Assembly (NCBI RefSeq): GCF_014764305.1
Contig: NZ_CP061703.1
Location: 1,518,800-1,582,799 of the forward strand
Origin: Mesoflavibacter profundi
Lineage (GTDB): Bacteria; Bacteroidota; Bacteroidia; Flavobacteriales; Flavobacteriaceae
Direction of reading: 5' to 3'
Length of the DNA stretch: 64,000 nt
Shown piece by piece: positions 1-64,000 of this stretch. The first letter of the stretch is position 1. Each line of letters opens with the position of its first letter. The notes below the pieces were generated by a model that ran no database searches, was not told the origin of the DNA, and saw nothing but the letters and a program-made list of their open reading frames with translations. The position numbers were made by a program, and so were the translations under genes.

Positions 1-1708
1 TTTCGTCTTTAGCCATTTTAGTAACAATAGCATAGCTTTCTGGATGTACTGCAGAATCGTCTAACGGATTATCTCCATCTTTAATTCTTAAAAAACCAGC
101 GCCTTGCTCAAATGCTTTGTCGCCTAATCTTGGTACATTTTTAATGTCTTTTCTATTTAAAAATGCACCTTTTTCGCTTCTATAGTTGACTATGTTTTCT
201 GCTAATTTTGGACCAATACCAGACACGTAACTTAATAAACTTTTACTTGCAGTATTTATATTTACACCAACTGCATTTACACAATTTTCTACCACAACAT
301 CTAATTGCTTTTGCAATTTATTTTGGTCTACATCGTGTTGGTATTGTCCAACACCTATAGATTTGGCGTCAATCTTTACTAACTCGGCTAAAGGATCTTG
401 AAGACGTCGTCCAATTGAAACTGAACCACGAACGGTTACATCGTAATTAGGGAATTCTTCTCGCGCAATTTTTGATGCTGAATAGATACTTGCTCCAGCT
501 TCGCTAACCACAAAAACTTGTACATCGGTTTTAAATCTAATTTTTCTAACTAAAGCTTCGGTTTCTCTAGATGCTGTTCCGTTACCAATTGCTATAGCTT
601 CTATTTGATACGCTTCAGTTAACGTGCTTAGCTTTTTTAAAGCTCCAATTTGGTCGTTTTTTGGCGCATGCGGATAAATAGTTTCGTTATGTTTTAAATC
701 ACCTTTTTCGTCTAAACAAACTACTTTACATCCAGTTCTAAAACCAGGATCTATAGCCAAAACACGTTTTTCGCCTAAAGGAGATCCTAACATTAGTTGT
801 TTTAAGTTTTTGGCAAAGATGTTTATCGCTTCGTCATCTGCTTTTTCTTTGGCATTTTGTAACGCTTCGTTACTTAACGATGGGAATAATAATCGTTTGT
901 AAGCATCGGTTATTGCTATTTCTATTTGATCGGCGCAAGCGTTGTCCGATTTTATGATTTTTCGGTCTATACGTTCTAAAGCGCGATCATTATCAATTTC
1001 AATTTTTACACGAATAAAGCCTTCTTTTTCGGCTCTAAGAATAGCTAATAATCTGTGTGATGGTATGCGATTTAGGCTTTCTTCCCAATCAAAATAATCT
1101 TTAAATTTTTGAGCCTCTTCATCTTCTTTTTTTGTTTTTACCACTTTCGTGGAAATCATAGCATAACGCTCTAATTGTTGTCTTAAATTGGTTCTAATAT
1201 CTGTACGTTCGTTAATCCATTCGGCAATAATATGTCTTGCGCCTTCTAAAGCGTCTTCGGTAGATGTTACTTCACCTTTTATGTACTTAACGGCGATGTT
1301 TTTTATATCATTAGCATTTTGACTCATTATGATTTTTGCTAATGGTTCTAGTCCGTTTTTTCTAGCAGTTTCGGCTTTTGTTTTTCGGCTTTTCTTGTAA
1401 GGTAAATATAAATCTTCAAGTGTTGTACTGTCTTGGCAAGCTTCAATTTTTGTTTTTAATTCGTTGGTTAAAACGTCTTGTTCTTCTAATGCTTTTAAGA
1501 TGGTTGCTTTACGTTTTTCAAGTGTTTCAAATTCTTCTTTATATTTAACAATTGCACCAATTTCAACTTCATCTAAATTACCAGTTGCTTCTTTACGATA
1601 TCTAGAAATAAAAGGTACTGTACAATCTTGATTTAAAAGATTAACTGTGTTTTTTATAGAGGTTTCAGTTAGGTTAGTTTTGGATTGGATGTATTGTAAT
1701 AAAAGCAT
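1..1708 (-). CDS. tex: Tex family transcription accessory / RNA-binding protein (3' part outside window)
   Basis: Read directly from the minus strand: an open frame from ATG at 1706-1708 running off the window start, giving the first 569 residues. Tex proteins are cytoplasmic nucleic-acid-binding factors linked to transcription and ribosome function. Visible are the helical N-terminal domain (MLLLQYIQSK onward), the YqgF/RNase H-like domain with LAIDPGFRTG near residue 317, and the helix-hairpin-helix region with YVSGIGPKLAENIV near residue 490. Family members are usually a little over 700 residues, so about 140 residues including the C-terminal S1 RNA-binding domain should lie beyond the edge. 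Nothing odd is seen. The family assignment is secure; the exact role in this organism is not. Confidence 0.95.
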   Translation of the reverse strand, partial: MLLLQYIQSKTNLTETSIKNTVNLLNQDCTVPFISRYRKEATGNLDEVEIGAIVKYKEEFETLEKRKATILKALEEQDVLTNELKTKIEACQDSTTLEDLYLPYKKSRKTKAETARKNGLEPLAKIIMSQNANDIKNIAVKYIKGEVTSTEDALEGARHIIAEWINERTDIRTNLRQQLERYAMISTKVVKTKKEDEEAQKFKDYFDWEESLNRIPSHRLLAILRAEKEGFIRVKIEIDNDRALERIDRKIIKSDNACADQIEIAITDAYKRLLFPSLSNEALQNAKEKADDEAINIFAKNLKQLMLGSPLGEKRVLAIDPGFRTGCKVVCLDEKGDLKHNETIYPHAPKNDQIGALKKLSTLTEAYQIEAIAIGNGTASRETEALVRKIRFKTDVQVFVVSEAGASIYSASKIAREEFPNYDVTVRGSVSIGRRLQDPLAELVKIDAKSIGVGQYQHDVDQNKLQKQLDVVVENCVNAVGVNINTASKSLLSYVSGIGPKLAENIVNYRSEKGAFLNRKDIKNVPRLGDKAFEQGAGFLRIKDGDNPLDDSAVHPESYAIVTKMAKDE

Positions 1709-1805
1709 ATAACACGTTTTTCTTGAAAATTTGAATGGCAAATATAGAAGATATATGTACCAAAAATACGTCATATATCGTATAGTTTTTAGTCTTCTTT
1801 AAACC

Positions 1806-1813
1806 TAGTTTTG
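1806..1813 (+). promoter_or_regulatory. Bacteroidota -7 promoter element
   Basis: TAGTTTTG fits TAnnTTTG, the -7 consensus of Bacteroidota primary-sigma promoters. It lies 24 bases before the ATG at 1838 and would start the 1838-5183 gene group. No clear -33 TTG was identified. Confidence 0.45.
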
Positions 1814-1837
1814 TTTTAAATCATAATTACATTTAAA

Positions 1838-2275
1838 ATGAAACAATTACTATTAATCTTAACCTGCTTTATTTCTTTCCAAACAATTTCTCAAACCAAG
1901 CTATTAAAAGACGTGTCAGGTACTAAGCAAATGTCTGTAGAAGTAACGACACTTTTTAAGCAAAATAAAATAAATGAAGCTTTTCAAATCCTTACGCCAT
2001 ATTGGCCAATACCACAAAATGAGATTGAAACTTTAAAAGAAAAAATTATAAAGTATACCAATATAATTAGTAATCGTTTTGGAGCGCCTTTTAATTATTT
2101 AAAAGTGAAAGATGAAACAATTAGTGATATCGCAAAACGCGAAACGTATCTAATCCAGTATGAAAATACAGCAGTACGATTAATATTTACCTATTACAAA
2201 AGCAAAAATGGTTGGATTGTAAATGCCTTTAAATGGGACGATAATTTTACTGAAGAATTTATAACTACTAAATAA
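1838..2275 (+). CDS. Small secreted protein, function unknown
   Basis: 145 residues. Residues 1-19 form a signal peptide (MKQLLLILTCFISF, cleavage probably after TISQ), so the mature protein is exported. The rest is a single small alpha/beta-looking domain with an Ala/Gln-type helix (VEVTTLFKQNKINEAF) followed by strands ending in LIFTYYKSKNGWIVNAFKWD. This ending resembles small secreted NTF2-like or DUF3887-like domains, but I cannot assign a family from sequence alone. It sits 7 bases upstream of the MORN-repeat gene and is probably co-transcribed with it. No catalytic motif is visible. Confidence 0.8.
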   Translation: MKQLLLILTCFISFQTISQTKLLKDVSGTKQMSVEVTTLFKQNKINEAFQILTPYWPIPQNEIETLKEKIIKYTNIISNRFGAPFNYLKVKDETISDIAKRETYLIQYENTAVRLIFTYYKSKNGWIVNAFKWDDNFTEEFITTK

Positions 2276-2282
2276 TTTTAAG

Positions 2283-4532
2283 ATGAAATATATAATAGCA
2301 AGTTTAATTTTACTATTTGTAGTAAGTGCAAATTCACAAACCATAGATTGGCAAAATGCGCCACTTAATCCAGCTGCAGAATATTATACACTTAATCATT
2401 ATAATCTAAATGGCGCTTTAAAGCAATTTTATAAAATTGATTTTGTTGAAAAATTATTTTACTTAGATTTTAATAAAGATGGTTATTTAACTCAAAAGCT
2501 AACGTCTGCAGCAGGTAAATCCTTTAAAAATAAGACAGAATATATATATTCAAGTCCAGGAAAAATTGAAACTATAAAAGAATATTCAATAGACAGTAAA
2601 GGAGAAATTAAATATCCTAGAGAATACCATATAATATATAATCAAGATGGTTTAATTTCAAAAAAAATAAATTCAGAAAATGGTTATTATGAGTATAAGT
2701 ATGATACAAAACAAAGAATTATATCTATAATAGCTTTTGATAAAGAAGGCAAAAAACTAGATAATGTTTATACCTACTTTAAATATAATAGTGAAGGTCA
2801 ATTAATAGAAGAAAGAACTAAAGGAGGTTTTGGTAGTGAAAAGACATATAAACTTAATTATACCAAATTAGATAATGATATTTTAGAAGTTGAAATTAAC
2901 TTGTTTAAAGATGGAGAACCTATGGGTAAAGGTTTTTCGGCAAAAGGATCATTAACTAGAGGAGAAGTACATGTGTTTTATAGAAATCCTGATCATTTAA
3001 AATTTTCTCTTAACGGTTACCAAGCCTATAAAAAAAGTGCTATAACTATGCGTTATGACCAATTTGGAAATCTAAGAGAACGATATTCTAAAATTGTAGA
3101 GAAGAATATGGATCAAGTAGATATAACGTATTACAACGGTATAGTAAGTAAAATTCAAGAAAATACCGATAACAATACTAGTTGTGTATCTGGAGATTGC
3201 AATAATGGCTACGGACAATATAAACTAGAGAATGTAACTTTGACAGGTTTTTTTGAAAATGGTAAAGCTAACGGTTTTGTAGAACAAGTTTATAGCAATG
3301 GTGATAATTACGTGGGTAATTTTACAAATGGTGAAAGAGATGGTTATGGAATATACACATGGAAATCTACTAAAACGATGTATTATGGAGAGTGGAAAAA
3401 TAATAAAATTAACGGTTACGGTTATTTAACTGTAGATAAAAATATTACAGAAGCTGGTATATATCAAGATGGTAAATTAATAACCAATTTAGGTCAAGAT
3501 TATGTAAATAAAAAATTAGCTAATTCGTGCCAAGGCGATTGTGTAAATGGTTTTGGTGTTAAAATATATCCAAACAAAGATTCATTTGTAGGTTTTTTTA
3601 AAAATAGTAAACCATATAAAGTAGGAACAAGAAGTTGGAAAACTATTAATACTTTTTATGCAGGACAGTTTGATTTTAATGGAGAACCAACAGGAATCGG
3701 TCATGTTTCAAATACAGATTATATGTATTTTGGGAAATTTATTAATGCAGAAGTTGTAGGTAAAGCTGTAAAAATAAATAGAAGTTCAGGTGATGTAGAA
3801 CAAATTAATGCTCCACAACCAACAACGTCATCAAAAAACATAATAACCAGTAACACTAATTCAGGTTGCATTTCCGGAGACTGTAATAATGGTTATGGAG
3901 AATATAATTCAGACAATTATACTCTAAAAGGCATCTTTAAAAACGGAAAAGTAAACGGTTACGGCTTTCAAAATTTTATAAAAGAATCAGGATATTACGA
4001 AGGTAATTTTGTAAATGGACTTAGAGAAGGTTATGGTTTCTATAAATGGCAAAATACAGGAAGTGCTTACGTTGGTCAGTGGAAACAGGGTAAACAGCAT
4101 GGTTATGGTTATTACGCAAAGAATAATAAAGTTACAGAAGCTGGTTATTATCAAAACGGAAAACTAACTACAAATTTATTAACTCAAGATTTTATAAATA
4201 ATAAAAAAGTAAATAATTGCACAGGTAATTGCAAAGACGGTTTTGGTATGTATTTTTATTCTAATGGTGATATTTATTTTGGGTTTTTCTCAAATAGCAA
4301 GAGACATTATTTAGGAAGTTATATCTGGAAAAGTGGTAATGTTTACATAGGTGAGTATTATAACGATAAAGCCAACGGATTAGGAGAAGAAAGCTATAAA
4401 CCAGCAAACACAAGATATTTTGGATCATTTACAAATGGAAAAAGAGATGGTTTTGGTGTATACTTTACAACAACCAATGCAGTAGATAGTTATGGTGTTT
4501 GGACCAATGGAACTTTAACAACAAGGTATTAA
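2283..4532 (+). CDS. Secreted MORN-repeat protein with duplicated cysteine-pair modules
   Basis: 749 residues with a signal peptide (1-18, cleavage near SANSQ). Residues about 90-290 hold tandem Y/D-type strands. From 301 to the end there are many MORN-type units (GxYxGxWxxGxxxGxGxY pattern, e.g. YYGEWKNNKINGYG and YVGQWKQGKQHGYG). MORN repeats form extended beta structures used for binding or scaffolding. The C-terminal part is an internal duplication: cysteine pairs C301/C306 and C416/C420 in the first half correspond to C529/C534 and C646/C650 in the second, about 228 residues apart, each followed by NGYG, NGFG or DGFG. The pairs may form disulfides in the periplasm or outside the cell. 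No enzyme motif is seen. The neighbours (secreted and membrane proteins) suggest an envelope role, but the function is unknown. Confidence 0.9.
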   Translation: MKYIIASLILLFVVSANSQTIDWQNAPLNPAAEYYTLNHYNLNGALKQFYKIDFVEKLFYLDFNKDGYLTQKLTSAAGKSFKNKTEYIYSSPGKIETIKEYSIDSKGEIKYPREYHIIYNQDGLISKKINSENGYYEYKYDTKQRIISIIAFDKEGKKLDNVYTYFKYNSEGQLIEERTKGGFGSEKTYKLNYTKLDNDILEVEINLFKDGEPMGKGFSAKGSLTRGEVHVFYRNPDHLKFSLNGYQAYKKSAITMRYDQFGNLRERYSKIVEKNMDQVDITYYNGIVSKIQENTDNNTSCVSGDCNNGYGQYKLENVTLTGFFENGKANGFVEQVYSNGDNYVGNFTNGERDGYGIYTWKSTKTMYYGEWKNNKINGYGYLTVDKNITEAGIYQDGKLITNLGQDYVNKKLANSCQGDCVNGFGVKIYPNKDSFVGFFKNSKPYKVGTRSWKTINTFYAGQFDFNGEPTGIGHVSNTDYMYFGKFINAEVVGKAVKINRSSGDVEQINAPQPTTSSKNIITSNTNSGCISGDCNNGYGEYNSDNYTLKGIFKNGKVNGYGFQNFIKESGYYEGNFVNGLREGYGFYKWQNTGSAYVGQWKQGKQHGYGYYAKNNKVTEAGYYQNGKLTTNLLTQDFINNKKVNNCTGNCKDGFGMYFYSNGDIYFGFFSNSKRHYLGSYIWKSGNVYIGEYYNDKANGLGEESYKPANTRYFGSFTNGKRDGFGVYFTTTNAVDSYGVWTNGTLTTRY

Positions 4533-4559
4533 ACTGTTTATTTAAACATAACAAATCAT

Positions 4560-5183
4560 ATGAATAGCTTTTCTTCTCTTTTAGAAAAACCATTAAAATA
4601 TTATTCCCAATGGGATTTTTTAGTGTTTACATTGCTTACAGCGTTATCTATTTGGAGTGGACAAACTACGGTGTTTTATGTGATTTTATTTTTTTGGTGG
4701 AACGAGCTTATTAGAATAATTATCGATAGAATTTTATTTAAAAGAAATAAAAATGCTGTGCTTGCCAGCAATAAAACAACATCCATATTTGGTTCTATTA
4801 TACAAATGATAGGTTATTTTATTTTTATTGTTGTCTTTTTCGGGTTTATGGCAAATTGGAATAATGATGTACTAATTCTAACCAATATGAAAGTACTATT
4901 CTTTAGAAACTGGTTTTTTAATATCAATTTAATATTTGTAGCTATAGAACGTGTTTTACTACACATAAAACAAACACCAGTTACCGTTAGTTTTGGTGCT
5001 TTTACACCAAATATGCTAGTGCTGCATGTTTCAATTATTTTAGGCGTTGTTCTTATGCTTTTTATAGTGCGTAACTTTCCAGAAACGTTTACGCCAACAA
5101 ATTTGCTTGGATCTGTACTAATTATTTTTCCTTTTTTAGTGATAAGAGCATTTGCTTTATATCTTAGAATACGCTATAAATAA
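4560..5183 (+). CDS. Integral membrane protein, function unknown
   Basis: 207 residues with about five or six hydrophobic segments (roughly 18-45, 76-95, 110-128, 150-170, 180-200) and no N-terminal signal peptide, so it is an inner-membrane protein. The aromatic motif FFWWNELIRIIIDRILF near residues 44-60 resembles the DUF6498 group of bacterial membrane proteins, which I offer only as a tentative assignment. It follows the MORN gene by 27 bases on the same strand and is the last gene before a strong terminator, so it probably belongs to the same transcript. Confidence 0.8.
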   Translation: MNSFSSLLEKPLKYYSQWDFLVFTLLTALSIWSGQTTVFYVILFFWWNELIRIIIDRILFKRNKNAVLASNKTTSIFGSIIQMIGYFIFIVVFFGFMANWNNDVLILTNMKVLFFRNWFFNINLIFVAIERVLLHIKQTPVTVSFGAFTPNMLVLHVSIILGVVLMLFIVRNFPETFTPTNLLGSVLIIFPFLVIRAFALYLRIRYK

Positions 5184-5218
5184 AAAAGAGGTGTAGTTTT
5201 TAAACTACACCTCTTTTT
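5183..5218. terminator. Bidirectional intrinsic terminator
   Basis: Perfect 17-bp inverted repeat (arms 5183-5199 and 5202-5218, core AGAGGTGTAGTTT) flanked by A and T runs. It lies between the plus-strand gene ending at 5183 and the minus-strand gene ending at 5236 and can serve both. Confidence 0.92.
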
Positions 5219-5235
5219 CTATATTCAAATAATTA

Positions 5236-5937
5236 TTAATTAGACTCGTTTTGTGCGTCTTGTATCATTTTTTCATTTGGTAAAATAGCAATATTTACAC
5301 GTCTGTTTTTAGCACGTCCTTCGGCAGTATTGTTATCATACATAGGTTGCGTTTCTCCAAACCAATTTGTGGTTAATCTTGTACCGCTAATTCCGTTATT
5401 AGTTAAGTAGTTAGTAACAGCATACGCACGATTTTTAGAAAGTGTCATGTTGTAATCGTCAGATCCAGAACTGTCTGTATGACCAACAACTAATAAATTA
5501 GTGTCAGGATATTCTTTAAACACACCTATAAGCTTGTTTAATGTAGCTTGTGAAGCAGCGTTAATGTTATACTTTTCAGTATCAAAATATACACCACTAT
5601 TCTCATCAAATGTAACAACAATACCATCGTCTACACGTTCTACTTGTGCACCAGGTATTTCTTGTTCAATTTCTTGTGCTTGTTTATCCATTTTCTTCCC
5701 TATAAGCACACCAGCAGTACCACCAACTACACCGCCAATTACGGCTCCTAATTCTCCGTTTCCGCCTTTTCCTACGTTATTACCAATAATAGCACCTAAA
5801 ACAGCACCACTTGTTGCGCCAATAACAGCACCTTTTTGTTTATTATTAGCATTTTTTACTGCATTACAGTTGGTAAGTCCAATGCACATTAATAGTGTTA
5901 GACTAAATATTGAAATCTTGTTAATTGTCTTTTTCAT
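5236..5937 (-). CDS. OmpA-family lipoprotein with glycine-zipper region
   Basis: 233 residues. The lipobox LTNC places the lipidated cysteine at residue 24, so the protein is an envelope lipoprotein. Residues about 35-80 are rich in Gly and Ala (GAVIGATSGAVLGAIIG), a glycine-zipper region often found in outer-membrane-associated proteins. Residues about 115-225 are an OmpA C-terminal peptidoglycan-binding domain, with VVGHTDSSGSDDYN and the NRRVNI motif that contacts diaminopimelate. The role is therefore to tether the outer membrane to peptidoglycan. The lipocalin-like lipoprotein gene lies 12 bases upstream, so the two are probably one operon. Family assignment is firm. Confidence 0.95.
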   Translation of the reverse strand: MKKTINKISIFSLTLLMCIGLTNCNAVKNANNKQKGAVIGATSGAVLGAIIGNNVGKGGNGELGAVIGGVVGGTAGVLIGKKMDKQAQEIEQEIPGAQVERVDDGIVVTFDENSGVYFDTEKYNINAASQATLNKLIGVFKEYPDTNLLVVGHTDSSGSDDYNMTLSKNRAYAVTNYLTNNGISGTRLTTNWFGETQPMYDNNTAEGRAKNRRVNIAILPNEKMIQDAQNESN

Positions 5938-5949
5938 GGTTTTTTAGTT

Positions 5950-6420
5950 TTAAATTTTGGTAAAGTTCATTATAATTACAAATGGTTGTCCGTCTAGATT
6001 AACGGTTTGTTTCCATTGCATGTTGGTATCTGATAACTGAGAAAGGTTAACACGGTAACCTTGATTAGTTTCAGATTTATTTTTTTCGTTGGTTGGCTTT
6101 AATAAAAAGTCGTATAATCCCATTTCTGGACTTACTTCTTGTATGGTAAATACAAAGTTTCTTTCGCCAGACATACATCCTGCCGAGTTTATTGTATAGA
6201 TACCGGTATTATTATTTGGAATAAATTGCCAAGTACTACCTTCAAAACAAGATTTTGAAGCATCGTCAAAAAGTGTAACGTTAAACGTACCTGTTTGGTT
6301 GTAAGTGATCGAGTTTAAAACCCAATCGCCTTTAATGACTTTTTTAGAATCTCGAACAGTTTTTGGAGTACCGCAAGATATAATACTTAAAGTCACTAAT
6401 AATAAAATTAGTCTTTTCAT
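5950..6420 (-). CDS. Lipocalin-like lipoprotein
   Basis: 156 residues, with lipobox SIISC placing the lipidated cysteine at residue 16. The mature part starts with a conserved GDWVLNSITYN motif, followed by beta strands with CFEGSTWQFIPNNNTGIYTI. This is the pattern of the lipocalin-like (META/DUF4923-type) domains of Bacteroidota lipoproteins. Two mature-region cysteines (in KSCFEGS and AGCMSGE) may form a disulfide. It lies immediately upstream of the OmpA lipoprotein gene. The ligand, if any, is unknown. Confidence 0.85.
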   Translation of the reverse strand: MKRLILLLVTLSIISCGTPKTVRDSKKVIKGDWVLNSITYNQTGTFNVTLFDDASKSCFEGSTWQFIPNNNTGIYTINSAGCMSGERNFVFTIQEVSPEMGLYDFLLKPTNEKNKSETNQGYRVNLSQLSDTNMQWKQTVNLDGQPFVIIMNFTKI

Positions 6421-6518
6421 AAGTTTTGGTTTTTTAGTTTGTAACTATATTAAGTTACGAAAACCATCACCTTTTAGACGACTAATTAAGACAAGTTTAT
6501 CATATGATAAAATAACAA

Positions 6519-6543
6519 AAACATCTGCTTATGACAGATGTTT
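6519..6543 (-). terminator. Probable intrinsic terminator for the 6605-8035 gene
   Basis: Nine-base inverted repeat AAACATCTG / CAGATGTTT with a 7-base loop. On the minus strand it is followed by a T-rich tract. It lies about 60 bases after the stop of the secreted-protein gene. The stem is short, so the call is moderate. Confidence 0.5.
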
Positions 6544-6604
6544 GTTAAGGTTTTTGAGTTTTTAACTGAAATTATTTTTAACAGTTGTTAACTTAAAAAA
6601 TAGA

Positions 6605-8035
6605 TTATTGAATAAACTTATAAAGAGAATATAAACCAGTTTTTTTATCAAAAACACCAAAAATGTAATCGTTTTTGTGTTTAAATAAAGTCTCTAATGA
6701 AGAATCAAAAGATTTTAAATTGTTGTTTTTAAATTCAACAATATTATCGTAGTTATTACTTGGAATATTACCTTTTAGATGATTGAATTCTGAATCAAAA
6801 AGACATTCAATTCTTGTGGATTTTGTTTTAGAATAAGAGGTAAAAGAACTTATTAATGCACCAGATACTACACCGCCGATAGCTCCAAATGTTCCAGCTA
6901 AATAAGGGTTAGTTTGAATTTCGGTACTTGCTCCTAAAGTAAGTACTACGTGATTTTTTTGATGGTATGCAGTAACTCCTATTTTTGAATTTGTTATTTT
7001 TCTTAAAAATTTAGATGATTTTTCAAGTTCTCTATAATTATCAAATTCTCCGCCTTCTTGAATAATTGGTGTGTTTTTAAAATTAATAGCTTCATCTTTT
7101 ATTATTTTAAAAGTTTTCAATTTTTCTAAAGAATTTAAATTGTAAACACTTAAATCTAAATGGTCTTTTGAAGAATAAACTGTAATAATTTTGTCACTTA
7201 AAATAAAGGAATTAGAGTTGGAGTAATAATCATCTTTATTAAAACCTGAATTTTCAATTACTTCAAAGGAAGATTTTCCGTTATTAAAATTTAAATTTAT
7301 TAAATAGGTATATTTATCAAATACATTGTTAGTTATAGTAAGTGTACCTTCATTTTCATTATAGTAAAGTTTGGTAAACGCATTTGTTTTTTCTAATCCA
7401 TTAGGTACATTGTTGTCAATGATTTCAACAGATGAATAACCAGAATTTCCAAATAATAATAAATCTAGCTCATAACTAGCGTTGTTACTATCTGCGAAAT
7501 TTTTATCGCTTAAATCATAAGTAAAACCCTTTGTAACTTCGTTTTTAGTTGCTTTATAAGTGTACAGAATGTTGTTTTTTGTGCTTACCGTTAAAACAAA
7601 CATTCTATTTTTTTCAATAATAAAATCTATAATTTTTTGATTTTTTAAATCAATATCTAAGTCTTCATCAAAACTATAATTTCCTGAGTTAAAATTTACA
7701 GATACAGAGCTTAAATGGTTGTTGTTATTGTTAGAAAAAAATAGAGTATACCAATCGTTTTCATAAATAACACCAATAAGTTTTTTTCCTTTTTTTGGTA
7801 TTGAAATATTGTTTATAGAACCTATTAATTGACCTTCCTTATTGTGTAATTTGCCAAAAGCAACTTTACTATTTATAAAGAATAAAGCGATATTACCATT
7901 ATCGTCGTTTATTACAGGAATGACATCTTTAGGTTTTAAAACATCAATTTCGGTGTTGATATCTGTTTCAAACCAAAGATTTTGTGAAATTGAAACATTT
8001 ATACTGACCAAAAAAACAAAGAAAAAATATCTCAT
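6605..8035 (-). CDS. Secreted protein of unknown function with a glycine-zipper segment
   Basis: 476 residues with a signal peptide (MRYFFFVFLVSINVSISQ). Most of the chain is alternating beta-strand-like sequence with many Asn, Lys and Asp residues, looking like repeated beta-sheet blades (for example GKLHNKEGQLIGSINNIS). Near residues 385-400 a short Gly/Ala-rich segment (AGTFGAIGGVVSGALISSF) could insert into or associate with a membrane. I do not recognise a family and see no catalytic motif. It lies 3 bases downstream of metG on the same strand, so it may be read from the metG transcript, although the functions seem unrelated. Confidence 0.8.
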   Translation of the reverse strand: MRYFFFVFLVSINVSISQNLWFETDINTEIDVLKPKDVIPVINDDNGNIALFFINSKVAFGKLHNKEGQLIGSINNISIPKKGKKLIGVIYENDWYTLFFSNNNNNHLSSVSVNFNSGNYSFDEDLDIDLKNQKIIDFIIEKNRMFVLTVSTKNNILYTYKATKNEVTKGFTYDLSDKNFADSNNASYELDLLLFGNSGYSSVEIIDNNVPNGLEKTNAFTKLYYNENEGTLTITNNVFDKYTYLINLNFNNGKSSFEVIENSGFNKDDYYSNSNSFILSDKIITVYSSKDHLDLSVYNLNSLEKLKTFKIIKDEAINFKNTPIIQEGGEFDNYRELEKSSKFLRKITNSKIGVTAYHQKNHVVLTLGASTEIQTNPYLAGTFGAIGGVVSGALISSFTSYSKTKSTRIECLFDSEFNHLKGNIPSNNYDNIVEFKNNNLKSFDSSLETLFKHKNDYIFGVFDKKTGLYSLYKFIQ

Positions 8036-8038
8036 AAC

Positions 8039-10096
8039 CTAACTAATCTGCAATCCATTTTTAACCGTTGTATCAGGATTTACAAATACTAAATCACCTT
8101 CGGCATTTTCGGTCATTAAAATCATACCTTCACTTTCTACACCACGTAAAGCTCTTGGCGCTAGGTTAACTAAAACCGTTACTTGTTTACCAACAACTTC
8201 TTCTGCAGTAAAACTCTCGGCAATACCAGAAACAATAGTGCGAACATCTATGCCAGTATCTACTTTTAAAACTAGTAATTTTTTGGCTTTAGGCATTTTT
8301 TCGGCTTCAATTATAGTTCCAACACGCAAATCTAACTTTGTAAAATCATCAAAAGTAATCGTGTCTTTTTGAGGCTCTACTTTTTTGTTAGCTGCTTCGT
8401 TAGCTTTTTTGCTAGCTTCTAATTTATCTAATTGAATTTGAATGTCTTTGTCTTCAATTTTATTAAAAAGTAATTCGCTTTGTCCAATTTGGTGATTAGC
8501 TGGTAATAACACGTCTTTTGTTGAAATGTCACTCCAAGACATCTCGACTGCGCTCGATGTGACATTTAAAATTTGTTTCAACTTAGCTGAAGTAAATGGT
8601 AAAAATGGTTCTGATAATGTAGCTAAAGCACTTGCAATTTGTAAAGCAACATACATAATGGTTTGCGTACGTGCTTCGTCTGTTTTTACTAATTTCCAAG
8701 GTTCTTCATCTGCAAGATATTTGTTACCAAGTCGTGCTAAATTCATAAGTTCTTGACTTGCTTCTCTAAAACGGTAACGTTCTAAAGAGCTTTCAATAAC
8801 CGCAGGATAGGCTTTTACAGCAGCTAAAGTGTCTTCATCTATTGCTGTAAATGTTGAAGGTGTTGGCACAATACCATTGTAATATTTGTTAGTTAAAACG
8901 ACAACACGATTAATAAAGTTACCAAAAATGGCCACAAGCTCGTTGTTGTTTCTGGCTTGAAAATCTTTCCAAGTAAAATCGTTATCCTTGGTTTCTGGTG
9001 CGTTAGCGGTTAAAGTGTAACGCAAAACATCTTGTTTACCAGGAAAATCTTTTAGGTATTCTGGTAACCAAACTGCCCAATTTTTTGAGGTTGATAACTT
9101 GTTACCTTCTAAATTTAAAAATTCGTTAGCAGGTACATTGTCCGGTAAAATATAACTACCTTCTGCTTTTAACATAGACGGGAAAATAATACAGTGAAAT
9201 ACGATATTATCTTTTCCAATAAAGTGAACTAATTTAGTGTCTTCGTCTTTCCAATATGGTTCCCAATCTTTTCCTTCGCGTTCTGCCCATTCTTTAGTGG
9301 AAGAGATGTAGCCAATTGGCGCATCAAACCAAACGTAAAGTACTTTTCCTTCGCCACCTTCTACAGGAACAGGAATTCCCCAATCTAAATCACGTGTTAC
9401 TGCACGTGGACGTAAACCATCATCTATCCAAGATTTTACTTGTCCGTACACGTTTGGTTTCCAGTCTTTTTTATGACCTTTTAAAATCCACTCGCGTAAA
9501 AAGTTTTCGTGTTTATTTAACGGTAAAAACCAGTGTTTAGTTTCTTTTAAAGTTGGTGTATTGCCTGTTATTGCAGATTTTGGATTGATTAAATCTGTGG
9601 CGTTGTGCGATGTACCACACTTTTCGCATTGGTCACCATAACTCTCTTCGTTACCACATTTTGGACAAGTTCCAATCACAAAACGATCGGCTAAAAATTG
9701 TTTAGCTTCTTCGTCGTATAATTGCTCTGTAACTTCTTCTACAAATTCGTTTTTATCGTATAAGGTTTTGAAAAATTCTGAAGCTGTATCATGATGAATT
9801 TTCGCCGATGTACGTGAGTAATTATCAAAGCTAATACCAAATTCTTCAAAAGAATCTTTAATAATCTTATGATATCTGTCTACAATTTCTTGTGGTGTAA
9901 CGCCTTCATTTTTTGCTTTTATAGTAATTGGTACACCATGCTCGTCACTTCCGCAGATAAAAGCAACATCTTTACCAGTTAAACGTTTATAACGTGCATA
10001 AATATCTGCTGGAACATAAACACCAGCTAAATGCCCAATGTGTATAGGACCATTTGTATAAGGTAAAGCAGCAGTAATTGTATATCTTTTTGACAT
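8039..10096 (-). CDS. metG: Methionine--tRNA ligase
   Basis: 685 residues from the ATG at 10094-10096. An upstream in-frame ATG at 10132 would add 12 residues not expected in the family, whereas [16 protein letters not shown] is the usual N-terminus. It charges tRNA-Met in the cytoplasm. The class I signature HIGH is at residues 19-22. A zinc knuckle with four cysteines (CPKC and CEKC) lies near 145-165, and the KMSKS-type loop reads KLSTS. The last 110 residues are an EMAP/Arc1p-like tRNA-binding domain ([12 protein letters not shown]). Oddity: the linker between the anticodon-binding and C-terminal domains carries an in-frame palindromic repeat-like sequence (8524-8567) encoding about [14 protein letters not shown]. 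Confidence 0.98.
8524..8567. repeat. Palindromic repeat-like element inside metG
   Basis: Outer arms AAATGTCAC (8524-8532) and GTGACATTT (8559-8567) are perfect inverted repeats. Between them lies a second imperfect palindrome, TCGA-ctgcgc-TCGA with flanking CAT/ATG. It is markedly more GC-rich than the surrounding gene. The core resembles the short palindromic repeats built on a TCGAGCGCAGTCGA-like core that are frequent in Flavobacteriia genomes (recalled, not searched). I noticed no second copy in this window. Confidence 0.6.
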
Positions 10097-10155
10097 GATA
10101 ATTTTCTTTATTAAAGGCGTAAAAATACACATTTTAACAGCGATTTAGAAAAAAA

Positions 10156-11187
10156 ATGTACATTTACAATATGTCAAAAAACAGATTTATAATTATTACT
10201 TTATTGGTGTTTCTTTTTACAGGAACTAACGCCATGATATCCCAAAATGTAAACTTTAAAAACCCAACAGAAAATTTGATACAACCACCATATTTAAAAG
10301 CTGGTGATACGGTTGCAATTGTAGCGCCATCAGGAATTTTAAAACATAGAAATGAAGAAGTTGAACGCGCAAAACGTTTATTAAAACAATGGAATCTTAA
10401 TGTTGTTGTTGGTAAACATGTGTTTAATCAAGCTAATCATTTTGCAGGTACAGATCAAGAACGTTGTGAAGATTTTCAAAACGCTTTAGATAATCCAAAT
10501 ATTAAAGCTATTTGGTGCGCACGTGGCGGATACGGTACGGTTAGAATTTTGGATAAATTAGATTACACTAAATTTTTAGAACAGCCTAAATGGATTATTG
10601 GATATAGCGATATTACAGCATTGCATAACCAAATACATAATTTAGGCGTACAAAGTTTACATGCGATGATGTGTGTAAGTTTACCTAAGGATGAAAGTGA
10701 AGTAGAACAAACTATCGCCACGTTTAAAAAAGCCATTTTTGGTGAAACTTTAAGCTATACGTTAGAAGGATCAAAATACAATCAAACTGGTGAAGTTAGA
10801 GCACCAATTGTTGGAGGTAACTTGACGATGCTTCATACTATGTTAGGTAGTAAAACTAGCGTTGATACTTCTGGTAAAATATTATTTATTGAAGAAATTG
10901 GCGAGTACAAATACCACATAGATCGTATGTTACAAAGTCTAAAACGAGCTGGTTATTTTGATCATTGTAAAGGTGTTATTGTTGGCGATATGACTAAGCT
11001 AAGAAAAAACACAACGCTTTGGGGAACATCTATAGAACAGCTAATTTTAGATGCGCTTGCCGATTACGATTTCCCGATTGCATTTAATATGCCAGCAGGA
11101 CACGAAGAGGATAATAGAGCTTTAATTTTAGGTAGAAATGCTACTTTAAAAGTTGAAAAAACAAAATCTACACTTGTATTTGAATAG
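10156..11187 (+). CDS. LD-carboxypeptidase (peptidase family S66)
   Basis: 343 residues from the first ATG; a second ATG at 10171 (MSKNRFIIITLLVFLFTG) begins directly with a signal peptide and may be the true start. S66 enzymes remove the terminal D-alanine from muropeptide tetrapeptides during peptidoglycan recycling. Typical blocks are visible: KAGDTVAIVAPSG, CARGGYGTVRIL, the nucleophile-serine block GYSDITALHN, and the C-terminal FIEEIGEYKYHIDRML and MPAGHEEDNRALILG carrying the Glu and His of the Ser-His-Glu triad. An export signal suggests a periplasmic enzyme, unlike the cytoplasmic E. coli LdcA. yraN follows after 2 bases, so they are co-transcribed. Confidence 0.93.
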   Translation: MYIYNMSKNRFIIITLLVFLFTGTNAMISQNVNFKNPTENLIQPPYLKAGDTVAIVAPSGILKHRNEEVERAKRLLKQWNLNVVVGKHVFNQANHFAGTDQERCEDFQNALDNPNIKAIWCARGGYGTVRILDKLDYTKFLEQPKWIIGYSDITALHNQIHNLGVQSLHAMMCVSLPKDESEVEQTIATFKKAIFGETLSYTLEGSKYNQTGEVRAPIVGGNLTMLHTMLGSKTSVDTSGKILFIEEIGEYKYHIDRMLQSLKRAGYFDHCKGVIVGDMTKLRKNTTLWGTSIEQLILDALADYDFPIAFNMPAGHEEDNRALILGRNATLKVEKTKSTLVFE

Positions 11188-11189
11188 TA

Positions 11190-11549
11190 ATGGCTAGTCA
11201 CAACCAGCTTGGTAAAAAAGGAGAACAACTTGCAGTAGATTTTTTAATTGAAAATGGCTACGATATTGTTGAACGTAATTACCGCTTTAATAAAGCTGAA
11301 GTCGATATTATTGCTCAAAAAGAAGACGTTTTAGCAATTATTGAAGTTAAAACAAGATCTACAGCAGATTTTGGAAATCCGCAAGATTTTGTAAAACCAA
11401 AGCAAATAAAAAACCTAGTTAAAGCAGTAGATGAGTATGTGACTGTAAATAACCTAGAAGTAGATGTGCGTTTTGATATTATAGCAATTGTAAAAGAAGA
11501 AAAGCAATTTAATATTGAGCATTTAGAAGATGCTTTTTTCTTTTTTTAA
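11190..11549 (+). CDS. yraN: YraN family (UPF0102) putative endonuclease
   Basis: 119 residues with the restriction-endonuclease-like fold of UPF0102. The sequence begins LGKKGEQLAVDFL, continues with GYDIVERNYRF, and carries the catalytic-type residues in AEVDIIAQ and IIEVKTRS (the D-x(n)-E-x-K pattern). The family's biological role is unsettled; nuclease activity is inferred from fold and motif. The start is 2 bases after the LD-carboxypeptidase stop. Its 3' end overlaps the convergent DUF2200 gene by 4 bases. Confidence 0.93.
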   Translation: MASHNQLGKKGEQLAVDFLIENGYDIVERNYRFNKAEVDIIAQKEDVLAIIEVKTRSTADFGNPQDFVKPKQIKNLVKAVDEYVTVNNLEVDVRFDIIAIVKEEKQFNIEHLEDAFFFF

Positions 11550-11896
11550 GATCTTAAAATGCTTTCCATTTTTTTACCTCTTGCAAGTTCGTCTATTAAC
11601 TTGTCCAAAAATCTAATTTTTTGCATCAAAGGATCTTCAATGTCTTCTACGCGGTAACCACAAATTAGACCTTTAATTTTATCAACGTTAGGATTAAGTT
11701 TTGGCGCTTTTTCAAAAAACGTTTCAAAGTCTATTTTAGTTTCTAAAATAGTATCTATATCTGCATTAGTATAACCTGTTAGCCAAGTAATAATTGTGTG
11801 TACATCTTCTTTTGTTTTTCCTTTTTTTTCGGCTTTAGTGATGTAATGCGGATACACACTTGCAAAAGACATTGCGAAAATTCGGTTTTTTTTCAT
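11546..11896 (-). CDS. DUF2200 family protein
   Basis: 116 residues, cytoplasmic, closely matching the DUF2200 pattern: N-terminal SFASVYPHYITKAEKKG, central ITWLTGY, then FETFFEKAPKLNPN and the C-terminal EDPLMQKIRFLDKLIDELA block ending GKKMESIL. Members are small predicted helical proteins of unknown function, widespread in bacteria. The stop overlaps the end of yraN on the opposite strand. No function can be assigned. Confidence 0.9.
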   Translation of the reverse strand: MKKNRIFAMSFASVYPHYITKAEKKGKTKEDVHTIITWLTGYTNADIDTILETKIDFETFFEKAPKLNPNVDKIKGLICGYRVEDIEDPLMQKIRFLDKLIDELARGKKMESILRS

Positions 11897-11927
11897 AATT
11901 ATTTAGATACTTAAATATTAAAGATAA

Positions 11928-13262
11928 CTATTCTTCTAATGTTTTAGAAAAATAATCTTTAAACGCTTCAAAATCATAAGGTTTTTTAATAATTACTTTG
12001 TCTTTATCAAGTATAAAGTAGCTTGGTGTAGATTTAACATTATAGTTGTTACCAATTTGGTTATCCCATTTTCCTTCTCCAAAAACATGGTAAAATTTTG
12101 GAAAATCGTAAGTCATGTCTTTCCAGCGGTAACGGTCTTCATCTAATGCTACAGCAATAACTTTTAATTGTTTTTGATCTATTGTTTTTACGTAGTTATG
12201 AAGTTGCGGAATTTCATCTAAACAATGCGAACATGTTGTGCTCCAAAATACGATTAAGTATGTATTAGCATCTTCTAATTCATGCATTTTTTTAACGGTA
12301 GCTTCACCGTTTTCATCATAAATAACAATTTCAAAATTATAACCTTTATGACCAATTGATGCATTTTTAAAGTATGTTAAATCTTCTACTAGAGCTTTAT
12401 CGCCTTGATTTGTCGCTAATTGTATTAAATACGCATCTGCGATATGATTGGCTACAGCTTCTATGTTTTCGTAAACAAATTGGTTGTAAAGTACTTCTAG
12501 AATGACTTTTTTTACATCTGTATTATTGCCTATTGTTTGTACTGCAGTATCAATGTTTTTTATGTAAGAGGCATTTAAATGGTCTTGATCTATAAAGTTA
12601 TAGATGTAATTTAACGTCGCTTCTATTAAAAAGTTAGAATTTTGTAAAACCGGATTACTAAAATTGATGTGTTTAAAATAGTCTTGCTTTGCGTTATTTG
12701 TAAATTCTTGAGCAGTTACAAATTGGTTAGGAATATACGGTTTGCTTGCAGTTATAAAATTTAAAACCATTTTGCCTTCTGCAGCTTTCTCAAATTCCGA
12801 TTGTGTGTTTTTTAAAATGGTAATTATTTTAGTAAAGTCTTCTTCGTTGTTGTCGCCTTTCATGTAAAAATTATTAAGGCTTGTTCCAACCATTTGCATG
12901 CTTTTATTGTAAGATGTCCAAAGTTTATTTTCTTCGGAATTTATAAAGGTAAGTCCTTCGTCAAAATTATAGCTTAATTCTATATCTTCTTGATTAAATA
13001 AAAAGTCGAAGTTGTATTGGTCTTGCGGCTCGTTATAAACAATTCTATATGTTCCAGAAGGTTGATCTTTGTCTAAGGTAAAAGTAAACGTACCATCGTC
13101 TTTAATCTCGGCATTGTTTACAAACTTGCTAGTTTGTGTTGTTACTTGGTATAAAAAGGCAAATTTAAAATCTTCTTTATTTGGGAATTGTCCTTTAATT
13201 GTATACTGTGCAAAGTTAATTGTTGGTAGTAATACCAATAAAAACACTATTTTTTTAATCAT
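11928..13262 (-). CDS. Secreted TlpA-like thioredoxin-fold protein
   Basis: 444 residues with a signal peptide (MIKKIVFLLVLLPTINFAQ). The N-terminal domain (about 20-105) is a beta-sandwich of the DUF4369 type common in Bacteroidota thioredoxin-like proteins, followed by a helical middle region. The C-terminal 130 residues form an AhpC/TSA-like thioredoxin domain with the redox motif C344-S-H-C347 in FWSTTCSHCLDE and a cis-proline region NVKSTPSYFILDKD. It should act as a periplasmic thiol-disulfide oxidoreductase. The CSHC active site differs from the usual CPPC of TlpA. It lies 33 bases downstream of mfd. Confidence 0.9.
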   Translation of the reverse strand: MIKKIVFLLVLLPTINFAQYTIKGQFPNKEDFKFAFLYQVTTQTSKFVNNAEIKDDGTFTFTLDKDQPSGTYRIVYNEPQDQYNFDFLFNQEDIELSYNFDEGLTFINSEENKLWTSYNKSMQMVGTSLNNFYMKGDNNEEDFTKIITILKNTQSEFEKAAEGKMVLNFITASKPYIPNQFVTAQEFTNNAKQDYFKHINFSNPVLQNSNFLIEATLNYIYNFIDQDHLNASYIKNIDTAVQTIGNNTDVKKVILEVLYNQFVYENIEAVANHIADAYLIQLATNQGDKALVEDLTYFKNASIGHKGYNFEIVIYDENGEATVKKMHELEDANTYLIVFWSTTCSHCLDEIPQLHNYVKTIDQKQLKVIAVALDEDRYRWKDMTYDFPKFYHVFGEGKWDNQIGNNYNVKSTPSYFILDKDKVIIKKPYDFEAFKDYFSKTLEE

Positions 13263-13295
13263 GGGTTGTTTGTTTTTTGTTTAAATTTTCAAAAA

Positions 13296-16200
13296 CTATT
13301 CCAAAATTGGTTTTAAAACTTGTAAAGCTTTCTCTACTGTTTTTATATTATCAAAGGTAAGTAATAAACGCAAACCATTACGTGTTTGTTTTTCTTTCAT
13401 TTTACAAGTTTGTGGATGTGTTTGTACGTATTGTAACACTTTTGTGAAGTAATTACTTTGGTAAAATCCGCTCTTTTGGTCGTTAATAAAGTAACCGATA
13501 AGTTTACCTTTTTTCATGATTACTTTTTCTACACCTATTTTTGTGGCAATCCATTTAATTCTAACACTGTTAAGCAAATCTACTACTTGAGTTGGTAACT
13601 CGCCAAAACGGTCTATTAATTGATTTTCGAAAGTAGTTAACTCGTCTTCCGTTTTTAGGTTATTTAAAGTGGTATACAGATTTAACCTTTCGGTTATACT
13701 GTTTACGTAATCGTCTGGGAAAAGTAATTCAAAATCGGTATCGATTGTAATGTCTTTAACGTATTGCTTTTTCTCTTCAGGCTCGTTGTAAAGGTCTTTA
13801 AATTCGTTTTCTTTAAGCTCTTCAATAGCTTCATTTAAGATTTTTTGGTAGGTATCAAAACCAATTTCGTTTATAAAACCACTTTGTTCGCCACCAAGTA
13901 AATCTCCTGCACCACGAATTTCTAGATCTTTCATTGCAATATTAAATCCGCTACCAAGCTCAGAAAATTGTTCTAATGCTTGAATACGTTTTCTGGCATC
14001 AGTAGTCATAGCGTGATAATCTGGCGTAATAAAATAGCAAAATGCTTTTTTATTGCTACGTCCAACACGACCGCGCATTTGGTGTAAATCACTTAACCCA
14101 AAATTGTTGGCATTATTAATAAAAATAGTATTGGCGTTAGAGACGTCTAAACCACTTTCTATAATGGTTGTACTTACTAAAACATCAAAAGTACCATTCA
14201 TAAAGTTTAGCATAAGCTCTTCCAGCTTTTTACCTTCTAATTGTCCGTGACCAACACCAATTTTTGCATCAGGCACTAAACGTTGGATCATACCTGCAAC
14301 TTCTTTGATGTTTTCAATACGATTATGAATAAAAAACACTTGTCCGCCACGTTCTATCTCGTAACTAACTGCATCTCTAATAGTTTCTTCGCTAAAACGA
14401 ATCACGTGACTTTCTATTGGGTAACGGTTTGGTGGCGGCGTTGTAATTACCGATAAATCTCTAGCAGCCATTAAACTAAACTGAAGTGTACGCGGTATTG
14501 GTGTAGCAGTTAGCGTAAGTACGTCTACGTTTTCTTTTATGCTTTTAAGTTTTTCTTTTACAGCGACACCAAATTTTTGTTCTTCATCAACAATTAAAAG
14601 TCCTAAATCTTTAAATTTAACGCTTTTATTAACCAATTGATGTGTACCAATAATAATATCTACATGACCTTTTTCTAGTTTTTCTAGAGTGATGCGTTTT
14701 TCTTTTGCAGTTTTAAAACGGTTTACATAATCTACCGTTACCGGAAATTCTTTTAAACGCTCGCTAAAGGTTTTATGATGCTGAAAGGCTAGGATAGTAG
14801 TTGGTACTAAAACTGCAACTTGTTTACCATTATCTACAGCTTTAAAGGCAGCACGAATAGCAACTTCGGTTTTACCAAAACCAACATCGCCACAAACCAA
14901 TCTATCCATTGGTCTTTCGCTTTCCATATCGGCTTTAATATCTGCAGTAGCAGTAACTTGATCTGGCGTATCTTCATATAAAAATGAAGCTTCTAACTCA
15001 TGCTGTAAATAACTATCTGGTTTATATTGAAATCCTTTTTTTAATTTACGCTTTGCGTATAGTTTTATTAAGTTGAAAGCAACGTGTTTAACTCTAGATT
15101 TGGTTTTTTCTTTAAGGGTTTTCCAAGCTTTACTACCTAATTTATAGATTTTTGGTGGCGCACCATCTTTACCGTTAAATTTGGTTATTTTATGTAAAGA
15201 GTGTATGCTTAGGTATAACACATCACGTTCTCCATACACTAATTTTATAGCTTCTTGTTTTTTACCATCTACATCAATTTTTTGTAGTCCGCCAAACTTA
15301 CCAATACCATGATCTATATGTGTTACATAATCGCCAATGTCTAGATTTGTAAGTTCTTTTAGTGTAATGGCTTGTTTTTTTGCATAGCCATTTTTAAGAT
15401 GAAATTTATGGTAGCGTTCAAAAATTTGATGATCTGTATAAACCACCATTTTTAAGTCGTGATCTATAAAACCTTGATACAAAGGTAGCACAATTGTTTG
15501 AAAATGAACATCGCCATCAACATCTTCAAAAATATCATGAAAACGTTTTGCTTGTTGCTCGCTTACGCAAGTAATATAATTGGTGTAACCTTTGTCGTGA
15601 TTAGCATTTAAATTATCTATTAATAAATTAAATTGTTTGTTAAATGCAGGTTGAGGTACTGTGTCAAACTTTACAAATTGCTCTGCTTTAAAAACAGATG
15701 TTGTCCCAAATTCGACTATGTTAAAATCTAATAATTCTTTTTTTAAGGTTTCAGAATTTGAAAAAAGCTCATTAGGTTTGGCGTGTTTAAGCTCGGAAGA
15801 CAAGTTGTTAAAAGCAGTTTGAGCTTTACTAAAAAAATCGTCTATTCGGTTAAAAGTTAAATCGAAATTTTTACCAAAAACAACTGTTTTTTGAGCGATG
15901 TATTGTAAAAAGCTTTGCCTTTTTTCTTCAATTAGTTTATTAGCAACATTAGGAATAATACTAATTTTTTTAATTTGCTCTGTAGATAATTGTGTTTCTA
16001 CATCAAAGGTACGAATGCTGTCTACTTCGTCACCAAAAAATTCTATACGATATGGTTGGTCGTGACTAAAGGAAAACACATCTACAATTCCGCCACGTAC
16101 CGAAAATTCTCCAGGTTCGGTAACAAAATCTACACGTTTAAATTTGTATTCAAACAAGACTTCGTTTACAAAATCTATAGATAAGTTATCGTTTACAGTA

Positions 16201-16634
16201 ATCTTTAGTGTGTTACGTTCTAGCTCTTTTCTAGTTACAACTTTTTCAAAAAGTGCATCTGGATACGTAACAATTATAGCCGGTTTTTTACGTGAGTTTA
16301 TACGGTTTAAAACTTCTGCACGAAGTAAAACGTTGGCGTTATCTGTTTCTTCAATTTGGTAAGGTCTGCGATAGCTTCCTGGATAAAATAAAACATCGTT
16401 TTTATTTATCAAATGTTCTAAATCGTTTAAATAGAAAGCAGCTTCTTCTTTATCTTGGAATATTAGTAAAAATGGTAAATCGGATTGTTTGAAAATTTGT
16501 GAAATTATAAACGAAACCGAAGATCCTACTAATCCTTTAACGTGCGTTTTACTTTTAGGTAGGGCAATAGCAGTTTGCAATTTTTGCGTTTGCAAAGATT
16601 GTAAATAGGCTTGCGAGATGTTAGATTTACTCAC
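13296..16634 (-). CDS. mfd: Transcription-repair coupling factor Mfd
   Basis: 1112 residues from a GTG at 16632-16634. A TTG seven codons further upstream is in frame but lies inside the -7 promoter element, so it cannot be the start. Mfd removes stalled RNA polymerase at DNA lesions and recruits UvrA. Seen in order are UvrB-like domains (SVSFIISQIF; VRGGIVDVFSF), the CarD-like RNA-polymerase-interaction domain (DYVTHIDHGIGKFGG), the RecG-type translocase motor with Walker A GDVGFGKTEVA and DEEQ box VDEEQKFGV, the motif IESGLDVSNANTI and the QMRGRVGRS block, then the TRCF C-terminal domain. Full length for the family. Confidence 0.98.
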   Translation of the reverse strand: MSKSNISQAYLQSLQTQKLQTAIALPKSKTHVKGLVGSSVSFIISQIFKQSDLPFLLIFQDKEEAAFYLNDLEHLINKNDVLFYPGSYRRPYQIEETDNANVLLRAEVLNRINSRKKPAIIVTYPDALFEKVVTRKELERNTLKITVNDNLSIDFVNEVLFEYKFKRVDFVTEPGEFSVRGGIVDVFSFSHDQPYRIEFFGDEVDSIRTFDVETQLSTEQIKKISIIPNVANKLIEEKRQSFLQYIAQKTVVFGKNFDLTFNRIDDFFSKAQTAFNNLSSELKHAKPNELFSNSETLKKELLDFNIVEFGTTSVFKAEQFVKFDTVPQPAFNKQFNLLIDNLNANHDKGYTNYITCVSEQQAKRFHDIFEDVDGDVHFQTIVLPLYQGFIDHDLKMVVYTDHQIFERYHKFHLKNGYAKKQAITLKELTNLDIGDYVTHIDHGIGKFGGLQKIDVDGKKQEAIKLVYGERDVLYLSIHSLHKITKFNGKDGAPPKIYKLGSKAWKTLKEKTKSRVKHVAFNLIKLYAKRKLKKGFQYKPDSYLQHELEASFLYEDTPDQVTATADIKADMESERPMDRLVCGDVGFGKTEVAIRAAFKAVDNGKQVAVLVPTTILAFQHHKTFSERLKEFPVTVDYVNRFKTAKEKRITLEKLEKGHVDIIIGTHQLVNKSVKFKDLGLLIVDEEQKFGVAVKEKLKSIKENVDVLTLTATPIPRTLQFSLMAARDLSVITTPPPNRYPIESHVIRFSEETIRDAVSYEIERGGQVFFIHNRIENIKEVAGMIQRLVPDAKIGVGHGQLEGKKLEELMLNFMNGTFDVLVSTTIIESGLDVSNANTIFINNANNFGLSDLHQMRGRVGRSNKKAFCYFITPDYHAMTTDARKRIQALEQFSELGSGFNIAMKDLEIRGAGDLLGGEQSGFINEIGFDTYQKILNEAIEELKENEFKDLYNEPEEKKQYVKDITIDTDFELLFPDDYVNSITERLNLYTTLNNLKTEDELTTFENQLIDRFGELPTQVVDLLNSVRIKWIATKIGVEKVIMKKGKLIGYFINDQKSGFYQSNYFTKVLQYVQTHPQTCKMKEKQTRNGLRLLLTFDNIKTVEKALQVLKPILE

Positions 16635-16652
16635 CTTAAATAGAATTTTTTG

Positions 16653-16660
16653 CAAATATA
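16653..16660 (-). promoter_or_regulatory. Bacteroidota -7 promoter element of mfd
   Basis: On the minus strand this reads TATATTTG, an exact TAnnTTTG match, ending 18 bases before the GTG start at 16634. It contains the alternative upstream TTG codon, which decides the start of mfd. Confidence 0.65.
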
Positions 16661-16844
16661 AGGCTTAGATTTTTTAAAAGCTTTCTGATTAATTAATTTA
16701 ATCTGATATTAACAATACTAATGAAAATAAACTCTGGTAATTGACCTAAAATGTTGTTAGTAAAATAAATATGATCGTTTTAAATATGTGAAATATATAC
16801 GTTAAAAAAAGAAACTTTTAATTTTAAAAGGAGCAAGGTTTAAT

Positions 16845-16852
16845 TATATTTG
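16845..16852 (+). promoter_or_regulatory. Bacteroidota -7 promoter element of the TerB-like gene
   Basis: TATATTTG is an exact -7 consensus match, 22 bases before the ATG at 16875. The remaining intergenic DNA between mfd and this gene is AT-rich and shows no other structure. Confidence 0.6.
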
Positions 16853-16874
16853 CATTAAATTAAAAATATAAAGT

Positions 16875-17306
16875 ATGTCATTTTCAGATTTATTTGATAG
16901 TGGATTTAAAAAGCGAAATGAAGATCATTTTGCTGCAATTGTTAGAGTTGCGATGAGTGATGGTGTTATCACTGATGAAGAAAAGGCGTTTTTAGATAGA
17001 TTAGCACGTAATTTAGATATTAGCGAAGAAGATTATAAGTTAATATTAAAAGACTATAAATCGCATCCTATAAATCCGCCAACTTCTTACGACCAACGTT
17101 TAGAGCGTTTATACGATCTTGCAAGAATGGTTTGGGCAGATCATATAGAAGGTGAAAACCAAAAGGCTATTTTAGAGCGTCTTTGTGTTGGTTTAGGTTT
17201 TAAATCTAGTAACGCAAAGTATGTTACAGATAAAGCTTTAGAGCTTGTCCATGAAGGTGTAGATCTAGACACTTTTACTGATGAAATTAAAACAATGAAT
17301 AGATAA
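16875..17306 (+). CDS. TerB-like protein
   Basis: 143 residues, cytoplasmic, all helical. The sequence VRVAMSDGVITDEEKAFLDRLARNLDIS is the characteristic first half of the TerB/DjlA-N domain with its conserved acidic residues, and AKYVTDKALELV closes the domain. TerB domains bind metal and occur in tellurite-resistance and stress systems; stand-alone copies like this one are common in Bacteroidota, mostly of unknown role. It has its own promoter and faces the GTPase/kinase cluster tail to tail across a shared terminator, so operon linkage to other ter genes is absent. Confidence 0.88.
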   Translation: MSFSDLFDSGFKKRNEDHFAAIVRVAMSDGVITDEEKAFLDRLARNLDISEEDYKLILKDYKSHPINPPTSYDQRLERLYDLARMVWADHIEGENQKAILERLCVGLGFKSSNAKYVTDKALELVHEGVDLDTFTDEIKTMNR

Positions 17307-17324
17307 TTTATTGTTTATCCATAT

Positions 17325-17355
17325 AAAAAAAGCGAGCATTAAGCTCGCTTTTTTT
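17325..17355. terminator. Bidirectional intrinsic terminator
   Basis: Stem AGCGAGC (17331-17337), loop ATTAA, and GCTCGCT (17343-17349), flanked by A and T runs so that the paired region extends to 17325-17355. It ends the TerB-like gene on the plus strand and the histidine-kinase cluster on the minus strand. Confidence 0.92.
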
Positions 17356-18880
17356 ATTTTACATTGTCTTGTATTTGGGTTAGAAGAGTTTCTTCATCAA
17401 ATGGTTTTTTAATAACATCGTTTATACCAGCTTTTTTGTATTTTTTTAAGTCGTCTTTAAATACTCTTGCTGTTAAAGCTATAATTGGTATTTTTTTGTG
17501 TTCTCTTTCTGGTAACTGTCTTATCTTTTTTGCCAATTGATCACCTTGTCCATCTGGTAACTTAATATCCATTAATATTAAGTCTATTTGGTTGTCGTAA
17601 TCTGTAATTTTTGGAATTACATCTTCGGCTTTTGTTGCAATGTCTAAAAAGAAATTTCCTTTAGATGCTAGTATTTTTAGTACAGATAGTTGAGTGATTT
17701 CTGAATCGTCTACCAATAAGATATTGTACTTTTTATCTTTATTAATTGGTGTACTATCTGTTTGTTTACTTTTTTCTAATTTATAGCTTGGATCTATTCT
17801 AAAGTTTAGATTTGTAGAAAATGTAGAGCCTTTTCCAACGGTAGATTCTACAGAAATTTTACTTCCAGATAACTCTACATAATGCTTAGATATAGCTAGA
17901 CCTAATCCAGAACCAGTATAGTTGTGCGAATGGTTTAATTGCTTAAAGCTTTCAAAAATTGCATCTTGATCTTCTTCTGGAATACCAATTCCTGTGTCCG
18001 AAATTTCAAAATGAATATTAGCTTTTCTTGCTCTTGTTTGATTTAAAGATGCGCTAAATGTAATTGTGCCTACTTCTGTAAATTTTATAGCATTACTTAA
18101 TAGATTACTTAACACTTGGCGAAGTTTCATTTTATCACCACCAACTATTTTTGGTAAGTTTTTATTAAAATTAGTTACAAATTCTAAGCCTTTTTGGTGC
18201 GAATTTACTTTGTAAATATGAGCAACTTCTTCTAATAATTCGTGTAGATTAAACGGTTCTAGGATTATTTCGGCTTTGCCAGATTCTATTTTAGAAATGT
18301 CTAATATATCTTCTATAAGCTGCTTTAAATAGTTTGTAGAAGAGTCCATTACCTTTAAGTAATTGGTTTGCTCGTCTGTTAATCCTGTTTTTTTAAGAAT
18401 TTCAGAAAACGTTAAAATTCCTGTTATAGGATCTCTTAATTCGTGATTAAAATTGGCAATAAATGTGTTTTTAAAAGCTTCTTTTTCTAATAAATATTCG
18501 TTTTTAAGCTCTAATATTTGCGAATTAATAACAGACTCGTTTCTTACTTGTGCTGTAGTTTGATAGTTATTATAGTGTAATGTTAAATCTAAAATAACTA
18601 CTAATGGTAATTGTTTACCATCAAATGTTTTTACCACAATATCTGTGATAATTGTATTGTTATTTTGGTCCTGTAAATGAATACAAGAAAATACTAGATC
18701 TTGATCTTTTTCTTTGAAAACAGAAGTTAGACTTTCAAAAAAAGGATGAATTTCAGAGATGTTTTTTTCAATTACATTATCAAAAATAACATTGTCAGTT
18801 TCTTTTATAACACCTTCAAAGTCTACAATTAAATATTGATTTACAGATTGTGCGTATTTTTGCTTATATTCTTTTAACAT
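17354..18880 (-). CDS. Soluble hybrid histidine kinase with C-terminal receiver
   Basis: 508 residues, no membrane segment or signal peptide, so cytoplasmic. Residues about 10-105 look like a PAS-type sensor domain. A coiled linker (115-140) leads to HisKA with phosphoacceptor His146 in NFNHELRDP. The ATPase domain has the N box near Asn263, DTGIGI at 295-300 and GSGLGL at 323-328. The receiver domain (385-505) has the acidic pair D391/D392, phosphoacceptor Asp438 in LILMDIKLP, T470 and the KKP lysine near 492. No output domain follows, so phosphate should pass to another protein. It starts 17 bases after the small GTPase gene, ends at a terminator, and is the last gene of that cluster. The signal is unknown; adjacency to GTPase and Roadblock-like genes suggests intracellular signalling. 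Confidence 0.95.
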   Translation of the reverse strand: MLKEYKQKYAQSVNQYLIVDFEGVIKETDNVIFDNVIEKNISEIHPFFESLTSVFKEKDQDLVFSCIHLQDQNNNTIITDIVVKTFDGKQLPLVVILDLTLHYNNYQTTAQVRNESVINSQILELKNEYLLEKEAFKNTFIANFNHELRDPITGILTFSEILKKTGLTDEQTNYLKVMDSSTNYLKQLIEDILDISKIESGKAEIILEPFNLHELLEEVAHIYKVNSHQKGLEFVTNFNKNLPKIVGGDKMKLRQVLSNLLSNAIKFTEVGTITFSASLNQTRARKANIHFEISDTGIGIPEEDQDAIFESFKQLNHSHNYTGSGLGLAISKHYVELSGSKISVESTVGKGSTFSTNLNFRIDPSYKLEKSKQTDSTPINKDKKYNILLVDDSEITQLSVLKILASKGNFFLDIATKAEDVIPKITDYDNQIDLILMDIKLPDGQGDQLAKKIRQLPEREHKKIPIIALTARVFKDDLKKYKKAGINDVIKKPFDEETLLTQIQDNVK

Positions 18881-18897
18881 TAGGAGAATGTTGAGGT

Positions 18898-19395
18898 TTA
18901 TACTAGACTTTTTGCTAATAGATTAAAAATTTCTTCTACATTTTTTCCAGATTTTGCACTAGTATAAAGATCTACATAAGGCTTAAATATGTCTTTGTTT
19001 TCTTTAATAAAATCGTTAGTTACCAAATCTTTTTTGTTACCAATAACTTTTATTGGAAGTTTTGGGTATCTTTCTTTAATGTAGTTTAGATCAAATTCTA
19101 AATTTTGATATGTTGTTGGTCTAGTTAGATCAAATACATAAATAAAACCGTGTGTTCCTATAAGGTATGACGGTCTTGTATTTGTTATATCGTCATTACC
19201 TTCTAGATCCCAAATTACCAAAGTGATATCTTTATTTGTTTCTGGTAAGATTACATCTTTTTTTAAGATATGTACACCAATGGTTACTTTGTAATCCTCG
19301 GTAAAAGTGTTTTCTACAAAACGTCTAATTAAAGACGATTTTCCTACACCAAAGTGTCCTATTAAAACCACTTTTTTAGATAATTTCATGTTCAA
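18898..19395 (-). CDS. Ras/Rab-like small GTPase
   Basis: 165 residues, a stand-alone G domain with all five G motifs: P-loop GHFGVGKSS (13-21), switch I threonine T38 in TIGV, switch II DLEGND (63-68), NKKD (120-123) and SAK (146-148). The overall sequence resembles eukaryotic Rab proteins (TIGV, SAKSGKNVEEIF). No C-terminal lipidation cysteine is present. Oddities: the position of Ras Gly12 is Phe15 and that of catalytic Ras Gln61 is Asn67, both suggesting weak intrinsic hydrolysis. A second ATG (residue 3) is an equally possible start. The gene overlaps the Roadblock-like gene by 20 bases. Prokaryotic small GTPases are often encoded beside Roadblock proteins (MglA/MglB in Myxococcus), which supports a functional pair. 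The exact subfamily is not determined. Confidence 0.93.
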   Translation of the reverse strand: MNMKLSKKVVLIGHFGVGKSSLIRRFVENTFTEDYKVTIGVHILKKDVILPETNKDITLVIWDLEGNDDITNTRPSYLIGTHGFIYVFDLTRPTTYQNLEFDLNYIKERYPKLPIKVIGNKKDLVTNDFIKENKDIFKPYVDLYTSAKSGKNVEEIFNLLAKSLV

Positions 19396-20194
19396 ATTGG
19401 GCTTTTAATTTTGTAGCTAATGCGCTACTGTTTTCTAAATCTGTTTTATTTATTACGTTTTGGGCAAAGTCTAGTAATTTATCTTCTAATTTGTTTCTAA
19501 ATGTAGCTGTAAAAGCGCCAGATATTACTACTGCAATGTAATAATTTGAAAAATTTTGAAGGTGAATATGGTAGTTTTCATATTCTATATATTCTAGACT
19601 TTGTGTTTCTGCTTGAAATGCATCTTCTGCAAAACTTTTAATTGCTGTTAACATTCCCGCAACAGTGTCTTGGTCTATGTTTTGCGTTTTAGAATATTCT
19701 GATGCTACAATACCAGATCCTTGTTCTATAACCATTATTTGTTCTATAGTAGGTTTAAAATGGTCTTGAAGGATTAAATCTGCTTCAGAAACGCCACTTC
19801 TTTTTGCTCTAAATTTTCGTTTTAAAGCCTCAAAAGAAAAGGTATTATTCATTTTGTTGTTTATAGCTTCGGATAAAAGTTGTATTTCTTTTTGCACATA
19901 CTTTTTTATCATTTTACCCATTATTGGGTATAAGGCTTCTACAACTGCGTCTTGCGAATTTTTAATTTCGGTTTTTAAAGTTTCTGTAATTGTAGGACCT
20001 AAAGTTTCTGGTATTTCTTGAACAAACTCTTTAAGTCTGTCTTCAATTATAGGATCTACTCTTTTAGATAAATTAGGTTGTTGGTTTATTATCTCTTCCA
20101 ACGACTTAAGTTTTTGTTCTATGGATAAAGCATACTCATGCTCATCTTTAAGCAAGATGTCCTTAAGAATTTTTAATTTATCGTCTTGAGTCAT
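19376..20194 (-). CDS. Roadblock/longin-like protein with helical N-terminus
   Basis: 272 residues, no signal peptide. Residues 1-80 are helical with coiled-coil character. Residues 81-142 contain VEALYPIMGKMIKKYV and FRAKRSGVSEADLIL, blocks I recognise from a family of bacterial proteins that often carry an OmpA domain at the C-terminus. Residues about 148-245 (IEQIMVIEQGSGIVASE ... VAGMLTAIKSFAEDAF ... YYIAVVISGAF) have the strand-helix pattern of a Roadblock/longin-type domain. Here the OmpA domain is absent and the protein ends soon after. Such domains are regulators of small GTPases in MglB and eukaryotic complexes. The gene overlaps the GTPase gene, so translational coupling is likely. 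Fold assignment is by pattern recognition, not by search. Confidence 0.82.
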   Translation of the reverse strand: MTQDDKLKILKDILLKDEHEYALSIEQKLKSLEEIINQQPNLSKRVDPIIEDRLKEFVQEIPETLGPTITETLKTEIKNSQDAVVEALYPIMGKMIKKYVQKEIQLLSEAINNKMNNTFSFEALKRKFRAKRSGVSEADLILQDHFKPTIEQIMVIEQGSGIVASEYSKTQNIDQDTVAGMLTAIKSFAEDAFQAETQSLEYIEYENYHIHLQNFSNYYIAVVISGAFTATFRNKLEDKLLDFAQNVINKTDLENSSALATKLKAQFEHEII

Positions 20195-20207
20195 GGATTG
20201 TCAAAAT

Positions 20208-20564
20208 TTATTGACTAATCTTTTCTCCTAGTTTTGTGAAAAGTTCACCCAGAAGTCTTCTGTCTAATTTTTTGTCGTCAAGATCTTCGGTTTTTTCTTG
20301 AAGAGACGCTTCTAATTCTGTAATTCTAATATTAATATCTGTACTAAGATTATCAATATTTTGAAGTAATTCTGTTTTTACTTCATCAATTAAGTTTTCT
20401 AGAGCTTCTTTTTTGTTAAGAATATCTTGTTTAAGTGTTTCAAACTCGCTATCGTAAGCTTGCATATTTTCTCCAAAAATAAGCTGCTTAATAGCATCTA
20501 TTTTAGAGCTTGAATCTACTGTATTTAATTTTACATCTTGTTGATCAATCTTCTCTTTTCCCAT
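20208..20564 (-). CDS. Small coiled-coil protein of the GTPase cluster
   Basis: 118 residues, soluble, strongly helical. Heptad-like spacing of Leu and Ile runs from about residue 40 to 95 (TLKQDILNKKEALENLIDEV, ITELEASL), followed by a short conserved-looking tail DDKKLDRRLLGELFTKLG. It contains no cysteine, no membrane segment and no catalytic motif. It is the first gene of the cluster after fbp, with 13 bases to the Roadblock-like gene, so it is co-transcribed with the GTPase module and may be a scaffold or GTPase partner. I do not recognise a named family. Confidence 0.85.
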   Translation of the reverse strand: MGKEKIDQQDVKLNTVDSSSKIDAIKQLIFGENMQAYDSEFETLKQDILNKKEALENLIDEVKTELLQNIDNLSTDINIRITELEASLQEKTEDLDDKKLDRRLLGELFTKLGEKISQ

Positions 20565-20627
20565 GATGTTAATTTAAGGATATGATTAAGAATGTAAAAA
20601 TAGCAAAAAAATGTTATAAAAGAGCCT

Positions 20628-21632
20628 TTATGCGTTGTGCATAAACTCTTCTGCTTTTGTAACCATATTCTTACTGCCACAAAAAAATGGGACACGTTGG
20701 TGTAACTCGGTTGGTTGTATGTCTAAAATTCTTGTAAAACCATCGCTAGCTTTACCGTTTGCTTGTTCTGCAAGAAAAGCCATAGGATTACACTCGTACA
20801 ATAATCGTAATTTACCGTTAGAATTTTTAGAGCTTTTTGGGTACATGTAAATACCACCTTTTATCATGTTACGATGAAAATCTGAAACCAAAGAACCAAT
20901 ATACCTAGATGTATAAGGTCTGTCTTCTTCTTCCATTTGGCAATATTTGATGTAATTTTTTACACCTTGCGGAAAATGAATGTAATTACCTTCATTTACA
21001 GAGTAAATAGTACCATCTTCTGGAAATTGCATGTTTGGATGCGACAAATAAAATGTACCAATTGCAGGATTTAGAGTAAAACCATTAACACCATCGCCAG
21101 TAGTATAAACTAACATTGTAGATGTACCGTAAACTACATATCCTGCTGCAACTTGTTGGTTACCTGGTTGTAAAAAATCTTCGATAGTAACAGGTGTACC
21201 AACAGGTGTTACGCGTCTGTAAACAGAAAATATCGTACCAACAGAAACGTTAACATCTATGTTAGAAGATCCATCTAAAGGATCTATTAATACTACATAT
21301 TTATTTTGGTTGTTAGAATCCTGACTGTTAATGCTAACAAAGTGATCTTCTTCTTCACTAGCAATACCGCAAACAATGTTTCTATTGGTAAGCGTTTGTA
21401 TAAATTTATCGTTTGCGTAAACGTCTAATTTTTGCTGGTCTTCACCTTGTATGTTGGTATCTCCAGCAGCTCCAATAATATCTACTAATCCAGCTTTGTT
21501 AACTTCGTGATTAACAACTTTTGCAGCTAACCTAATGGAGTTTATAAGTCTAGATAATTCTCCAGAAGAATATTTAAAAGATGATTGATTTTCTATTATA
21601 AATTCTCCTAAAGTTTGGTTTCGTTTAGACAT
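20628..21632 (-). CDS. fbp: Fructose-1,6-bisphosphatase class I
   Basis: 334 residues, the usual length. It hydrolyses fructose 1,6-bisphosphate to fructose 6-phosphate in gluconeogenesis, in the cytoplasm. The metal-binding signature [19 protein letters not shown] is complete, and the substrate-binding region near the C-terminus ([19 protein letters not shown] and [13 protein letters not shown]) is intact. The gene has no terminator before the coiled-coil gene 63 bases downstream, so the signalling cluster might partly be read from the fbp promoter; an independent promoter cannot be excluded. Confidence 0.97.
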
Positions 21633-21726
21633 GAAGCTTTATTTTTTTGCAAATATCATAGAAATAATATCAAACTACAACGTTTTCGTAAAAATTAATT
21701 TTATCTTCTAATAAATCTGTTTAAAC

Positions 21727-21734
21727 TATATTTG
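21727..21734 (+). promoter_or_regulatory. Bacteroidota -7 promoter element of the GNAT/aspartate kinase genes
   Basis: TATATTTG, an exact TAnnTTTG match, 14 bases before the ATG at 21749. Confidence 0.6.
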
Positions 21735-21748
21735 ATAAAATTTATAAA

Positions 21749-22240
21749 ATGAAATTTAATATACGCTTTGCTACACAGCAAGACATACCTAAAGTTTTAG
21801 AGCTTATTAAAGAATTAGCTGTTTTTGAGAAAGAACCAGATGCAGTAATTGTAACTGAGCAAAATTTAATAGAGCATGGTTTTGGTAAGCATCCTTTATT
21901 TACCTGTTTTGTAGCAGAAAATGACAAGCAAATAGTAGCTATAGCCTTAATTTATTTTAGATTTTCTACTTGGAAAGGTAAAACAGTACATTTAGAAGAT
22001 TTAATTGTAAAACAAGACTACAGAGGTCAAGGTTTAGGTACGCTTTTGTTAGATGAAGTTATTAAATACGGTTATAGTCAAGGTGTTCAACGTGTTTGTT
22101 GGGAAGTTTTAGATTGGAATACAAATGCTATAGAGTTTTATAAAAATAAAGGAGCAAAAATTTTAGAAAACTGGTATTTAGCTCAGTTAGAAGGAGACGC
22201 TATAAAAACTTACATACAAAGTATTAATGAAGGTATTTAA
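21749..22240 (+). CDS. GNAT family N-acetyltransferase (diamine acetyltransferase-like)
   Basis: 163 residues, a complete single GNAT domain. The acetyl-CoA-binding motif A is QDYRGQGLGTLLLDEV. The N-terminal IRFATQQDIPKVLELIKELAVFEK and the C-terminal WEVLDWNTNAIEFYKNKGA match the spermidine/diamine acetyltransferase-like branch. A polyamine or similar amine is therefore the likely substrate, but this is inference. Its 3' end overlaps the aspartate kinase start by 14 bases, so the two are translationally coupled; the reason for the pairing is not evident. Confidence 0.92.
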   Translation: MKFNIRFATQQDIPKVLELIKELAVFEKEPDAVIVTEQNLIEHGFGKHPLFTCFVAENDKQIVAIALIYFRFSTWKGKTVHLEDLIVKQDYRGQGLGTLLLDEVIKYGYSQGVQRVCWEVLDWNTNAIEFYKNKGAKILENWYLAQLEGDAIKTYIQSINEGI

Positions 22241-23477
22241 ATTTGGTGGAGCTTCTGTAAAAGACGCATCAGGAATTAAAAATTTAGTTTCTGTATTACA
22301 GCAAGTAGGATATGATAATACGCTAATTGTTATTTCTGCAATGGGTAAAACTACCAATGCATTAGAAGTTGTAATTAGTAATTATTTTAACGATAAATCA
22401 CAACTTCAAAGTGCATTACAAGAAGTAATTAAATATCACAATCAAATTTTGTTAGATATTTTTGAAAGTGATCAACATCCAGTTTTTATTCAAGTTAAAA
22501 CTTTATTTGAAGAGCTAAATCTATTTTTAAAGACTAACAAATCTCCAGACTATAATTTTGTTTACGATCAAGTTATTGGTTTTGGTGAATTGGTGTCTAC
22601 TACAATAGTTAGTGCATATTTAGATGCAGTAGGAATTTCTAATAATTGGTTAGATGTAAGACAATTAATAAAAACAGACGATTATTACAGACGTGCCAAT
22701 GTAAATTGGGAAGCAACACAACAACAAATTTCTCAATTAGTAAATACAAAGCAGTTAAATATTACTCAAGGATTTTTAGGTAGTGATAAAAACAATTTCA
22801 CAACCACTTTAGGACGCGAAGGAAGTGATTATACCGCAGCTATTTTTGCTTATTGTTTAAATGCACAAAGTGTTACCATTTGGAAAGATGTTCCAGGTGT
22901 ATTAAATGCAGATCCACGATATTTTAATAACGCGCAACTTTTAAAAACAATATCTTATCACGAGGCAATAGAACTAGCTTTTTATGGAGCATCTGTGATA
23001 CATCCAAAAACACTTCAGCCTTTACAAGGAAAAGAAATACCGTTGTATGTAAAATCTTTTTTACAACCTCAAAATGAAGGAACAGTAGTTAAAAAATATA
23101 AAGGAATAGAGCCAGAAGTACCATGCTTTATTTTAAAACAAAATCAAGTCTTAATTTCGTTATCTACTCTAGATTTTTCATATGTAGTAGAAGAAAATAT
23201 TAGCGAAATTTTTAACTTGTTATCTAAATTTAAAATGAAAGTAGATGTTATTCAAAACTCAGCCATAAGTTTTTCGGTATGTTTTGAAAACAATTATAAT
23301 AACTTAGAGCCGTTATTACTTCATCTAAAAGCTAAATTTAAGGTGACTTGTCACGACAATGTTTCATTGTATACTATTAGACATTTTAATGATCAAGCCA
23401 TACAAAATTTAGAAAAAGGAAAATCGGTTTTATTAAAACAAATGTACCAAAATACAGTACAAATAGTAACTAAATAA
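22227..23477 (+). CDS. Monofunctional aspartate kinase
   Basis: 416 residues. The catalytic amino-acid-kinase domain starts with the KFGGASVKDASGI motif and continues with FGELVSTTIVSAYL and the TTLGREGSDYTAA nucleotide-binding block. The C-terminal 120 residues form a regulatory, ACT-like region (VLISLSTLDFSYVVEENIS), somewhat shorter and more divergent than in classical enzymes. It phosphorylates aspartate, the first step towards lysine, methionine and threonine. No homoserine dehydrogenase domain is fused and no other amino-acid pathway gene is adjacent. Flavobacteria usually also have a ThrA-type bifunctional enzyme, so this may be the lysine/diaminopimelate-branch isozyme; that is inference. 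Confidence 0.93.
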   Translation: MKVFKFGGASVKDASGIKNLVSVLQQVGYDNTLIVISAMGKTTNALEVVISNYFNDKSQLQSALQEVIKYHNQILLDIFESDQHPVFIQVKTLFEELNLFLKTNKSPDYNFVYDQVIGFGELVSTTIVSAYLDAVGISNNWLDVRQLIKTDDYYRRANVNWEATQQQISQLVNTKQLNITQGFLGSDKNNFTTTLGREGSDYTAAIFAYCLNAQSVTIWKDVPGVLNADPRYFNNAQLLKTISYHEAIELAFYGASVIHPKTLQPLQGKEIPLYVKSFLQPQNEGTVVKKYKGIEPEVPCFILKQNQVLISLSTLDFSYVVEENISEIFNLLSKFKMKVDVIQNSAISFSVCFENNYNNLEPLLLHLKAKFKVTCHDNVSLYTIRHFNDQAIQNLEKGKSVLLKQMYQNTVQIVTK

Positions 23478-23486
23478 ATGTTTGCT

Positions 23487-23494
23487 TACATTTG
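23487..23494 (+). promoter_or_regulatory. Possible -7 promoter element of the acyltransferase gene
   Basis: TACATTTG matches TAnnTTTG and lies 24 bases before the ATG at 23519, in the 41-base gap after the aspartate kinase gene. Confidence 0.45.
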
Positions 23495-23518
23495 TAAGCT
23501 ACTAACTAAAAATATATA

Positions 23519-25345
23519 ATGGGATTAGTCACAGCTAAAGAAGTCTCTAAGGCTATAAAACTTGATAAATACGGGTTTTTAGGCACTTTTGTTGGATGGC
23601 TTTTAATGAAAGTTTTAAAAATTTCTACCCTTAATGCAATCTATAATCGTAACAAACATCTATCAAACTTAGAGTTTTTGGATGCGATTTTAGACGAGTT
23701 TCAAATTAAATTTGAAATTCCAGAAGAAGATTTAAAACGTTTACCAAAAGACGGTTCGTTTATTACCGTATCTAACCATCCATTAGGTGGTATAGATGGT
23801 ATTTTATTATTAAAATTAATGTTAGAAAATAGAAGCGATTTTAAAATCATCGCAAATTTTCTGTTACATAGAATAGAGCCATTAAAACCTTATATAATGC
23901 CAGTAAATCCTTTTGAAGATAGAAAGGATGTAAAGTCAAGTATTGCTGGATTTAAAAATGCTATTTTGCATTTACAAAATGGTCATCCTTTAGGTATATT
24001 TCCTGCAGGAGAAGTGTCTACCTACAAAGACGGTAAATTATTAGTAGATAAACCTTGGGAAGAAGCCGCTATGAAGTTGGTACAAAAAGCTAATGTGCCA
24101 GTAGTACCAATTTATTTTCATGCCAAAAACAGCACATTATTTTATAAATTATCTAAAATAAGTGATACGTTTAGAACAGCTAAACTACCATCGGAATTGC
24201 TTACTCAAAAACGTCGTGTTATTAAAGTGCGTATAGGAAAACCAATTTCGGTAGCCGATCAAAACGAGTATAGTAATCTTTCAGATTTTTCAGAATTTAT
24301 AAGAAAGAAAACTTACATGCTTTCTAATACTTTTGAGCCAAAAGAGAAAATTATAGAAACAATTTCATCTACTTTAAAAGCGCAAAAAAGTATCAAACCT
24401 CCAAAAAAAATCGTCACACCAGTTAGTCAAGATGCGATGATTGCTGAGGTAAATGCATTAAGAGGCGCAGATTTAAAATTACTAACTAGTAAAAATTATG
24501 AAGTCTTTTTAGCATCTGCAGATAAAATGCCAAATCTATTAAGAGAAATTGGACGTTTACGCGAAATTACTTTTAGAGAAGTTGGAGAAGGTACTAACGA
24601 GGCAATAGATTTAGATACTTTTGATACCTATTATCACCATATGTTTTTATGGGATAGTGATGCAAATGTTATTGTTGGTGCTTACCGTATGGGATTAGGT
24701 TCTAAAATTTTTGCAACCTACGGTATAGATGGTTTTTACTTACAGGATTTATTTAGGTTCGAACCAGAATTGTATAAAATGATGAGCCAATCTATAGAAA
24801 TGGGTCGTGCATTTATTATTAAAGAATACCAACAAAAACCAATGCCTTTATTTTTACTATGGAAAGGTATTGTTCACACAACTTTACGTTATCCAGAACA
24901 TAAATATCTAATTGGTGGCGTAAGTATAAGTAATCAATTTTCAAACTTCTCAAAATCGTTAATGATCGAATTTATGAAATCGCATTATTACGATCCATAC
25001 ATAGCACAATACGTAAGACCTAAAAAAGAATTTAAGGTAAAACTTAAAGATGCAGATAAAGATTTTGTGTTTGATGCTACCGAAGCCGATTTAAATAAGT
25101 TTGATAAAATTATTGACGAGATAGAACCAGGTGCATTACGTTTACCTGTATTACTTAAAAAGTACATCAAGCAAAATGCACGTTTAGTAGCTTTTAATGT
25201 AGATCCTTTATTTAATAACTCGGTTGACGGTTTAATGTATATCGAAATTGCAGATTTACCAGAAAGTACCGTAAGACCTGTTATGGAAGAATTTCAAGCA
25301 GAATTAGAACGTAAATTATCAGAGCAAAACGAAAGTGAGTCGTAA
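23519..25345 (+). CDS. olsF: Two-domain acyltransferase of the OlsF type (aminolipid synthesis)
   Basis: 608 residues. The N-terminal half (about 60-260) is a PlsC-like lysophospholipid acyltransferase with the catalytic block N86-H87-PLGGI-D93 and the FPAGEVST acceptor-site motif. The C-terminal half (about 320-530) is the GNAT-related 'hemolysin' N-acyltransferase family (REITFREVGEGT, EMGRAFIIKEYQ, YLIGGVSISNQF). This order matches OlsF, shown in Serratia and a Flavobacterium homologue to make ornithine lipids by N-acylation then O-acylation. It should be a peripheral inner-membrane enzyme. The substrate could instead be glycine or another amino acid, as in Bacteroides glycine lipids. The stop abuts the convergent ArsR gene with no gap. 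Confidence 0.85.
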   Translation: MGLVTAKEVSKAIKLDKYGFLGTFVGWLLMKVLKISTLNAIYNRNKHLSNLEFLDAILDEFQIKFEIPEEDLKRLPKDGSFITVSNHPLGGIDGILLLKLMLENRSDFKIIANFLLHRIEPLKPYIMPVNPFEDRKDVKSSIAGFKNAILHLQNGHPLGIFPAGEVSTYKDGKLLVDKPWEEAAMKLVQKANVPVVPIYFHAKNSTLFYKLSKISDTFRTAKLPSELLTQKRRVIKVRIGKPISVADQNEYSNLSDFSEFIRKKTYMLSNTFEPKEKIIETISSTLKAQKSIKPPKKIVTPVSQDAMIAEVNALRGADLKLLTSKNYEVFLASADKMPNLLREIGRLREITFREVGEGTNEAIDLDTFDTYYHHMFLWDSDANVIVGAYRMGLGSKIFATYGIDGFYLQDLFRFEPELYKMMSQSIEMGRAFIIKEYQQKPMPLFLLWKGIVHTTLRYPEHKYLIGGVSISNQFSNFSKSLMIEFMKSHYYDPYIAQYVRPKKEFKVKLKDADKDFVFDATEADLNKFDKIIDEIEPGALRLPVLLKKYIKQNARLVAFNVDPLFNNSVDGLMYIEIADLPESTVRPVMEEFQAELERKLSEQNESES

Positions 25346-25672
25346 TTACTTAGAACAACTCACTTGCGTTTTTACAAAAAAGTCATTAACAACACGTCTA
25401 CACTCATTTAATTGTTCTTTATTAATTGTGTAAAACAAGTTTTTTCCTTTTACTTTTTGATTTAGTAAACCAACTTTTCTTATTTCGGCTAAGTGTTGCG
25501 AAATAGTTGGTTGGGCAAGTCCAACAGCTTTTACTAAGTCGTTACAATTACAATCTTTATGTTCGCTTATGTGTTGTATAATGGCAACTCTAGCTGGATG
25601 ACCAATAACTTTAGTAAAATTAGCTATTGTATTTACTTGATCAGAATAGATATGTTTTTTAGTAAATCCCAT
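25346..25672 (-). CDS. ArsR family winged-helix regulator
   Basis: 108 residues from the ATG at 25670-25672 (MGFTKKHIYSDQ). An in-frame ATG 15 codons upstream adds a hydrophobic stretch atypical of the family. The DNA-binding helix-turn-helix is LVKAVGLAQPTISQHLAEIRKVGLL. The metal-type cysteines CNCN precede it and two further cysteines (CRR, SCSK) lie near the C-terminus, so metal or thiol sensing is possible, but the classical ELCVCDL motif is not exact. Single-gene unit with its own terminator region upstream; its target is unknown. No metal-transport gene is adjacent. Confidence 0.9.
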   Translation of the reverse strand: MGFTKKHIYSDQVNTIANFTKVIGHPARVAIIQHISEHKDCNCNDLVKAVGLAQPTISQHLAEIRKVGLLNQKVKGKNLFYTINKEQLNECRRVVNDFFVKTQVSCSK

Positions 25673-25723
25673 ATATTTTATTTTAACGTGATATTGCAAT
25701 ATTACAATTTTATACAATAAAAT

Positions 25724-25750
25724 AAAAGCCTAATTACAGATTAGGCTTTT
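25724..25750 (-). terminator. Intrinsic terminator after the repeat-rich helical protein gene
   Basis: Eleven-base perfect stem AAAAGCCTAAT / ATTAGGCTTTT with a 5-base loop, 6 bases after the stop of the gene ending at 25757 on the minus strand. Confidence 0.88.
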
Positions 25751-25756
25751 GTTAAG

Positions 25757-26290
25757 TTATTTTTTACCAAATAATCTTTGAAAGAAATTTTTAGTTTTTT
25801 TAGTAGTTTCTTCAATAACTTCTTTAGCATCTTCAGCTAGTTCGTCCATTTTTTCTTCAGCTTCATCTGCGAATTTGGATACTTTTTCTTTGGCATCTTC
25901 AAGCATTTCTTTAGCATCTTCGTTTATAAACTCGTTTGCTTTAGCTTTTGCTTTTTCGTAAGTTTCTTTAGCGTCTTCTTTTAATTCGTCAAATTTCTCT
26001 TCAGCTTCATCTGCGATCTTTGATGCTTTAGCTTTAGCATCGTCAAGCATGTCTTTGGCATCTTCATTAATAAACTCGTTAGCTTTTGCTTTTGCTTTTT
26101 CAAAGGTATCTTTAGCATCTGCTTTTATATGATCAAATTTTTCTTCAGCTTTTTCTGTAAACTCTTCTAGTTTATCTTTGGCTTTTGAAGTAGTATCTTC
26201 AATTTGTTCTTTTGTATTTTCTACTGTGTCTTCTGCTTGTTGTTTAAGTGTTTCAGCTTTATCTTCCAGGTTTTTGTTGTCTTCGCTCAT
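25757..26290 (-). CDS. LEA/apolipoprotein-like amphipathic helical repeat protein
   Basis: 177 residues made almost only of Ala, Lys, Glu and Asp, with no signal peptide or membrane segment. It contains a 48-residue internal repeat: KAKAKANEFINEDAK occurs twice, each followed by a variant of AEEKFDELKEDAKE, and the DNA is correspondingly repeated around 25919 and 26063. The 11-residue amphipathic-helix pattern resembles late-embryogenesis-abundant and CsbD/YtxH-type stress proteins. A short basic and aromatic tail (KNFFQRLFGKK) could contact membranes. Function is unknown; a protective role in desiccation, cold or osmotic stress is inference. It has its own terminator. Confidence 0.85.
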   Translation of the reverse strand: MSEDNKNLEDKAETLKQQAEDTVENTKEQIEDTTSKAKDKLEEFTEKAEEKFDHIKADAKDTFEKAKAKANEFINEDAKDMLDDAKAKASKIADEAEEKFDELKEDAKETYEKAKAKANEFINEDAKEMLEDAKEKVSKFADEAEEKMDELAEDAKEVIEETTKKTKNFFQRLFGKK

Positions 26291-26314
26291 TGGATTATTG
26301 TTTTAGGTTAGTAT

Positions 26315-26701
26315 TTATTGAAATGCTTGATCTATGGGTTCCCAAAGTTCTATTTTGTTACCATCGTTATCTAATATCCAGCCAAATTTTCCATAACTAT
26401 AAGTCTCCATTTCTCCAATAATAGTAACGCCTTCTTGTTTTAAAGTTTCTAATAATTCTTCAAGATTTTCTACTCTGTAATTAAACATGAAATCTTTTTT
26501 TGATGGTTCAAAATACTTAGAATCGTCTTTAAACGGACTCCATTGTGTTGAGCAATCTTTTCCATCTTTATCTTTCCACCAAAAGGTACAACCGTAATCG
26601 TCTGTATTTAAGCCTAAATGCTTATTGTACCATTCTTTAGAAGCTTTTGGATCTTTTGTTTTAAAAAAAATTCCGCCAATTCCAGTAACTCTCTTTTTCA
26701 T
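26315..26701 (-). CDS. VOC superfamily (glyoxalase-like) protein
   Basis: 128 residues, one glyoxalase/bleomycin-resistance/dioxygenase-like fold. N-terminal GIGGIFFKTKDPKASKEWYNKHLGL and C-terminal GKFGWILDNDGNKIELWEP are typical of the superfamily, with the terminal Glu as a possible metal ligand. The substrate cannot be inferred. The next gene upstream (DUF1801) ends 1 base before it, so the two are co-transcribed; this pairing is common among small Bacteroidota stress-type genes but does not define a reaction. Confidence 0.9.
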   Translation of the reverse strand: MKKRVTGIGGIFFKTKDPKASKEWYNKHLGLNTDDYGCTFWWKDKDGKDCSTQWSPFKDDSKYFEPSKKDFMFNYRVENLEELLETLKQEGVTIIGEMETYSYGKFGWILDNDGNKIELWEPIDQAFQ

Positions 26702-26702
26702 T

Positions 26703-27161
26703 TTATTTTTTCTTTAATGCGGATTCGTAGATTGTAATCCATTGTTCTACACTCATTTTTTTAACTAACTCTGCAATTAACTCGTATGGGATTTCGTCTA
26801 TTTTTTTAAATCTTACACAGCTCTTTCCCATATCTAGTTTGCGTTTACAGTGTTTTGGATATTCTTTTACAAACCAATCATGTAGTTCTGGATTAGCATA
26901 AATACCACTGTGATAAAAATTTATAGAATTTTTTTGTGATGCAAAACTCATAAAAGGTAGAGGTAATTTTGGATCACAATGGTATCCATCAGGATAAATG
27001 TCGTGTGGAACAACGTAACCAATCATGTTATAGTTTATACACTCTTTAAACCCTTTAGGTAAGTTATCGTTAATAGTTTTTCTTAATTTTTTTAAAGCGT
27101 CTTGTCGCTCTTCCGGAACTTGACTAATATAGTCTTCCGGAGTTTTTGCATCGTATGTCAT
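26703..27161 (-). CDS. DUF1801 family protein
   Basis: 152 residues, cytoplasmic. The block YISQVPEERQDALKKLRKTIND followed by ECINYNMIGYVVP matches the DUF1801 (YdhG-like) fold, and FMSFASQKNSINFYHSGIYA is its conserved middle strand pair. The C-terminal LDMGKSCVRFKKIDEIPYELIAELV completes the domain. Members are of unknown function and often stand beside VOC proteins, as here. The sequence is full length with no anomalies. Confidence 0.9.
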   Translation of the reverse strand: MTYDAKTPEDYISQVPEERQDALKKLRKTINDNLPKGFKECINYNMIGYVVPHDIYPDGYHCDPKLPLPFMSFASQKNSINFYHSGIYANPELHDWFVKEYPKHCKRKLDMGKSCVRFKKIDEIPYELIAELVKKMSVEQWITIYESALKKK

Positions 27162-27185
27162 TTAGTATAAAATTGAAATACTAAG

Positions 27186-28121
27186 TTAACAAAATTTTGC
27201 TTTAATTTTATCTACTATAGTTTGGGCTAATTTTTCCTTACTTTCTACAGTCCAACCAGCTACATGAGGCGTAAGGATTACATTTTGAGCGTTTATTAAA
27301 TATTGAAATGCTTCTGGTAATGTTGAAGAAAAAAGGCTTTCAAAAGATGCTTTTTCATATTCTAAAACATCTAATCCTGCGCCTAAAATTTTACCAGTTT
27401 TTAATGCGCTTACTAAATCTGAAGTTACAACACTTTTTCCTCTTGCTGTATTTATTAGCCAAAATGGTTTTTTAAAATTATTGATAAAGTCTTGGTTGAC
27501 CATTCCAATAGTTAATGGTGTTTCTGGAGTATGAAGACTTAAAACATCTGCTTGTTCTTGAAGTTTTTCTAAAGAGACTTGTGTAGCATTTTCATCTTCT
27601 ATATTGTCTTTTAGATCATAGCATAACACGTTTACATCAAAGCCTCTTAGTTTTTTTGCAAAAGCTTTTCCCATATTACCGTAACCGATAAGTCCGACAG
27701 TTTTTCCATCAAGTTCGATACCTCTATTATCTTCGCGAAGCCACTTGCCATTACTTACCTCGGTATTGGCTTTATTTAGTTTGTTGAATAAAGATAGAAG
27801 CATAGCTAGACTGTGTTCGCCAACAGCATTACGGTTACCTTCTGGTGCAGAAATTAACACGATACCTTTACTTTGTGCATAGTCACAATCTATATTCTCT
27901 AATCCAGCACCAACACGACCAATAAATTTTAGATTGGTTGCAGCATCAAGAAAACTTTTATCAATACTAAATCGGCTTCTTATAATAAAACCATCATAGT
28001 TATGGATTTTCTGTTTTATTTCTTCTTTTGAAGCTGTATGATCTTCGTCATTAATAAAACCTAAATCATTAAGTTGATCGATTAGTAATGGATGATTGGT
28101 GTCTAAGTGTAAAATTTTCAT
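27186..28121 (-). CDS. D-2-hydroxyacid dehydrogenase (phosphoglycerate-dehydrogenase-like)
   Basis: 311 residues. The substrate domain starts with KILHLDTNHP. The Rossmann NAD-binding domain has GLIGYGNMGKAFAKKL, and the catalytic positions are visible as Arg in NTARGKSVV, Glu in AGLDVLEYE and His in LTPHVAGWT. This is the SerA-like group. The C-terminal ACT domain of regulated 3-phosphoglycerate dehydrogenases is absent and no serine-pathway gene is adjacent, so other 2-oxoacids are possible substrates. It ends the mgtE-side minus-strand run, separated by 5 bases from mgtE. Confidence 0.9.
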   Translation of the reverse strand: MKILHLDTNHPLLIDQLNDLGFINDEDHTASKEEIKQKIHNYDGFIIRSRFSIDKSFLDAATNLKFIGRVGAGLENIDCDYAQSKGIVLISAPEGNRNAVGEHSLAMLLSLFNKLNKANTEVSNGKWLREDNRGIELDGKTVGLIGYGNMGKAFAKKLRGFDVNVLCYDLKDNIEDENATQVSLEKLQEQADVLSLHTPETPLTIGMVNQDFINNFKKPFWLINTARGKSVVTSDLVSALKTGKILGAGLDVLEYEKASFESLFSSTLPEAFQYLINAQNVILTPHVAGWTVESKEKLAQTIVDKIKAKFC

Positions 28122-28126
28122 TTTGG

Positions 28127-29497
28127 TTAAAATCCTAATATCATTTTGGCTACTAAGAAGTATAAAAATACACCAAAAATATCGTTACTTGTTGTAATAA
28201 ATGGTCCTGTTGCTACTGCTGGATCGATACCTTTTTTATCTAAAAATATTGGAATAAAAGTACCAATTAACGCTGCCATAATTATTACTGTAATTAATGC
28301 TATTCCTATTGTAAAGGATACGTTGTAAGGTGCGCCAAATACAAAATGCGTAATTATGAAAGCTAATAAGCCAATTGCTATACCATTGACTAAACCTAAA
28401 AGTAATTCTTTTAAAAGCCTTTTAAATACATTGTTACCAATGCTACCATTTGCTAAACCTTGTACAATAATTGCGCTAGATTGTACACCAACATTACCTG
28501 CTGTACCTTGAATTAGCGGTACAAAACTTAGAAGTATAATATAAGGTCCTAAATTACCACTAAAACTGTCTATGATACTAGCTGCGCCAATACCACCAAC
28601 TACACCAATTAATAACCATGGTAATCGTGCTCGTGTAAGTTTTAAAATACTATCGTCTGCTTCTACATCTTGCGATATACCTGCAGCCATTTGATAATCC
28701 TTGTCTGCTTCTTCACGTATTACATCTACAATATCGTCTATAGTGATGCGTCCTAAAAGTGTACGTTCTTGATCTATTACTGGAATAGCTTCTAGATCAT
28801 ATTTTTGCATTACTCTAGCGACTTCTTCTACATCTTCGTCTACATAAACGTAGTCGACGTTAGAGTTTGATAATTCGGCAATTTTTTGTTCGCTTTTAGC
28901 TGTAATTAAATCTTTTAAAGATAATCGTCCTAAAAGTTTTTCGTTTTTATCGACAACATATATAGAATGTACACGAGTAACGTCTTTGGCTTGACCACGT
29001 ATACGACGTAAGCAACCTGCAACGGTCCAAGTTTCATAAACTTTTACAAGCTCTTTAGCCATTAATCCTCCAGCAGTATCTTCGTCGTAGGCTAAAAGTT
29101 CTTTAATTTCAGCTTTATGCTCTAAGTCTTCTATTTTTGCGATGACTTCTGCTTGACGCTCTTCAGGTAGTTCTGCAATAATATCTGCAGCATCATCGGT
29201 ATCTAGTTCTTCAATTTCTTCTGCAATCTCTTTAGCAGAAAGATTTTTTAAGACCTTTTCTCGATTATCTTCATCAAGCTCCATTAAGATATCTGCTGTC
29301 GTTTCAGAGTCTAGCAGTTTTATAACATACATGGCGTCTTCTAGATTTACTTCATCTAAAATTTCGGCAATATCTGCGTAATGAAATGTATCTAATAGTT
29401 TTTTAAGTTGCTTATCTTGTTGTTGTTCGATAAGTGACTCTACTTGCTCTATTAGTTGATCTGTAAGCTGAAATTGTATGTTATCTTTTTCTTCCAA
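28127..29497 (-). CDS. mgtE: Magnesium transporter MgtE
   Basis: 456 residues. The cytosolic N domain (about 1-135) has the MgtE repeat pattern EEIEELDTDDAADIIAELPEE. Two CBS domains follow (140-265, with VHSIYVVDKNEKLLGRLSLKDL and VDYVYVDEDVEEVARVM). Five membrane helices (about 285-456) include the pore region with GTAGNVGVQSSAIIVQGLA and the last helix ITTSNDIFGVFLYFLVAKMIL. Acidic residues in the N domain and CBS interface form the magnesium sensor in known structures. It is the inner-membrane Mg2+ channel for uptake. It lies 8 bases after rsmA, so they form one transcript. Confidence 0.97.
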   Translation of the reverse strand: MEEKDNIQFQLTDQLIEQVESLIEQQQDKQLKKLLDTFHYADIAEILDEVNLEDAMYVIKLLDSETTADILMELDEDNREKVLKNLSAKEIAEEIEELDTDDAADIIAELPEERQAEVIAKIEDLEHKAEIKELLAYDEDTAGGLMAKELVKVYETWTVAGCLRRIRGQAKDVTRVHSIYVVDKNEKLLGRLSLKDLITAKSEQKIAELSNSNVDYVYVDEDVEEVARVMQKYDLEAIPVIDQERTLLGRITIDDIVDVIREEADKDYQMAAGISQDVEADDSILKLTRARLPWLLIGVVGGIGAASIIDSFSGNLGPYIILLSFVPLIQGTAGNVGVQSSAIIVQGLANGSIGNNVFKRLLKELLLGLVNGIAIGLLAFIITHFVFGAPYNVSFTIGIALITVIIMAALIGTFIPIFLDKKGIDPAVATGPFITTSNDIFGVFLYFLVAKMILGF

Positions 29498-29505
29498 ATG
29501 AAAGC

Positions 29506-30303
29506 TTATTTGTCGTTTTGTATTAAAGTTGTTAGTTCTATAAATTGACTAACGCTTAATTGTTCTGGTCGCTGCCCAAAGATACTATTTGCTTTTAAAT
29601 TATCAGATAATTCTAATGTTTTTAAACTGTTACGTAGTGTTTTCCTGCGTTGCTGAAATGCTTGTTTTACGACTTTGAAAAATAATTTTTCGTCACATGG
29701 TAAGCTATAATCTTCTTTTCTTATTAATCGTAATACACCAGAATCTACTTTTGGTGGTGGATTAAATACTGTTGGTGGTACAGTAAATAAATACTCGGCA
29801 TCATAAAATGCTTGTGTCAAAACAGAAAGAATACCGTAAACTTTGGATCCTTCTTTAGAGCATATACGTTGCGCTACTTCTTTTTGAAACATACCAGAAA
29901 ATTCTGGTATTTGATCACGCATTTCTAAGGTTTTAAATACTATTTGTGTAGATATATTGTAAGGAAAATTCCCTGATATTGCAAATGGTTGATCACCAAA
30001 TGTGTCTTTTAAATTATATTTTAAAAAGTCTTTTTCTAAGATTCTTGGTGCTAAATGTAGATAGTTATTTTTTAGATAATCTACACTTTCTGTATCAATC
30101 TCAATAACGTATGTTGTTATTGGTTTTTTTAAAAGATACTTTGTTAATACGCCCATTCCTGGACCAATTTCTAAAACTTGTTTATAGTTATTTAAGGTTA
30201 AAGCATCTGCAATTTTTTGCGCAATGGTTTCGTCTTCCAAAAAGTGCTGACCTAAATATTTCTTGGCTTTAACTTCTGTTTTGTTTTGGTATTTTTTAGA
30301 CAT
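29506..30303 (-). CDS. rsmA: 16S rRNA dimethyladenosine methyltransferase
   Basis: 265 residues (also called KsgA). It dimethylates two adjacent adenines in the 3' hairpin of 16S rRNA during 30S assembly. The SAM-binding motif [15 protein letters not shown] is intact, as is the catalytic NFPYNIST (motif IV). The N-terminal [22 protein letters not shown] and C-terminal [17 protein letters not shown] blocks are family-typical. Full length. mgtE follows directly on the same transcript. Confidence 0.97.
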
Positions 30304-30336
30304 AGGTTTTGGGCTACTTTTGTTTTTTGTGGTTTT

Positions 30337-30660
30337 TTATTTAAAATCCACAGTATATTCATCTACAACTTCTAATTCTGTTCTAAAAGCAAGCATCTTG
30401 TCTGCAAACTTTTTTAAACCGTCTTGTCTTAATGCTTCAGCATGATTTGCATAATAATCGTTTAATGCTTCTCTAGAATGTGCGCGATATTGAATAGAGT
30501 AGGTTTGTCCGCCCATTTCTTCTTCTACAAGAACTTTAGTAAGTTTTGCTTCTTTAAATTTACCGGTTGCTAATACTTGAGGGATATGTGCTTTTATCCA
30601 AGTTAGCCATTCGTTATGTACAGAGTCTTCTATGTTTACGGTTACGTTGTAAATAATCAT
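30337..30660 (-). CDS. DUF4286 family protein
   Basis: 107 residues with the DUF4286 pattern: YNVTVNIEDSVHNEWLTWIKAHIPQVLATG, then YSIQYRAHSREALNDYYANHAEALRQD. The fold is probably a ferredoxin-like alpha/beta sandwich as in ABM-type domains. No catalytic residues are evident and the function is unknown. In Flavobacteria this gene is commonly found between a TPR protein and rsmA, as here, so a link to ribosome biogenesis is imaginable but unproven. Confidence 0.92.
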   Translation of the reverse strand: MIIYNVTVNIEDSVHNEWLTWIKAHIPQVLATGKFKEAKLTKVLVEEEMGGQTYSIQYRAHSREALNDYYANHAEALRQDGLKKFADKMLAFRTELEVVDEYTVDFK

Positions 30661-30698
30661 CTTTATATTATGATTTTTGTTGATGTTAAGATTGCGTT

Positions 30699-32483
30699 TT
30701 AATTGATATTGTCACCACGAAGCATTCTAAATTTTTTACGTGCTTCTACATAAAATATACTGTCTTGGTGATTAAAAATTAAAGTTTCGTAATACTGTTT
30801 TGCTTCTTCAGGTTGTTGAAAAACATTGGAGTATAATTGGGCTAAATTATATAATGCGTTATCTAATAAAATACTATCCTTAAAGTCTTTAATTATAGTT
30901 AAATAATTAGTTTTTGCGTTATCAAACTCTTCAATTTTTTCAAATAATTCGGCTTGTTTTAAAAGTGTTTGAGGTATAATAACTTCGGTTTTATGCGTTT
31001 CTAGAATATCGTTTAAAACAATAATTGCTTGCCTGTTTTTATTTTGATAAGCTAACAAATCTGCTTTTGCATATTTTTTTAATGCTGTTTGTGTACTGTC
31101 TTCTACACGATTATCGCTAATTAGTAGTTTTAAGTCTAATGCATCATTTGCCGTTAATTGTGATGTTGAAGCTTTAAGTATTTTTAATTGTGATTCTGCC
31201 CATTTAAAATCGCCTTTATAATAGCTTGCTTTTGCAACTCTAAATCTTGCTTCTTGAGAAATTGTACTGTTTTTTAGATTACGTTGTATTTGAGTGTAAT
31301 AAATTAATGCTTGATTAAACTTTTCTTGGAAAACTAAAATGTCACCTAATTCCAGTTTAATTTCTGCAATTTGTAATTCTGGAACATTGTAATCTAGAGT
31401 GTTTTTTAAAATATTTATAGCTTCTTCAGGTTGATCTAATGTAAAAGCAAGGAAATGCGCATAAGATTTTTGTACTGAAAGTGTTTCTGGAGTGTAACCA
31501 TACTGGTCTAATAAGTCTAAATATTCTTGCTGAATTTTGTTGAAATTTTCTGGTTTTGTACTAATACTTTTTAAAACCATAGTTTTTAAACTGGCTTCTA
31601 TTTTTACAAATAGACTTTGAGAGGTTTGGTTTACATAATCAAATATTGAAATTGCCATTTGATAGTCTTGGTTTTGTTCTGCAATCAAACCAAGTTCAAT
31701 AATCCTATCTAAACTTTCTAGTTGTCTTTTGTAAATTGCTTTTTCTTGGGCAAAAGCTTTATTGTATTCTTTTTGCTGAATAAATAACCAGCTAAGCATA
31801 TCATTCCACAGTAATTCTGGAGATAATTGAATTTTTTTTAGCAGTGTCTTTTTTAATAATTGATTGGCATTGCTGTCACCGTCTTCTGTAATAAATTCGC
31901 TAATTTCTCTTTTAATATAATCTAGATAGGTTGGATTTGTAGCAGCAAAATCTAAATAGCTATTAAACATTTTAGAGATATCTCCTTGCTCTCCATAAAT
32001 TTTTGCAAGTTGCATATTAAAGTTTAAAGTTGGCTTTAATTGCATTGCTGTTGTATAGGTTGTAATTGCTTGTTCTAGTAGAGAATGACTTTCAAAACTA
32101 CGTCCAATAGAGTAGGCATAAGTTGGCCTATCCTTTAAATAATTTAATGCTTTGTTATAGTTAGTTTGTGCTTGTATAGTATCGTTTTGAAGCTGAAAAT
32201 TATAACCCAATTCTATTAATAAATTTGGGTTTTCTCTTTTGGAAATGGCGTCTACTAATCTGTTTTCAGCATTTTTATAGCGTTCTAATTCCTGTTCTAT
32301 TTTTACAATTTGAAATAGATATAATTGATTATTAGGCTGCTCTTTATATAGTTTCTGGTAGCTAGTTAATGCTTTTTCAAATTCACCTTTTTTAAAATAT
32401 TCTTTAGCAATAATGTCTTCTTGAGCAAAACTATTAATGCTTATAAAGGTAAATAACGCTATAAATAACCAATTTTTGTACAT
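30699..32483 (-). CDS. Secreted TPR-repeat protein
   Basis: 594 residues with a signal peptide (MYKNWLFIALFTFISINSFAQ). Tetratricopeptide repeats run from about 25 to 200 (EYFKKGEFEKALTSYQKLYKEQPNN, QAQTNYNKALNYL) and again from 340 to the end (ALIYYTQIQRNLKNSTISQEA; NAKTNYLTIIKDF; AKQYYETLIFNH). TPRs mediate protein-protein contacts; this one should lie in the periplasm and resembles outer-membrane-assembly or gliding-associated TPR proteins of Flavobacteria. I cannot tie it to a specific complex. It is the first gene of a run with DUF4286, rsmA and mgtE. Confidence 0.9.
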   Translation of the reverse strand: MYKNWLFIALFTFISINSFAQEDIIAKEYFKKGEFEKALTSYQKLYKEQPNNQLYLFQIVKIEQELERYKNAENRLVDAISKRENPNLLIELGYNFQLQNDTIQAQTNYNKALNYLKDRPTYAYSIGRSFESHSLLEQAITTYTTAMQLKPTLNFNMQLAKIYGEQGDISKMFNSYLDFAATNPTYLDYIKREISEFITEDGDSNANQLLKKTLLKKIQLSPELLWNDMLSWLFIQQKEYNKAFAQEKAIYKRQLESLDRIIELGLIAEQNQDYQMAISIFDYVNQTSQSLFVKIEASLKTMVLKSISTKPENFNKIQQEYLDLLDQYGYTPETLSVQKSYAHFLAFTLDQPEEAINILKNTLDYNVPELQIAEIKLELGDILVFQEKFNQALIYYTQIQRNLKNSTISQEARFRVAKASYYKGDFKWAESQLKILKASTSQLTANDALDLKLLISDNRVEDSTQTALKKYAKADLLAYQNKNRQAIIVLNDILETHKTEVIIPQTLLKQAELFEKIEEFDNAKTNYLTIIKDFKDSILLDNALYNLAQLYSNVFQQPEEAKQYYETLIFNHQDSIFYVEARKKFRMLRGDNIN

Positions 32484-32531
32484 AGTGGTAAAGATAACAA
32501 AAGCAGAAGGTAGATTATGTAAATATTGTGC

Positions 32532-32560
32532 AAAAAAAATGCCTGAAGCTAATCAGGCAT
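32532..32560 (-). terminator. Intrinsic terminator after the small 40-residue gene
   Basis: Stem ATGCCTGA / TCAGGCAT (32539-32546 and 32553-32560) followed on the minus strand by eight consecutive T (32532-32539). It lies 85 bases after the stop at 32645 and before the TPR gene. Confidence 0.8.
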
Positions 32561-32644
32561 AAGCCAATCTAATAAAAGTGCTATTAATCATATATTCACT
32601 ATAAGATTCAATTACTAAGATTGGGGTATATCTATGTAATGTAT

Positions 32645-32767
32645 TTATTTGTTAGCCATTACTATGTTGTTATTTGCTTTCTTAGAATTTGTAAAATCTG
32701 TATTTAAAACTTTAACAATCACAACTAAAAAAACAATGCATAGTACGAGTCTAGCAATATTTTTCAT
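32645..32767 (-). CDS. Small 40-residue membrane-anchored protein (candidate)
   Basis: ATG at 32765-32767, stop at 32645-32647. Translation starts MKNIARLVLCIVFLVVIVKV, one hydrophobic segment of about 18 residues after a positive N-terminus, and ends in a polar tail with many Asn and Lys. That is the pattern of a small single-pass membrane or exported peptide. Support is the membrane topology, the downstream terminator and the lack of another explanation for the gap between serS and the TPR gene; against it are the very short length and no known family. Function unknown. Confidence 0.5.
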   Translation of the reverse strand: MKNIARLVLCIVFLVVIVKVLNTDFTNSKKANNNIVMANK

Positions 32768-32919
32768 ACAAAGTAGGTTTATTTGGTATTATCAAATTAA
32801 AGATTTTTTTGACTCTTTTCAAAGACAAAAGTTCAAAAAACGCCAAAAAACGTCTTTTTTTAACACTTTACCGAAAAACCTACCTTGTTTTTATTAAGTT
32901 TTTAATTTTTTGGGATTAA

Positions 32920-34191
32920 TTAGTCAATCCACTCAAAGCCTGTGTATGGTACTAATACATCTGGTATTTTAATCCCTTTTTCTGTCTGGTAATTTTCTAA
33001 AATTCCAGCTAAAACACGAGGTAATGCTAAAGAACTACCGTTAAGTGTATGAGCTAATTCGTTTTTGCCGTCTTTATTTTTAAATCTTAGTTTTAAACGA
33101 TTGGCTTGAAAAGTTTCAAAATTAGATACACTAGATATTTCTAACCAACGGTCTTGCGCAGTCGAAAATACTTCGAAATCGAATGTTAAAGCAGAAGTAA
33201 AACCAATATCGCCACCACATAAACGTAATATACGGTAAGGTAATTTAAGTTCTTTTAAAATATCTTTTACATGATTTACCATGCTGTCTAATGCGTTGTA
33301 AGAGTTGTCTGGATGTTCTACTCTAATGATTTCTACTTTATCAAATTGATGTAAACGATTTAGACCACGTACATGTGCACCGTAGCTTCCAGCTTCTCTT
33401 CTAAAACATGGTGTATATCCAGTAATACCAATAGGTAAGTCGCTTTCGTTTAAAATTACATCTCTAAAGATATTAGTTCCAGGTACTTCTGCAGTTGGAA
33501 TTAAATATAAATTATCTCCAGTTACATGGTACATTTGTCCTTCTTTATCAGGTAATTGACCTGTTCCAAATCCTGAAGTTTCATTTACTAAGTGCGGAAA
33601 TTGAAACTCTGTATAACCTGCTGCTGTATTTTTATCTAAAAAATAAGCTATTAATGCACGTTGTAATCTTGCACCTTTTCCTTTGTAAACAGGAAAACCT
33701 GCACCTGTAATTTTGTTACCAAGTTCAAAGTCTATAATGTCATATTTTTTAGCTAATTCCCAATGTGGTAAAGCTTCACCATGAAGTTTTGGGATTTCTC
33801 CTTCTTTATAAACTTCTTCATTATCTTCATCGGTATTTCCCGATGGGACACTTTCATGCGGTACATTTGGTATTTGATACAGTACTTCGTTTAAATTATT
33901 TACTGTATCATTTAATTGTTCTGATAAGGTTTTAGAACTTTCTTTTAAATCACTAGTTTTTGCTTTTAGTGCGTTAGCTTCTTCGGCTTTACCAGACTTA
34001 TACAACATTCCAATTTCTTTGGAGATACTATTAGATTCTGCTAATACATTGTCAAGTTGTGCTTGTAATGTACGGCGATTTTCGTCTAAACTAATCACTT
34101 GATCTATTAATGGTTTAGCATCTATATTTCTTACTGCTAAACGATTAATAATTGCATCTTTGTTCTCTCTAATAAAAGGTAATTGTAACAT
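32920..34191 (-). CDS. serS: Serine--tRNA ligase
   Basis: 423 residues from the ATG at 34189-34191 (MLQLPFIRENKD), preferred over an in-frame ATG six codons upstream because MLQ is the family N-terminus. It charges tRNA-Ser. The N-terminal 110 residues form the antiparallel coiled-coil arm that binds the long variable arm (VISLDENRRTLQAQLD). Class II motifs are visible: motif 2 FRREAGSYGAHVRGLNRLHQFDKVE and motif 3 NGSSLALPRVLAGILEN. Full length and ordinary. Confidence 0.97.
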   Translation of the reverse strand: MLQLPFIRENKDAIINRLAVRNIDAKPLIDQVISLDENRRTLQAQLDNVLAESNSISKEIGMLYKSGKAEEANALKAKTSDLKESSKTLSEQLNDTVNNLNEVLYQIPNVPHESVPSGNTDEDNEEVYKEGEIPKLHGEALPHWELAKKYDIIDFELGNKITGAGFPVYKGKGARLQRALIAYFLDKNTAAGYTEFQFPHLVNETSGFGTGQLPDKEGQMYHVTGDNLYLIPTAEVPGTNIFRDVILNESDLPIGITGYTPCFRREAGSYGAHVRGLNRLHQFDKVEIIRVEHPDNSYNALDSMVNHVKDILKELKLPYRILRLCGGDIGFTSALTFDFEVFSTAQDRWLEISSVSNFETFQANRLKLRFKNKDGKNELAHTLNGSSLALPRVLAGILENYQTEKGIKIPDVLVPYTGFEWID

Positions 34192-34280
34192 TGTTTTATG
34201 GTTTGGCAATATCTAAACTTAGTGTAGATTTGCTTTATTATGTGGTAAAAGTAGTAAGTTTTTAGATTTATAAAAACAAT

Positions 34281-35600
34281 TTATTTATCTAATTGAGATG
34301 GTAATATCCAATCGTTGTGTTTTGCCCAATACCATGGTACAGACGCTAGGTCTGTATTTTTATCTATTAGTCTTTGGTATGGTCTACCATTTACACTTAT
34401 TTTTGCGTCTACAAACACCTTAACATCTTTACCTTTTTTAGCATATGTTTTTTTTAAGTGCTGCGCAAATTGCCAAATCACATCAGGTTTACAACTAGCT
34501 GTTCTAATTTGTTTTTTAGTAAGATAGTCTGACATATTTATAACTTCGGTGGTATTTGACGCTTTGTCCACTACTTTATAACTTGTTCTACCAGATTTAG
34601 ATCTTAACATCATTCGCCATGACAATCTATGTCCTTCTTCTGTCCAAAGTACGTTGTCTTTAATAAAATGTTGTCTTAATGGTAATGCAATTTGAATGGT
34701 AAAATAAACAACTCCTACAGCAACTAAAATAGGTTTATAGTTTTTTGTAATGACTTCATTTTTAGTATAAAGAGGTTTCTTTTTTAAGAATAGGTTTTTG
34801 ATTTTTTCAGGTTCAAAAAAGAAAAGAGAAAACGCCAAAGCTAAATAAGGAAATATTCCAACTTGAAATACAATTGAATTAAATAAATGAAAGAAAATTG
34901 AAATTAAAAATATATATTTTCTTGTAGGTTTATAAAGCAATAATGGTATTACTAAACCATCATATAAAATACCTCCATACGCAATTAAAACTACTATAAA
35001 TTTATGTTGTAGTAAATCGCCAATAATTGGATAATTAGCCTTATTTGCCATTAATAACTTTGGTACAGTTAAGTCTATCCAATCTGGGTAAATTTTTGCA
35101 ATAGAAGCATAGGTATATAAAATAAATAACTGAAGAACAAATACCCATTTTACCCAACTAGGCATTGCTATTTCTTTTATGTTAGGGTTGTTTTTTGCAT
35201 CTATCGAAGCATATCTATTTGCTGGTAGAAACACCATAATTGCACTTAACAACATCAATAAATAATAATGATTGTTATACGAAGATTTTTGCATTAAATA
35301 AGTGCAAGACCACATTATAGTAAAGCTAATCATACTAATTCTATACTTGTAGCCTACCATTATTAAAATGCCAAAAAATCCCATTACAGCATAATAAACA
35401 TACATCCAATTACCTGGTAAAGGTTGTAAAAAATCAAAACCTATAAAGTTAAAAGTAAATTGAGGATCTATTAATGTGCGTTTAATCCAACCTGTAAAAA
35501 TGGCGCCAACAGATTCTAAAAAACAAAGCAACCCAAAAATAATACGAAATACTATTAATGCACTGTTGTCTATTTGTTTAAAAAGAAATCTATCAAGCAT
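34281..35600 (-). CDS. HTTM-domain membrane protein (vitamin-K-dependent-carboxylase-like)
   Basis: 439 residues with about eight transmembrane segments from residue 12 to 310 and a soluble C-terminal region. The N-terminal block DNSALIVFRIIFGLLCFLES, the LMLLSAIMVFLPANRYASID block and WVLQLFILYTYASIAKI are the HTTM (horizontally transferred transmembrane) domain seen in vitamin K-dependent gamma-carboxylase and its bacterial homologues. Bacterial members have no demonstrated carboxylase activity in most cases and their substrate is unknown. It overlaps the 3' end of ribF by 8 bases, so the two are translationally coupled. Confidence 0.88.
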   Translation of the reverse strand: MLDRFLFKQIDNSALIVFRIIFGLLCFLESVGAIFTGWIKRTLIDPQFTFNFIGFDFLQPLPGNWMYVYYAVMGFFGILIMVGYKYRISMISFTIMWSCTYLMQKSSYNNHYYLLMLLSAIMVFLPANRYASIDAKNNPNIKEIAMPSWVKWVFVLQLFILYTYASIAKIYPDWIDLTVPKLLMANKANYPIIGDLLQHKFIVVLIAYGGILYDGLVIPLLLYKPTRKYIFLISIFFHLFNSIVFQVGIFPYLALAFSLFFFEPEKIKNLFLKKKPLYTKNEVITKNYKPILVAVGVVYFTIQIALPLRQHFIKDNVLWTEEGHRLSWRMMLRSKSGRTSYKVVDKASNTTEVINMSDYLTKKQIRTASCKPDVIWQFAQHLKKTYAKKGKDVKVFVDAKISVNGRPYQRLIDKNTDLASVPWYWAKHNDWILPSQLDK

Positions 35601-36504
35601 TTTTATTTAGGAATTCTAAAGCGTCTGTTTTGTCTTTGTGTAGTTGGTTTTGAAGTTCTGAAACAGATTCAAATTTGTGTTCATTTCTTAATCTTTGTAG
35701 TAATTCTATTTTTAGATTTTTACCATAAAGATCTTTGTTGAAATTAAAAAAATGAGTTTCTATAGTTTGGTGCTTACCGTTTACTGTTGGATTAAATCCA
35801 ATATTCATCATACCGTAAACAGTTTGATGATCTATTTCAGATTTAACTATGTATACACCATGTTTAGGAATTAATTTATAAGTCTCTTCGATATACAGAT
35901 TAGCAGTTGGATAATTTATTGTTTTACCTAGTTTTTTACCAGAAATTACAGTTCCTGATAGCATAAAATTATATCCTAAATACGCGTTTGCTGTTTTGAT
36001 ATCTCCTTCTAAAAGCGCGTTTCTAATTTTAGTCGAACTTACAGCAACATCATTTATGTCTTGCTTAGAAATTTCTTCAACTTCAAAATTAAATTCTTTA
36101 CCAAATTGTTTAAGATCTTCAATATTTGCGTTTCTGTTTCTTCCAAAATGGTGATCATAACCTATAATAATGTGCTTCGCTTTTAATTGATTAACTAAGA
36201 TGTTTTCTACATATTCTAAAGCAGTTAATCGGGAAAAGTCTTTGGTGAATTCTTTGATAATCAAATTTGAAATTCCGAAAGCGTTTAAAATAGTTTCTTT
36301 TTCAGAAATTGTGTTGATTAGCTTAATGTTAGCATCTTTTTGAAGCACCATTCTTGGATGCGGAAAAAATGTTAGTAATGAAGGTGTTAGGTTTTTTACT
36401 TTAGAAATTTCTACTAATCGTTTAATTATTTTTTGATGTCCAATGTGTACACCATCAAATGTGCCAATGGTTAATACTGTATGATTAGAGTTGTTTTTAT
36501 TCAC
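35593..36504 (-). CDS. ribF: Bifunctional riboflavin kinase / FAD synthetase
   Basis: 303 residues. The N-terminal FAD synthetase (FMN adenylyltransferase) domain has the nucleotidyltransferase motif GTFDGVHIGHQKII (HxGH) and the FTKDFSRLTALEYVENIL block with the later SSTKIR motif. The C-terminal flavokinase domain (about 180-300) has GKKLGKTINYPTANL and NIGFNPTVNGKHQTIETH. It makes FMN then FAD from riboflavin in the cytoplasm. It overlaps the HTTM gene by 8 bases. No FMN riboswitch was seen upstream. Confidence 0.97.
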   Translation of the reverse strand: MNKNNSNHTVLTIGTFDGVHIGHQKIIKRLVEISKVKNLTPSLLTFFPHPRMVLQKDANIKLINTISEKETILNAFGISNLIIKEFTKDFSRLTALEYVENILVNQLKAKHIIIGYDHHFGRNRNANIEDLKQFGKEFNFEVEEISKQDINDVAVSSTKIRNALLEGDIKTANAYLGYNFMLSGTVISGKKLGKTINYPTANLYIEETYKLIPKHGVYIVKSEIDHQTVYGMMNIGFNPTVNGKHQTIETHFFNFNKDLYGKNLKIELLQRLRNEHKFESVSELQNQLHKDKTDALEFLNKNA

Positions 36505-36531
36505 CTTTTAAACTATAAGTATACAAAAATA

Positions 36532-36567
36532 AAAAAAGCCAATTGATTACGATTAATCAATTGGCTT
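36532..36567 (-). terminator. Intrinsic terminator after the metalloprotease gene
   Basis: Fourteen-base perfect stem AAGCCAATTGATTA / TAATCAATTGGCTT (36536-36549 and 36554-36567), followed on the minus strand by a T tract. It lies 22 bases after the stop of the M43 protease gene and before ribF. Confidence 0.92.
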
Positions 36568-36588
36568 AATAATTTATTTAGTTAAGTT

Positions 36589-38586
36589 TTATTTCTTAAT
36601 AAAAGGTAGAGATAATACATTACCTTCTTTTTCAATTTTAATGAAATACATACCGTTGCTATAATTTGATGTAGAAACAGCTAAATCAGATTCGTTTAAA
36701 ATTGTTTTTGATGCAACTAATTGACCTAACATGTTATAAACTTTATAACTTTCTGGTAAATTATTGTTAGTTGCTTTAATATTTAATACATCTGTTGTTG
36801 GGTTAGGATAGATGCTTATTGTGTTTGCTAGACTAAATGAATCAACGCTTAGGTTGTTTACACTTACAACTACGTTTTCTTGATTGTCAAAAGCGCCTCC
36901 AGCAAAAATTACATCGTTATTATCTGTTCTTAATTCGTAAGAACCATTACCATAAGCACAACAGATACCGTCTCCAAATGAATCATTAATTGTGAAAGTA
37001 TAACATTCTCCTATAGTTACTGTGAAAGTATCGTTAACTGGTGTAGAATCGTTATTTGTGTATGGTCCACCAGAATAAAGAATTGTATTACTACTATCTC
37101 TAAATTCCCAAGTAGTTTCAGAACCATAGTCATCAGGAATTAATTCAAATTCGATAGTTGCAGTATCGTAAAATGCAGCAAATGAATTAGAAGTATCAAT
37201 ATCATTAGAAGGGTTTAAGTCTGTACTTCCATTTGGATTAACTAATTCAACATTAAAAATATGATTACCTGAAGTTAAATCTATAGAAGGTAAAGTTATA
37301 ATTTCAGATTGATTCATAGCTAAAGATCCAGTCCAAGGATAAGTACTTGGAGTATCAGTATCTAAGAAATATGATATTGTAGCAGAAGTAATTGTATTGT
37401 TACCCATATTAGTTAAAGTAATCTCTGGAGTAATTGTAGTCCCGCAATCTATTAAGTTTAGACTGTTAATTTCAACTCTTCCATCTAAATTGTAAACTGT
37501 AGCTTCATTACATGCAATAGAGGTTGCTAATTCCATTCTTCTTGGCGAATTAGCCATTACAGCATCAATTCTAAGTTTTTGATCAGCTGTAAGTGTATTC
37601 ATACAGGTGTCATCTGTATAATCCATATAATTTTCAATCATATCATTTCCTAGGCCATCAAAAATACAATTATCAGTTCCTGTAGGGCATCCAAAGTTAG
37701 AACCATTAGAATCTGGTGTATCAGCGCAGAAATCGTCATTATTACAAGAAGAAGTGTCTCCCCAAATATGTCTTAAACCTAGCCAGTGTCCAGCTTCATG
37801 AGTTAATGTTCTACCAGAAGCATATTGTCCTCCGTTTGGGTTTGGGTTAGCAATACTTCCTACAGAAGAATATAGCACAACAACACCATCTGTATTTGCA
37901 GCGCCACCAACTGGATCTAAACCACCTATACCAGGATTATCAGGAAACTGAGCATAACCTAAAACACCTCCCGTAATATCTGCTACCCAAATATTAAAAT
38001 AACTGGTAGGATCCCATTGTGTTTCTGGTTTATAAGTAGTTTCGAAACTTCCTGTATTAAATGGTCCACCACCATATGTTGTAACTCTGTTTATCCCGAA
38101 TTCTGCTAAAGGAGCACCATTTTCGTCTTGTTTTGCAAGGCAAAATTGAATTTCGGTATCTGCAGCTGATGCAAAAGGACTTCCAGCTGCATTAGCATAA
38201 TCTATATTCAATTGGTCTAATTGCGCTTGAATTGTTGCTTGAGAAAGATTTTCTGGTCCAAATCCATCTGTAAATATGTGGAATATCACAGGAATAGTTA
38301 TTACAACTGAAGGACTATTGGCTCTTTGAGCTTTTAATTCTTGAATTTTAGGAGCAATCCAATTTTCAAATTCCTCAGATGTTGCTCTATTTGGATTTGT
38401 TTGTTTTAAGTATTGTTCGTATTCTGAAGAACCGCATCTTATAAATCCAGTTTCTTCAATACTTTGTTTGTTTGCTTCGGTTAATTCTTTTCCAAAAAGT
38501 TTATTAGAATCAATTTTATTTTGGGCAATACTAAAATTAATTGCTATAAAAGTTAATAAAAAAGCACTTAAAGTAAAGTTTTTCAT
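36589..38586 (-). CDS. Secreted M43 family zinc metalloprotease with T9SS sorting domain
   Basis: 665 residues with a signal peptide (1-21, ending SIAQ). A propeptide-like region (22-90) is followed by the pappalysin-type catalytic domain. The extended zinc motif HEAGHWLGLRH spans 263-273 with Glu264 as general base, and the downstream ENYMDYTDDTC holds the Met-turn. Several cysteines (DTSSCNNDDFCADTPD) suit an extracellular protein. Two beta-rich domains follow, and the last 75 residues are a type IX secretion sorting domain (IYPNPTTDVLNI ... GMYFIKIE), so the enzyme is exported through the T9SS and probably anchored on the cell surface. It degrades proteins for nutrition or surface processing; the substrate is unknown. 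Confidence 0.96.
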   Translation of the reverse strand: MKNFTLSAFLLTFIAINFSIAQNKIDSNKLFGKELTEANKQSIEETGFIRCGSSEYEQYLKQTNPNRATSEEFENWIAPKIQELKAQRANSPSVVITIPVIFHIFTDGFGPENLSQATIQAQLDQLNIDYANAAGSPFASAADTEIQFCLAKQDENGAPLAEFGINRVTTYGGGPFNTGSFETTYKPETQWDPTSYFNIWVADITGGVLGYAQFPDNPGIGGLDPVGGAANTDGVVVLYSSVGSIANPNPNGGQYASGRTLTHEAGHWLGLRHIWGDTSSCNNDDFCADTPDSNGSNFGCPTGTDNCIFDGLGNDMIENYMDYTDDTCMNTLTADQKLRIDAVMANSPRRMELATSIACNEATVYNLDGRVEINSLNLIDCGTTITPEITLTNMGNNTITSATISYFLDTDTPSTYPWTGSLAMNQSEIITLPSIDLTSGNHIFNVELVNPNGSTDLNPSNDIDTSNSFAAFYDTATIEFELIPDDYGSETTWEFRDSSNTILYSGGPYTNNDSTPVNDTFTVTIGECYTFTINDSFGDGICCAYGNGSYELRTDNNDVIFAGGAFDNQENVVVSVNNLSVDSFSLANTISIYPNPTTDVLNIKATNNNLPESYKVYNMLGQLVASKTILNESDLAVSTSNYSNGMYFIKIEKEGNVLSLPFIKK

Positions 38587-38666
38587 TATGAGTATAGTTT
38601 GTGTTAAATTGCTAAAATAGTTAAAATATCTTAATATTTTTCGTTAAAAACCTAAAGTTTAGTATA

Positions 38667-39233
38667 TTATTTACCATTATAGGTATTCATTGTGTTATTT
38701 ATTCCTGCTGTGCCAAAAGATTTTATTATTTCTATACTTTTATCTAATCTTTCTGGTAGTTTATTGTTTTCTTCTTCATTCCATTCGCCTAGAACATAAT
38801 CTACTTGTTTGCCTTTACTAAAAGTATCGCTTATACCAAATCTAAACCTATTGTATTTGGTTGTGTTTAATTTTTCTTGTATGTCTTTTAATCCATTGTG
38901 TCCGCCATCACTTCCTTTTGTTTTTACTCTTAGTGTTCCAAAGGGTAAGTTTAAATCGTCTGTAATTATTAGTAGATTTTCTATTGGTATTTTTTCTTTT
39001 GTTAGCCAATATTGAACTGCTTTACCGCTTAAGTTCATATAAGTACTTGGTTTTAAAAGTATAAATGTTCTTCCTTTAAATTTGTACGTGGCTGTATCAC
39101 CTAGTTTTACTGTTTCAAAAGTTAGTTGTTCTTTATTAGCTAATCGGTCAAGTATTTTAAAACCTATATTATGTCTAGTGTTTTCGTATTTTTCTCCTAT
39201 ATTTCCTAATCCTACAATTAAAAATTTTTTCAT
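38667..39233 (-). CDS. pth: Peptidyl-tRNA hydrolase
   Basis: 188 residues from the ATG at 39231-39233 (MKKFLIVGLGNIGEKYENTRHNIG). An in-frame upstream ATG at 39300-39302 would add 23 residues rich in Lys and Glu; some Flavobacterial Pth entries carry such an extension, so the true start is open. It recycles peptidyl-tRNA released from ribosomes. The catalytic His is in RHNIGF, with NLSGKAVQYWL and DDLNLPFGTLRVKTKGSDGGHNGLKD family blocks intact. It is downstream of rplY in the usual prs-rplY-pth operon order. Confidence 0.95.
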   Translation of the reverse strand: MKKFLIVGLGNIGEKYENTRHNIGFKILDRLANKEQLTFETVKLGDTATYKFKGRTFILLKPSTYMNLSGKAVQYWLTKEKIPIENLLIITDDLNLPFGTLRVKTKGSDGGHNGLKDIQEKLNTTKYNRFRFGISDTFSKGKQVDYVLGEWNEEENNKLPERLDKSIEIIKSFGTAGINNTMNTYNGK

Positions 39234-39323
39234 GTTGTCTTCTTCTTCAACTTTAGTTAGTTGATGTTTTCTTTTAAAAATTAATTTAAACAAATTACAC
39301 ATAAGTTGGTTTTGGTCAAAAAT

Positions 39324-39357
39324 AAAAAAGCATTCTGAATTATCAGAATGCTTTTTT
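39324..39357 (-). terminator. Intrinsic terminator between rplY and pth
   Basis: Fifteen-base stem AAAAAAGCATTCTGA / TCAGAATGCTTTTTT (39324-39338, 39343-39357). On the minus strand it follows rplY by about 20 bases. Because pth lies downstream, it may attenuate rather than fully stop transcription. Confidence 0.85.
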
Positions 39358-39377
39358 TATTGAATTTTAGAAACGTT

Positions 39378-39989
39378 TTATGCTTCGTCTTCAGTTGTTT
39401 CTTCATCTTCATCTTCGTCGTCACCTGTTCCTGCAGCCATAGATGCTCTAGAACGTCTAACTAAACACACTACTGTGTTATCTGGATGCATAAATTTGAA
39501 ATCTTCGCTTTCTAAAGCTGTGATGTATAATTTATTTCCAATTTTAAGTTCTGTAATATCAGCATCGATATAATCTGGTAAGTTACCTGGTAACGCTTTG
39601 ATACGTAAGTTACGTCTGTTTTTACGTAAAACACCACCGTTTCTTACTCCTCTAGAGTTTCCTACGAAACGTACTGGAATATCCATAGTAACTTCTTTGT
39701 TATCAAATAATTGATAGAAGTCTATGTGTAAGATTTTGTCTGTTACAGGGTGAAATTGAATATCCTGTAAGATAGCGTTAAAAGAATCACCATTTTCTAA
39801 CTCAATCACAACTGTATGCGCATTTGGCGTGTATACTAGTTTTGAGAAAGATAATTCTGGTGCTGAGAAATGCACTGGTTTATCTCCTCCGTATAATACG
39901 CAAGGAACCTGACCAGCATTACGTAAGGCTTTTGTTGCTTTTTTGCCCACGCTTTCTCTTTGAGATCCGTTGATTGTAATTGATTTCAT
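39378..39989 (-). CDS. rplY: 50S ribosomal protein L25 (Ctc form)
   Basis: 203 residues, the long general-stress-protein CTC/TL5 form with an L25-like N-terminal 5S rRNA-binding domain (about 1-90) and a C-terminal beta domain (about 95-185), ending in an acidic tail of Asp and Glu. N-terminal [27 protein letters not shown] is family-typical. It stabilises the 5S rRNA and central protuberance of the large subunit. It lies between prs and pth in the conserved operon, with a terminator hairpin just after it. Confidence 0.97.
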
Positions 39990-40038
39990 AATTGTTATTT
40001 ATATTTATTTAATTATTTCTTCTTTAAATAATGTGTTG

Positions 40039-40980
40039 TTACATTATAAATTTTGAGCTAATAGATTTATTGTAATGTACGTTTTGCATTACTTCTGCAA
40101 ATAAATTAGCACAACTCAAGACTTTTACCTTGTGACTTTCTTGTTTTAAAGGAATTGAATCTGTTACGATTAATTCTTCAAGTTGAGAGTTTTCTAAACG
40201 CTCGTAAGCTGTACCTGATAATATTGGATGTGTACAAATTGCTCTTACACTTTTTGCGCCTCTATCCATCATTAAATCTGCTGCTTTTGTTAATGTTCCA
40301 GCAGTATCTACCATATCATCTACTAATACAACGTTTTTACCTGTAACATCACCAATTAACTCCATATGAGAGATTACGTTTGCTTTTGCTCTTTGTTTGT
40401 AACATATTACAACGTCACTTTTTAAAGCTTTTGAGTAAGCGTAAGCCCTTTTGGATCCACCCATATCTGGAGATGCAATTGTTAAATTATCCAGATTTAA
40501 AGATTTTAGATAAGGTAAGAATATTGTAGAAGCAAACAAGTGATCTACAGGTTTTTCAAAAAAACCTTGAATTTGATCTGCGTGTAAATCCATTGTAATT
40601 ATACGCGTTGCTCCTGCAGCTTCTAGCATTTTTGCAACTAATTTTGCTGCAATTGGTACTCTTGGTTTATCTTTTCTATCTTGTCTAGCCCATCCAAAAT
40701 AAGGTAAAACTGCTGTTATGTGTCTGGCAGATGCACGTTTTGCTGCATCTAACATTAATAACATTTCCATTAAATTTTCAGAACTTGGATTGGTCGACCC
40801 TATTATAAAAATTCTGGTTCCTCTAATTGATTCTTCATAAGATGGTTGAAATTCTCCATCACTATAAGTAGAGGTAATTACTTTTCCTAATTTTGTGCCA
40901 TAAGCACTCGCAATTTTTTCTGCTAAAGCTTTGCTTTGCGTTATTGAAAATATCTTTGCTTCGGTTGTGGCGCTTGTCAT
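40039..40980 (-). CDS. prs: Ribose-phosphate pyrophosphokinase
   Basis: 313 residues. It makes PRPP from ribose 5-phosphate and ATP for nucleotide, histidine and tryptophan synthesis. The signatures are intact: flexible-loop region YFGWARQDRKDKPRVPIAAKLV, MDLHADQIQGFF and the PRPP-binding loop VVLVDDMVDTAGTLTKAADLM. Full length. It starts the prs-rplY-pth group, with a -7 element at 41032-41039. Confidence 0.97.
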   Translation of the reverse strand: MTSATTEAKIFSITQSKALAEKIASAYGTKLGKVITSTYSDGEFQPSYEESIRGTRIFIIGSTNPSSENLMEMLLMLDAAKRASARHITAVLPYFGWARQDRKDKPRVPIAAKLVAKMLEAAGATRIITMDLHADQIQGFFEKPVDHLFASTIFLPYLKSLNLDNLTIASPDMGGSKRAYAYSKALKSDVVICYKQRAKANVISHMELIGDVTGKNVVLVDDMVDTAGTLTKAADLMMDRGAKSVRAICTHPILSGTAYERLENSQLEELIVTDSIPLKQESHKVKVLSCANLFAEVMQNVHYNKSISSKFIM

Positions 40981-41031
40981 AGTTAAAGTGTTGTTAAGCA
41001 GTGCTTAAGACTACAGATTTTTTATGAGGTG

Positions 41032-41039
41032 CAAATTTA
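41032..41039 (-). promoter_or_regulatory. Bacteroidota -7 promoter element of prs
   Basis: On the minus strand this reads TAAATTTG, an exact TAnnTTTG match, 51 bases upstream of the prs start codon, giving a leader of about 45 bases. Confidence 0.55.
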
Positions 41040-41101
41040 GTATAATTTTTCAGCTTTAAAAGATATTGCAAGCTATTTTTACATATTTATTAAAAATTAT
41101 T

Positions 41102-41109
41102 TACTTTTG
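41102..41109 (+). promoter_or_regulatory. Bacteroidota -7 promoter element of tRNA-Leu
   Basis: TACTTTTG matches TAnnTTTG and ends 13 bases before the tRNA 5' end, a normal distance for a tRNA promoter with a short leader. Confidence 0.6.
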
Positions 41110-41122
41110 ATTTTTAATATAT

Positions 41123-41204
41123 GCTCAAGTGGCGGAATTGGTAGACGCGCCGGATTCAAAATCCGGTTTCTTCGGAAGTATGGGTTCGATTCCCATCTTG
41201 AGTA
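41123..41204 (+). tRNA. tRNA-Leu (anticodon CAA)
   Basis: 82 bases with all arms of a class II tRNA. The acceptor stem is GCTCAAG / CTTGAGT (first pair a G-U wobble) with discriminator A. The D arm contains GGAATTGGTAGAC, the anticodon stem-loop is CCGGA-TTCAAAA-TCCGG with CAA at the apex, there is a long variable arm with stem TTC-TTCG-GAA type, and the T arm is GGGTTCGATTCCC. CCA is not encoded, as usual in Bacteroidota. It reads UUG codons. Confidence 0.95.
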
Positions 41205-41211
41205 CTCTTTT

Positions 41212-42222
41212 TTAAGACGATAATCTTTTACATAGTATTGAAGGTAATACTACTTTTTCGTAAGGTTTTGTTGGATTTTTTAAACGGTCTATTAATAGTT
41301 TTACAATTGTTCTGCCTATCTCTATTCCGTTTTGATCTATAGTTGTTAGCTCTGGCGTTAAATGCGGTGCAATATTTTGATTTGCATATCCTACAACTGC
41401 TACTTCTTGTGGTATATTGTAATTTTTTTGTTTTACAGATTTTAATGCAGATAGTGTTGCATCTTCATCTAAACCTATAAATGCATCTGGTTTATTTGTT
41501 TTTAGGTAGTGATCTACTTCAGATTTAATAGAATCTTGACTTCCTGTAATTATATCGTTTTCATTTAAGGTTATACCAAATTCTTCTAATGCTTTTTTGT
41601 AACCTGCTGTTCTTGATTTTCCTACGGTAATATTATTGATTGTAGATGCTATTGCTATGTGTTTTTTGCCGGATTTTAATAAATAATTTGTGGCTTTATA
41701 AACGGCTTCTCTGTTATCTTCTAAAACTTTGTCACTTTCTATAGTTTTTATTACACGATCAAACATTACAATAGGTTTATTATTGTCTATTGCTGCTGTT
41801 AAGTGATTAAAGTTTTGCTTTACTTGTGTTTCTTCTGAAGTAGAAAGTATAAATCCATCTACAATCCCGTTAGATAAATTGTTTACACTTTGTGCTTCTT
41901 TTTCAAAAGATTCATTTGTGATACTTATAATTATGTTATAGTCTGTTTTTACAATTTCTGTTTCTATTCCTAATAGCACTTCTGTAAAGAAATTATTTTT
42001 TACAGTTGGAAGGACTACAGCTATTGTTTTTGTTGTTCCAGACTTAAGGTTTCTTGCTAATACGTTAGGTTGGTAATTATGAAGTGCGGCTAATTCTTTT
42101 ACCTTTATTTTTGTGTCGTGACTAATTTCTGGACTATCGTTAAGTGCTTTAGAAATTGTTGAAATCGAAACACCTAAAATTTTAGATAATTCTTTTAATG
42201 TAATATTGCTTTTCTTCATCAT
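41212..42222 (-). CDS. LacI family transcriptional regulator
   Basis: 336 residues from the ATG at 42220-42222. An upstream in-frame ATG at 42237 lies inside the promoter -7 element, so it is rejected; a second ATG directly follows the chosen one. The N-terminal helix-turn-helix is TLKELSKILGVSISTISKALNDSPEI with hinge motif NYQPNVLARNLKSG. The rest is a periplasmic-binding-protein-like effector domain (IAVVLPTVKNNFFTEVLLGIE; DGFILSTSEETQ; GLDEDATLSALK). The family senses sugars or nucleosides. The neighbouring SMP-30 lipoprotein gene, upstream on the same strand, suggests a sugar-acid or lactone pathway, but no transporter is adjacent. Effector and operator are unknown. Confidence 0.94.
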   Translation of the reverse strand: MMKKSNITLKELSKILGVSISTISKALNDSPEISHDTKIKVKELAALHNYQPNVLARNLKSGTTKTIAVVLPTVKNNFFTEVLLGIETEIVKTDYNIIISITNESFEKEAQSVNNLSNGIVDGFILSTSEETQVKQNFNHLTAAIDNNKPIVMFDRVIKTIESDKVLEDNREAVYKATNYLLKSGKKHIAIASTINNITVGKSRTAGYKKALEEFGITLNENDIITGSQDSIKSEVDHYLKTNKPDAFIGLDEDATLSALKSVKQKNYNIPQEVAVVGYANQNIAPHLTPELTTIDQNGIEIGRTIVKLLIDRLKNPTKPYEKVVLPSILCKRLSS

Positions 42223-42234
42223 ATCGTATTTTCC

Positions 42235-42242
42235 CAAAAATA
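42235..42242 (-). promoter_or_regulatory. Bacteroidota -7 promoter element of the LacI gene
   Basis: On the minus strand this reads TATTTTTG, matching TAnnTTTG, with only 12 bases to the ATG at 42222, implying a very short leader. It contains the rejected upstream start. Confidence 0.5.
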
Positions 42243-42294
42243 AAAGTACAAATTACTTCAAAAAAAACAAGCTTTTTATAATTATTGACCTTTT

Positions 42295-43299
42295 TTATCT
42301 AACAGTTTCATTAAAAAAATATGCAGGAACGCCTTTTGCTCCTGGTTTTACTTTAAATATAGAACCTGCTAATGGATATTTTTTTTGTTCTTCTTCTGTC
42401 ATGTCTTCTGTAGATGTTGTGATATATAAAATGTCTAAATTATCACCGCCAAATGCACAAGAGGTTACATTATGTGCTGGAACATCTATTTTTTGAAGTA
42501 GTTTTCCAGTTATTGGATCAAATTGCGCGATACCATTACCATTCCATAAACCAACCCAAAGTAAATTGTCTTGATCTATTGTCATACCATCTGGATATCC
42601 TAAAGATTCAGGAACGTAAACTGCAATTTTTTCATTAGTGATTGTGCTAGTTTTTATGTCGTAATCATAGCTTTTAATAGTTCCTGTTGGCGTATCTATA
42701 TAATACATTTTTTTGGTGTCTTTAGTCCAAACAATTCCGTTAGAAATGGTTACGCTATCTACCATTGCAGTTGCGTTTCCTTGAGGATCAACTTTGTATA
42801 GTTTTGCGTTTGGTAGTGTTTGTGGGTAATGCATAGATCCAACCCATAAATTCCCGTTAGGATCACATTTTCCATCATTAAATCTGTTTGTAGTTACTTT
42901 TGCTTCTACATCAGATATTAACTTTAAAGCATTAGAGTTTAAATTTATACTGTAAATACCATCTTCTAAAGCTACAACAGCTTCATTTTTAGTGTATGGT
43001 ACAACTGTACCTATTCTGGTAGGTGTATTTAAAGTCTTATTGGTTTTTGTTTTAGGGTTGTAAATGTTTAGTGTTTTACCTTCGATGTCTACCCAATAAA
43101 GTTCATCTGTTTTTTGGTTCCAAATAGCGCCTTCACCAAGTCTAGCTTTAATCTTAAATTCTAAAGTTGCGGTTTTGTTAATTGGTTTGTTGGTAGAAAT
43201 ATCTTCAGATTTTTGTTCGGTTTTTTTAGCGCAGTTAATAAAAACAAAGCAGAATAAAATCAAGATAACTGTTACATTTTTAGATAGATAGTTTGACAT
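42295..43299 (-). CDS. SMP-30/gluconolactonase-like lipoprotein
   Basis: 334 residues with a lipoprotein signal (FVFINC, lipidated Cys23). The mature part is a six-bladed SMP-30/gluconolactonase beta propeller: LGEGAIWNQKTDELYWVDIEG carries the metal Glu, RFNDGKCDPNGNLWVGSMH and VTISNGIVWTKDTKKMYYIDTPTG the metal Asn positions, and GYPDGMTIDQDNLLWVGLWNG the catalytic Asp region. It probably opens a sugar lactone in the periplasm using a divalent metal. It lies upstream of a LacI regulator on the same strand, which may control it. Substrate unknown. Confidence 0.93.
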   Translation of the reverse strand: MSNYLSKNVTVILILFCFVFINCAKKTEQKSEDISTNKPINKTATLEFKIKARLGEGAIWNQKTDELYWVDIEGKTLNIYNPKTKTNKTLNTPTRIGTVVPYTKNEAVVALEDGIYSINLNSNALKLISDVEAKVTTNRFNDGKCDPNGNLWVGSMHYPQTLPNAKLYKVDPQGNATAMVDSVTISNGIVWTKDTKKMYYIDTPTGTIKSYDYDIKTSTITNEKIAVYVPESLGYPDGMTIDQDNLLWVGLWNGNGIAQFDPITGKLLQKIDVPAHNVTSCAFGGDNLDILYITTSTEDMTEEEQKKYPLAGSIFKVKPGAKGVPAYFFNETVR

Positions 43300-43433
43300 G
43301 GTTGTAGTAGTTAGTTTAATCGCTAATATAATTAATATATTTTAAGCTATTTTTTAACTTTTATTGAAAACGATAAATTACTTTTAACTAGAGCTAATTT
43401 TTATATATTTACATCACCCAAAAAATAATACTT

Positions 43434-44021
43434 ATGTTTAACGACTTCTGGCAAACTGTACAATATGGAATGAATCATGTGTTAGATATTAATGCATATG
43501 ATCATGTTTTATTTTTAATTGTTCTAGCTGTACCATATTTGTTTAGAGACTGGAAACGCGTATTATTTTTAGTAACAATGTTTACCATTGGACACTCTTT
43601 ATCTTTAGTGTTAGCAGTTTATGGGCAAGTAAATATAAAAGCTAGTTTAATAGAATTTTTAATACCTATTACAATATTAATTGTTGCTATTTACAATGTA
43701 TTTACTGCAGGTAAACAAAAAAACCATCAAAAAATTGGACTGCTATTTATTAGTACATTATTTATAGGATTGGTTCATGGATTTGGGTTTGCTAGAGAAT
43801 TTAAAATGAATTTAGATGCAGGTGATAATAAATTAATAAATCTATTAGAGTTTGCATTAGGTATAGAAATAGCACAAATAATTATTGTCTTTTTAGTTCT
43901 ATTTTTAGGGTATATTTTTCAAACTATATTTAGATTTTCTAAACGCGATTGGATTATGGTTGTATCTGCAATTGTAATTGGTTTAGTAATCCCAATGATC
44001 ATAGATAATTGGATTTTATAA
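43434..44021 (+). CDS. HupE/UreJ-like membrane protein
   Basis: 195 residues, about six transmembrane segments. The N-terminal block HVLDINAYDHVLFLIVL, then MFTIGHSLSLVLAVYG with the histidine of the second helix, and FIGLVHGFGFAREFKMN are the metal-ligand-type histidines of the HupE/UreJ_2 family, which includes nickel and cobalt permeases. No hydrogenase or urease gene is in the window, so the metal and role are not defined; in Flavobacteria these genes usually stand alone. Inner membrane. Confidence 0.9.
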   Translation: MFNDFWQTVQYGMNHVLDINAYDHVLFLIVLAVPYLFRDWKRVLFLVTMFTIGHSLSLVLAVYGQVNIKASLIEFLIPITILIVAIYNVFTAGKQKNHQKIGLLFISTLFIGLVHGFGFAREFKMNLDAGDNKLINLLEFALGIEIAQIIIVFLVLFLGYIFQTIFRFSKRDWIMVVSAIVIGLVIPMIIDNWIL

Positions 44022-44148
44022 ACTTATATTTTAAAGTTTTCATAAAACTTACCTTTTAAGATTGTAATTAAAATACTAACCTTATATCTTCGTTATAAAA
44101 TAGGTTAGTTGCTTTTAAACTGTGCCTAGATTTTAAACTACTAACTAC

Positions 44149-44580
44149 ATGTCACAAAAAAAGCAGTTAAAATACGACAAAGCCTATTTACGCATTGCAC
44201 AAGAATGGGGAAAACTATCTTATTGTAAAAGAAAGCAAGTTGGCGCTTTAATAGTTAAAGATAGAATGATTATATCCGATGGATATAATGGTACACCAAC
44301 AGGTTTTGAAAATTTTTGCGAAGATGAAGAAGGCTACACTAAATGGTATGTTTTACATGCCGAAGCCAATGCTATATTAAAAGTAGCATCGTCTACGCAA
44401 TCTTGTAAAGGCGCAACATTATACATAACCATGTCGCCATGTAAAGAATGTAGTAAATTAATACATCAAGCTGGCATAGTTCGTGTTGTATATAAAGAAG
44501 GTTATAAAGATGATTCTGGCTTAAAATTTTTAGAACGAGCCGGAATAGAAATTAATAAAATAGAGCAATTAGAAGAGTAA
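44149..44580 (+). CDS. dCMP / cytidine deaminase family protein (ComEB-like)
   Basis: 143 residues. The zinc-dependent deaminase motif is complete: HAEANAI (zinc His and catalytic Glu) and SPCKECSKLI (zinc Cys pair), preceded by KQVGALIVKDRMIISDGYNGTPTGFENFCED, which is typical of deoxycytidylate deaminases. It should convert dCMP to dUMP for thymidylate synthesis. The stop is 2 bases before the S41 protease start, so they are co-transcribed, a pairing common in Flavobacteriaceae without obvious functional link. Confidence 0.95.
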   Translation: MSQKKQLKYDKAYLRIAQEWGKLSYCKRKQVGALIVKDRMIISDGYNGTPTGFENFCEDEEGYTKWYVLHAEANAILKVASSTQSCKGATLYITMSPCKECSKLIHQAGIVRVVYKEGYKDDSGLKFLERAGIEINKIEQLEE

Positions 44581-44582
44581 AC

Positions 44583-46175
44583 ATGTCTAAATACAAAATC
44601 TACATACCATTACTAATAGGACTAGCAGTAGCTGCAGGAATATTTATTGGCGGAAATTTAGATTTTCAAGACAAATCAGATAAACTCTTTACCTCAAACA
44701 GTAAAAAAGACAAGCTTAACAGGCTAATAGATTACATAGATTTTGAATATGTTGAAGATGTAAATACAGACAGCATTGTAGATGTAACTGTTAACGGAAT
44801 ATTGGACAACTTAGATCCGCATTCAGTATATATTCCTAAAGAAAAAATGAAACGTACCGCAGAAAACATGAAAGGTAATTTTGTAGGTATAGGAATAAAT
44901 TTTTACACCTTTAAAGATACAATAACAGTTATAAAAACTATCGAAAACGGTCCAAGTGCAAAAGCAGGAATATTAGGAGGTGATCGTATTTTAGAAGCTA
45001 ATGGGCAATCATTACTTGGCGAAACTAACGATAGCTTAGTAGAAAAATTAAGAGGAAAAAGATACTCAGAAGTCATCTTAAAAGTACTAAGAAAAGGCGA
45101 GCCTGACTTATTAACATTTAACGTTACAAGAGACGAAGTACCAATAAAAAGTGTAGATGCATCCTACATGCTTACAGATAATTTAGGCTACATAAAAATA
45201 AATAGATTTGCTGAAAGTACTTATAAAGAATTTATAGACGCTTTAAAAGATTTAAAAAATGAAGGTGCAACAAGCCTTGCTTTAGATTTAAGAGGAAATC
45301 CTGGCGGTTTTTTAGAAATCGCAGTAAATATTATAGACGAATTTTTAGAAGACAACAAACTAATAGTTTACACAAGAAATAAAAAAGGAGACGAAGACAG
45401 AAGCTATGCAACAAAAAGAGGCGTTTTTGAAAACGGACAAGTGTTTGTAATGATAGATGAAAACTCTGCATCTGCTTCCGAAATTATAGCTGGAGCACTT
45501 CAAGACAACGATAAAGGAACAATTGTAGGAAGACGATCTTACGGTAAAGGTTTAGTGCAACGCGAAATGCAGTTAGGCGATGGAAGTGCAGTACGTTTAA
45601 CAGTCTCTAAATACTACACGCCAACAGGAAGATCTATACAGCGCTCTTATGCTAACGGTAACACAGATTATTATGACGATTTTGCTTACCGAGTTAATAA
45701 TGGCGAATTATTAGATCCATCTAAAATAGAAGTTGCAGACTCTTTAAAATACAAAACACCTAAAGGTAAAATTGTATATGGTGGCGGCGGAATTATACCA
45801 GATGTTTTCGTGCCTTTAGACCAAAAAATGTATAACGAAACACTAAGTTTTTTAGAGCGTAAAGGCTATTTTAGTAATTTTATTTTTGAAGAAATAGAAA
45901 AAGATAGACAAGCATACAACGCTATATCTAAGCAAGACTTTTTTGATAACTTCCAAGTAGATGATCAAATGGTTAAAGATTTTGAAAATTACTTGCAAAT
46001 AAAAACAAGATCCAATATAGTTTTTGTAGCTTATCGTGATCAAGCTAAATACTACCTAAAAGCTACAATTGCAGAACAATTGTATGGTTTTGGTGCATTT
46101 TACAAAATACTTAATAAGCACGATACGATGATAGATAAAGTTAAGCAACTTCATCAAGAAGTAAGCGTTGACTAG
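44583..46175 (+). CDS. S41 family C-terminal processing peptidase
   Basis: 530 residues. An N-terminal hydrophobic segment (7-26) anchors or exports it to the periplasm. The N-terminal DLDPHSVYIP block (76-85) precedes a PDZ domain (about 95-185, GIGINFYTF and GPSAKAGILGGDRI). The tail-specific protease domain follows, with catalytic Ser in NSASASE (294-300) and Lys322 in YGKGLVQ. The C-terminal tail (about 400-530) is a Bacteroidota extension. It cleaves proteins from their C-terminus in the envelope. Confidence 0.95.
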   Translation: MSKYKIYIPLLIGLAVAAGIFIGGNLDFQDKSDKLFTSNSKKDKLNRLIDYIDFEYVEDVNTDSIVDVTVNGILDNLDPHSVYIPKEKMKRTAENMKGNFVGIGINFYTFKDTITVIKTIENGPSAKAGILGGDRILEANGQSLLGETNDSLVEKLRGKRYSEVILKVLRKGEPDLLTFNVTRDEVPIKSVDASYMLTDNLGYIKINRFAESTYKEFIDALKDLKNEGATSLALDLRGNPGGFLEIAVNIIDEFLEDNKLIVYTRNKKGDEDRSYATKRGVFENGQVFVMIDENSASASEIIAGALQDNDKGTIVGRRSYGKGLVQREMQLGDGSAVRLTVSKYYTPTGRSIQRSYANGNTDYYDDFAYRVNNGELLDPSKIEVADSLKYKTPKGKIVYGGGGIIPDVFVPLDQKMYNETLSFLERKGYFSNFIFEEIEKDRQAYNAISKQDFFDNFQVDDQMVKDFENYLQIKTRSNIVFVAYRDQAKYYLKATIAEQLYGFGAFYKILNKHDTMIDKVKQLHQEVSVD

Positions 46176-46213
46176 AGATTTGTAATTACTATAGTTTTAA
46201 ATCAAAAAAACTA

Positions 46214-46819
46214 TTAAATCTTATCATGCACTTTAGTGTGCTTGCCATCATTCCAAATAGTTAAAATATCTGTTGCAACATGCGCACCACTTCCAGAAGC
46301 TATTGCAAATTGGCTTCGCCAACCAGCAAGTGTTCCTGCAACGTATAAATTTTCTTTAATTAAATGATCTTTATTTTCTAACCAAATTCTGTCTTTGTCT
46401 ATTGCAGCTCTTGGATGAGGTTTTATGTAAGTCTCTAATCCTTTTATGGTAAGTAAATTTGTGTAACCAACAGCAATAACAACGCGAGTAGCATTATAAC
46501 TATTTTTGTTGGTAATTACTGTAAATCCTGTATTAGTTTCTACTAGCTCTTTTACTTTTTCTTTTTCAATTTGTATAACTTCAGGATACAAATTAGATAG
46601 TTGTAGTTTACCACTTTCTAGTAAATCTTTACCTAAAGTTCCTGGAGTTAATCCAAGTACATTATTAAAAAGCGCATTTTGAAGATGTGACGACTTTTGA
46701 TGTGTAATTATTCCTACTGTTTTATTGCTAGCAAATGGTTTTTGTAAACCAGATCCAAGTACTAATGCGCAGGATAATCCTGCTGCGCCGCCACCAATAA
46801 TTAACGTGTCAAAATTCAT
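46214..46819 (-). CDS. Minimal FAD-binding oxidoreductase (thioredoxin-reductase-like, no NADPH domain)
   Basis: 201 residues. An FAD-binding motif GGGAAGLSCALVLG begins at residue 9, the second FAD contact ATRVVIAVGYTN is near 110, and LYVAGTLAGWRSQFAIASGSGAHVATDIL near the end is the C-terminal FAD block of thioredoxin-reductase-like proteins. In that family a NADPH domain of about 120 residues with a CxxC pair sits between these blocks. Here it is absent, with only a short connection and no cysteine pair, so the protein is about two thirds of normal length. It is either a distinct FAD-only family or needs a partner reductase. The reading frame is open and undamaged. Confidence 0.82.
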   Translation of the reverse strand: MNFDTLIIGGGAAGLSCALVLGSGLQKPFASNKTVGIITHQKSSHLQNALFNNVLGLTPGTLGKDLLESGKLQLSNLYPEVIQIEKEKVKELVETNTGFTVITNKNSYNATRVVIAVGYTNLLTIKGLETYIKPHPRAAIDKDRIWLENKDHLIKENLYVAGTLAGWRSQFAIASGSGAHVATDILTIWNDGKHTKVHDKI

Positions 46820-46820
46820 T

Positions 46821-47021
46821 TTATAACCCTTTACTTTTAGCTTCTATTTTTTTCGAAATTCTTAAAATCTGCAACAACATTATTGCGCATAAAGAAGCAA
46901 CAATAGTAATAATTGCAGTTAAGCTTTTACCTTCCATTAAAGCATTAAAATCTAATTGTGTAGCATTAAATATTATTAATGCAATTGCAATAAGGGTAAA
47001 TATGTAAGTGATAATTTTCAT
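46821..47021 (-). CDS. Small two-helix membrane protein
   Basis: 66 residues with two hydrophobic segments, about 3-20 and 34-52, separated by a polar loop, and a basic C-terminus (KKIEAKSKGL). Topology predicts an inner-membrane hairpin. It is 1 base upstream of the FAD protein start, so they are probably translated from the same message and may work together, but this is inference. I do not recognise a family. Confidence 0.8.
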   Translation of the reverse strand: MKIITYIFTLIAIALIIFNATQLDFNALMEGKSLTAIITIVASLCAIMLLQILRISKKIEAKSKGL

Positions 47022-47051
47022 GATCTTTCTTATTTGTACAAAAATACAACT

Positions 47052-47633
47052 TTAAGCTAATAGTATTTTGATGTTATCTGTAAACAGCTTAACAGCAATT
47101 GCTAATAAAACTACACCAAATACTTTTCTAATAATTTGTATGCCGTTTTGTCCAATTAATCGCTCTATTCTTCTAGAAGTTTTTAATACTATGTAAATTA
47201 CAATAACGTTTAAAATTACAGCTATAATTATGTTTTGGATGCTATACTCGGCACGTAAAGATAATAAAGTTGTTAAACTTCCCGGACCAGCAATTAATGG
47301 AAATGCTAACGGGAACACAGAAGCTGTCATTGGGTTAGTGTCTTCTTCTTTATAAAGTGTGATGCCTAAAATCATTTCTAAAGCAATAAAAAATAAGATA
47401 AACGATCCAGCAACAGCAAAAGAGTTAACGTTAATTCCTATTAAATTAAGTATACTTTTACCTAAAAATAAAAATGAAATTAAAATTATTCCAGCAATAA
47501 TTGCAGCTTTTTCACTTTGAATGTGTCCTACTTTTTTACGTAAATCTATAATAATTGGAATATTACCAACAATATCTATTACAGCAAATAAAACCATGAA
47601 AACGGTAAATATTTCTTTAAAATCTAATGACAT
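47052..47633 (-). CDS. MarC family membrane protein
   Basis: 193 residues, six transmembrane segments. The N-terminal VLFAVIDIVGNIPIIIDLRKK and the central FPLAFPLIAGPGSLTTLLSL with its GPG motif are characteristic of the MarC family. Its biological function is unsettled; the old link to multiple antibiotic resistance in E. coli was not confirmed. It is upstream of the small membrane protein on the same strand with a 30-base gap. Confidence 0.93.
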   Translation of the reverse strand: MSLDFKEIFTVFMVLFAVIDIVGNIPIIIDLRKKVGHIQSEKAAIIAGIILISFLFLGKSILNLIGINVNSFAVAGSFILFFIALEMILGITLYKEEDTNPMTASVFPLAFPLIAGPGSLTTLLSLRAEYSIQNIIIAVILNVIVIYIVLKTSRRIERLIGQNGIQIIRKVFGVVLLAIAVKLFTDNIKILLA

Positions 47634-47734
47634 TTTAATAACGTTTTAATTTGGGACAAAATTAGGTTTAAATAGTTGAACTATAATAGAAATAATCCAA
47701 TAATTTTTTAGGTTTCATTTGAGTTAAATTGAGC

Positions 47735-47742
47735 TATATTTG
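47735..47742 (+). promoter_or_regulatory. Bacteroidota -7 promoter element of the DUF3109 gene
   Basis: TATATTTG, an exact TAnnTTTG match, ends 18 bases before the ATG at 47761. It contains the TTG at 47740 that could otherwise be taken as an alternative start. Confidence 0.6.
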
Positions 47743-47760
47743 CAAAAAAAAAAGCCCAAA

Positions 47761-48330
47761 ATGTTTCAGTTAGGTAAAACAATAGTTTCTGAAGATATTA
47801 TAGAAAAAGACTTTGTCTGTAACTTGTCTGCATGCAAAGGTGCTTGCTGTATAGATGGAGATGCTGGTGCGCCATTAAGTAAGGAAGAGGCTAATATTTT
47901 AGAAGATATTTATCCAAAAGTTAAACCTTATTTAAGGCCAGAAGGTATAAAAGCTATCGAAAAACTTGGTACTTCTACTGTTAACGAATGGGACGAAATC
48001 GAAACTCCTTTAATAAACAATGCAGATTGCGCTTATGTTATTTTTGACGAGAAAAACACTGCGCTTTGTGCAATAGAAGAAGCTTATAATCAAGGAGATG
48101 TAAGTTGGAAAAAACCAATTTCTTGTCATTTGTATCCTATTAGAATTAAGGATTATTCTGAGTTTTCTGCAGTTAATTATGAAAAATGGGATATTTGTGA
48201 TGATGCCTGTACTTTAGGTAAAGAGTTGCAAGTGCCTGTTTACAAGTTTGTAAAAGAAGCTTTAATAAGAAAATTTGGTGAAGATTGGTACGCACAGTTA
48301 GAAGACGTAGCAAGTAAGATGAAATCTTAG
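47761..48330 (+). CDS. DUF3109 family cysteine-rich protein
   Basis: 189 residues from the ATG at 47761 (MFQLGKTIVSEDIIEKDFVC); an in-frame TTG at 47740 lies inside the promoter. Cysteines are grouped: FVCNLSACKGACC near the N-terminus, then NADCAY, ALCAIE, SCHLYPIRI and CDDACTLGK. This is the DUF3109 / YkgJ-like pattern in which cysteines probably bind zinc or an iron-sulfur cluster. Cytoplasmic. Function unknown; conserved in Bacteroidota as a single-copy gene. It has its own promoter and faces the sensor kinase tail to tail with a gap of only 9 bases. Confidence 0.92.
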   Translation: MFQLGKTIVSEDIIEKDFVCNLSACKGACCIDGDAGAPLSKEEANILEDIYPKVKPYLRPEGIKAIEKLGTSTVNEWDEIETPLINNADCAYVIFDEKNTALCAIEEAYNQGDVSWKKPISCHLYPIRIKDYSEFSAVNYEKWDICDDACTLGKELQVPVYKFVKEALIRKFGEDWYAQLEDVASKMKS

Positions 48331-48339
48331 CACTTACCT

Positions 48340-50316
48340 CTAAGCAGTTTTTAAATTTTGTAAAGGGATAATTGGTAGTTTTAAAACCACGCAAGTACCT
48401 GAAGCTTGATTGTTACTATCGTACAAATCGTTGATCATTAAATCATAATTTTCGGTGTAATTTTTAGAGAAATTAGCAAGACGTTGTTTAGTAATATCTA
48501 TACCTAAAGACTTTTGTTTTAATAATTTTTTCTCTTTTATTTTTTGTGAAGCTTCGCGACCAATTCCGTTATCCGAAATACTAATGGTCACGTAACTTTT
48601 ATTAATTTTTGAAACCGATAAATTAATAAATTTATTGTCCTTTTTTGATGATAAACCATGCCACAAAGCATTTTCTAAAAATGGCTGAAGGATTAAAGAC
48701 GGAATTTTAATGTTATCTGTATTTACGTTATCGTCTACAATGGTTTTAAAATGAATTTGATTAGAAAATCGAATGTTTTCTATATTCATATATAAATCCA
48801 TTGTTTCAAGCTCGTCTGTTAAAGTTATTTCTTTCTCAGTAGATGCAATAAGTATTTTTCTTATAAGTTTAGAAAACTTGTTTAAGTAATACACTGCGTT
48901 TTCTTTTTCGTTATTTATAATATACAGTTTTATCGAATTTAAAGAGTTGAAAATAAAATGCGGATTCATTTGATTACGCAACATATCTTGCTCTAATCTT
49001 AGGATCTTTTTTTCGCTTTTTAATTGGCGTTGTCTAAAAAATAAAAATGTAGCTAAAGCTGTAAGTATTAAACCTAGAATTAAAAAATAGGTGGTTTTTT
49101 TGCTTTGGTCTAATTTAGCATGTGCTAGTTTGTTAGCGCTTGCTAATTCTAATATTTGGTTGGATTTTTTTTCAGATTCGTATCTAATTCTAAGTGTGTT
49201 TACGTATTCAGAATTGTTTTTTCCGCTAATTTCTTCTTCTAATTTAGCAGCTTCCTTATAAAATTTTAAGGCTTTTAAGTGGTTTCCTTTTTTTTCATAC
49301 CAATTTGATAACTGGTATTTAGCAGTACTTAATATAGATTGTAAGTTATATGTTGTTGCAATTTGTAACCCTTTATCAAGATTAGTTTTTGCTTGTTGTA
49401 ATAAGTTTAGCTCGTTTTGTGCCCAACCCAAATTTATATAAGCCATACTTATATAAAATTGATCTTTTGTGGCTTCTGCAAGTGCAATTGTTGGTTTTAT
49501 TGTAGCTAGCGCAAGTTCTGGTTTATTTTGCTTTAAATAAATGCTTCCTATGCTATTATTGCTAATTACTTTTCCTATGCTAGAATTTATTTGATTGTTA
49601 TAGTCTAACGATATTTTGTAGTTTTTTAGGGCTAATTCTAAACTATCTTTTGCTTCGTAAATAAAACCAATATTGTTATAGTTTATAGCTAGTCCTAATT
49701 TATTATCTGCAGCTTTTTCAATAGCTAAGGATTTATTAAAGTTTTCTAAAGCAAGATTGTATTCCTTTAGTTCTAAATATATATTTCCCATGCTATTGTA
49801 AGATACAGCAACACTTTTACTAATAGATTTTGTTTTGTTGGTTTGGCGATCTGCAAGTTGTAAAGCGTTTTGATGATAGTCTAAAGCTTCTTTTACCATT
49901 GCTTGTCGCCTGTATACAACACCTAACATGTTTAAACTTACAATTTCATATTCTATTAGGTTGTAGTTTTTAGATAATTGTAATGCGTCTAAAAGCGTTT
50001 GTTCTGCTTTTGGGAACAAAGATTTATTTCGGTATTGATTACCAAGCATGATATTTGCAAATACTTCTCCTGCTTTATACTTATTGTTAATGCTTTTGGT
50101 TTTAAAAACTTTCATTTTTAATGTATCGTACCTGTTTCTTCCAACAGTGTATTCTAATACATTATAGTCTGTAATGTTTAACTTTATTATACTATCTGCA
50201 ACTGTATTGTAGTTTGTGTTGTCTTGCGCATTTAACGTGTTACAGAAAACTAGTATACTAATACAAAAAAGCTTGATGCTTAAGGAAAGGTAATATGTTG
50301 TTTTAGCAAAGATCAC
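48340..50316 (-). CDS. TPR-containing LytS-like sensor histidine kinase
   Basis: 658 residues. An N-terminal signal-anchor or signal peptide (about 10-30) is followed by periplasmic TPR repeats (about 90-370, e.g. NSMGNIYLELKEYNLALENFNKSL). A transmembrane helix (YFLILGLILTALATFLFF, about 410-428) leads to a coiled linker and a His_kinase domain of the LytS type, with phosphoacceptor region MNPHFIFNSLNSIKLYI and ATPase blocks LQPFLENALWHGL and ISISDNGIG. Periplasmic TPRs suggest sensing of a protein or assembly state. It is 3 bases downstream of the LytTR response-regulator gene, an obvious partner. Confidence 0.95.
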   Translation of the reverse strand: MIFAKTTYYLSLSIKLFCISILVFCNTLNAQDNTNYNTVADSIIKLNITDYNVLEYTVGRNRYDTLKMKVFKTKSINNKYKAGEVFANIMLGNQYRNKSLFPKAEQTLLDALQLSKNYNLIEYEIVSLNMLGVVYRRQAMVKEALDYHQNALQLADRQTNKTKSISKSVAVSYNSMGNIYLELKEYNLALENFNKSLAIEKAADNKLGLAINYNNIGFIYEAKDSLELALKNYKISLDYNNQINSSIGKVISNNSIGSIYLKQNKPELALATIKPTIALAEATKDQFYISMAYINLGWAQNELNLLQQAKTNLDKGLQIATTYNLQSILSTAKYQLSNWYEKKGNHLKALKFYKEAAKLEEEISGKNNSEYVNTLRIRYESEKKSNQILELASANKLAHAKLDQSKKTTYFLILGLILTALATFLFFRQRQLKSEKKILRLEQDMLRNQMNPHFIFNSLNSIKLYIINNEKENAVYYLNKFSKLIRKILIASTEKEITLTDELETMDLYMNIENIRFSNQIHFKTIVDDNVNTDNIKIPSLILQPFLENALWHGLSSKKDNKFINLSVSKINKSYVTISISDNGIGREASQKIKEKKLLKQKSLGIDITKQRLANFSKNYTENYDLMINDLYDSNNQASGTCVVLKLPIIPLQNLKTA

Positions 50317-50319
50317 GTA

Positions 50320-51051
50320 TTATAGTTTTTCTAAAAATTCTGATTTACGTTGTCTTGCCACAGGTATTTTATGGTTAGATTCCATAATCACATAACCTTC
50401 AGTTTTAATAAATTCTTTGATTTTACTTAGGTTAACAATGTAAGAATTGTGTATTCTAAAAAATAAGTGTTCTGGTAAAAGTAGGTTTACTTCTTTTAAT
50501 TTTTTTGTTACCAATATTTTTTGCTTGTCTGTCATGTAAATTGTACTATAATTACCATCAGATTCTGCAAACAAAATATCGTCCACATTTAAAAAAAGTA
50601 ATTTCCCATCGGTATTAATAGTTATCTTTTTTTTGCTGTTGTTATTAGTAAAATTTATTAGAATATCTTCTATTACATCTGCACTAAAGGTTTTTTTAAA
50701 TCGTTTAATTTTTTCTACTGTAAGCGATAGATCATCTGTATCTATTGGCTTTAGTAAGTAGTCAATAGCGTCGTTTTTTAGTGCTTTAATTGCATATTCA
50801 TTGTAAGCAGTTGTAATGATAACAGCGATGTTTTTATTGTCTAGTTTTTGTAAAAATTGAAATCCATCCATTGTTGGCATTTGGATATCTAAAAACAAAC
50901 AATCTGGCACGTTGTCTTTTAAATACTCTAATGCTTGGTCAGGATTTGTAAACGTATTTACAACTTTAATTTGTTGGTCAAAATTAGATAATTCCCAATT
51001 TAAACTTTGAATAGCTTTAGGTTCGTCATCTACAATTACAGCAGTTAGCAT
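50320..51051 (-). CDS. LytTR family response regulator
   Basis: 243 residues. The receiver domain (1-120) has the acidic residues in VIVDDEPKA, phosphoacceptor Asp55 in CLFLDIQMP, and the KP loop in LLKPIDTDD. The C-terminal LytTR DNA-binding domain (about 145-243) has the ILFAESDGNYSTIYM strand, IHNSYIVNLSKIKEF and the final IPVARQRKSEF. It pairs with the TPR sensor kinase 3 bases downstream. Its regulon is not evident; the divergent RDD gene may be one target, as inference. Confidence 0.96.
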   Translation of the reverse strand: MLTAVIVDDEPKAIQSLNWELSNFDQQIKVVNTFTNPDQALEYLKDNVPDCLFLDIQMPTMDGFQFLQKLDNKNIAVIITTAYNEYAIKALKNDAIDYLLKPIDTDDLSLTVEKIKRFKKTFSADVIEDILINFTNNNSKKKITINTDGKLLFLNVDDILFAESDGNYSTIYMTDKQKILVTKKLKEVNLLLPEHLFFRIHNSYIVNLSKIKEFIKTEGYVIMESNHKIPVARQRKSEFLEKL

Positions 51052-51220
51052 AATGATAGTTTTATATAAAGATAAAATTATTGTAATAAAGCGATTAGTT
51101 TTTTTGTGTAGTTGGTGAGTTTTTATGTGTAATTAGTCCAATTCTGTTTGGTTTTTTGAAATTACTAACCTACAATTTTCTATTTTAGACCAACTAACCA
51201 ATTATTAATCTTAATTTTTT

Positions 51221-51745
51221 ATGAAACACACACAATTTAATGTTACTCCAGACTTGTACGCGAGTAAAGGACAACGCTTTGTAAACTTTATTATAGACTA
51301 TGTTGTTCAATTAATTATAGGCTTTTTGTTTGGAATAGTAATAGCCTTAATTATAAATTTCACCCAAAATGAAACTTTATACGAATGGTTTTTTGTAGAA
51401 GAAGCTAGATGGAAAGATTATTTATTTGGAATCGTAATTTTGTTAATATACTATACAGTTATAGAGTCTATTACAGCTCATTCTGTTGGAAAATATGTGA
51501 CAAAAACTAAAATTGTTATGGAAGATGGTTCTAAACCAAGTGCTTCGGATATTTTTTTAAGAACGTTATGTAGATTAATCCCATTTGAGCAATTTTCTTT
51601 TTTAGGAGACGAAGCAAGAGGTTGGCATGATAGTATGTCTAAAACAATTGTAGTAGATAAAACGAAATTTGAAGCTAAATTAAAATCTATAAATGATCTT
51701 GAAGAGCTTGGAAAAGACCAAGAACATAATCTAATCGAATATTAA
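51221..51745 (+). CDS. RDD family membrane protein
   Basis: 174 residues. The RDD signature residues are in KGQRFVNFIIDYVVQL (Arg, Asp) and IFLRTLCRLIPFEQFSF, with three to four membrane helices between about 28 and 110 and ARGWHDSMSKTIVV at the C-terminus. Members are inner-membrane proteins of mostly unknown function, some linked to ion antiport. It is divergent from the LytTR regulator gene and ends at a strong terminator. Confidence 0.93.
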   Translation: MKHTQFNVTPDLYASKGQRFVNFIIDYVVQLIIGFLFGIVIALIINFTQNETLYEWFFVEEARWKDYLFGIVILLIYYTVIESITAHSVGKYVTKTKIVMEDGSKPSASDIFLRTLCRLIPFEQFSFLGDEARGWHDSMSKTIVVDKTKFEAKLKSINDLEELGKDQEHNLIEY

Positions 51746-51746
51746 T

Positions 51747-51779
51747 AAAAAAAGCTTCCTTAAATAGGAAGCTTTTTTT
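51747..51779. terminator. Intrinsic terminator, probably bidirectional
   Basis: Fourteen-base stem AAAAAAAGCTTCCT / AGGAAGCTTTTTTT (51747-51760 and 51766-51779) with a 5-base loop, between the RDD gene and the convergent OmpA lipoprotein gene. Confidence 0.93.
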
Positions 51780-51800
51780 TATGTTCTTAGTATTTAGATT

Positions 51801-52670
51801 TTATAAATCTGTAGCAGCTAAAGTGTCACTACTAGACATAAGTGCAAAAAACTTATCTATATTTGGTAGAATAACAATTCTTGTTCTTCTATTTCTAGCA
51901 CGATTATCTTTAGTGTCGTTATCTGTTAAAGGTTGGTAACTACTTCTACCAGCTGCAATTAATTGTTCTGGAGCTACACCAAAATCTTTTTGTAAAGCTC
52001 TAACAACAGATGTTGCTCTTAAAACACTTAAATCCCAGTTATCTTTAATTTTATCTGTATTAATAGTTCTTGAGTCTGTATGACCTTCTATCATTACATT
52101 TAAGCTAGGTTCAGATTTAATTACATCTGCTACTTTTTCTAAAACCTTATTGGCTTTACTATTAATTTTGTAGCTACCACTATTAAATAACATTTTGTCT
52201 GAAATAGATATCATCACCACAGTTTGATCTATGTTGATAGATATATCTTCGTTCTCATCAATATCACTATTATCGACAAACTTTTTAAGGTTTAAGGATA
52301 AGGCTAAATTCATCGAGTCTTCAAGCGAATTAACGTACTTCATCACTTCTGGATCTACGTTAGCTAAAGTTTTACGCATGCCTTCTTTAGATTTTTCTGA
52401 AATTACTGCTTTATTGCCAACAGCATCAAATTTGGTCTTGTTTTCTTCGGTAAGTTCTCCAACTTCTGTAGTAAGATTGTTTATTTTGGCATTGTAATCG
52501 TTAACTCTTGATTGGATTATTGCAAATTTTTGTTCTAATTCTTCTTTTTCTACTCTTGTCTTGGTTAATTCGCTAGTAATTTCACCTTTTTCTTTTTCTA
52601 GTGCTACATATTTCTTTTTAGAAACACAAGATGATAACACGACTAGTAATACTAATGATAGTTTTTTCAT
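51801..52670 (-). CDS. OmpA-family lipoprotein with coiled-coil region
   Basis: 289 residues, with lipobox LSSC placing the lipidated cysteine at residue 15. Residues about 20-80 are a coiled coil with Lys/Glu heptads (KTRVEKEELEQKFAIIQSRV). The C-terminal OmpA peptidoglycan-binding domain (about 160-275) has GHTDSRTI and NRRTRIVILP motifs. It ties the outer membrane to the wall, like the protein at 5236-5937 but with a different middle region. It is on the same strand after the phosphate transporter but separated by a terminator. Confidence 0.95.
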   Translation of the reverse strand: MKKLSLVLLVVLSSCVSKKKYVALEKEKGEITSELTKTRVEKEELEQKFAIIQSRVNDYNAKINNLTTEVGELTEENKTKFDAVGNKAVISEKSKEGMRKTLANVDPEVMKYVNSLEDSMNLALSLNLKKFVDNSDIDENEDISINIDQTVVMISISDKMLFNSGSYKINSKANKVLEKVADVIKSEPSLNVMIEGHTDSRTINTDKIKDNWDLSVLRATSVVRALQKDFGVAPEQLIAAGRSSYQPLTDNDTKDNRARNRRTRIVILPNIDKFFALMSSSDTLAATDL

Positions 52671-52761
52671 AAATAGTTTAAATTTTTAGTTACTCTATTT
52701 ACGTGTGCTCTTTTGGTATAGATGTTTAAATTTTGTTAAAGGTTTAAATATTTTCATAAAA

Positions 52762-52796
52762 AAAAAGCTTCAATACTATTGGTATTGAAGCTTTTT
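52762..52796 (-). terminator. Intrinsic terminator after the phosphate transporter gene
   Basis: Fifteen-base perfect stem AAAAAGCTTCAATAC / GTATTGAAGCTTTTT (52762-52776 and 52782-52796) with a 5-base loop and flanking A/T runs, 19 bases after the stop at 52816. Confidence 0.93.
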
Positions 52797-52815
52797 ACTT
52801 TTGTTTTTATGTGTT

Positions 52816-55122
52816 TTATTCCTCTTCTTCACGAGTTTCTGTAAGTCGTGCTGGCGGAATTTTACTATCAAAAGATCTACTGTATTCGTCTAATAAATTC
52901 ATTGTAGCTGTTAATAAATCTTTAGTTTCTAATAAGATGCTAAAGTACAGCGTCGTGTTTTTAGGTGAAGACTCTTCAGTACGTGTTCTTTCTACTTGTT
53001 TTTGAATTTTGTCTTTTACTAAATCATAAACCTTACCACGATTATTAAGTATACGTTCTATCTCTTGGAATGATCTAGAATTAAACGCTTCTTTGGTTTC
53101 TATTAGTAATTTTTCTAGCGCTTCGTCAACCGTTTTAAGTTCTTTTAATTGGTTAAACTTAAGTTTTTTGTGGTTGTTATTAACGTGTTTGTAGCTAATC
53201 TTAGAGATGTACTCTAAAGATTGTGTCATGTCTCTTAAATAACCAAGTATGTTTAAGTAAAAGCTACTTGCTTCTACACTAGACTCGTCTAAGTTTTTAA
53301 TAAAATAGAAAATATGATCACGTAAATCGTCTACCTCGTTGGATAGTTTTGTGATTTGTTTTCTGTTTTTCTTTAAGGCATTAAGGTCCTGTTTTGCTAA
53401 TCCGTTAACTGCATTAGTGTAAATTTTATTTCCTCGTTTTACAACACTAGCAATATTGTCTGCACTTTCATGAATCACACCTTGAACCGAACTACTTTCT
53501 GCTTTAACCAAGCTATCTTCTTCTTTAGCTTTAGAGTTTTTCTTATTGTGTGCAATATAATTTCTTACTAATAGTGTAAATGCTATAAGTAATAATATTG
53601 GCGTCATTACTTTTACATTTAAATGCAATAAATATGCAATTAATGCCGATGCAATAAAGGCAATAAAGGCTGTAAAAAACCATCCGCCAATGACATTAAT
53701 TACTCCAGCAACACGATATACAGCACTTTCTGCGCCCCATGCGCGATCTGCTAAAGATGTACCCATTGCAACCATAAAAGTTACATATGTAGTAGATAAA
53801 GGTAATCCTAAAGATGTTGCTAATGAAATAAGTACGGCAGCAACCATTAGGTTAACTGCAGCTCTTGCAAGGTCAAAAGCAGGTCTATCTTCTTCTTTTA
53901 ACGTTAAATCTGGTGCAGGAACTTCAAATTGTTTATCTATTTTTTCTTGCCAAGAGTTTGGTAAAATGTAAGAAGACATTTGAGACATAAGCATTGCGAC
54001 TCTAACAAATCCTCGTGATAAAAAGTTAGGTTGAAAACGCTCTTTAGTGTTACTTTGACTAGAAAGGTCTAACGAAGTTTTTACAACATCCTTTGCTTTA
54101 CTAGAAAACCATAATGTAGCAACCATGATCATTCCAGCTATAAAAAGTATTAGTGTTGGAGTTTCTACCGCTTTAGATAAAAAATTCATTGATAATTCTG
54201 AAGCTGGTAAACCTTGGGCAACATATTCTTGATAAGATTGCCAACCTGCAATAAATACACCAACAAAATTAACTAAGTCATTACCTGCAAAAGCAAGTGC
54301 TAAAGCAAACGTACCAACTAAGATGACTATCTTATAAATATTTTGTTTTAAAACAGCAATAAACGAATAGGATAGTGCGCTCCAAACCAGAAGATTAATA
54401 CCAATAATATTTACAACATTACTTTCTAAATAATCTTTAATGGTAAGTCCATTTGTATATTCAAATTTAAGATCTGCGTAAGGCGTACCTTTTATCCCTT
54501 TAATTAAAATGAAATACATAATAGAAGTTAAAGCAATACCGCCAAATAATGCGCCAATCCAATTTGCTTTTTCTTCAAAGTTGTAGGATAGAAGTAACCT
54601 TGTAAACCATTGTATTATCGCTCCAATAGAAAAAGCGACGACAACGGAGAGTAATATTCCTAAGATTATTTTTGTAGCAGTTGAGGTGTTTATGTAAGCG
54701 ATAAGCTCGGCAGAACTACCACCATCAGACCATATTTTTATTAGTGAAACTGCAACAGCAGCTCCTAAAAGTTCGAAAACTATAGATACAGTTGTAGATG
54801 TTGGCATACCAACGGTGTTAAAAAAGTCTAACAACAAAATATCTGTAATCATAACCGCCATAAAGATGATCATGATTTCATCAAACATAAATTCGCTTGG
54901 ATTAAATATTCCTTTTCTAGCAACTTCCATTAATCCGCTAGAAAAAATTGCACCTAATGCTACACCAATACTGGCAACAATCATTATGGTTTTAAATGAA
55001 ATAGCTTTAGATCCAATTGCAGAATTTAAAAAATTTACTGCATCGTTACTAACGCCAACAACAAGATCTGCAATAGCTAGAATAGCTAGAGCTATAATCA
55101 TGAATAAGTATATATTTTCCAT
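52816..55122 (-). CDS. PiT family inorganic phosphate transporter with PhoU-like C-terminus
   Basis: 768 residues, longer than most PiT proteins. The membrane part (about 1-530) has the two PHO4 signature regions: GVSNDAVNFLNSAIGSKAI and FAGNDLVNFVGVFIAG, each with the conserved GxNDxxN-type motif, and matching GLPLSTTYVTFMVAMG and GMPTSTTVSIVFELLG. The C-terminal 210 residues (about 560-768) are soluble and helical (ALKKNRKQITKLSNEV; LEYISKISYKHVNNNHKKL) and look like a fused PhoU-like regulatory domain. It imports phosphate driven by a cation gradient. A PHO-box-like repeat array lies in the divergent intergenic region upstream. Confidence 0.95.
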   Translation of the reverse strand: MENIYLFMIIALAILAIADLVVGVSNDAVNFLNSAIGSKAISFKTIMIVASIGVALGAIFSSGLMEVARKGIFNPSEFMFDEIMIIFMAVMITDILLLDFFNTVGMPTSTTVSIVFELLGAAVAVSLIKIWSDGGSSAELIAYINTSTATKIILGILLSVVVAFSIGAIIQWFTRLLLSYNFEEKANWIGALFGGIALTSIMYFILIKGIKGTPYADLKFEYTNGLTIKDYLESNVVNIIGINLLVWSALSYSFIAVLKQNIYKIVILVGTFALALAFAGNDLVNFVGVFIAGWQSYQEYVAQGLPASELSMNFLSKAVETPTLILFIAGMIMVATLWFSSKAKDVVKTSLDLSSQSNTKERFQPNFLSRGFVRVAMLMSQMSSYILPNSWQEKIDKQFEVPAPDLTLKEEDRPAFDLARAAVNLMVAAVLISLATSLGLPLSTTYVTFMVAMGTSLADRAWGAESAVYRVAGVINVIGGWFFTAFIAFIASALIAYLLHLNVKVMTPILLLIAFTLLVRNYIAHNKKNSKAKEEDSLVKAESSSVQGVIHESADNIASVVKRGNKIYTNAVNGLAKQDLNALKKNRKQITKLSNEVDDLRDHIFYFIKNLDESSVEASSFYLNILGYLRDMTQSLEYISKISYKHVNNNHKKLKFNQLKELKTVDEALEKLLIETKEAFNSRSFQEIERILNNRGKVYDLVKDKIQKQVERTRTEESSPKNTTLYFSILLETKDLLTATMNLLDEYSRSFDSKIPPARLTETREEEE

Positions 55123-55169
55123 TAATTATGGTAGATTTATTTAGGCAAATTTCATCTTTTATCTTGAAC

Positions 55170-55348
55170 GCAATGTTAATTTAATGTTATGTTCTATATT
55201 GTTAATCTATATTTTTTAAAAGAGAAATACTATTAAAATACACTTGTAAAAGGTTGTTTGTTAATATTTTAATGTTAAATTATTTTATTTAAAACACTAA
55301 AAATCAATTAATTAAAAGTTTAATGTTAATTTAATGTTACGTAAATGT
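55170..55348. promoter_or_regulatory. PHO-box-like array of 7-bp direct repeats
   Basis: TTAATGT occurs at 55181-55187, 55269-55275, 55320-55326 and 55331-55337, with variants at 55170-55176 (GCAATGT) and 55342-55348 (TAAATGT). Within the clusters the repeats are 11 bases apart with 4-base spacers, the architecture of E. coli PHO boxes (7-bp repeats, 4-bp gap). An identical 18-base string, AATGTTAATTTAATGTTA, appears at 55172 and 55322. The array lies between the PiT phosphate transporter and a small secreted-protein gene. Confidence 0.6.
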
Positions 55349-55370
55349 TTCATTATAGTAAAATATAACT

Positions 55371-55378
55371 TATATTTG
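55371..55378 (+). promoter_or_regulatory. Bacteroidota -7 promoter element downstream of the repeats
   Basis: TATATTTG, an exact TAnnTTTG match, 22 bases after the last repeat and 37 bases before the ATG at 55416, placing the repeat array where an activator would bind. Confidence 0.6.
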
Positions 55379-55415
55379 TTATGTAATCTTTAATAACTCT
55401 TAAAAAATATATACT

Positions 55416-55772
55416 ATGAAAAATTTAATTTTAGCACTAGCTTTTTTAGTAACAGGAGTAATAACAGCACAAGATATAAACAAACCTACAGTTGTAAAAA
55501 AAGGAGATTTAATACAAGCAACGTATTATTTTGAAAATGGTAATGTAGCTCAAACAGGTTATTTTAATAAGGATAATAAATTACAAGGCGTTTGGACTAA
55601 GTATGATGTTAACGGAAATAAAGTTGCTGTAGGAAATTACGAAAATGGTAAAAAAGTAGGAAAGTGGTTTTTTTGGACTAATGATATTTTAAGAGAAGTA
55701 GACTATTCTTTAAATAGTATTACGTCTGTAAATACATGGAAAAATACTTCTGCAATAGCAGATAGAGATTAA
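55416..55772 (+). CDS. Small secreted MORN/YwqK-type repeat protein
   Basis: 118 residues with a signal peptide (MKNLILALAFLVTGVITAQ). The mature part has three beta-strand pairs of the MORN/YwqK antitoxin-like kind: ATYYFENGNVAQTGYFNKDN, WTKYDVNGNKVAVGNYENG and GKWFFWTNDILREVDY. Similar small secreted proteins are abundant in Flavobacteria and mostly uncharacterised; database labels for them are unreliable. Its promoter carries the PHO-box-like array, so phosphate-dependent expression is a specific, testable prediction. Function unknown. Confidence 0.88.
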   Translation: MKNLILALAFLVTGVITAQDINKPTVVKKGDLIQATYYFENGNVAQTGYFNKDNKLQGVWTKYDVNGNKVAVGNYENGKKVGKWFFWTNDILREVDYSLNSITSVNTWKNTSAIADRD

Positions 55773-55790
55773 TATTTATCTTCTTAAACA

Positions 55791-55825
55791 AAAAAAAGCA
55801 TCCTAAATTTTAGGATGCTTTTTTT
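55791..55825. terminator. Bidirectional intrinsic terminator
   Basis: Sixteen-base stem AAAAAAAGCATCCTAA / TTAGGATGCTTTTTTT (55791-55806 and 55810-55825), between the plus-strand gene ending at 55772 and the minus-strand gene ending at 55844. Confidence 0.93.
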
Positions 55826-55843
55826 ATGTTATATAGTTACTTC

Positions 55844-57013
55844 TTATTGTACAGTCCAACCTGCTCCCCAAGTTGCATAATCTGTACCAGTACCATTACC
55901 TTCTCCTGTGTAAAAATCTGCATCTGTAAAAGATACAGTTGTGTCATTTTTCATTTTTAAAGTAACATCTACAAAAGTAACATCTGTTACTTGTAAATCG
56001 TCACTAACAACACCATTACCAGTATCTGTATCGTCAAGATCAAATCCTTCAGCATAACCAGTAATGTGTACGTTTGTAAATATACCTTGTGTACCAGCTC
56101 TTAATCTAATTGCTTCTGAAGAACTTCCAGAACCTTCACCAACAATAGTTAAGTTGTTTACATTTGGTTTAGAGAATACACCAGTAGCGTTACTAAAATC
56201 TGTATTGTATCCATCTGCTTCAATAGCTTTATCGTCTGATGCTCTATTAGCGATATAAACGTTAGTTAATGTTCCAGAGTAACCTTCTGTCCAATCTACA
56301 GAATCATCTTCTGCATTGATAACAGAAATGTAGTTAGCATTTACAGTTCCACCAAAAAACTCGATACCATCATCTTTACCTGCGTAAGCTTGAATGTAGT
56401 TTACATCTGTACCGTTTCCTACACCGTAAAAAGATATACCATTGTTTTCAGATTGTCCATCTGCAGCTCCACCAGAATACTCTACACGTACATAGTTTAA
56501 TGATCCAGAATTGTCATCTGCAACGTTTCCTCCGTAAGGTAAGCTAGCAATTTCTGAAGTTGCTGTGTTAGTTCCTGTTACAGAATTAATAGGTGCTCTT
56601 CCTAATAAAATTAATCCGCCCCAATCTCCAGCAGCTGGATTAGCAGCATCTGAAGTGAATACTATAGGACAATCTTGAGTACCATTTGCTACTATTTTAG
56701 CACCTTGAGAGATTGCTACGTAAACGTCTGCTCCAGAAGCTAAAGCTTCTATTGTCATACAAGCAGGAATAGTTAATGTAGTACCACTTGCCATGATTAA
56801 TGATCCATTAATTTTGTAAGTGTTATTCGCGTCTAAGGTTAAATCTTCTGTGTAAGTTCCAGATAAGAAAATTGTTTGAGGATCTGTTGTGCCTCCACCA
56901 GAATTGTTATTTGTTACACTGTTATCGTTAATTACGATATCTGAAGTGTCATCTGTAGAGCATGAAAATACCATAGATACTAATGCTAAACCAAGAATTA
57001 TTTGTTTTTTCAT
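55844..57013 (-). CDS. Beta-helix surface lipoprotein, partner of the TonB receptor
   Basis: 389 residues with lipobox VFSC (lipidated Cys18). The mature region has many aromatic and Gly-rich strands repeated with a pattern suggesting a right-handed beta helix (DGIEFFGGTVNANYISVINAEDDSVDWTEGYSG; AIEADGYNTDFSN). It carries many acidic residues that could bind cations or a carbohydrate. It follows the TonB-dependent receptor gene by 51 bases on the same strand, the usual arrangement of a TonB receptor with its surface lipoprotein, although it is not of the SusD family. Substrate unknown; no transport motif. Confidence 0.85.
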   Translation of the reverse strand: MKKQIILGLALVSMVFSCSTDDTSDIVINDNSVTNNNSGGGTTDPQTIFLSGTYTEDLTLDANNTYKINGSLIMASGTTLTIPACMTIEALASGADVYVAISQGAKIVANGTQDCPIVFTSDAANPAAGDWGGLILLGRAPINSVTGTNTATSEIASLPYGGNVADDNSGSLNYVRVEYSGGAADGQSENNGISFYGVGNGTDVNYIQAYAGKDDGIEFFGGTVNANYISVINAEDDSVDWTEGYSGTLTNVYIANRASDDKAIEADGYNTDFSNATGVFSKPNVNNLTIVGEGSGSSSEAIRLRAGTQGIFTNVHITGYAEGFDLDDTDTGNGVVSDDLQVTDVTFVDVTLKMKNDTTVSFTDADFYTGEGNGTGTDYATWGAGWTVQ

Positions 57014-57064
57014 TGTTTTTAGTTTTTAATTTTTATTCTTAATTGTGTTATTTTATTGATAGTT

Positions 57065-59869
57065 TTAAAATTTGTATTTAAGTTGAAGTCCTAAATTGAT
57101 ACCTCTTTTGTAATCTGTTACACCTTTTCCGTTTGCAGATGTTACTAAGATATCTCCTTGATTTTGGTCTTCTCTAACATATTGTATAGTTGGATTTAAT
57201 AGGTTTTTTGCGCTGAAGTTAATTTCGAAATTATCTTTGATAGCGTTTTTCAATACAAAGTCTAGTGTTGGAACACTTTTTTCTATAATGTTTCCTAAGT
57301 CACCAGAACCTAAAGCATCTATCCTGTCTGAAAAGTAAGAGAATACCAAGTTAGCAACTGGTTTGTAGTTTTTAAATGTTGGCGAGTAACTTACATCAGC
57401 ATTAAAGATAAAAGGTGAAGCACCTTGTAACTTATCACTAGTTTTATTAAAAGCTAAGTCAAAAGTTCCGTCGATGTTTTTGTATAAATCTTGTTTAGTG
57501 TCCATGTATGTAGCATTAACACCAAATGCAAGAATAGCATCTTCGTTTTCGTCTTCAATAATGTTTTTTCTAAGTTCTAGTTCTACACCAAAAACTTCAG
57601 CTTTTTCACCAGTTCTAACATAACGTTGTGTACCTGTTGCGTCTCCAACAACAACTAAGTTTATTGGATCATTAATTTGTTTTGCAAATAATCCAACCGA
57701 GAATATTTCTCCTCTTCCAAAAAATGATTCAAATTTTATATCGGCATTGTAAATGTCTGAATATCCTAATGCGTCTGGATTACCACCAATTCTTGTAGAT
57801 ACATCTTCGTAAACAAATGGAGCTACTTCTTTAAATTCTGGTGTTGATACTGTTTTACTTGCAGAAAAACGTATGTTTTTGTCTTCTGTAATTGCGTATT
57901 TAATATTTAAACTAGGTAGTATAAAAGTTTCTTTAGATGTTTTATTGTCCTTTCCGTTATTACCTAAGTTAATTACATCGTAAGCAATGTTTTGCTCAAA
58001 ACTTTCTACTCTAATTCCAGGAACAAATAACCATTTTTCTCCAGCTTTAATTTCAGAATCTAAATATCCTGCATAGATGTTTAATTTACCGGTATATGTA
58101 TTTTCATATAATCCTGGTCTGTTTGTATTAGATAAGGTAGGATAAGGTTTTATTACTTTGATTTCATAAATACCATTGCTACTTGAGTTTAAATTTAGAT
58201 TGTCTAAATTAAATACAGAGTTAAAGTTATTTACGTTTGTAATTTCAAAACCATTATCTACAATATCATATCCGTATCTTATGTTGTTAAATAATCTTGT
58301 TTTGTTACGTCCGTTATATCCAATATTGAATTTTAAATTATCGTTGGCTTGATAAGCAATATTTAAACGACCATTATACTCGTCATCTTCAATTTTTTGA
58401 AAATAACGTTGGTTGTCAAAAACAACATTACTGTAAAATGTAGGATTAGTTGTTGGGTCATTATCTAAAGCGTACTGATAGTTTTCTACACTAAAACGCT
58501 TTCTGTCTGGTTGATCAGAAAATACTTTGTTGTAACCAAATCCCCAATCTAATTCAATTTTACCAGATTTATGATTTCCTACTAATTGATTAACAAACAT
58601 TTTTGTTTGATCAAATTGAATATTTTGTTGGTAAAATCCTTGATCTGTATCAATTATTGCGTCTCTGTTTCTTCCTTTTCCGTCTATACCAAAGTATCCA
58701 ACAACATCTGAAGAACTATTAATAAATACCGAGTTAAAACTTAAATTGTTATCGCTATTTATTTTATAATTTACGTTAGCCATAGCTGTTGTAGTTGTAG
58801 AATACTCATATTCTTCAGCAGCTTCAAAAGCTTTTTTCTCTACAGTTGAAAAATCTATAGCTTTACCAAATCTATATTCGTAGTTATTTTCAAATCCACC
58901 AGTTGCAAAAAAGCTTAATCTAGATCCGTTTTCAAAAGAAAAAGAGGTTCCTCCAGAAGTACCATAAGACACATTAATTGGCGAGTTTACGCTTACAGGA
59001 TCTACACCATGCGATAATACTACAGTAAAAGGGTTGTGATCGTATCTTCCATAGTAACCAAAGTAACCAGTACCTTCGCTTCTTACAAAGTTTTTATCTA
59101 TTGCATTTGTGTTAAATCCAGAACCAGTAAATGCATCTACAAAGCTTCCACCTTTATGTTCTTTAGATGTGATGTCCACATTACCAGCAGAGAAATCTCC
59201 GTAAAATTGAGCTGCATATGCTTTACTAATAGATACATTTTGAATTACATCTGAAGAGAATAAATTTAAATCGATGTTTTTCTTATTAACGTTATTTGAA
59301 GGAAGTGATAAACCATTCATTGTAGTATTAAGGTAACGATCACCTAAACCACGTACGTAAACATTACTTGATCCTTCTTGTTTAGATACACCAGATATTT
59401 TTGCAACAGCACCAGCAGCATCGCTAACACCTTTTCTTGATAATTCTTCTGCACCAATAATTTGTTTGATTTCAACAGCTTTTTTCTGTTCAAGTAATAC
59501 AGCTACTTCACTTTCTCTTTTGGTAGTTGTTTGTATAACCACTTCTTCTAAAGAAGCAGCGTTTGCACCCATTGGTACATTAATCTCTGTAACCTTTCCA
59601 GCTTCTACAGTAGCAGTAATAGTTTGAGTTTCGTATCCAACAAAGCTATATTCTACAGTATATTCTCCAGGTGATAAATTGTCTAATAAATATTGACCAA
59701 AATCGTCAGAAGTTGTTCCTTTAGAAGTTCCTTTAATAATAATATTTGCAAAAGGTAAAGGTTCGTTGTCAAACTCTTTATCTGTTAATTTTCCAGCGAT
59801 AGATCCAGTATCTTGTGCGCTTGCAAAAAGACTAAAAAGTGTGAATAGTAAAAGAAATGTATTTTTCAT
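57065..59869 (-). CDS. TonB-dependent outer-membrane receptor with carboxypeptidase-regulatory-like domain
   Basis: 934 residues. Signal peptide 1-18 (FASAQ), then a CarboxypepD_reg-like domain (about 22-105, GSIAGKLTDKEFDNEPLPFANI). The plug domain has GVSDAAGAVAKISGVSKQEGSSNVYVRGLGDRYLNTTMNGLSLP (about 145-190). A 22-strand beta barrel extends to the C-terminal aromatic YKF. It takes up a ligand using the proton motive force through TonB-ExbBD. The downstream lipoprotein is its likely partner. The ligand is not evident; proximity to a phosphate transporter is suggestive only. Confidence 0.95.
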   Translation of the reverse strand: MKNTFLLLFTLFSLFASAQDTGSIAGKLTDKEFDNEPLPFANIIIKGTSKGTTSDDFGQYLLDNLSPGEYTVEYSFVGYETQTITATVEAGKVTEINVPMGANAASLEEVVIQTTTKRESEVAVLLEQKKAVEIKQIIGAEELSRKGVSDAAGAVAKISGVSKQEGSSNVYVRGLGDRYLNTTMNGLSLPSNNVNKKNIDLNLFSSDVIQNVSISKAYAAQFYGDFSAGNVDITSKEHKGGSFVDAFTGSGFNTNAIDKNFVRSEGTGYFGYYGRYDHNPFTVVLSHGVDPVSVNSPINVSYGTSGGTSFSFENGSRLSFFATGGFENNYEYRFGKAIDFSTVEKKAFEAAEEYEYSTTTTAMANVNYKINSDNNLSFNSVFINSSSDVVGYFGIDGKGRNRDAIIDTDQGFYQQNIQFDQTKMFVNQLVGNHKSGKIELDWGFGYNKVFSDQPDRKRFSVENYQYALDNDPTTNPTFYSNVVFDNQRYFQKIEDDEYNGRLNIAYQANDNLKFNIGYNGRNKTRLFNNIRYGYDIVDNGFEITNVNNFNSVFNLDNLNLNSSSNGIYEIKVIKPYPTLSNTNRPGLYENTYTGKLNIYAGYLDSEIKAGEKWLFVPGIRVESFEQNIAYDVINLGNNGKDNKTSKETFILPSLNIKYAITEDKNIRFSASKTVSTPEFKEVAPFVYEDVSTRIGGNPDALGYSDIYNADIKFESFFGRGEIFSVGLFAKQINDPINLVVVGDATGTQRYVRTGEKAEVFGVELELRKNIIEDENEDAILAFGVNATYMDTKQDLYKNIDGTFDLAFNKTSDKLQGASPFIFNADVSYSPTFKNYKPVANLVFSYFSDRIDALGSGDLGNIIEKSVPTLDFVLKNAIKDNFEINFSAKNLLNPTIQYVREDQNQGDILVTSANGKGVTDYKRGINLGLQLKYKF

Positions 59870-60071
59870 TGTGTTGTTTAAATTCTCGCTGCAAAGAAAA
59901 TGGAACAGTGTAAAATCTAAGTTAACCTCAGATTAATACTTAATCACTAAAAAGTTAGCTTAACGTTATCAGATTTTAAATATTTAAAAAGATTGTAAAC
60001 GTTTAGTTAACATTGAAATTAAAATCTTTTTAGCGTTCAATTACTTATATTGCGACTCTAAATTTTTAACC

Positions 60072-61400
60072 ATGAATTGGGAACAACTGTTATCCTTAAA
60101 AAGGTATGGCGATACCAACAAAAGAATAAGAAAAGAGCAAGATGAAACTAGATTAGGGTTTGAGGTAGATTATGATCGTATTATATTTTCTTCAGAATTT
60201 AGAAGTCTACAAGATAAAACTCAAGTAATTCCTTTATCAAAAACAGACTTTGTACATACAAGGCTTACGCATAGTTTGGAAGTTAGTGTTGTTGGTCGTT
60301 CTATAGGTAGAAAAGTAGGGCAAAAGATTTTACAAAAATATCCGCATTTATCAACTTCTTTAGGATATCAAGCTAACGATTTTGGTGCTATAGTTGCTGC
60401 TGCAGCATTAGCGCATGATATAGGAAATCCTCCATTTGGACATAGTGGAGAAAAAGCTATAGGACAGTTTTTTAAAACCGGTTATGGGAAAACCTTTAAA
60501 GATGAATTAACAAAAGAACAATATCAAGACTTATGTGATTTTGAAGGTAATGCTAATGGTTTTAAAATTGTAACCCAAAGCAGAGATGGAAGAGAAGGTG
60601 GCTTAAGGTTGAGTTATGCTACTTTAGGCGCATTTACAAAATATCCAAAAGGTTCGTTACCAAAGCAGCCAACAACACATATTTGTGATAAAAAATATGG
60701 TTTTTTTCAGTCTGAAAAAGCTTTTTTTGATGAGGTTGCATCAGATCTAGGCTTATTAAAAACTAATCATGGTTATTCAAGACATCCATTAGCTTTTTTG
60801 GTAGAAGCAGCAGATGATATTTGTTATACAATTATTGATTTTGAAGATGGTATAAACCTCGGTTTAATTGAGGAAGAATTTGCGTTAGAATATCTAATTA
60901 ATTTAGTAAGAGATACCATTAATACAAAAAAATATTCCAAATTAACAAACACAAAAGATAGAGTAAGTTACTTAAGAGCATTAGCAATTAATACTTTAAT
61001 TAATGAAGCGGTAGAAGTGTTTATGAATAATGAAGAATTGATACTAAAAGGATTATTTACAACAGCCTTAATGGATAAAAGTAAATACGAAGCTCAAATA
61101 AAAGATATAATTAAAATTAGTGTTGAAAAAATCTATCAATCTACAGAGGTTATTGATAAAGAAATTGCAGGATATCAAGTTATAAATGTACTTTTAAACA
61201 CCTATACTAAAGCGTTATTAAATAGTGTTAAAGAGACTGCATCACATATTGATAAATTAATAATCAAAACCTTACCGCAAACATTCCACAAAGAAAATAC
61301 GACATATCAAATACTATTAAATGTTTCGCATTTTGTAGCCTCATTGTCTGATAGTCAGGCTATTTTGCAATACAAAAAGATAAATGGATTTAGTTTGTAA
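60072..61400 (+). CDS. dgt: Deoxyguanosinetriphosphate triphosphohydrolase-like protein
   Basis: 442 residues, HD-domain dNTPase. The metal ligands are in HTRLTHSLEVSVVGR (first His), ALAHDIGNPPFGHSGE (His-Asp) and the later EAADDICYTIIDFEDG (Asp). N-terminal RLGFEVDYDRIIFSSEFRSLQDKTQV is typical. It hydrolyses dGTP or other dNTPs to nucleoside and triphosphate, controlling dNTP pools. Cytoplasmic. It stands alone on the plus strand. Confidence 0.95.
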   Translation: MNWEQLLSLKRYGDTNKRIRKEQDETRLGFEVDYDRIIFSSEFRSLQDKTQVIPLSKTDFVHTRLTHSLEVSVVGRSIGRKVGQKILQKYPHLSTSLGYQANDFGAIVAAAALAHDIGNPPFGHSGEKAIGQFFKTGYGKTFKDELTKEQYQDLCDFEGNANGFKIVTQSRDGREGGLRLSYATLGAFTKYPKGSLPKQPTTHICDKKYGFFQSEKAFFDEVASDLGLLKTNHGYSRHPLAFLVEAADDICYTIIDFEDGINLGLIEEEFALEYLINLVRDTINTKKYSKLTNTKDRVSYLRALAINTLINEAVEVFMNNEELILKGLFTTALMDKSKYEAQIKDIIKISVEKIYQSTEVIDKEIAGYQVINVLLNTYTKALLNSVKETASHIDKLIIKTLPQTFHKENTTYQILLNVSHFVASLSDSQAILQYKKINGFSL

Positions 61401-61445
61401 TCTATAATTGTAGTATTTTAGCAAAAAGTAATCAAATTATTAATA

Positions 61446-64000
61446 ATGAAAAAGAAACTCACTGCTATTCTAATTTTTGTTTTAGGCTTGTTTTTAATAA
61501 CTAATTATTTTGAAAATAATTCAATTTCAAAAGAGTCTAATCAAATTCGAAATTTACACTCTCAAAACTTAAAACAAAGTCCATTCAATTCTACTTTAGA
61601 ACTAAGTAAAACAGAAAGAAAAGCTAAAGGATTAACTCCAAATAAATTTTACGAACAGGAGTGGAATCTAACTATGAATCCTGTAACAGGAAGACCTACT
61701 ACCGAAAAACTACAGTTTCTTAGAGATAGTATTATAAAACTAAAAAAATCGATAATTTTATCTGGAAGAGTACCAGGTGATGCTATGGATAATGGTTGGA
61801 TAGAACGTGGACCAAATAACGTTGGTGGAAGAACTAGAGCAATAATGTTTGATCCCAACGACACAACAAATGAAACTGTATTTGCAGGAGGAGTAAGTGG
61901 TGGACTATGGAAAAATACTAATATTTCAAATCCTAACTCGCAGTGGACAAGAGTAAATATTCCTGAAAATTTAGCAGTTAGTTGTATTGTTGCAGATCCA
62001 AATAATTCAAATACATTTTACGTTGGAACAGGAGAATCTTATGTTGGAGGTGATGTGAATGGTAATGGTGTTTGGAAGTCTAATGATGCTGGATTAACTT
62101 GGGTAAATGTTTTTGGTGGAATAACTGGACCAACAACTTTTGAATCTGCTTCAAATATAACTGTAAACACACCGTCATCAATTGCAGGTGATTACTTATC
62201 ATTTCCTACTACAGCTTTTGGTCCAGAAATCACTTCAGTAATATCAGCAGATATTATACTAGTAGATGATGGTTCAACATTACCAACAGAAGGTTGTAAT
62301 ACTTTAGTTAACACAACAGATTTAGCAGGTAATATTGCACTAATAAGAAGAGCAAATTGTAACTTTACTCAAAAGGTAAAAAATGCACAAAATGCCGGAG
62401 CTTTAGGTGTAATTATGATGAATAATGTTAGTGGTCAACCAATTCCAATGGGAGGAACAGACGACACTATAACAATACCATCAGTCATGATTTCAAAAGA
62501 AGACGGAGATTTAATAGAAGCTGAAATTTTAGGTGGTCAATCTGTAACAGGTGCTTTAAATCCTGCTTCTGGTACGTTTACGGGTAATTTAGTTCCGGGA
62601 ATACAACACATAAATGATATTAAAATTAGAAATAATAATGGTGTTTCAGAGATATACATAGCAGCAGGTGATGGTTTTTATGGATCTGCTAACGCAGCAA
62701 CTTATCTTGGTGGACCAGAATTTGGACTGTATAAGTCTGTAGATAATGGAAATAATTGGTCTGAAGTAAATCTACCAACATTAAATTCTGGATTAAAAAT
62801 ATGTCCTAATGATATAGAAATAGGATCTGATAATAAAATATGGGTTTCTACAATTAATAGTTATGTTTATGGTGAAGGAGGAGGAAGAATTTTGTCTTCT
62901 GTAGATGGTGTTTCTTTCCAAACAGAAGAAATTATTGCAAATGCAGATAGAACTCAAATTGCGGTTTCTAGCTCTAATCCAAATAAAATATATGTTTTAG
63001 CAGAAGGTACTTCAGAGCCAGTTTTAATGTTTAAAACTGAAGATGGTTTTTCAACAATAAATAATATTGCCTTACCTAACGATGCAGACACAGGTATAGC
63101 TGCTAACGATTTTACAAGAGGACAAGCATTTTATGATTTAATGTTAGAAGTAGATCCTAATAATGATAATATTATTTATGCAGGAGGAATAGATTTATTT
63201 AAGTCTTCAAATTCTGGTACATCATGGTTTCAGTTATCTCATTGGTACGGAGGTTTTGGATATCAAGAAGTTCATGCAGACCAACACGCATTGGCTTTTG
63301 GTAATGGAAATTCAAACGTATTAATATTTGGTAACGATGGTGGAGTATATTATTCTAACAACTCAGGTACTAATATAGGCTCAAGAAATAAAGGATTTAA
63401 TACTAGTCAATTTTATACAGTTGGTGTAGCTCCTACAACAGCATTTAATGGAGAAGATTATTTCGCAGGAGGATTACAGGATAATGGTACTCAATTGTTT
63501 ATTAATGCAAATCAAAATGGTGTAGATGATTCTGTAGAAGCTTATGGAGGTGATGGTGCTTACACATTCTTTGATCAAGATAACGACAAATATTTTATAA
63601 GTAATTATGTCTATAACTCTGGAATTAATCTATTTAATTTAGAAACTAATAGCCAGGTCACTATTAATAATGAAAGTGCCTCAAACGGTGCATTTATCAA
63701 TCCACAAGCACTAGATTCAAATTTAGATATACTATATTCTAACTATTCTTCAAACGGAAATGCAATAATTAGAAGGTATTCTGGTATAAAAGCTCAAATT
63801 ACTTTAGCGGCTACCGATTTAACTTATTTTGAGTTTGATTCTACACCAACAGCATTTACAGTGTCTCCATATACGACTAATTCTTCTACATTATTTGTAG
63901 GAACAGTCTTAGGAGATATATTTAAAGTAGAGGAAGCAGATACAGATTTTCAAACTTGGACAGAATTAGAGTTAAATAATTTTATAGTAGGAAGTATTTC
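61446..64000 (+). CDS. Large secreted sortilin/BNR-repeat protein with PA domain (3' part outside window)
   Basis: ATG at 61446; the frame stays open to the window end (851 complete codons). Residues 1-22 are a signal anchor or signal peptide (MKKKLTAILIFVLGLFLITN). Several BNR/sortilin-like beta-propeller repeats follow (GVWKSNDAGLTWVNV; FGLYKSVDNGNNWSEV; LFKSSNSGTSWFQL), with a protease-associated (PA) domain inserted at about 240-370 (GNIALIRRANCNFTQKVKNAQNAGALGVIMMNN). Such architectures are typical of secreted T9SS proteins of Flavobacteria, and a C-terminal sorting domain is expected beyond the window but not seen. Function probably extracellular binding or hydrolysis. Confidence 0.93.
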   Translation, partial: MKKKLTAILIFVLGLFLITNYFENNSISKESNQIRNLHSQNLKQSPFNSTLELSKTERKAKGLTPNKFYEQEWNLTMNPVTGRPTTEKLQFLRDSIIKLKKSIILSGRVPGDAMDNGWIERGPNNVGGRTRAIMFDPNDTTNETVFAGGVSGGLWKNTNISNPNSQWTRVNIPENLAVSCIVADPNNSNTFYVGTGESYVGGDVNGNGVWKSNDAGLTWVNVFGGITGPTTFESASNITVNTPSSIAGDYLSFPTTAFGPEITSVISADIILVDDGSTLPTEGCNTLVNTTDLAGNIALIRRANCNFTQKVKNAQNAGALGVIMMNNVSGQPIPMGGTDDTITIPSVMISKEDGDLIEAEILGGQSVTGALNPASGTFTGNLVPGIQHINDIKIRNNNGVSEIYIAAGDGFYGSANAATYLGGPEFGLYKSVDNGNNWSEVNLPTLNSGLKICPNDIEIGSDNKIWVSTINSYVYGEGGGRILSSVDGVSFQTEEIIANADRTQIAVSSSNPNKIYVLAEGTSEPVLMFKTEDGFSTINNIALPNDADTGIAANDFTRGQAFYDLMLEVDPNNDNIIYAGGIDLFKSSNSGTSWFQLSHWYGGFGYQEVHADQHALAFGNGNSNVLIFGNDGGVYYSNNSGTNIGSRNKGFNTSQFYTVGVAPTTAFNGEDYFAGGLQDNGTQLFINANQNGVDDSVEAYGGDGAYTFFDQDNDKYFISNYVYNSGINLFNLETNSQVTINNESASNGAFINPQALDSNLDILYSNYSSNGNAIIRRYSGIKAQITLAATDLTYFEFDSTPTAFTVSPYTTNSSTLFVGTVLGDIFKVEEADTDFQTWTELELNNFIVGSI

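Follow-up and report, generated by a model that had tools for sequence, protein, structure and literature searches.

What kind of signalling system is encoded by four closely packed genes of Mesoflavibacter profundi, and does its small GTPase control its histidine kinase, or the reverse? The window, which is the whole stretch of 64,000 nucleotides that was analysed (NZ_CP061703.1), contained the four open reading frames on a single strand (minus), at the positions given by an earlier note on this DNA and with gaps of 13 and 17 bases. A 20-base overlap had also been claimed between the genes of the 272-aa protein and the GTPase; it held for the TTG start of the GTPase only, and the ATG start gave 14 bases. 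The terminator described after the module corresponded to a terminator-like stem (last line below).

20564-20208, minus strand: coil protein gene (118 aa; coiled-coil-like)
20194-19376, minus strand: gene of the 272-aa protein, soluble, with N-terminal helices (low-confidence model) and a predicted C-terminal Roadblock/longin-class domain
19379..19756, minus strand: predicted Roadblock/longin-class domain of the 272-aa protein (residues 147-272)
19389 (ATG) or 19395 (TTG) to 18898, minus strand: Ras-superfamily GTPase gene (163 or 165 aa)
18880-17354, minus strand: soluble hybrid histidine kinase gene (508 aa)
18545..18880, minus strand: N-terminal PAS-like domain of the kinase (N-domain), presumed GTPase-responsive, with invariant Q15, C66, D80, and Q111
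18278..18472, minus strand: HisKA domain of the kinase, phospho-acceptor His146 (Pfam E 5.9e-19)
17804..18139, minus strand: HATPase_c domain of the kinase (Pfam E 4.9e-27)
17372..17722, minus strand: receiver domain of the kinase, acceptor Asp438 present (Response_reg E 5.5e-19)
17323-17357, strand unassigned: terminator-like stem-loop of 15 pairs, separating the kinase gene from a convergent TerB-like gene

The order of coil protein, 272-aa protein, GTPase, and kinase was kept in 76 of 80 named loci, which were the best of 433 named matches and not an even sample. Within these best 80 of 433, the junction between the 272-aa protein and the GTPase had a median gap of -14 bases, with an overlap in 67 of 76 loci when measured from the first possible start codon, and the median gap from GTPase to kinase was 4 bases. 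One of the 76 loci, L140, carried a 200-aa N-domain-only copy as its fourth gene, followed by a second GTPase and then the full kinase. There were four exceptions: the contig ended after the GTPase in L079; the coil and 272-aa genes stood alone in L100 and L101; and in L123 a frame-broken first GTPase and N-domain copy lay upstream of an intact GTPase and kinase. A search of 119 relatives found the same order in 13 of 15 other genomes with the 272-aa protein, two of which had an additional GTPase and N-domain inserted into the module. The 272-aa protein was detected in 16 of these 119 relatives and the GTPase (E 5.3e-31 or better) in 14, all 14 of which also carried the 272-aa protein. The module was patchy, being present in 10 of 246 genomes of the host's order. 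A gene order confined to this genome had been named beforehand as evidence against the module; instead, the order recurred, and the four-gene arrangement is not due to chance.

It is very improbable that an ordinary two-component kinase gene merely lies beside an unrelated GTPase operon. The kinase core is itself ordinary, and the coil and 272-aa genes also occur without the kinase, both of which speak for that explanation. However, the kinase (the N-domain in L140) directly followed the GTPase in the 76 of the best 80 loci. The N-domain was detected in six of 246 genomes of the order (at most 16 candidates scored per genome), and the 272-aa gene was close by in six of six. The GTPase and the N-domain were also duplicated as a pair that lacked the remainder of the kinase: N-domain-only copies adjoined a second GTPase in L021, L023, and L140, and the copy was frame-broken in L123.

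The earlier note did not recognise this combination as a described one. That claim fell, as a neighbourhood of the same four parts had been described for Group 1 Rup GTPases in 2014; it comprises a coiled-coil protein, an uncharacterised conserved-domain protein, the Rup GTPase, and an output protein (Wuichet and Sogaard-Andersen, 2014; PMC4316618). According to the available text of that paper, the GTPase mostly lacks the Gln of G3, the coiled-coil protein is cytoplasmic, the conserved-domain protein often ends in a membrane helix and OmpA, and the output is a histidine kinase or c-di-GMP enzyme whose N-terminal region bears a Gln. The same text names reference members from Nostoc and Sorangium, gives Bacteroidetes among the hosts, and states that experimental characterisation of a Rup was still lacking in 2014; among the open-access papers listed, none showed later experimental work on one. 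The locus, as judged from its predicted proteins, matches a Group 1 Rup neighbourhood in a soluble flavobacterial form. It showed the four-gene neighbourhood, the coil, a homologue of the conserved-domain protein, a GTPase without the G3 Gln, and an output N-terminus with Gln, in which Q15 and Q111 were both candidates for the invariant Gln reported in the available text. It differs from the published form in that the flavobacterial conserved-domain protein, including the 272-aa protein of the window, has neither a membrane helix nor an OmpA domain, and the flavobacterial kinase has a receiver.

The GTPase matched the Pfam family Ras (E 1.8e-31) and had all of the motifs G1, G3 (WDLEG), G4 (NKKD), and G5 (SAK). 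Its description as Rab-like was borne out by sequence matches (Rab1B, E 8.4e-22), but the neighbourhood indicated the Rup family and not Rab. The position of the catalytic Gln was occupied by Asn in the window; Gln was found there in 14 of 81 GTPases, and thus its absence is not universal. An MglA-type GTPase was considered and rejected. With the GTPase profile, two MglA-like candidates beside 30 Bacteroidota Roadblock loci reached E 2.9e-4 at best, whereas the GTPases linked to OmpA-bearing proteins scored E 2.6e-31 or better. MglA-family GTPases are recognised by an accompanying MglB homologue, and no Robl_LC7 match was found in the host genome.

A dedicated coiled-coil protein had been proposed as part of the module, and this agreed with its sequence, from which the coil was judged; coil profiles can match by composition. 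All 90 coil proteins examined carried an N-terminal motif of the type [IVL][RK]x[IL][IL][FM][GS]. No hydrophobic segment was found in the 118-aa protein, which fits the cytoplasmic coiled coil of Group 1 Rups, and no Pfam family matched above the cut-off (Apolipoprotein, 8.9e-05, was far below it). The suspicion that the N-terminus of the 272-aa protein shares a motif with the coil protein was discarded: the hhalign value of 0.64 was lower than that of the reversed control (1.7), and when proteins were scored for the motif, 3 of 9 distant ones (described below), 0 of 81 flavobacterial ones, and 5 of 94 kinase rows used as controls exceeded the 99% level of the shuffles.

For the 272-aa protein, Pfam gave nothing significant and phmmer detected no longin or Roadblock. 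A profile search of PDB sequences with its family returned four weak, unrelated matches, with no longin or Roadblock. The Pfam scan of 53 family members gave 73 weak families at first and 13 at E 0.02 by any member, and longin and Roadblock were absent from all 13. As the sequence-only searches failed, a structure model was needed to detect the Roadblock/longin class. The model was moderate (mean pLDDT 63.9), with values by blocks of ten of 56-84 in the C-terminal domain and <60 across most of the helical N-terminus. The predicted order of elements in residues 147-272 was strand-strand-helix-strand-strand-strand-helix-helix, which contains the Roadblock/longin core of two strands, a helix, three strands, and a helix; residues 180-193, in the region of the central helix, formed the most conserved stretch of the domain. 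In the structure comparison (VIA-align 2), longin rows reached Z 13.3, with an rmsd of 2.7 over 118 residues. Among the Foldseek matches (best E 9.5e-05) were chains of Ragulator/Rag; the match at rank 50 came from an MglA-MglB entry and was MglB as judged by its length.

The alignment of the domain with 28 Bacteroidota Roadblock proteins by hhalign gave a probability of 81.7 (P 1.1e-5), and the maximum over 100 column shuffles was 2.2. The value varied with the subset used: it was 66.3 for an MglB-like subset, whereas two other subsets gave 5.2 and 0.1. The 28 proteins came from 30 Bacteroidota loci of a longer match list, omitting L175, whose frame was 1054 aa long, and L163, which lacked an open frame where read. 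According to the available text of PMC10933270, longins have an extra C-terminal helix and Roadblock proteins an N-terminal one. The model had helices at both ends (137-145 and 250-267); its top structural matches were longins, and its profile similarity was to Roadblock. The 272-aa protein is predicted, with a moderate profile match, to end in a cryptic Roadblock/longin-class domain, which would be new for Group 1 Rup systems; the conserved-domain protein is given no fold in the available text of PMC4316618. Both this predicted structure and the profile match agreed with the Roadblock/longin-like protein of the earlier note, whose fold had been left to structure prediction to confirm or refute.

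The phylum search also found the domain of the 272-aa protein in frames of 598-738 aa in 9 of 247 genomes, all outside the family. The 272-aa protein was homologous to these OmpA-bearing proteins (hhalign 99.9). OmpA was detected in all five of the nine distant proteins that were scanned, in one of them just under the Pfam cut-off, and a hydrophobic segment lay downstream of the domain in nine of nine. Against the Roadblock profile, the OmpA-type relatives gave 16.1 for the C-terminal part and 3.9 for the first 360 residues. A coil-profile match adjoined the conserved-domain gene in all nine loci. The GTPase was adjacent in six of the nine genomes, on the opposite strand in two of these six, and was located elsewhere in the genome in the other three. 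The protein beside the GTPase varied between a hybrid kinase, a kinase plus a sigma-54 response regulator, and a sigma-54 activator. The presence of sigma-54 activators among the neighbours elsewhere in the phylum is a new observation on Group 1 Rup-like loci. Their N-termini gave weak, partial matches to the kinase N-domain (E 0.012 and 0.12), which are suggestive.

Rups were reported as uncoupled from Roadblock (MglB) proteins in the available text of the 2014 paper (PMC4316618). The host genome contained no second GTPase matching that of the module; this and the lack of a Robl_LC7 match left the 272-aa protein as the only candidate partner found. Many longin adaptor and coat subunits do not regulate GTPases, and such subunits were the top longin rows in VIA-align 2. 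The longin-class protein could therefore act in recruiting the complex, as a structural scaffold or an effector, with no regulatory role in the nucleotide cycle. The coil and 272-aa homologue without an adjoining GTPase in L032, L100, and L101 would suit this explanation and counted against the model that we prefer. We regard a scaffold as distinctly unlikely, however, as subunits of Rab GEFs (Mon1-Ccz1, TRAPP) were also matched at Z of about 10 to 11, and the available text on MglB, a bacterial Roadblock protein, describes it as a GEF/GAP.

The fourth gene encodes a soluble hybrid kinase, as had been noted: HisKA, HATPase_c, and Response_reg were all matched, and the highest 19-residue hydropathy value of 1.2 indicated no membrane segment. 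The model of the N-domain was PAS-like (pLDDT 90). Q15, C66, D80, and Q111 were invariant in 91 of 91 rows reaching those positions; three 238-aa ORFs (L088, L093, and L103) contributed rows without N-domain letters. This PAS-like domain with four invariant residues, found only beside the module in the 246 genomes, is new for Group 1 Rup-type systems. The acceptor Asp of the receiver was intact in the window, but among the 90 full-length kinases examined, 31 had another residue in its place. This indicated that phosphorelay is not the essential output, and the receiver was dropped in that role. The suggestion that the module links phosphorelay with GTPase switching was thus weakened.

Ligand sensing is frequent among PAS domains, and in the lineages where the flavobacterial receiver is degenerate, as it often is, no downstream acceptor is obvious. 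The kinase might then sense through its PAS-like domain and control the GTPase as its output. The actinobacterial conservon, or G protein system (CvnA-D), is the better-known analogue of the module and favours this direction, as it unites a histidine kinase, a Roadblock protein, and a Ras-like GTPase in one operon (available text of PMC13343842). As described in the available text of PMC4316618, its kinase is membrane-spanning, its Roadblock protein is MglB-type, its GTPase is MglA-type and posited as the output, and a response regulator is absent. In contrast, the present module had no Robl_LC7 Pfam match, its kinase lacked a membrane segment, and a receiver was present. The reverse direction is unlikely in our judgement, though it deserves serious consideration. 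The neighbour of the GTPase varies (kinases and sigma-54 proteins here, c-di-GMP enzymes in the available text of PMC4316618), and it is usually outputs that are exchangeable; invariance at the four positions fits a contact between proteins better than a variable sensor.

We consider it probable, though far from settled, that these four genes form a Group 1 Rup operon in which the kinase is gated by the state of the GTPase, and that this state is set by the longin-type partner. Together, the coil protein and the 272-aa protein would form a platform, whose Roadblock/longin-class domain would bind the GTPase and control its nucleotide state, acting as GEF, as GAP, or as both. Once bound to GTP, the GTPase would engage the PAS-like N-domain and change the activity of the kinase; in that case the GTPase would be the input switch and the kinase an exchangeable output. 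The N-domain might also donate a Gln that completes the active site of the GTPase, because the latter has none of its own. Elsewhere, the output would be a sigma-54 activator, or a c-di-GMP enzyme according to the available text of PMC4316618. The receiver may tune or relay the signal in some lineages and be dispensable in others. In the OmpA form, the partner is presumably anchored to the cell wall; this anchor is absent from the flavobacterial form, whose stimulus therefore presumably arises in the cytoplasm.

A bolder and rather doubtful proposal is that the longin-type regulator and the Rab-like Rup GTPase represent a second bacterial platform outside the MglA world, in which the PAS-like domain supplies the Gln in trans. 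If this is true, the PAS-like domain would serve as effector and as GTPase-activating protein at once, and one switch would fit kinases, sigma-54 activators, and c-di-GMP enzymes. Like MglA/MglB of Myxococcus xanthus, the module encodes a small Ras-like GTPase alongside a partner, here a predicted one, of the Roadblock/longin class, but its GTPase apparently belongs to another family, as judged by profile scores against the two putative MglA candidates. It shares with the eukaryotic/Asgard platforms (TRAPP, Mon1-Ccz1, and Ragulator) a Ras-superfamily GTPase and, by prediction, the fold of the partner's domain. It differs from them in that a sequence-level match to longin families was not found, and that a single-domain partner is encoded in a bacterial operon ending in a histidine kinase.

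A Roadblock/longin-class partner would place the Rup systems under a rule shared with MglA/MglB, conservons, and several eukaryotic GEFs, namely that a Ras-type switch goes together with a partner of the Roadblock/longin class. Given its small size, solubility, and tight packing, the flavobacterial form could be rebuilt from four purified proteins, and this would make the coupling of a small GTPase to two-component signalling directly testable.

Features at and beside the operon were as follows:

17354–20564, minus strand: four genes, encoding a coiled-coil-like protein (coil, 118 aa), a 272-aa protein, a Ras-superfamily GTPase and a hybrid histidine kinase (508 aa)
18545–18880, minus strand: N-terminal domain of the kinase (N-domain)
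17323–17357: terminator-like stem between the kinase and the convergent TerB-like gene
16875–17306: TerB-like gene (143 aa), convergent and adjoining the terminator (Pfam TerB, 9.8e-09)

The four genes described in the earlier note were real, conserved and correctly parsed, and the terminator it placed after the operon corresponded to the stem. The likelier GTPase start is ATG 19389, not TTG 19395, and it gives a 14-base overlap with the 272-aa gene; an overlap at this junction was common among related loci (67 of 76; median 14 bases, first possible starts taken). The overlap noted earlier was thus upheld, but with the probable ATG start its length is 14 bases, not 20. The genome containing the window comprised 3.09 Mb in a single contig, and the closest named relative found was Mesoflavibacter zeaxanthinifaciens (93% identity for the 272-aa protein).

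The 272-aa protein was found in 16 of the 119 relatives searched. Fourteen of the 119, all within these 16 genomes, also carried a related GTPase (E no higher than 5.3e-31), and the remaining GTPase matches were weak (E 9.5e-6 or worse, frames of 465–486 residues). Gene order, which the earlier note proposed to check across relatives, was retained in 13 of the 15 genomes other than that of the window, two of them with an inserted extra GTPase and N-domain; the two exceptions were L031 and L032, described below. A scan of named genomes returned 433 related stretches, and the ordered four genes occurred in 76 of the best 80, which are the closest relatives and an uneven sample; the 76 include L140 (loci fetched from other genomes carry L numbers), where the fourth gene is an N-domain-only copy. 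Among the same best 80 the neighbors often retained were fbp (63), GNAT (61), aspartokinase-like (60) and TerB-like (60) genes, and they give no hint of what the pathway regulates. The module was patchy, since the 272-aa protein occurred in 10 of 246 genomes drawn from the order. At locus L031, the usual neighbors fbp and the TerB-like gene flanked nothing but a damaged piece of the 272-aa gene, as if the entire module had been lost in place. Locus L032 (4935–6747) carried a coil (329 aa) and a 272-aa homologue (25% identity) with no GTPase or kinase match alongside; homologues as divergent were also found in other genomes of its family.

The earlier note did not recognize this arrangement as described, yet it had been outlined in 2014. 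According to that study (Wuichet and Sogaard-Andersen, 2014; PMC4316618), the Group 1 Rup neighborhood has four components. Its Rup GTPase is without the G3 Gln. Two further members are a coiled-coil protein predicted to be cytoplasmic and a protein built on a conserved domain without assigned function, after which a membrane helix and OmpA are frequently present. The fourth is an output protein, usually a histidine kinase or c-di-GMP enzyme, with an invariant Gln in its N-terminal region. The study names Bacteroidetes among the hosts, defines Rups within a GTPase clade uncoupled from MglB homologues, and proposes the system as analogous to the conservon, the actinobacterial GTPase/kinase/Roadblock operon; sources used were PMC13343842 for the conservon and PMC10933270 for Asgard systems. 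Judged by neighborhood and homology, the operon is of this known kind. Here too the G3 Gln was mostly missing (just 14 of 81 GTPases had it) and the kinase had a Gln-bearing N-terminal domain; the flavobacterial form, however, lacked the OmpA tether. When 247 genomes of the phylum were searched with the 272-aa profile, nine genomes outside the bacterial family matched (frames of 598–738 aa), all with a strongly hydrophobic segment downstream of the common domain (19-residue means 1.88–2.44). All five scanned matched OmpA, one of them (L159) marginally below the cut-off (27.0; 27.2 required). A coil-profile match, which can arise by composition, adjoined all nine loci, and a GTPase adjoined six, on the opposite strand in two (L156 and L159). 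In L154, L155 and L160, the GTPase was instead grouped at another site with a kinase and an unassigned 307-aa protein. Separate clusters of this make-up were seen in L209, L210 and L211, the coil and OmpA-type genes lying elsewhere in the genomes; one of two 307-aa copies scanned had a sub-cut-off Guanylate_cyc match.

The AlphaFold2 model of the 272-aa protein (53 sequences) was moderate (mean pLDDT 63.9; residues 147–272 at 56–84 by blocks of ten), and its C-terminal domain resembled the Roadblock/longin class that the earlier note had proposed. Foldseek matches of residues 147–272 were AP-complex sigma/mu chains, COPI subunits, Mon1-Ccz1 and Ragulator/Rag chains (best E 9.5e-05), with a chain judged by length to be MglB at rank 50; longin-fold chains also came top in VIA-align 2 (Z up to 13.3, 118 residues, 2.7 Å). 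Independently of structure, profile-profile comparison with 28 Bacteroidota Roadblock proteins gave a probability of 81.7 (P 1.1e-5, 78 columns), against 0.2 for the PAS-like domain, 0.1 for the coil, 3.2 for the GTPase and at most 2.2 in 100 column shuffles. The match fell to 69.3 with divergent relatives pooled; OmpA-type relatives alone gave 16.1 (C-terminal part) and 3.9 (first 360 residues), and Roadblock subsets against the 272-aa profile gave 66.3, 5.2 and 0.1. Because of these weaker matches, we use the label Roadblock/longin class, not longin proper. The window's genome had no Robl_LC7 match. On this evidence, the partner of Rups may be so cryptic that it escaped notice.

The N-domain model (pLDDT 90) showed the PAS strand order followed by a long helix, and most of the 50 PDB matches listed were PAS or PAS-like sensor domains. 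Q15, C66, D80 and Q111 were invariant in all 91 rows reaching these positions; either Q15 or Q111 may be the Gln published for Rup output proteins. The N-domain occurred in six of the 246 order genomes, each time with a 272-aa gene nearby (at most 16 candidates scored per genome). In L021 (3402–5006), L023 (3334–4938) and L140 a further GTPase stood in tandem, with the N-domain but no kinase after it, and such a pair was frame-broken in L123. Since the N-domain was duplicated with the GTPase and without the kinase part, there is good evidence that the two form one unit.

The output end was variable. L152 and L153 encoded a PAS and sigma-54 activator protein after the GTPase, whose N-termini bore a weak, partial likeness to the N-domain (E 0.012 and 0.12). 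In L156 and L157, the kinase (identified in L156 by profile alone) adjoined a receiver/sigma-54 response regulator, and in the flavobacterial form the receiver was fused to the kinase. The HisKA His was retained in 88 of 91 rows reaching it, the N-domain-only L140 copy being one of the three exceptions, and the ATPase residues examined were nearly always retained. The receiver acceptor Asp was intact in the window. Of the 90 full-length kinases, 31 had another residue at this position (all 12 second copies and 19 of the 77 first copies). These second copies followed the operon in Lacinutrix/Bizionia-type loci (L068–L072, L077, L078 and L081–L085), each with Asn for Asp. The ATP-binding motif of the L026 kinase (2988–4490) appeared degraded in alignment, and this protein is a possible pseudokinase.

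We infer that the Roadblock/longin-class protein and the coil would set the nucleotide state of the GTPase, which would then act on the PAS-like domain and thereby on the kinase. The conservon-like reverse, in which the kinase acts on the GTPase, is less favored than the GTPase-to-kinase direction: outputs are exchangeable, certain N-domain residues are invariant, and the N-domain was independently duplicated with the GTPase. The N-domain might supply a catalytic Gln in trans. This develops a remark in PMC4316618, whose authors single out the Gln of the output N-terminus in view of the absent G3 Gln; the present analysis adds no more than where two invariant candidate Gln residues lie.

Finding a member of the superfamily in bacteria is not new in itself, because a 2016 review had included bacteria among the holders of Longin/Roadblock domains (PMC4917890). 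Among the matches listed from the open-access literature, none after 2014 studied a Rup GTPase experimentally, and none assigned one a Roadblock/longin partner. New here are a likely identity, Roadblock/longin class, for the uncharacterized partner of Rup systems, a likely PAS-like identity for the kinase N-domain, and evidence on the logic of the module. The absence of the OmpA tether suggests that in flavobacteria the input is cytoplasmic.
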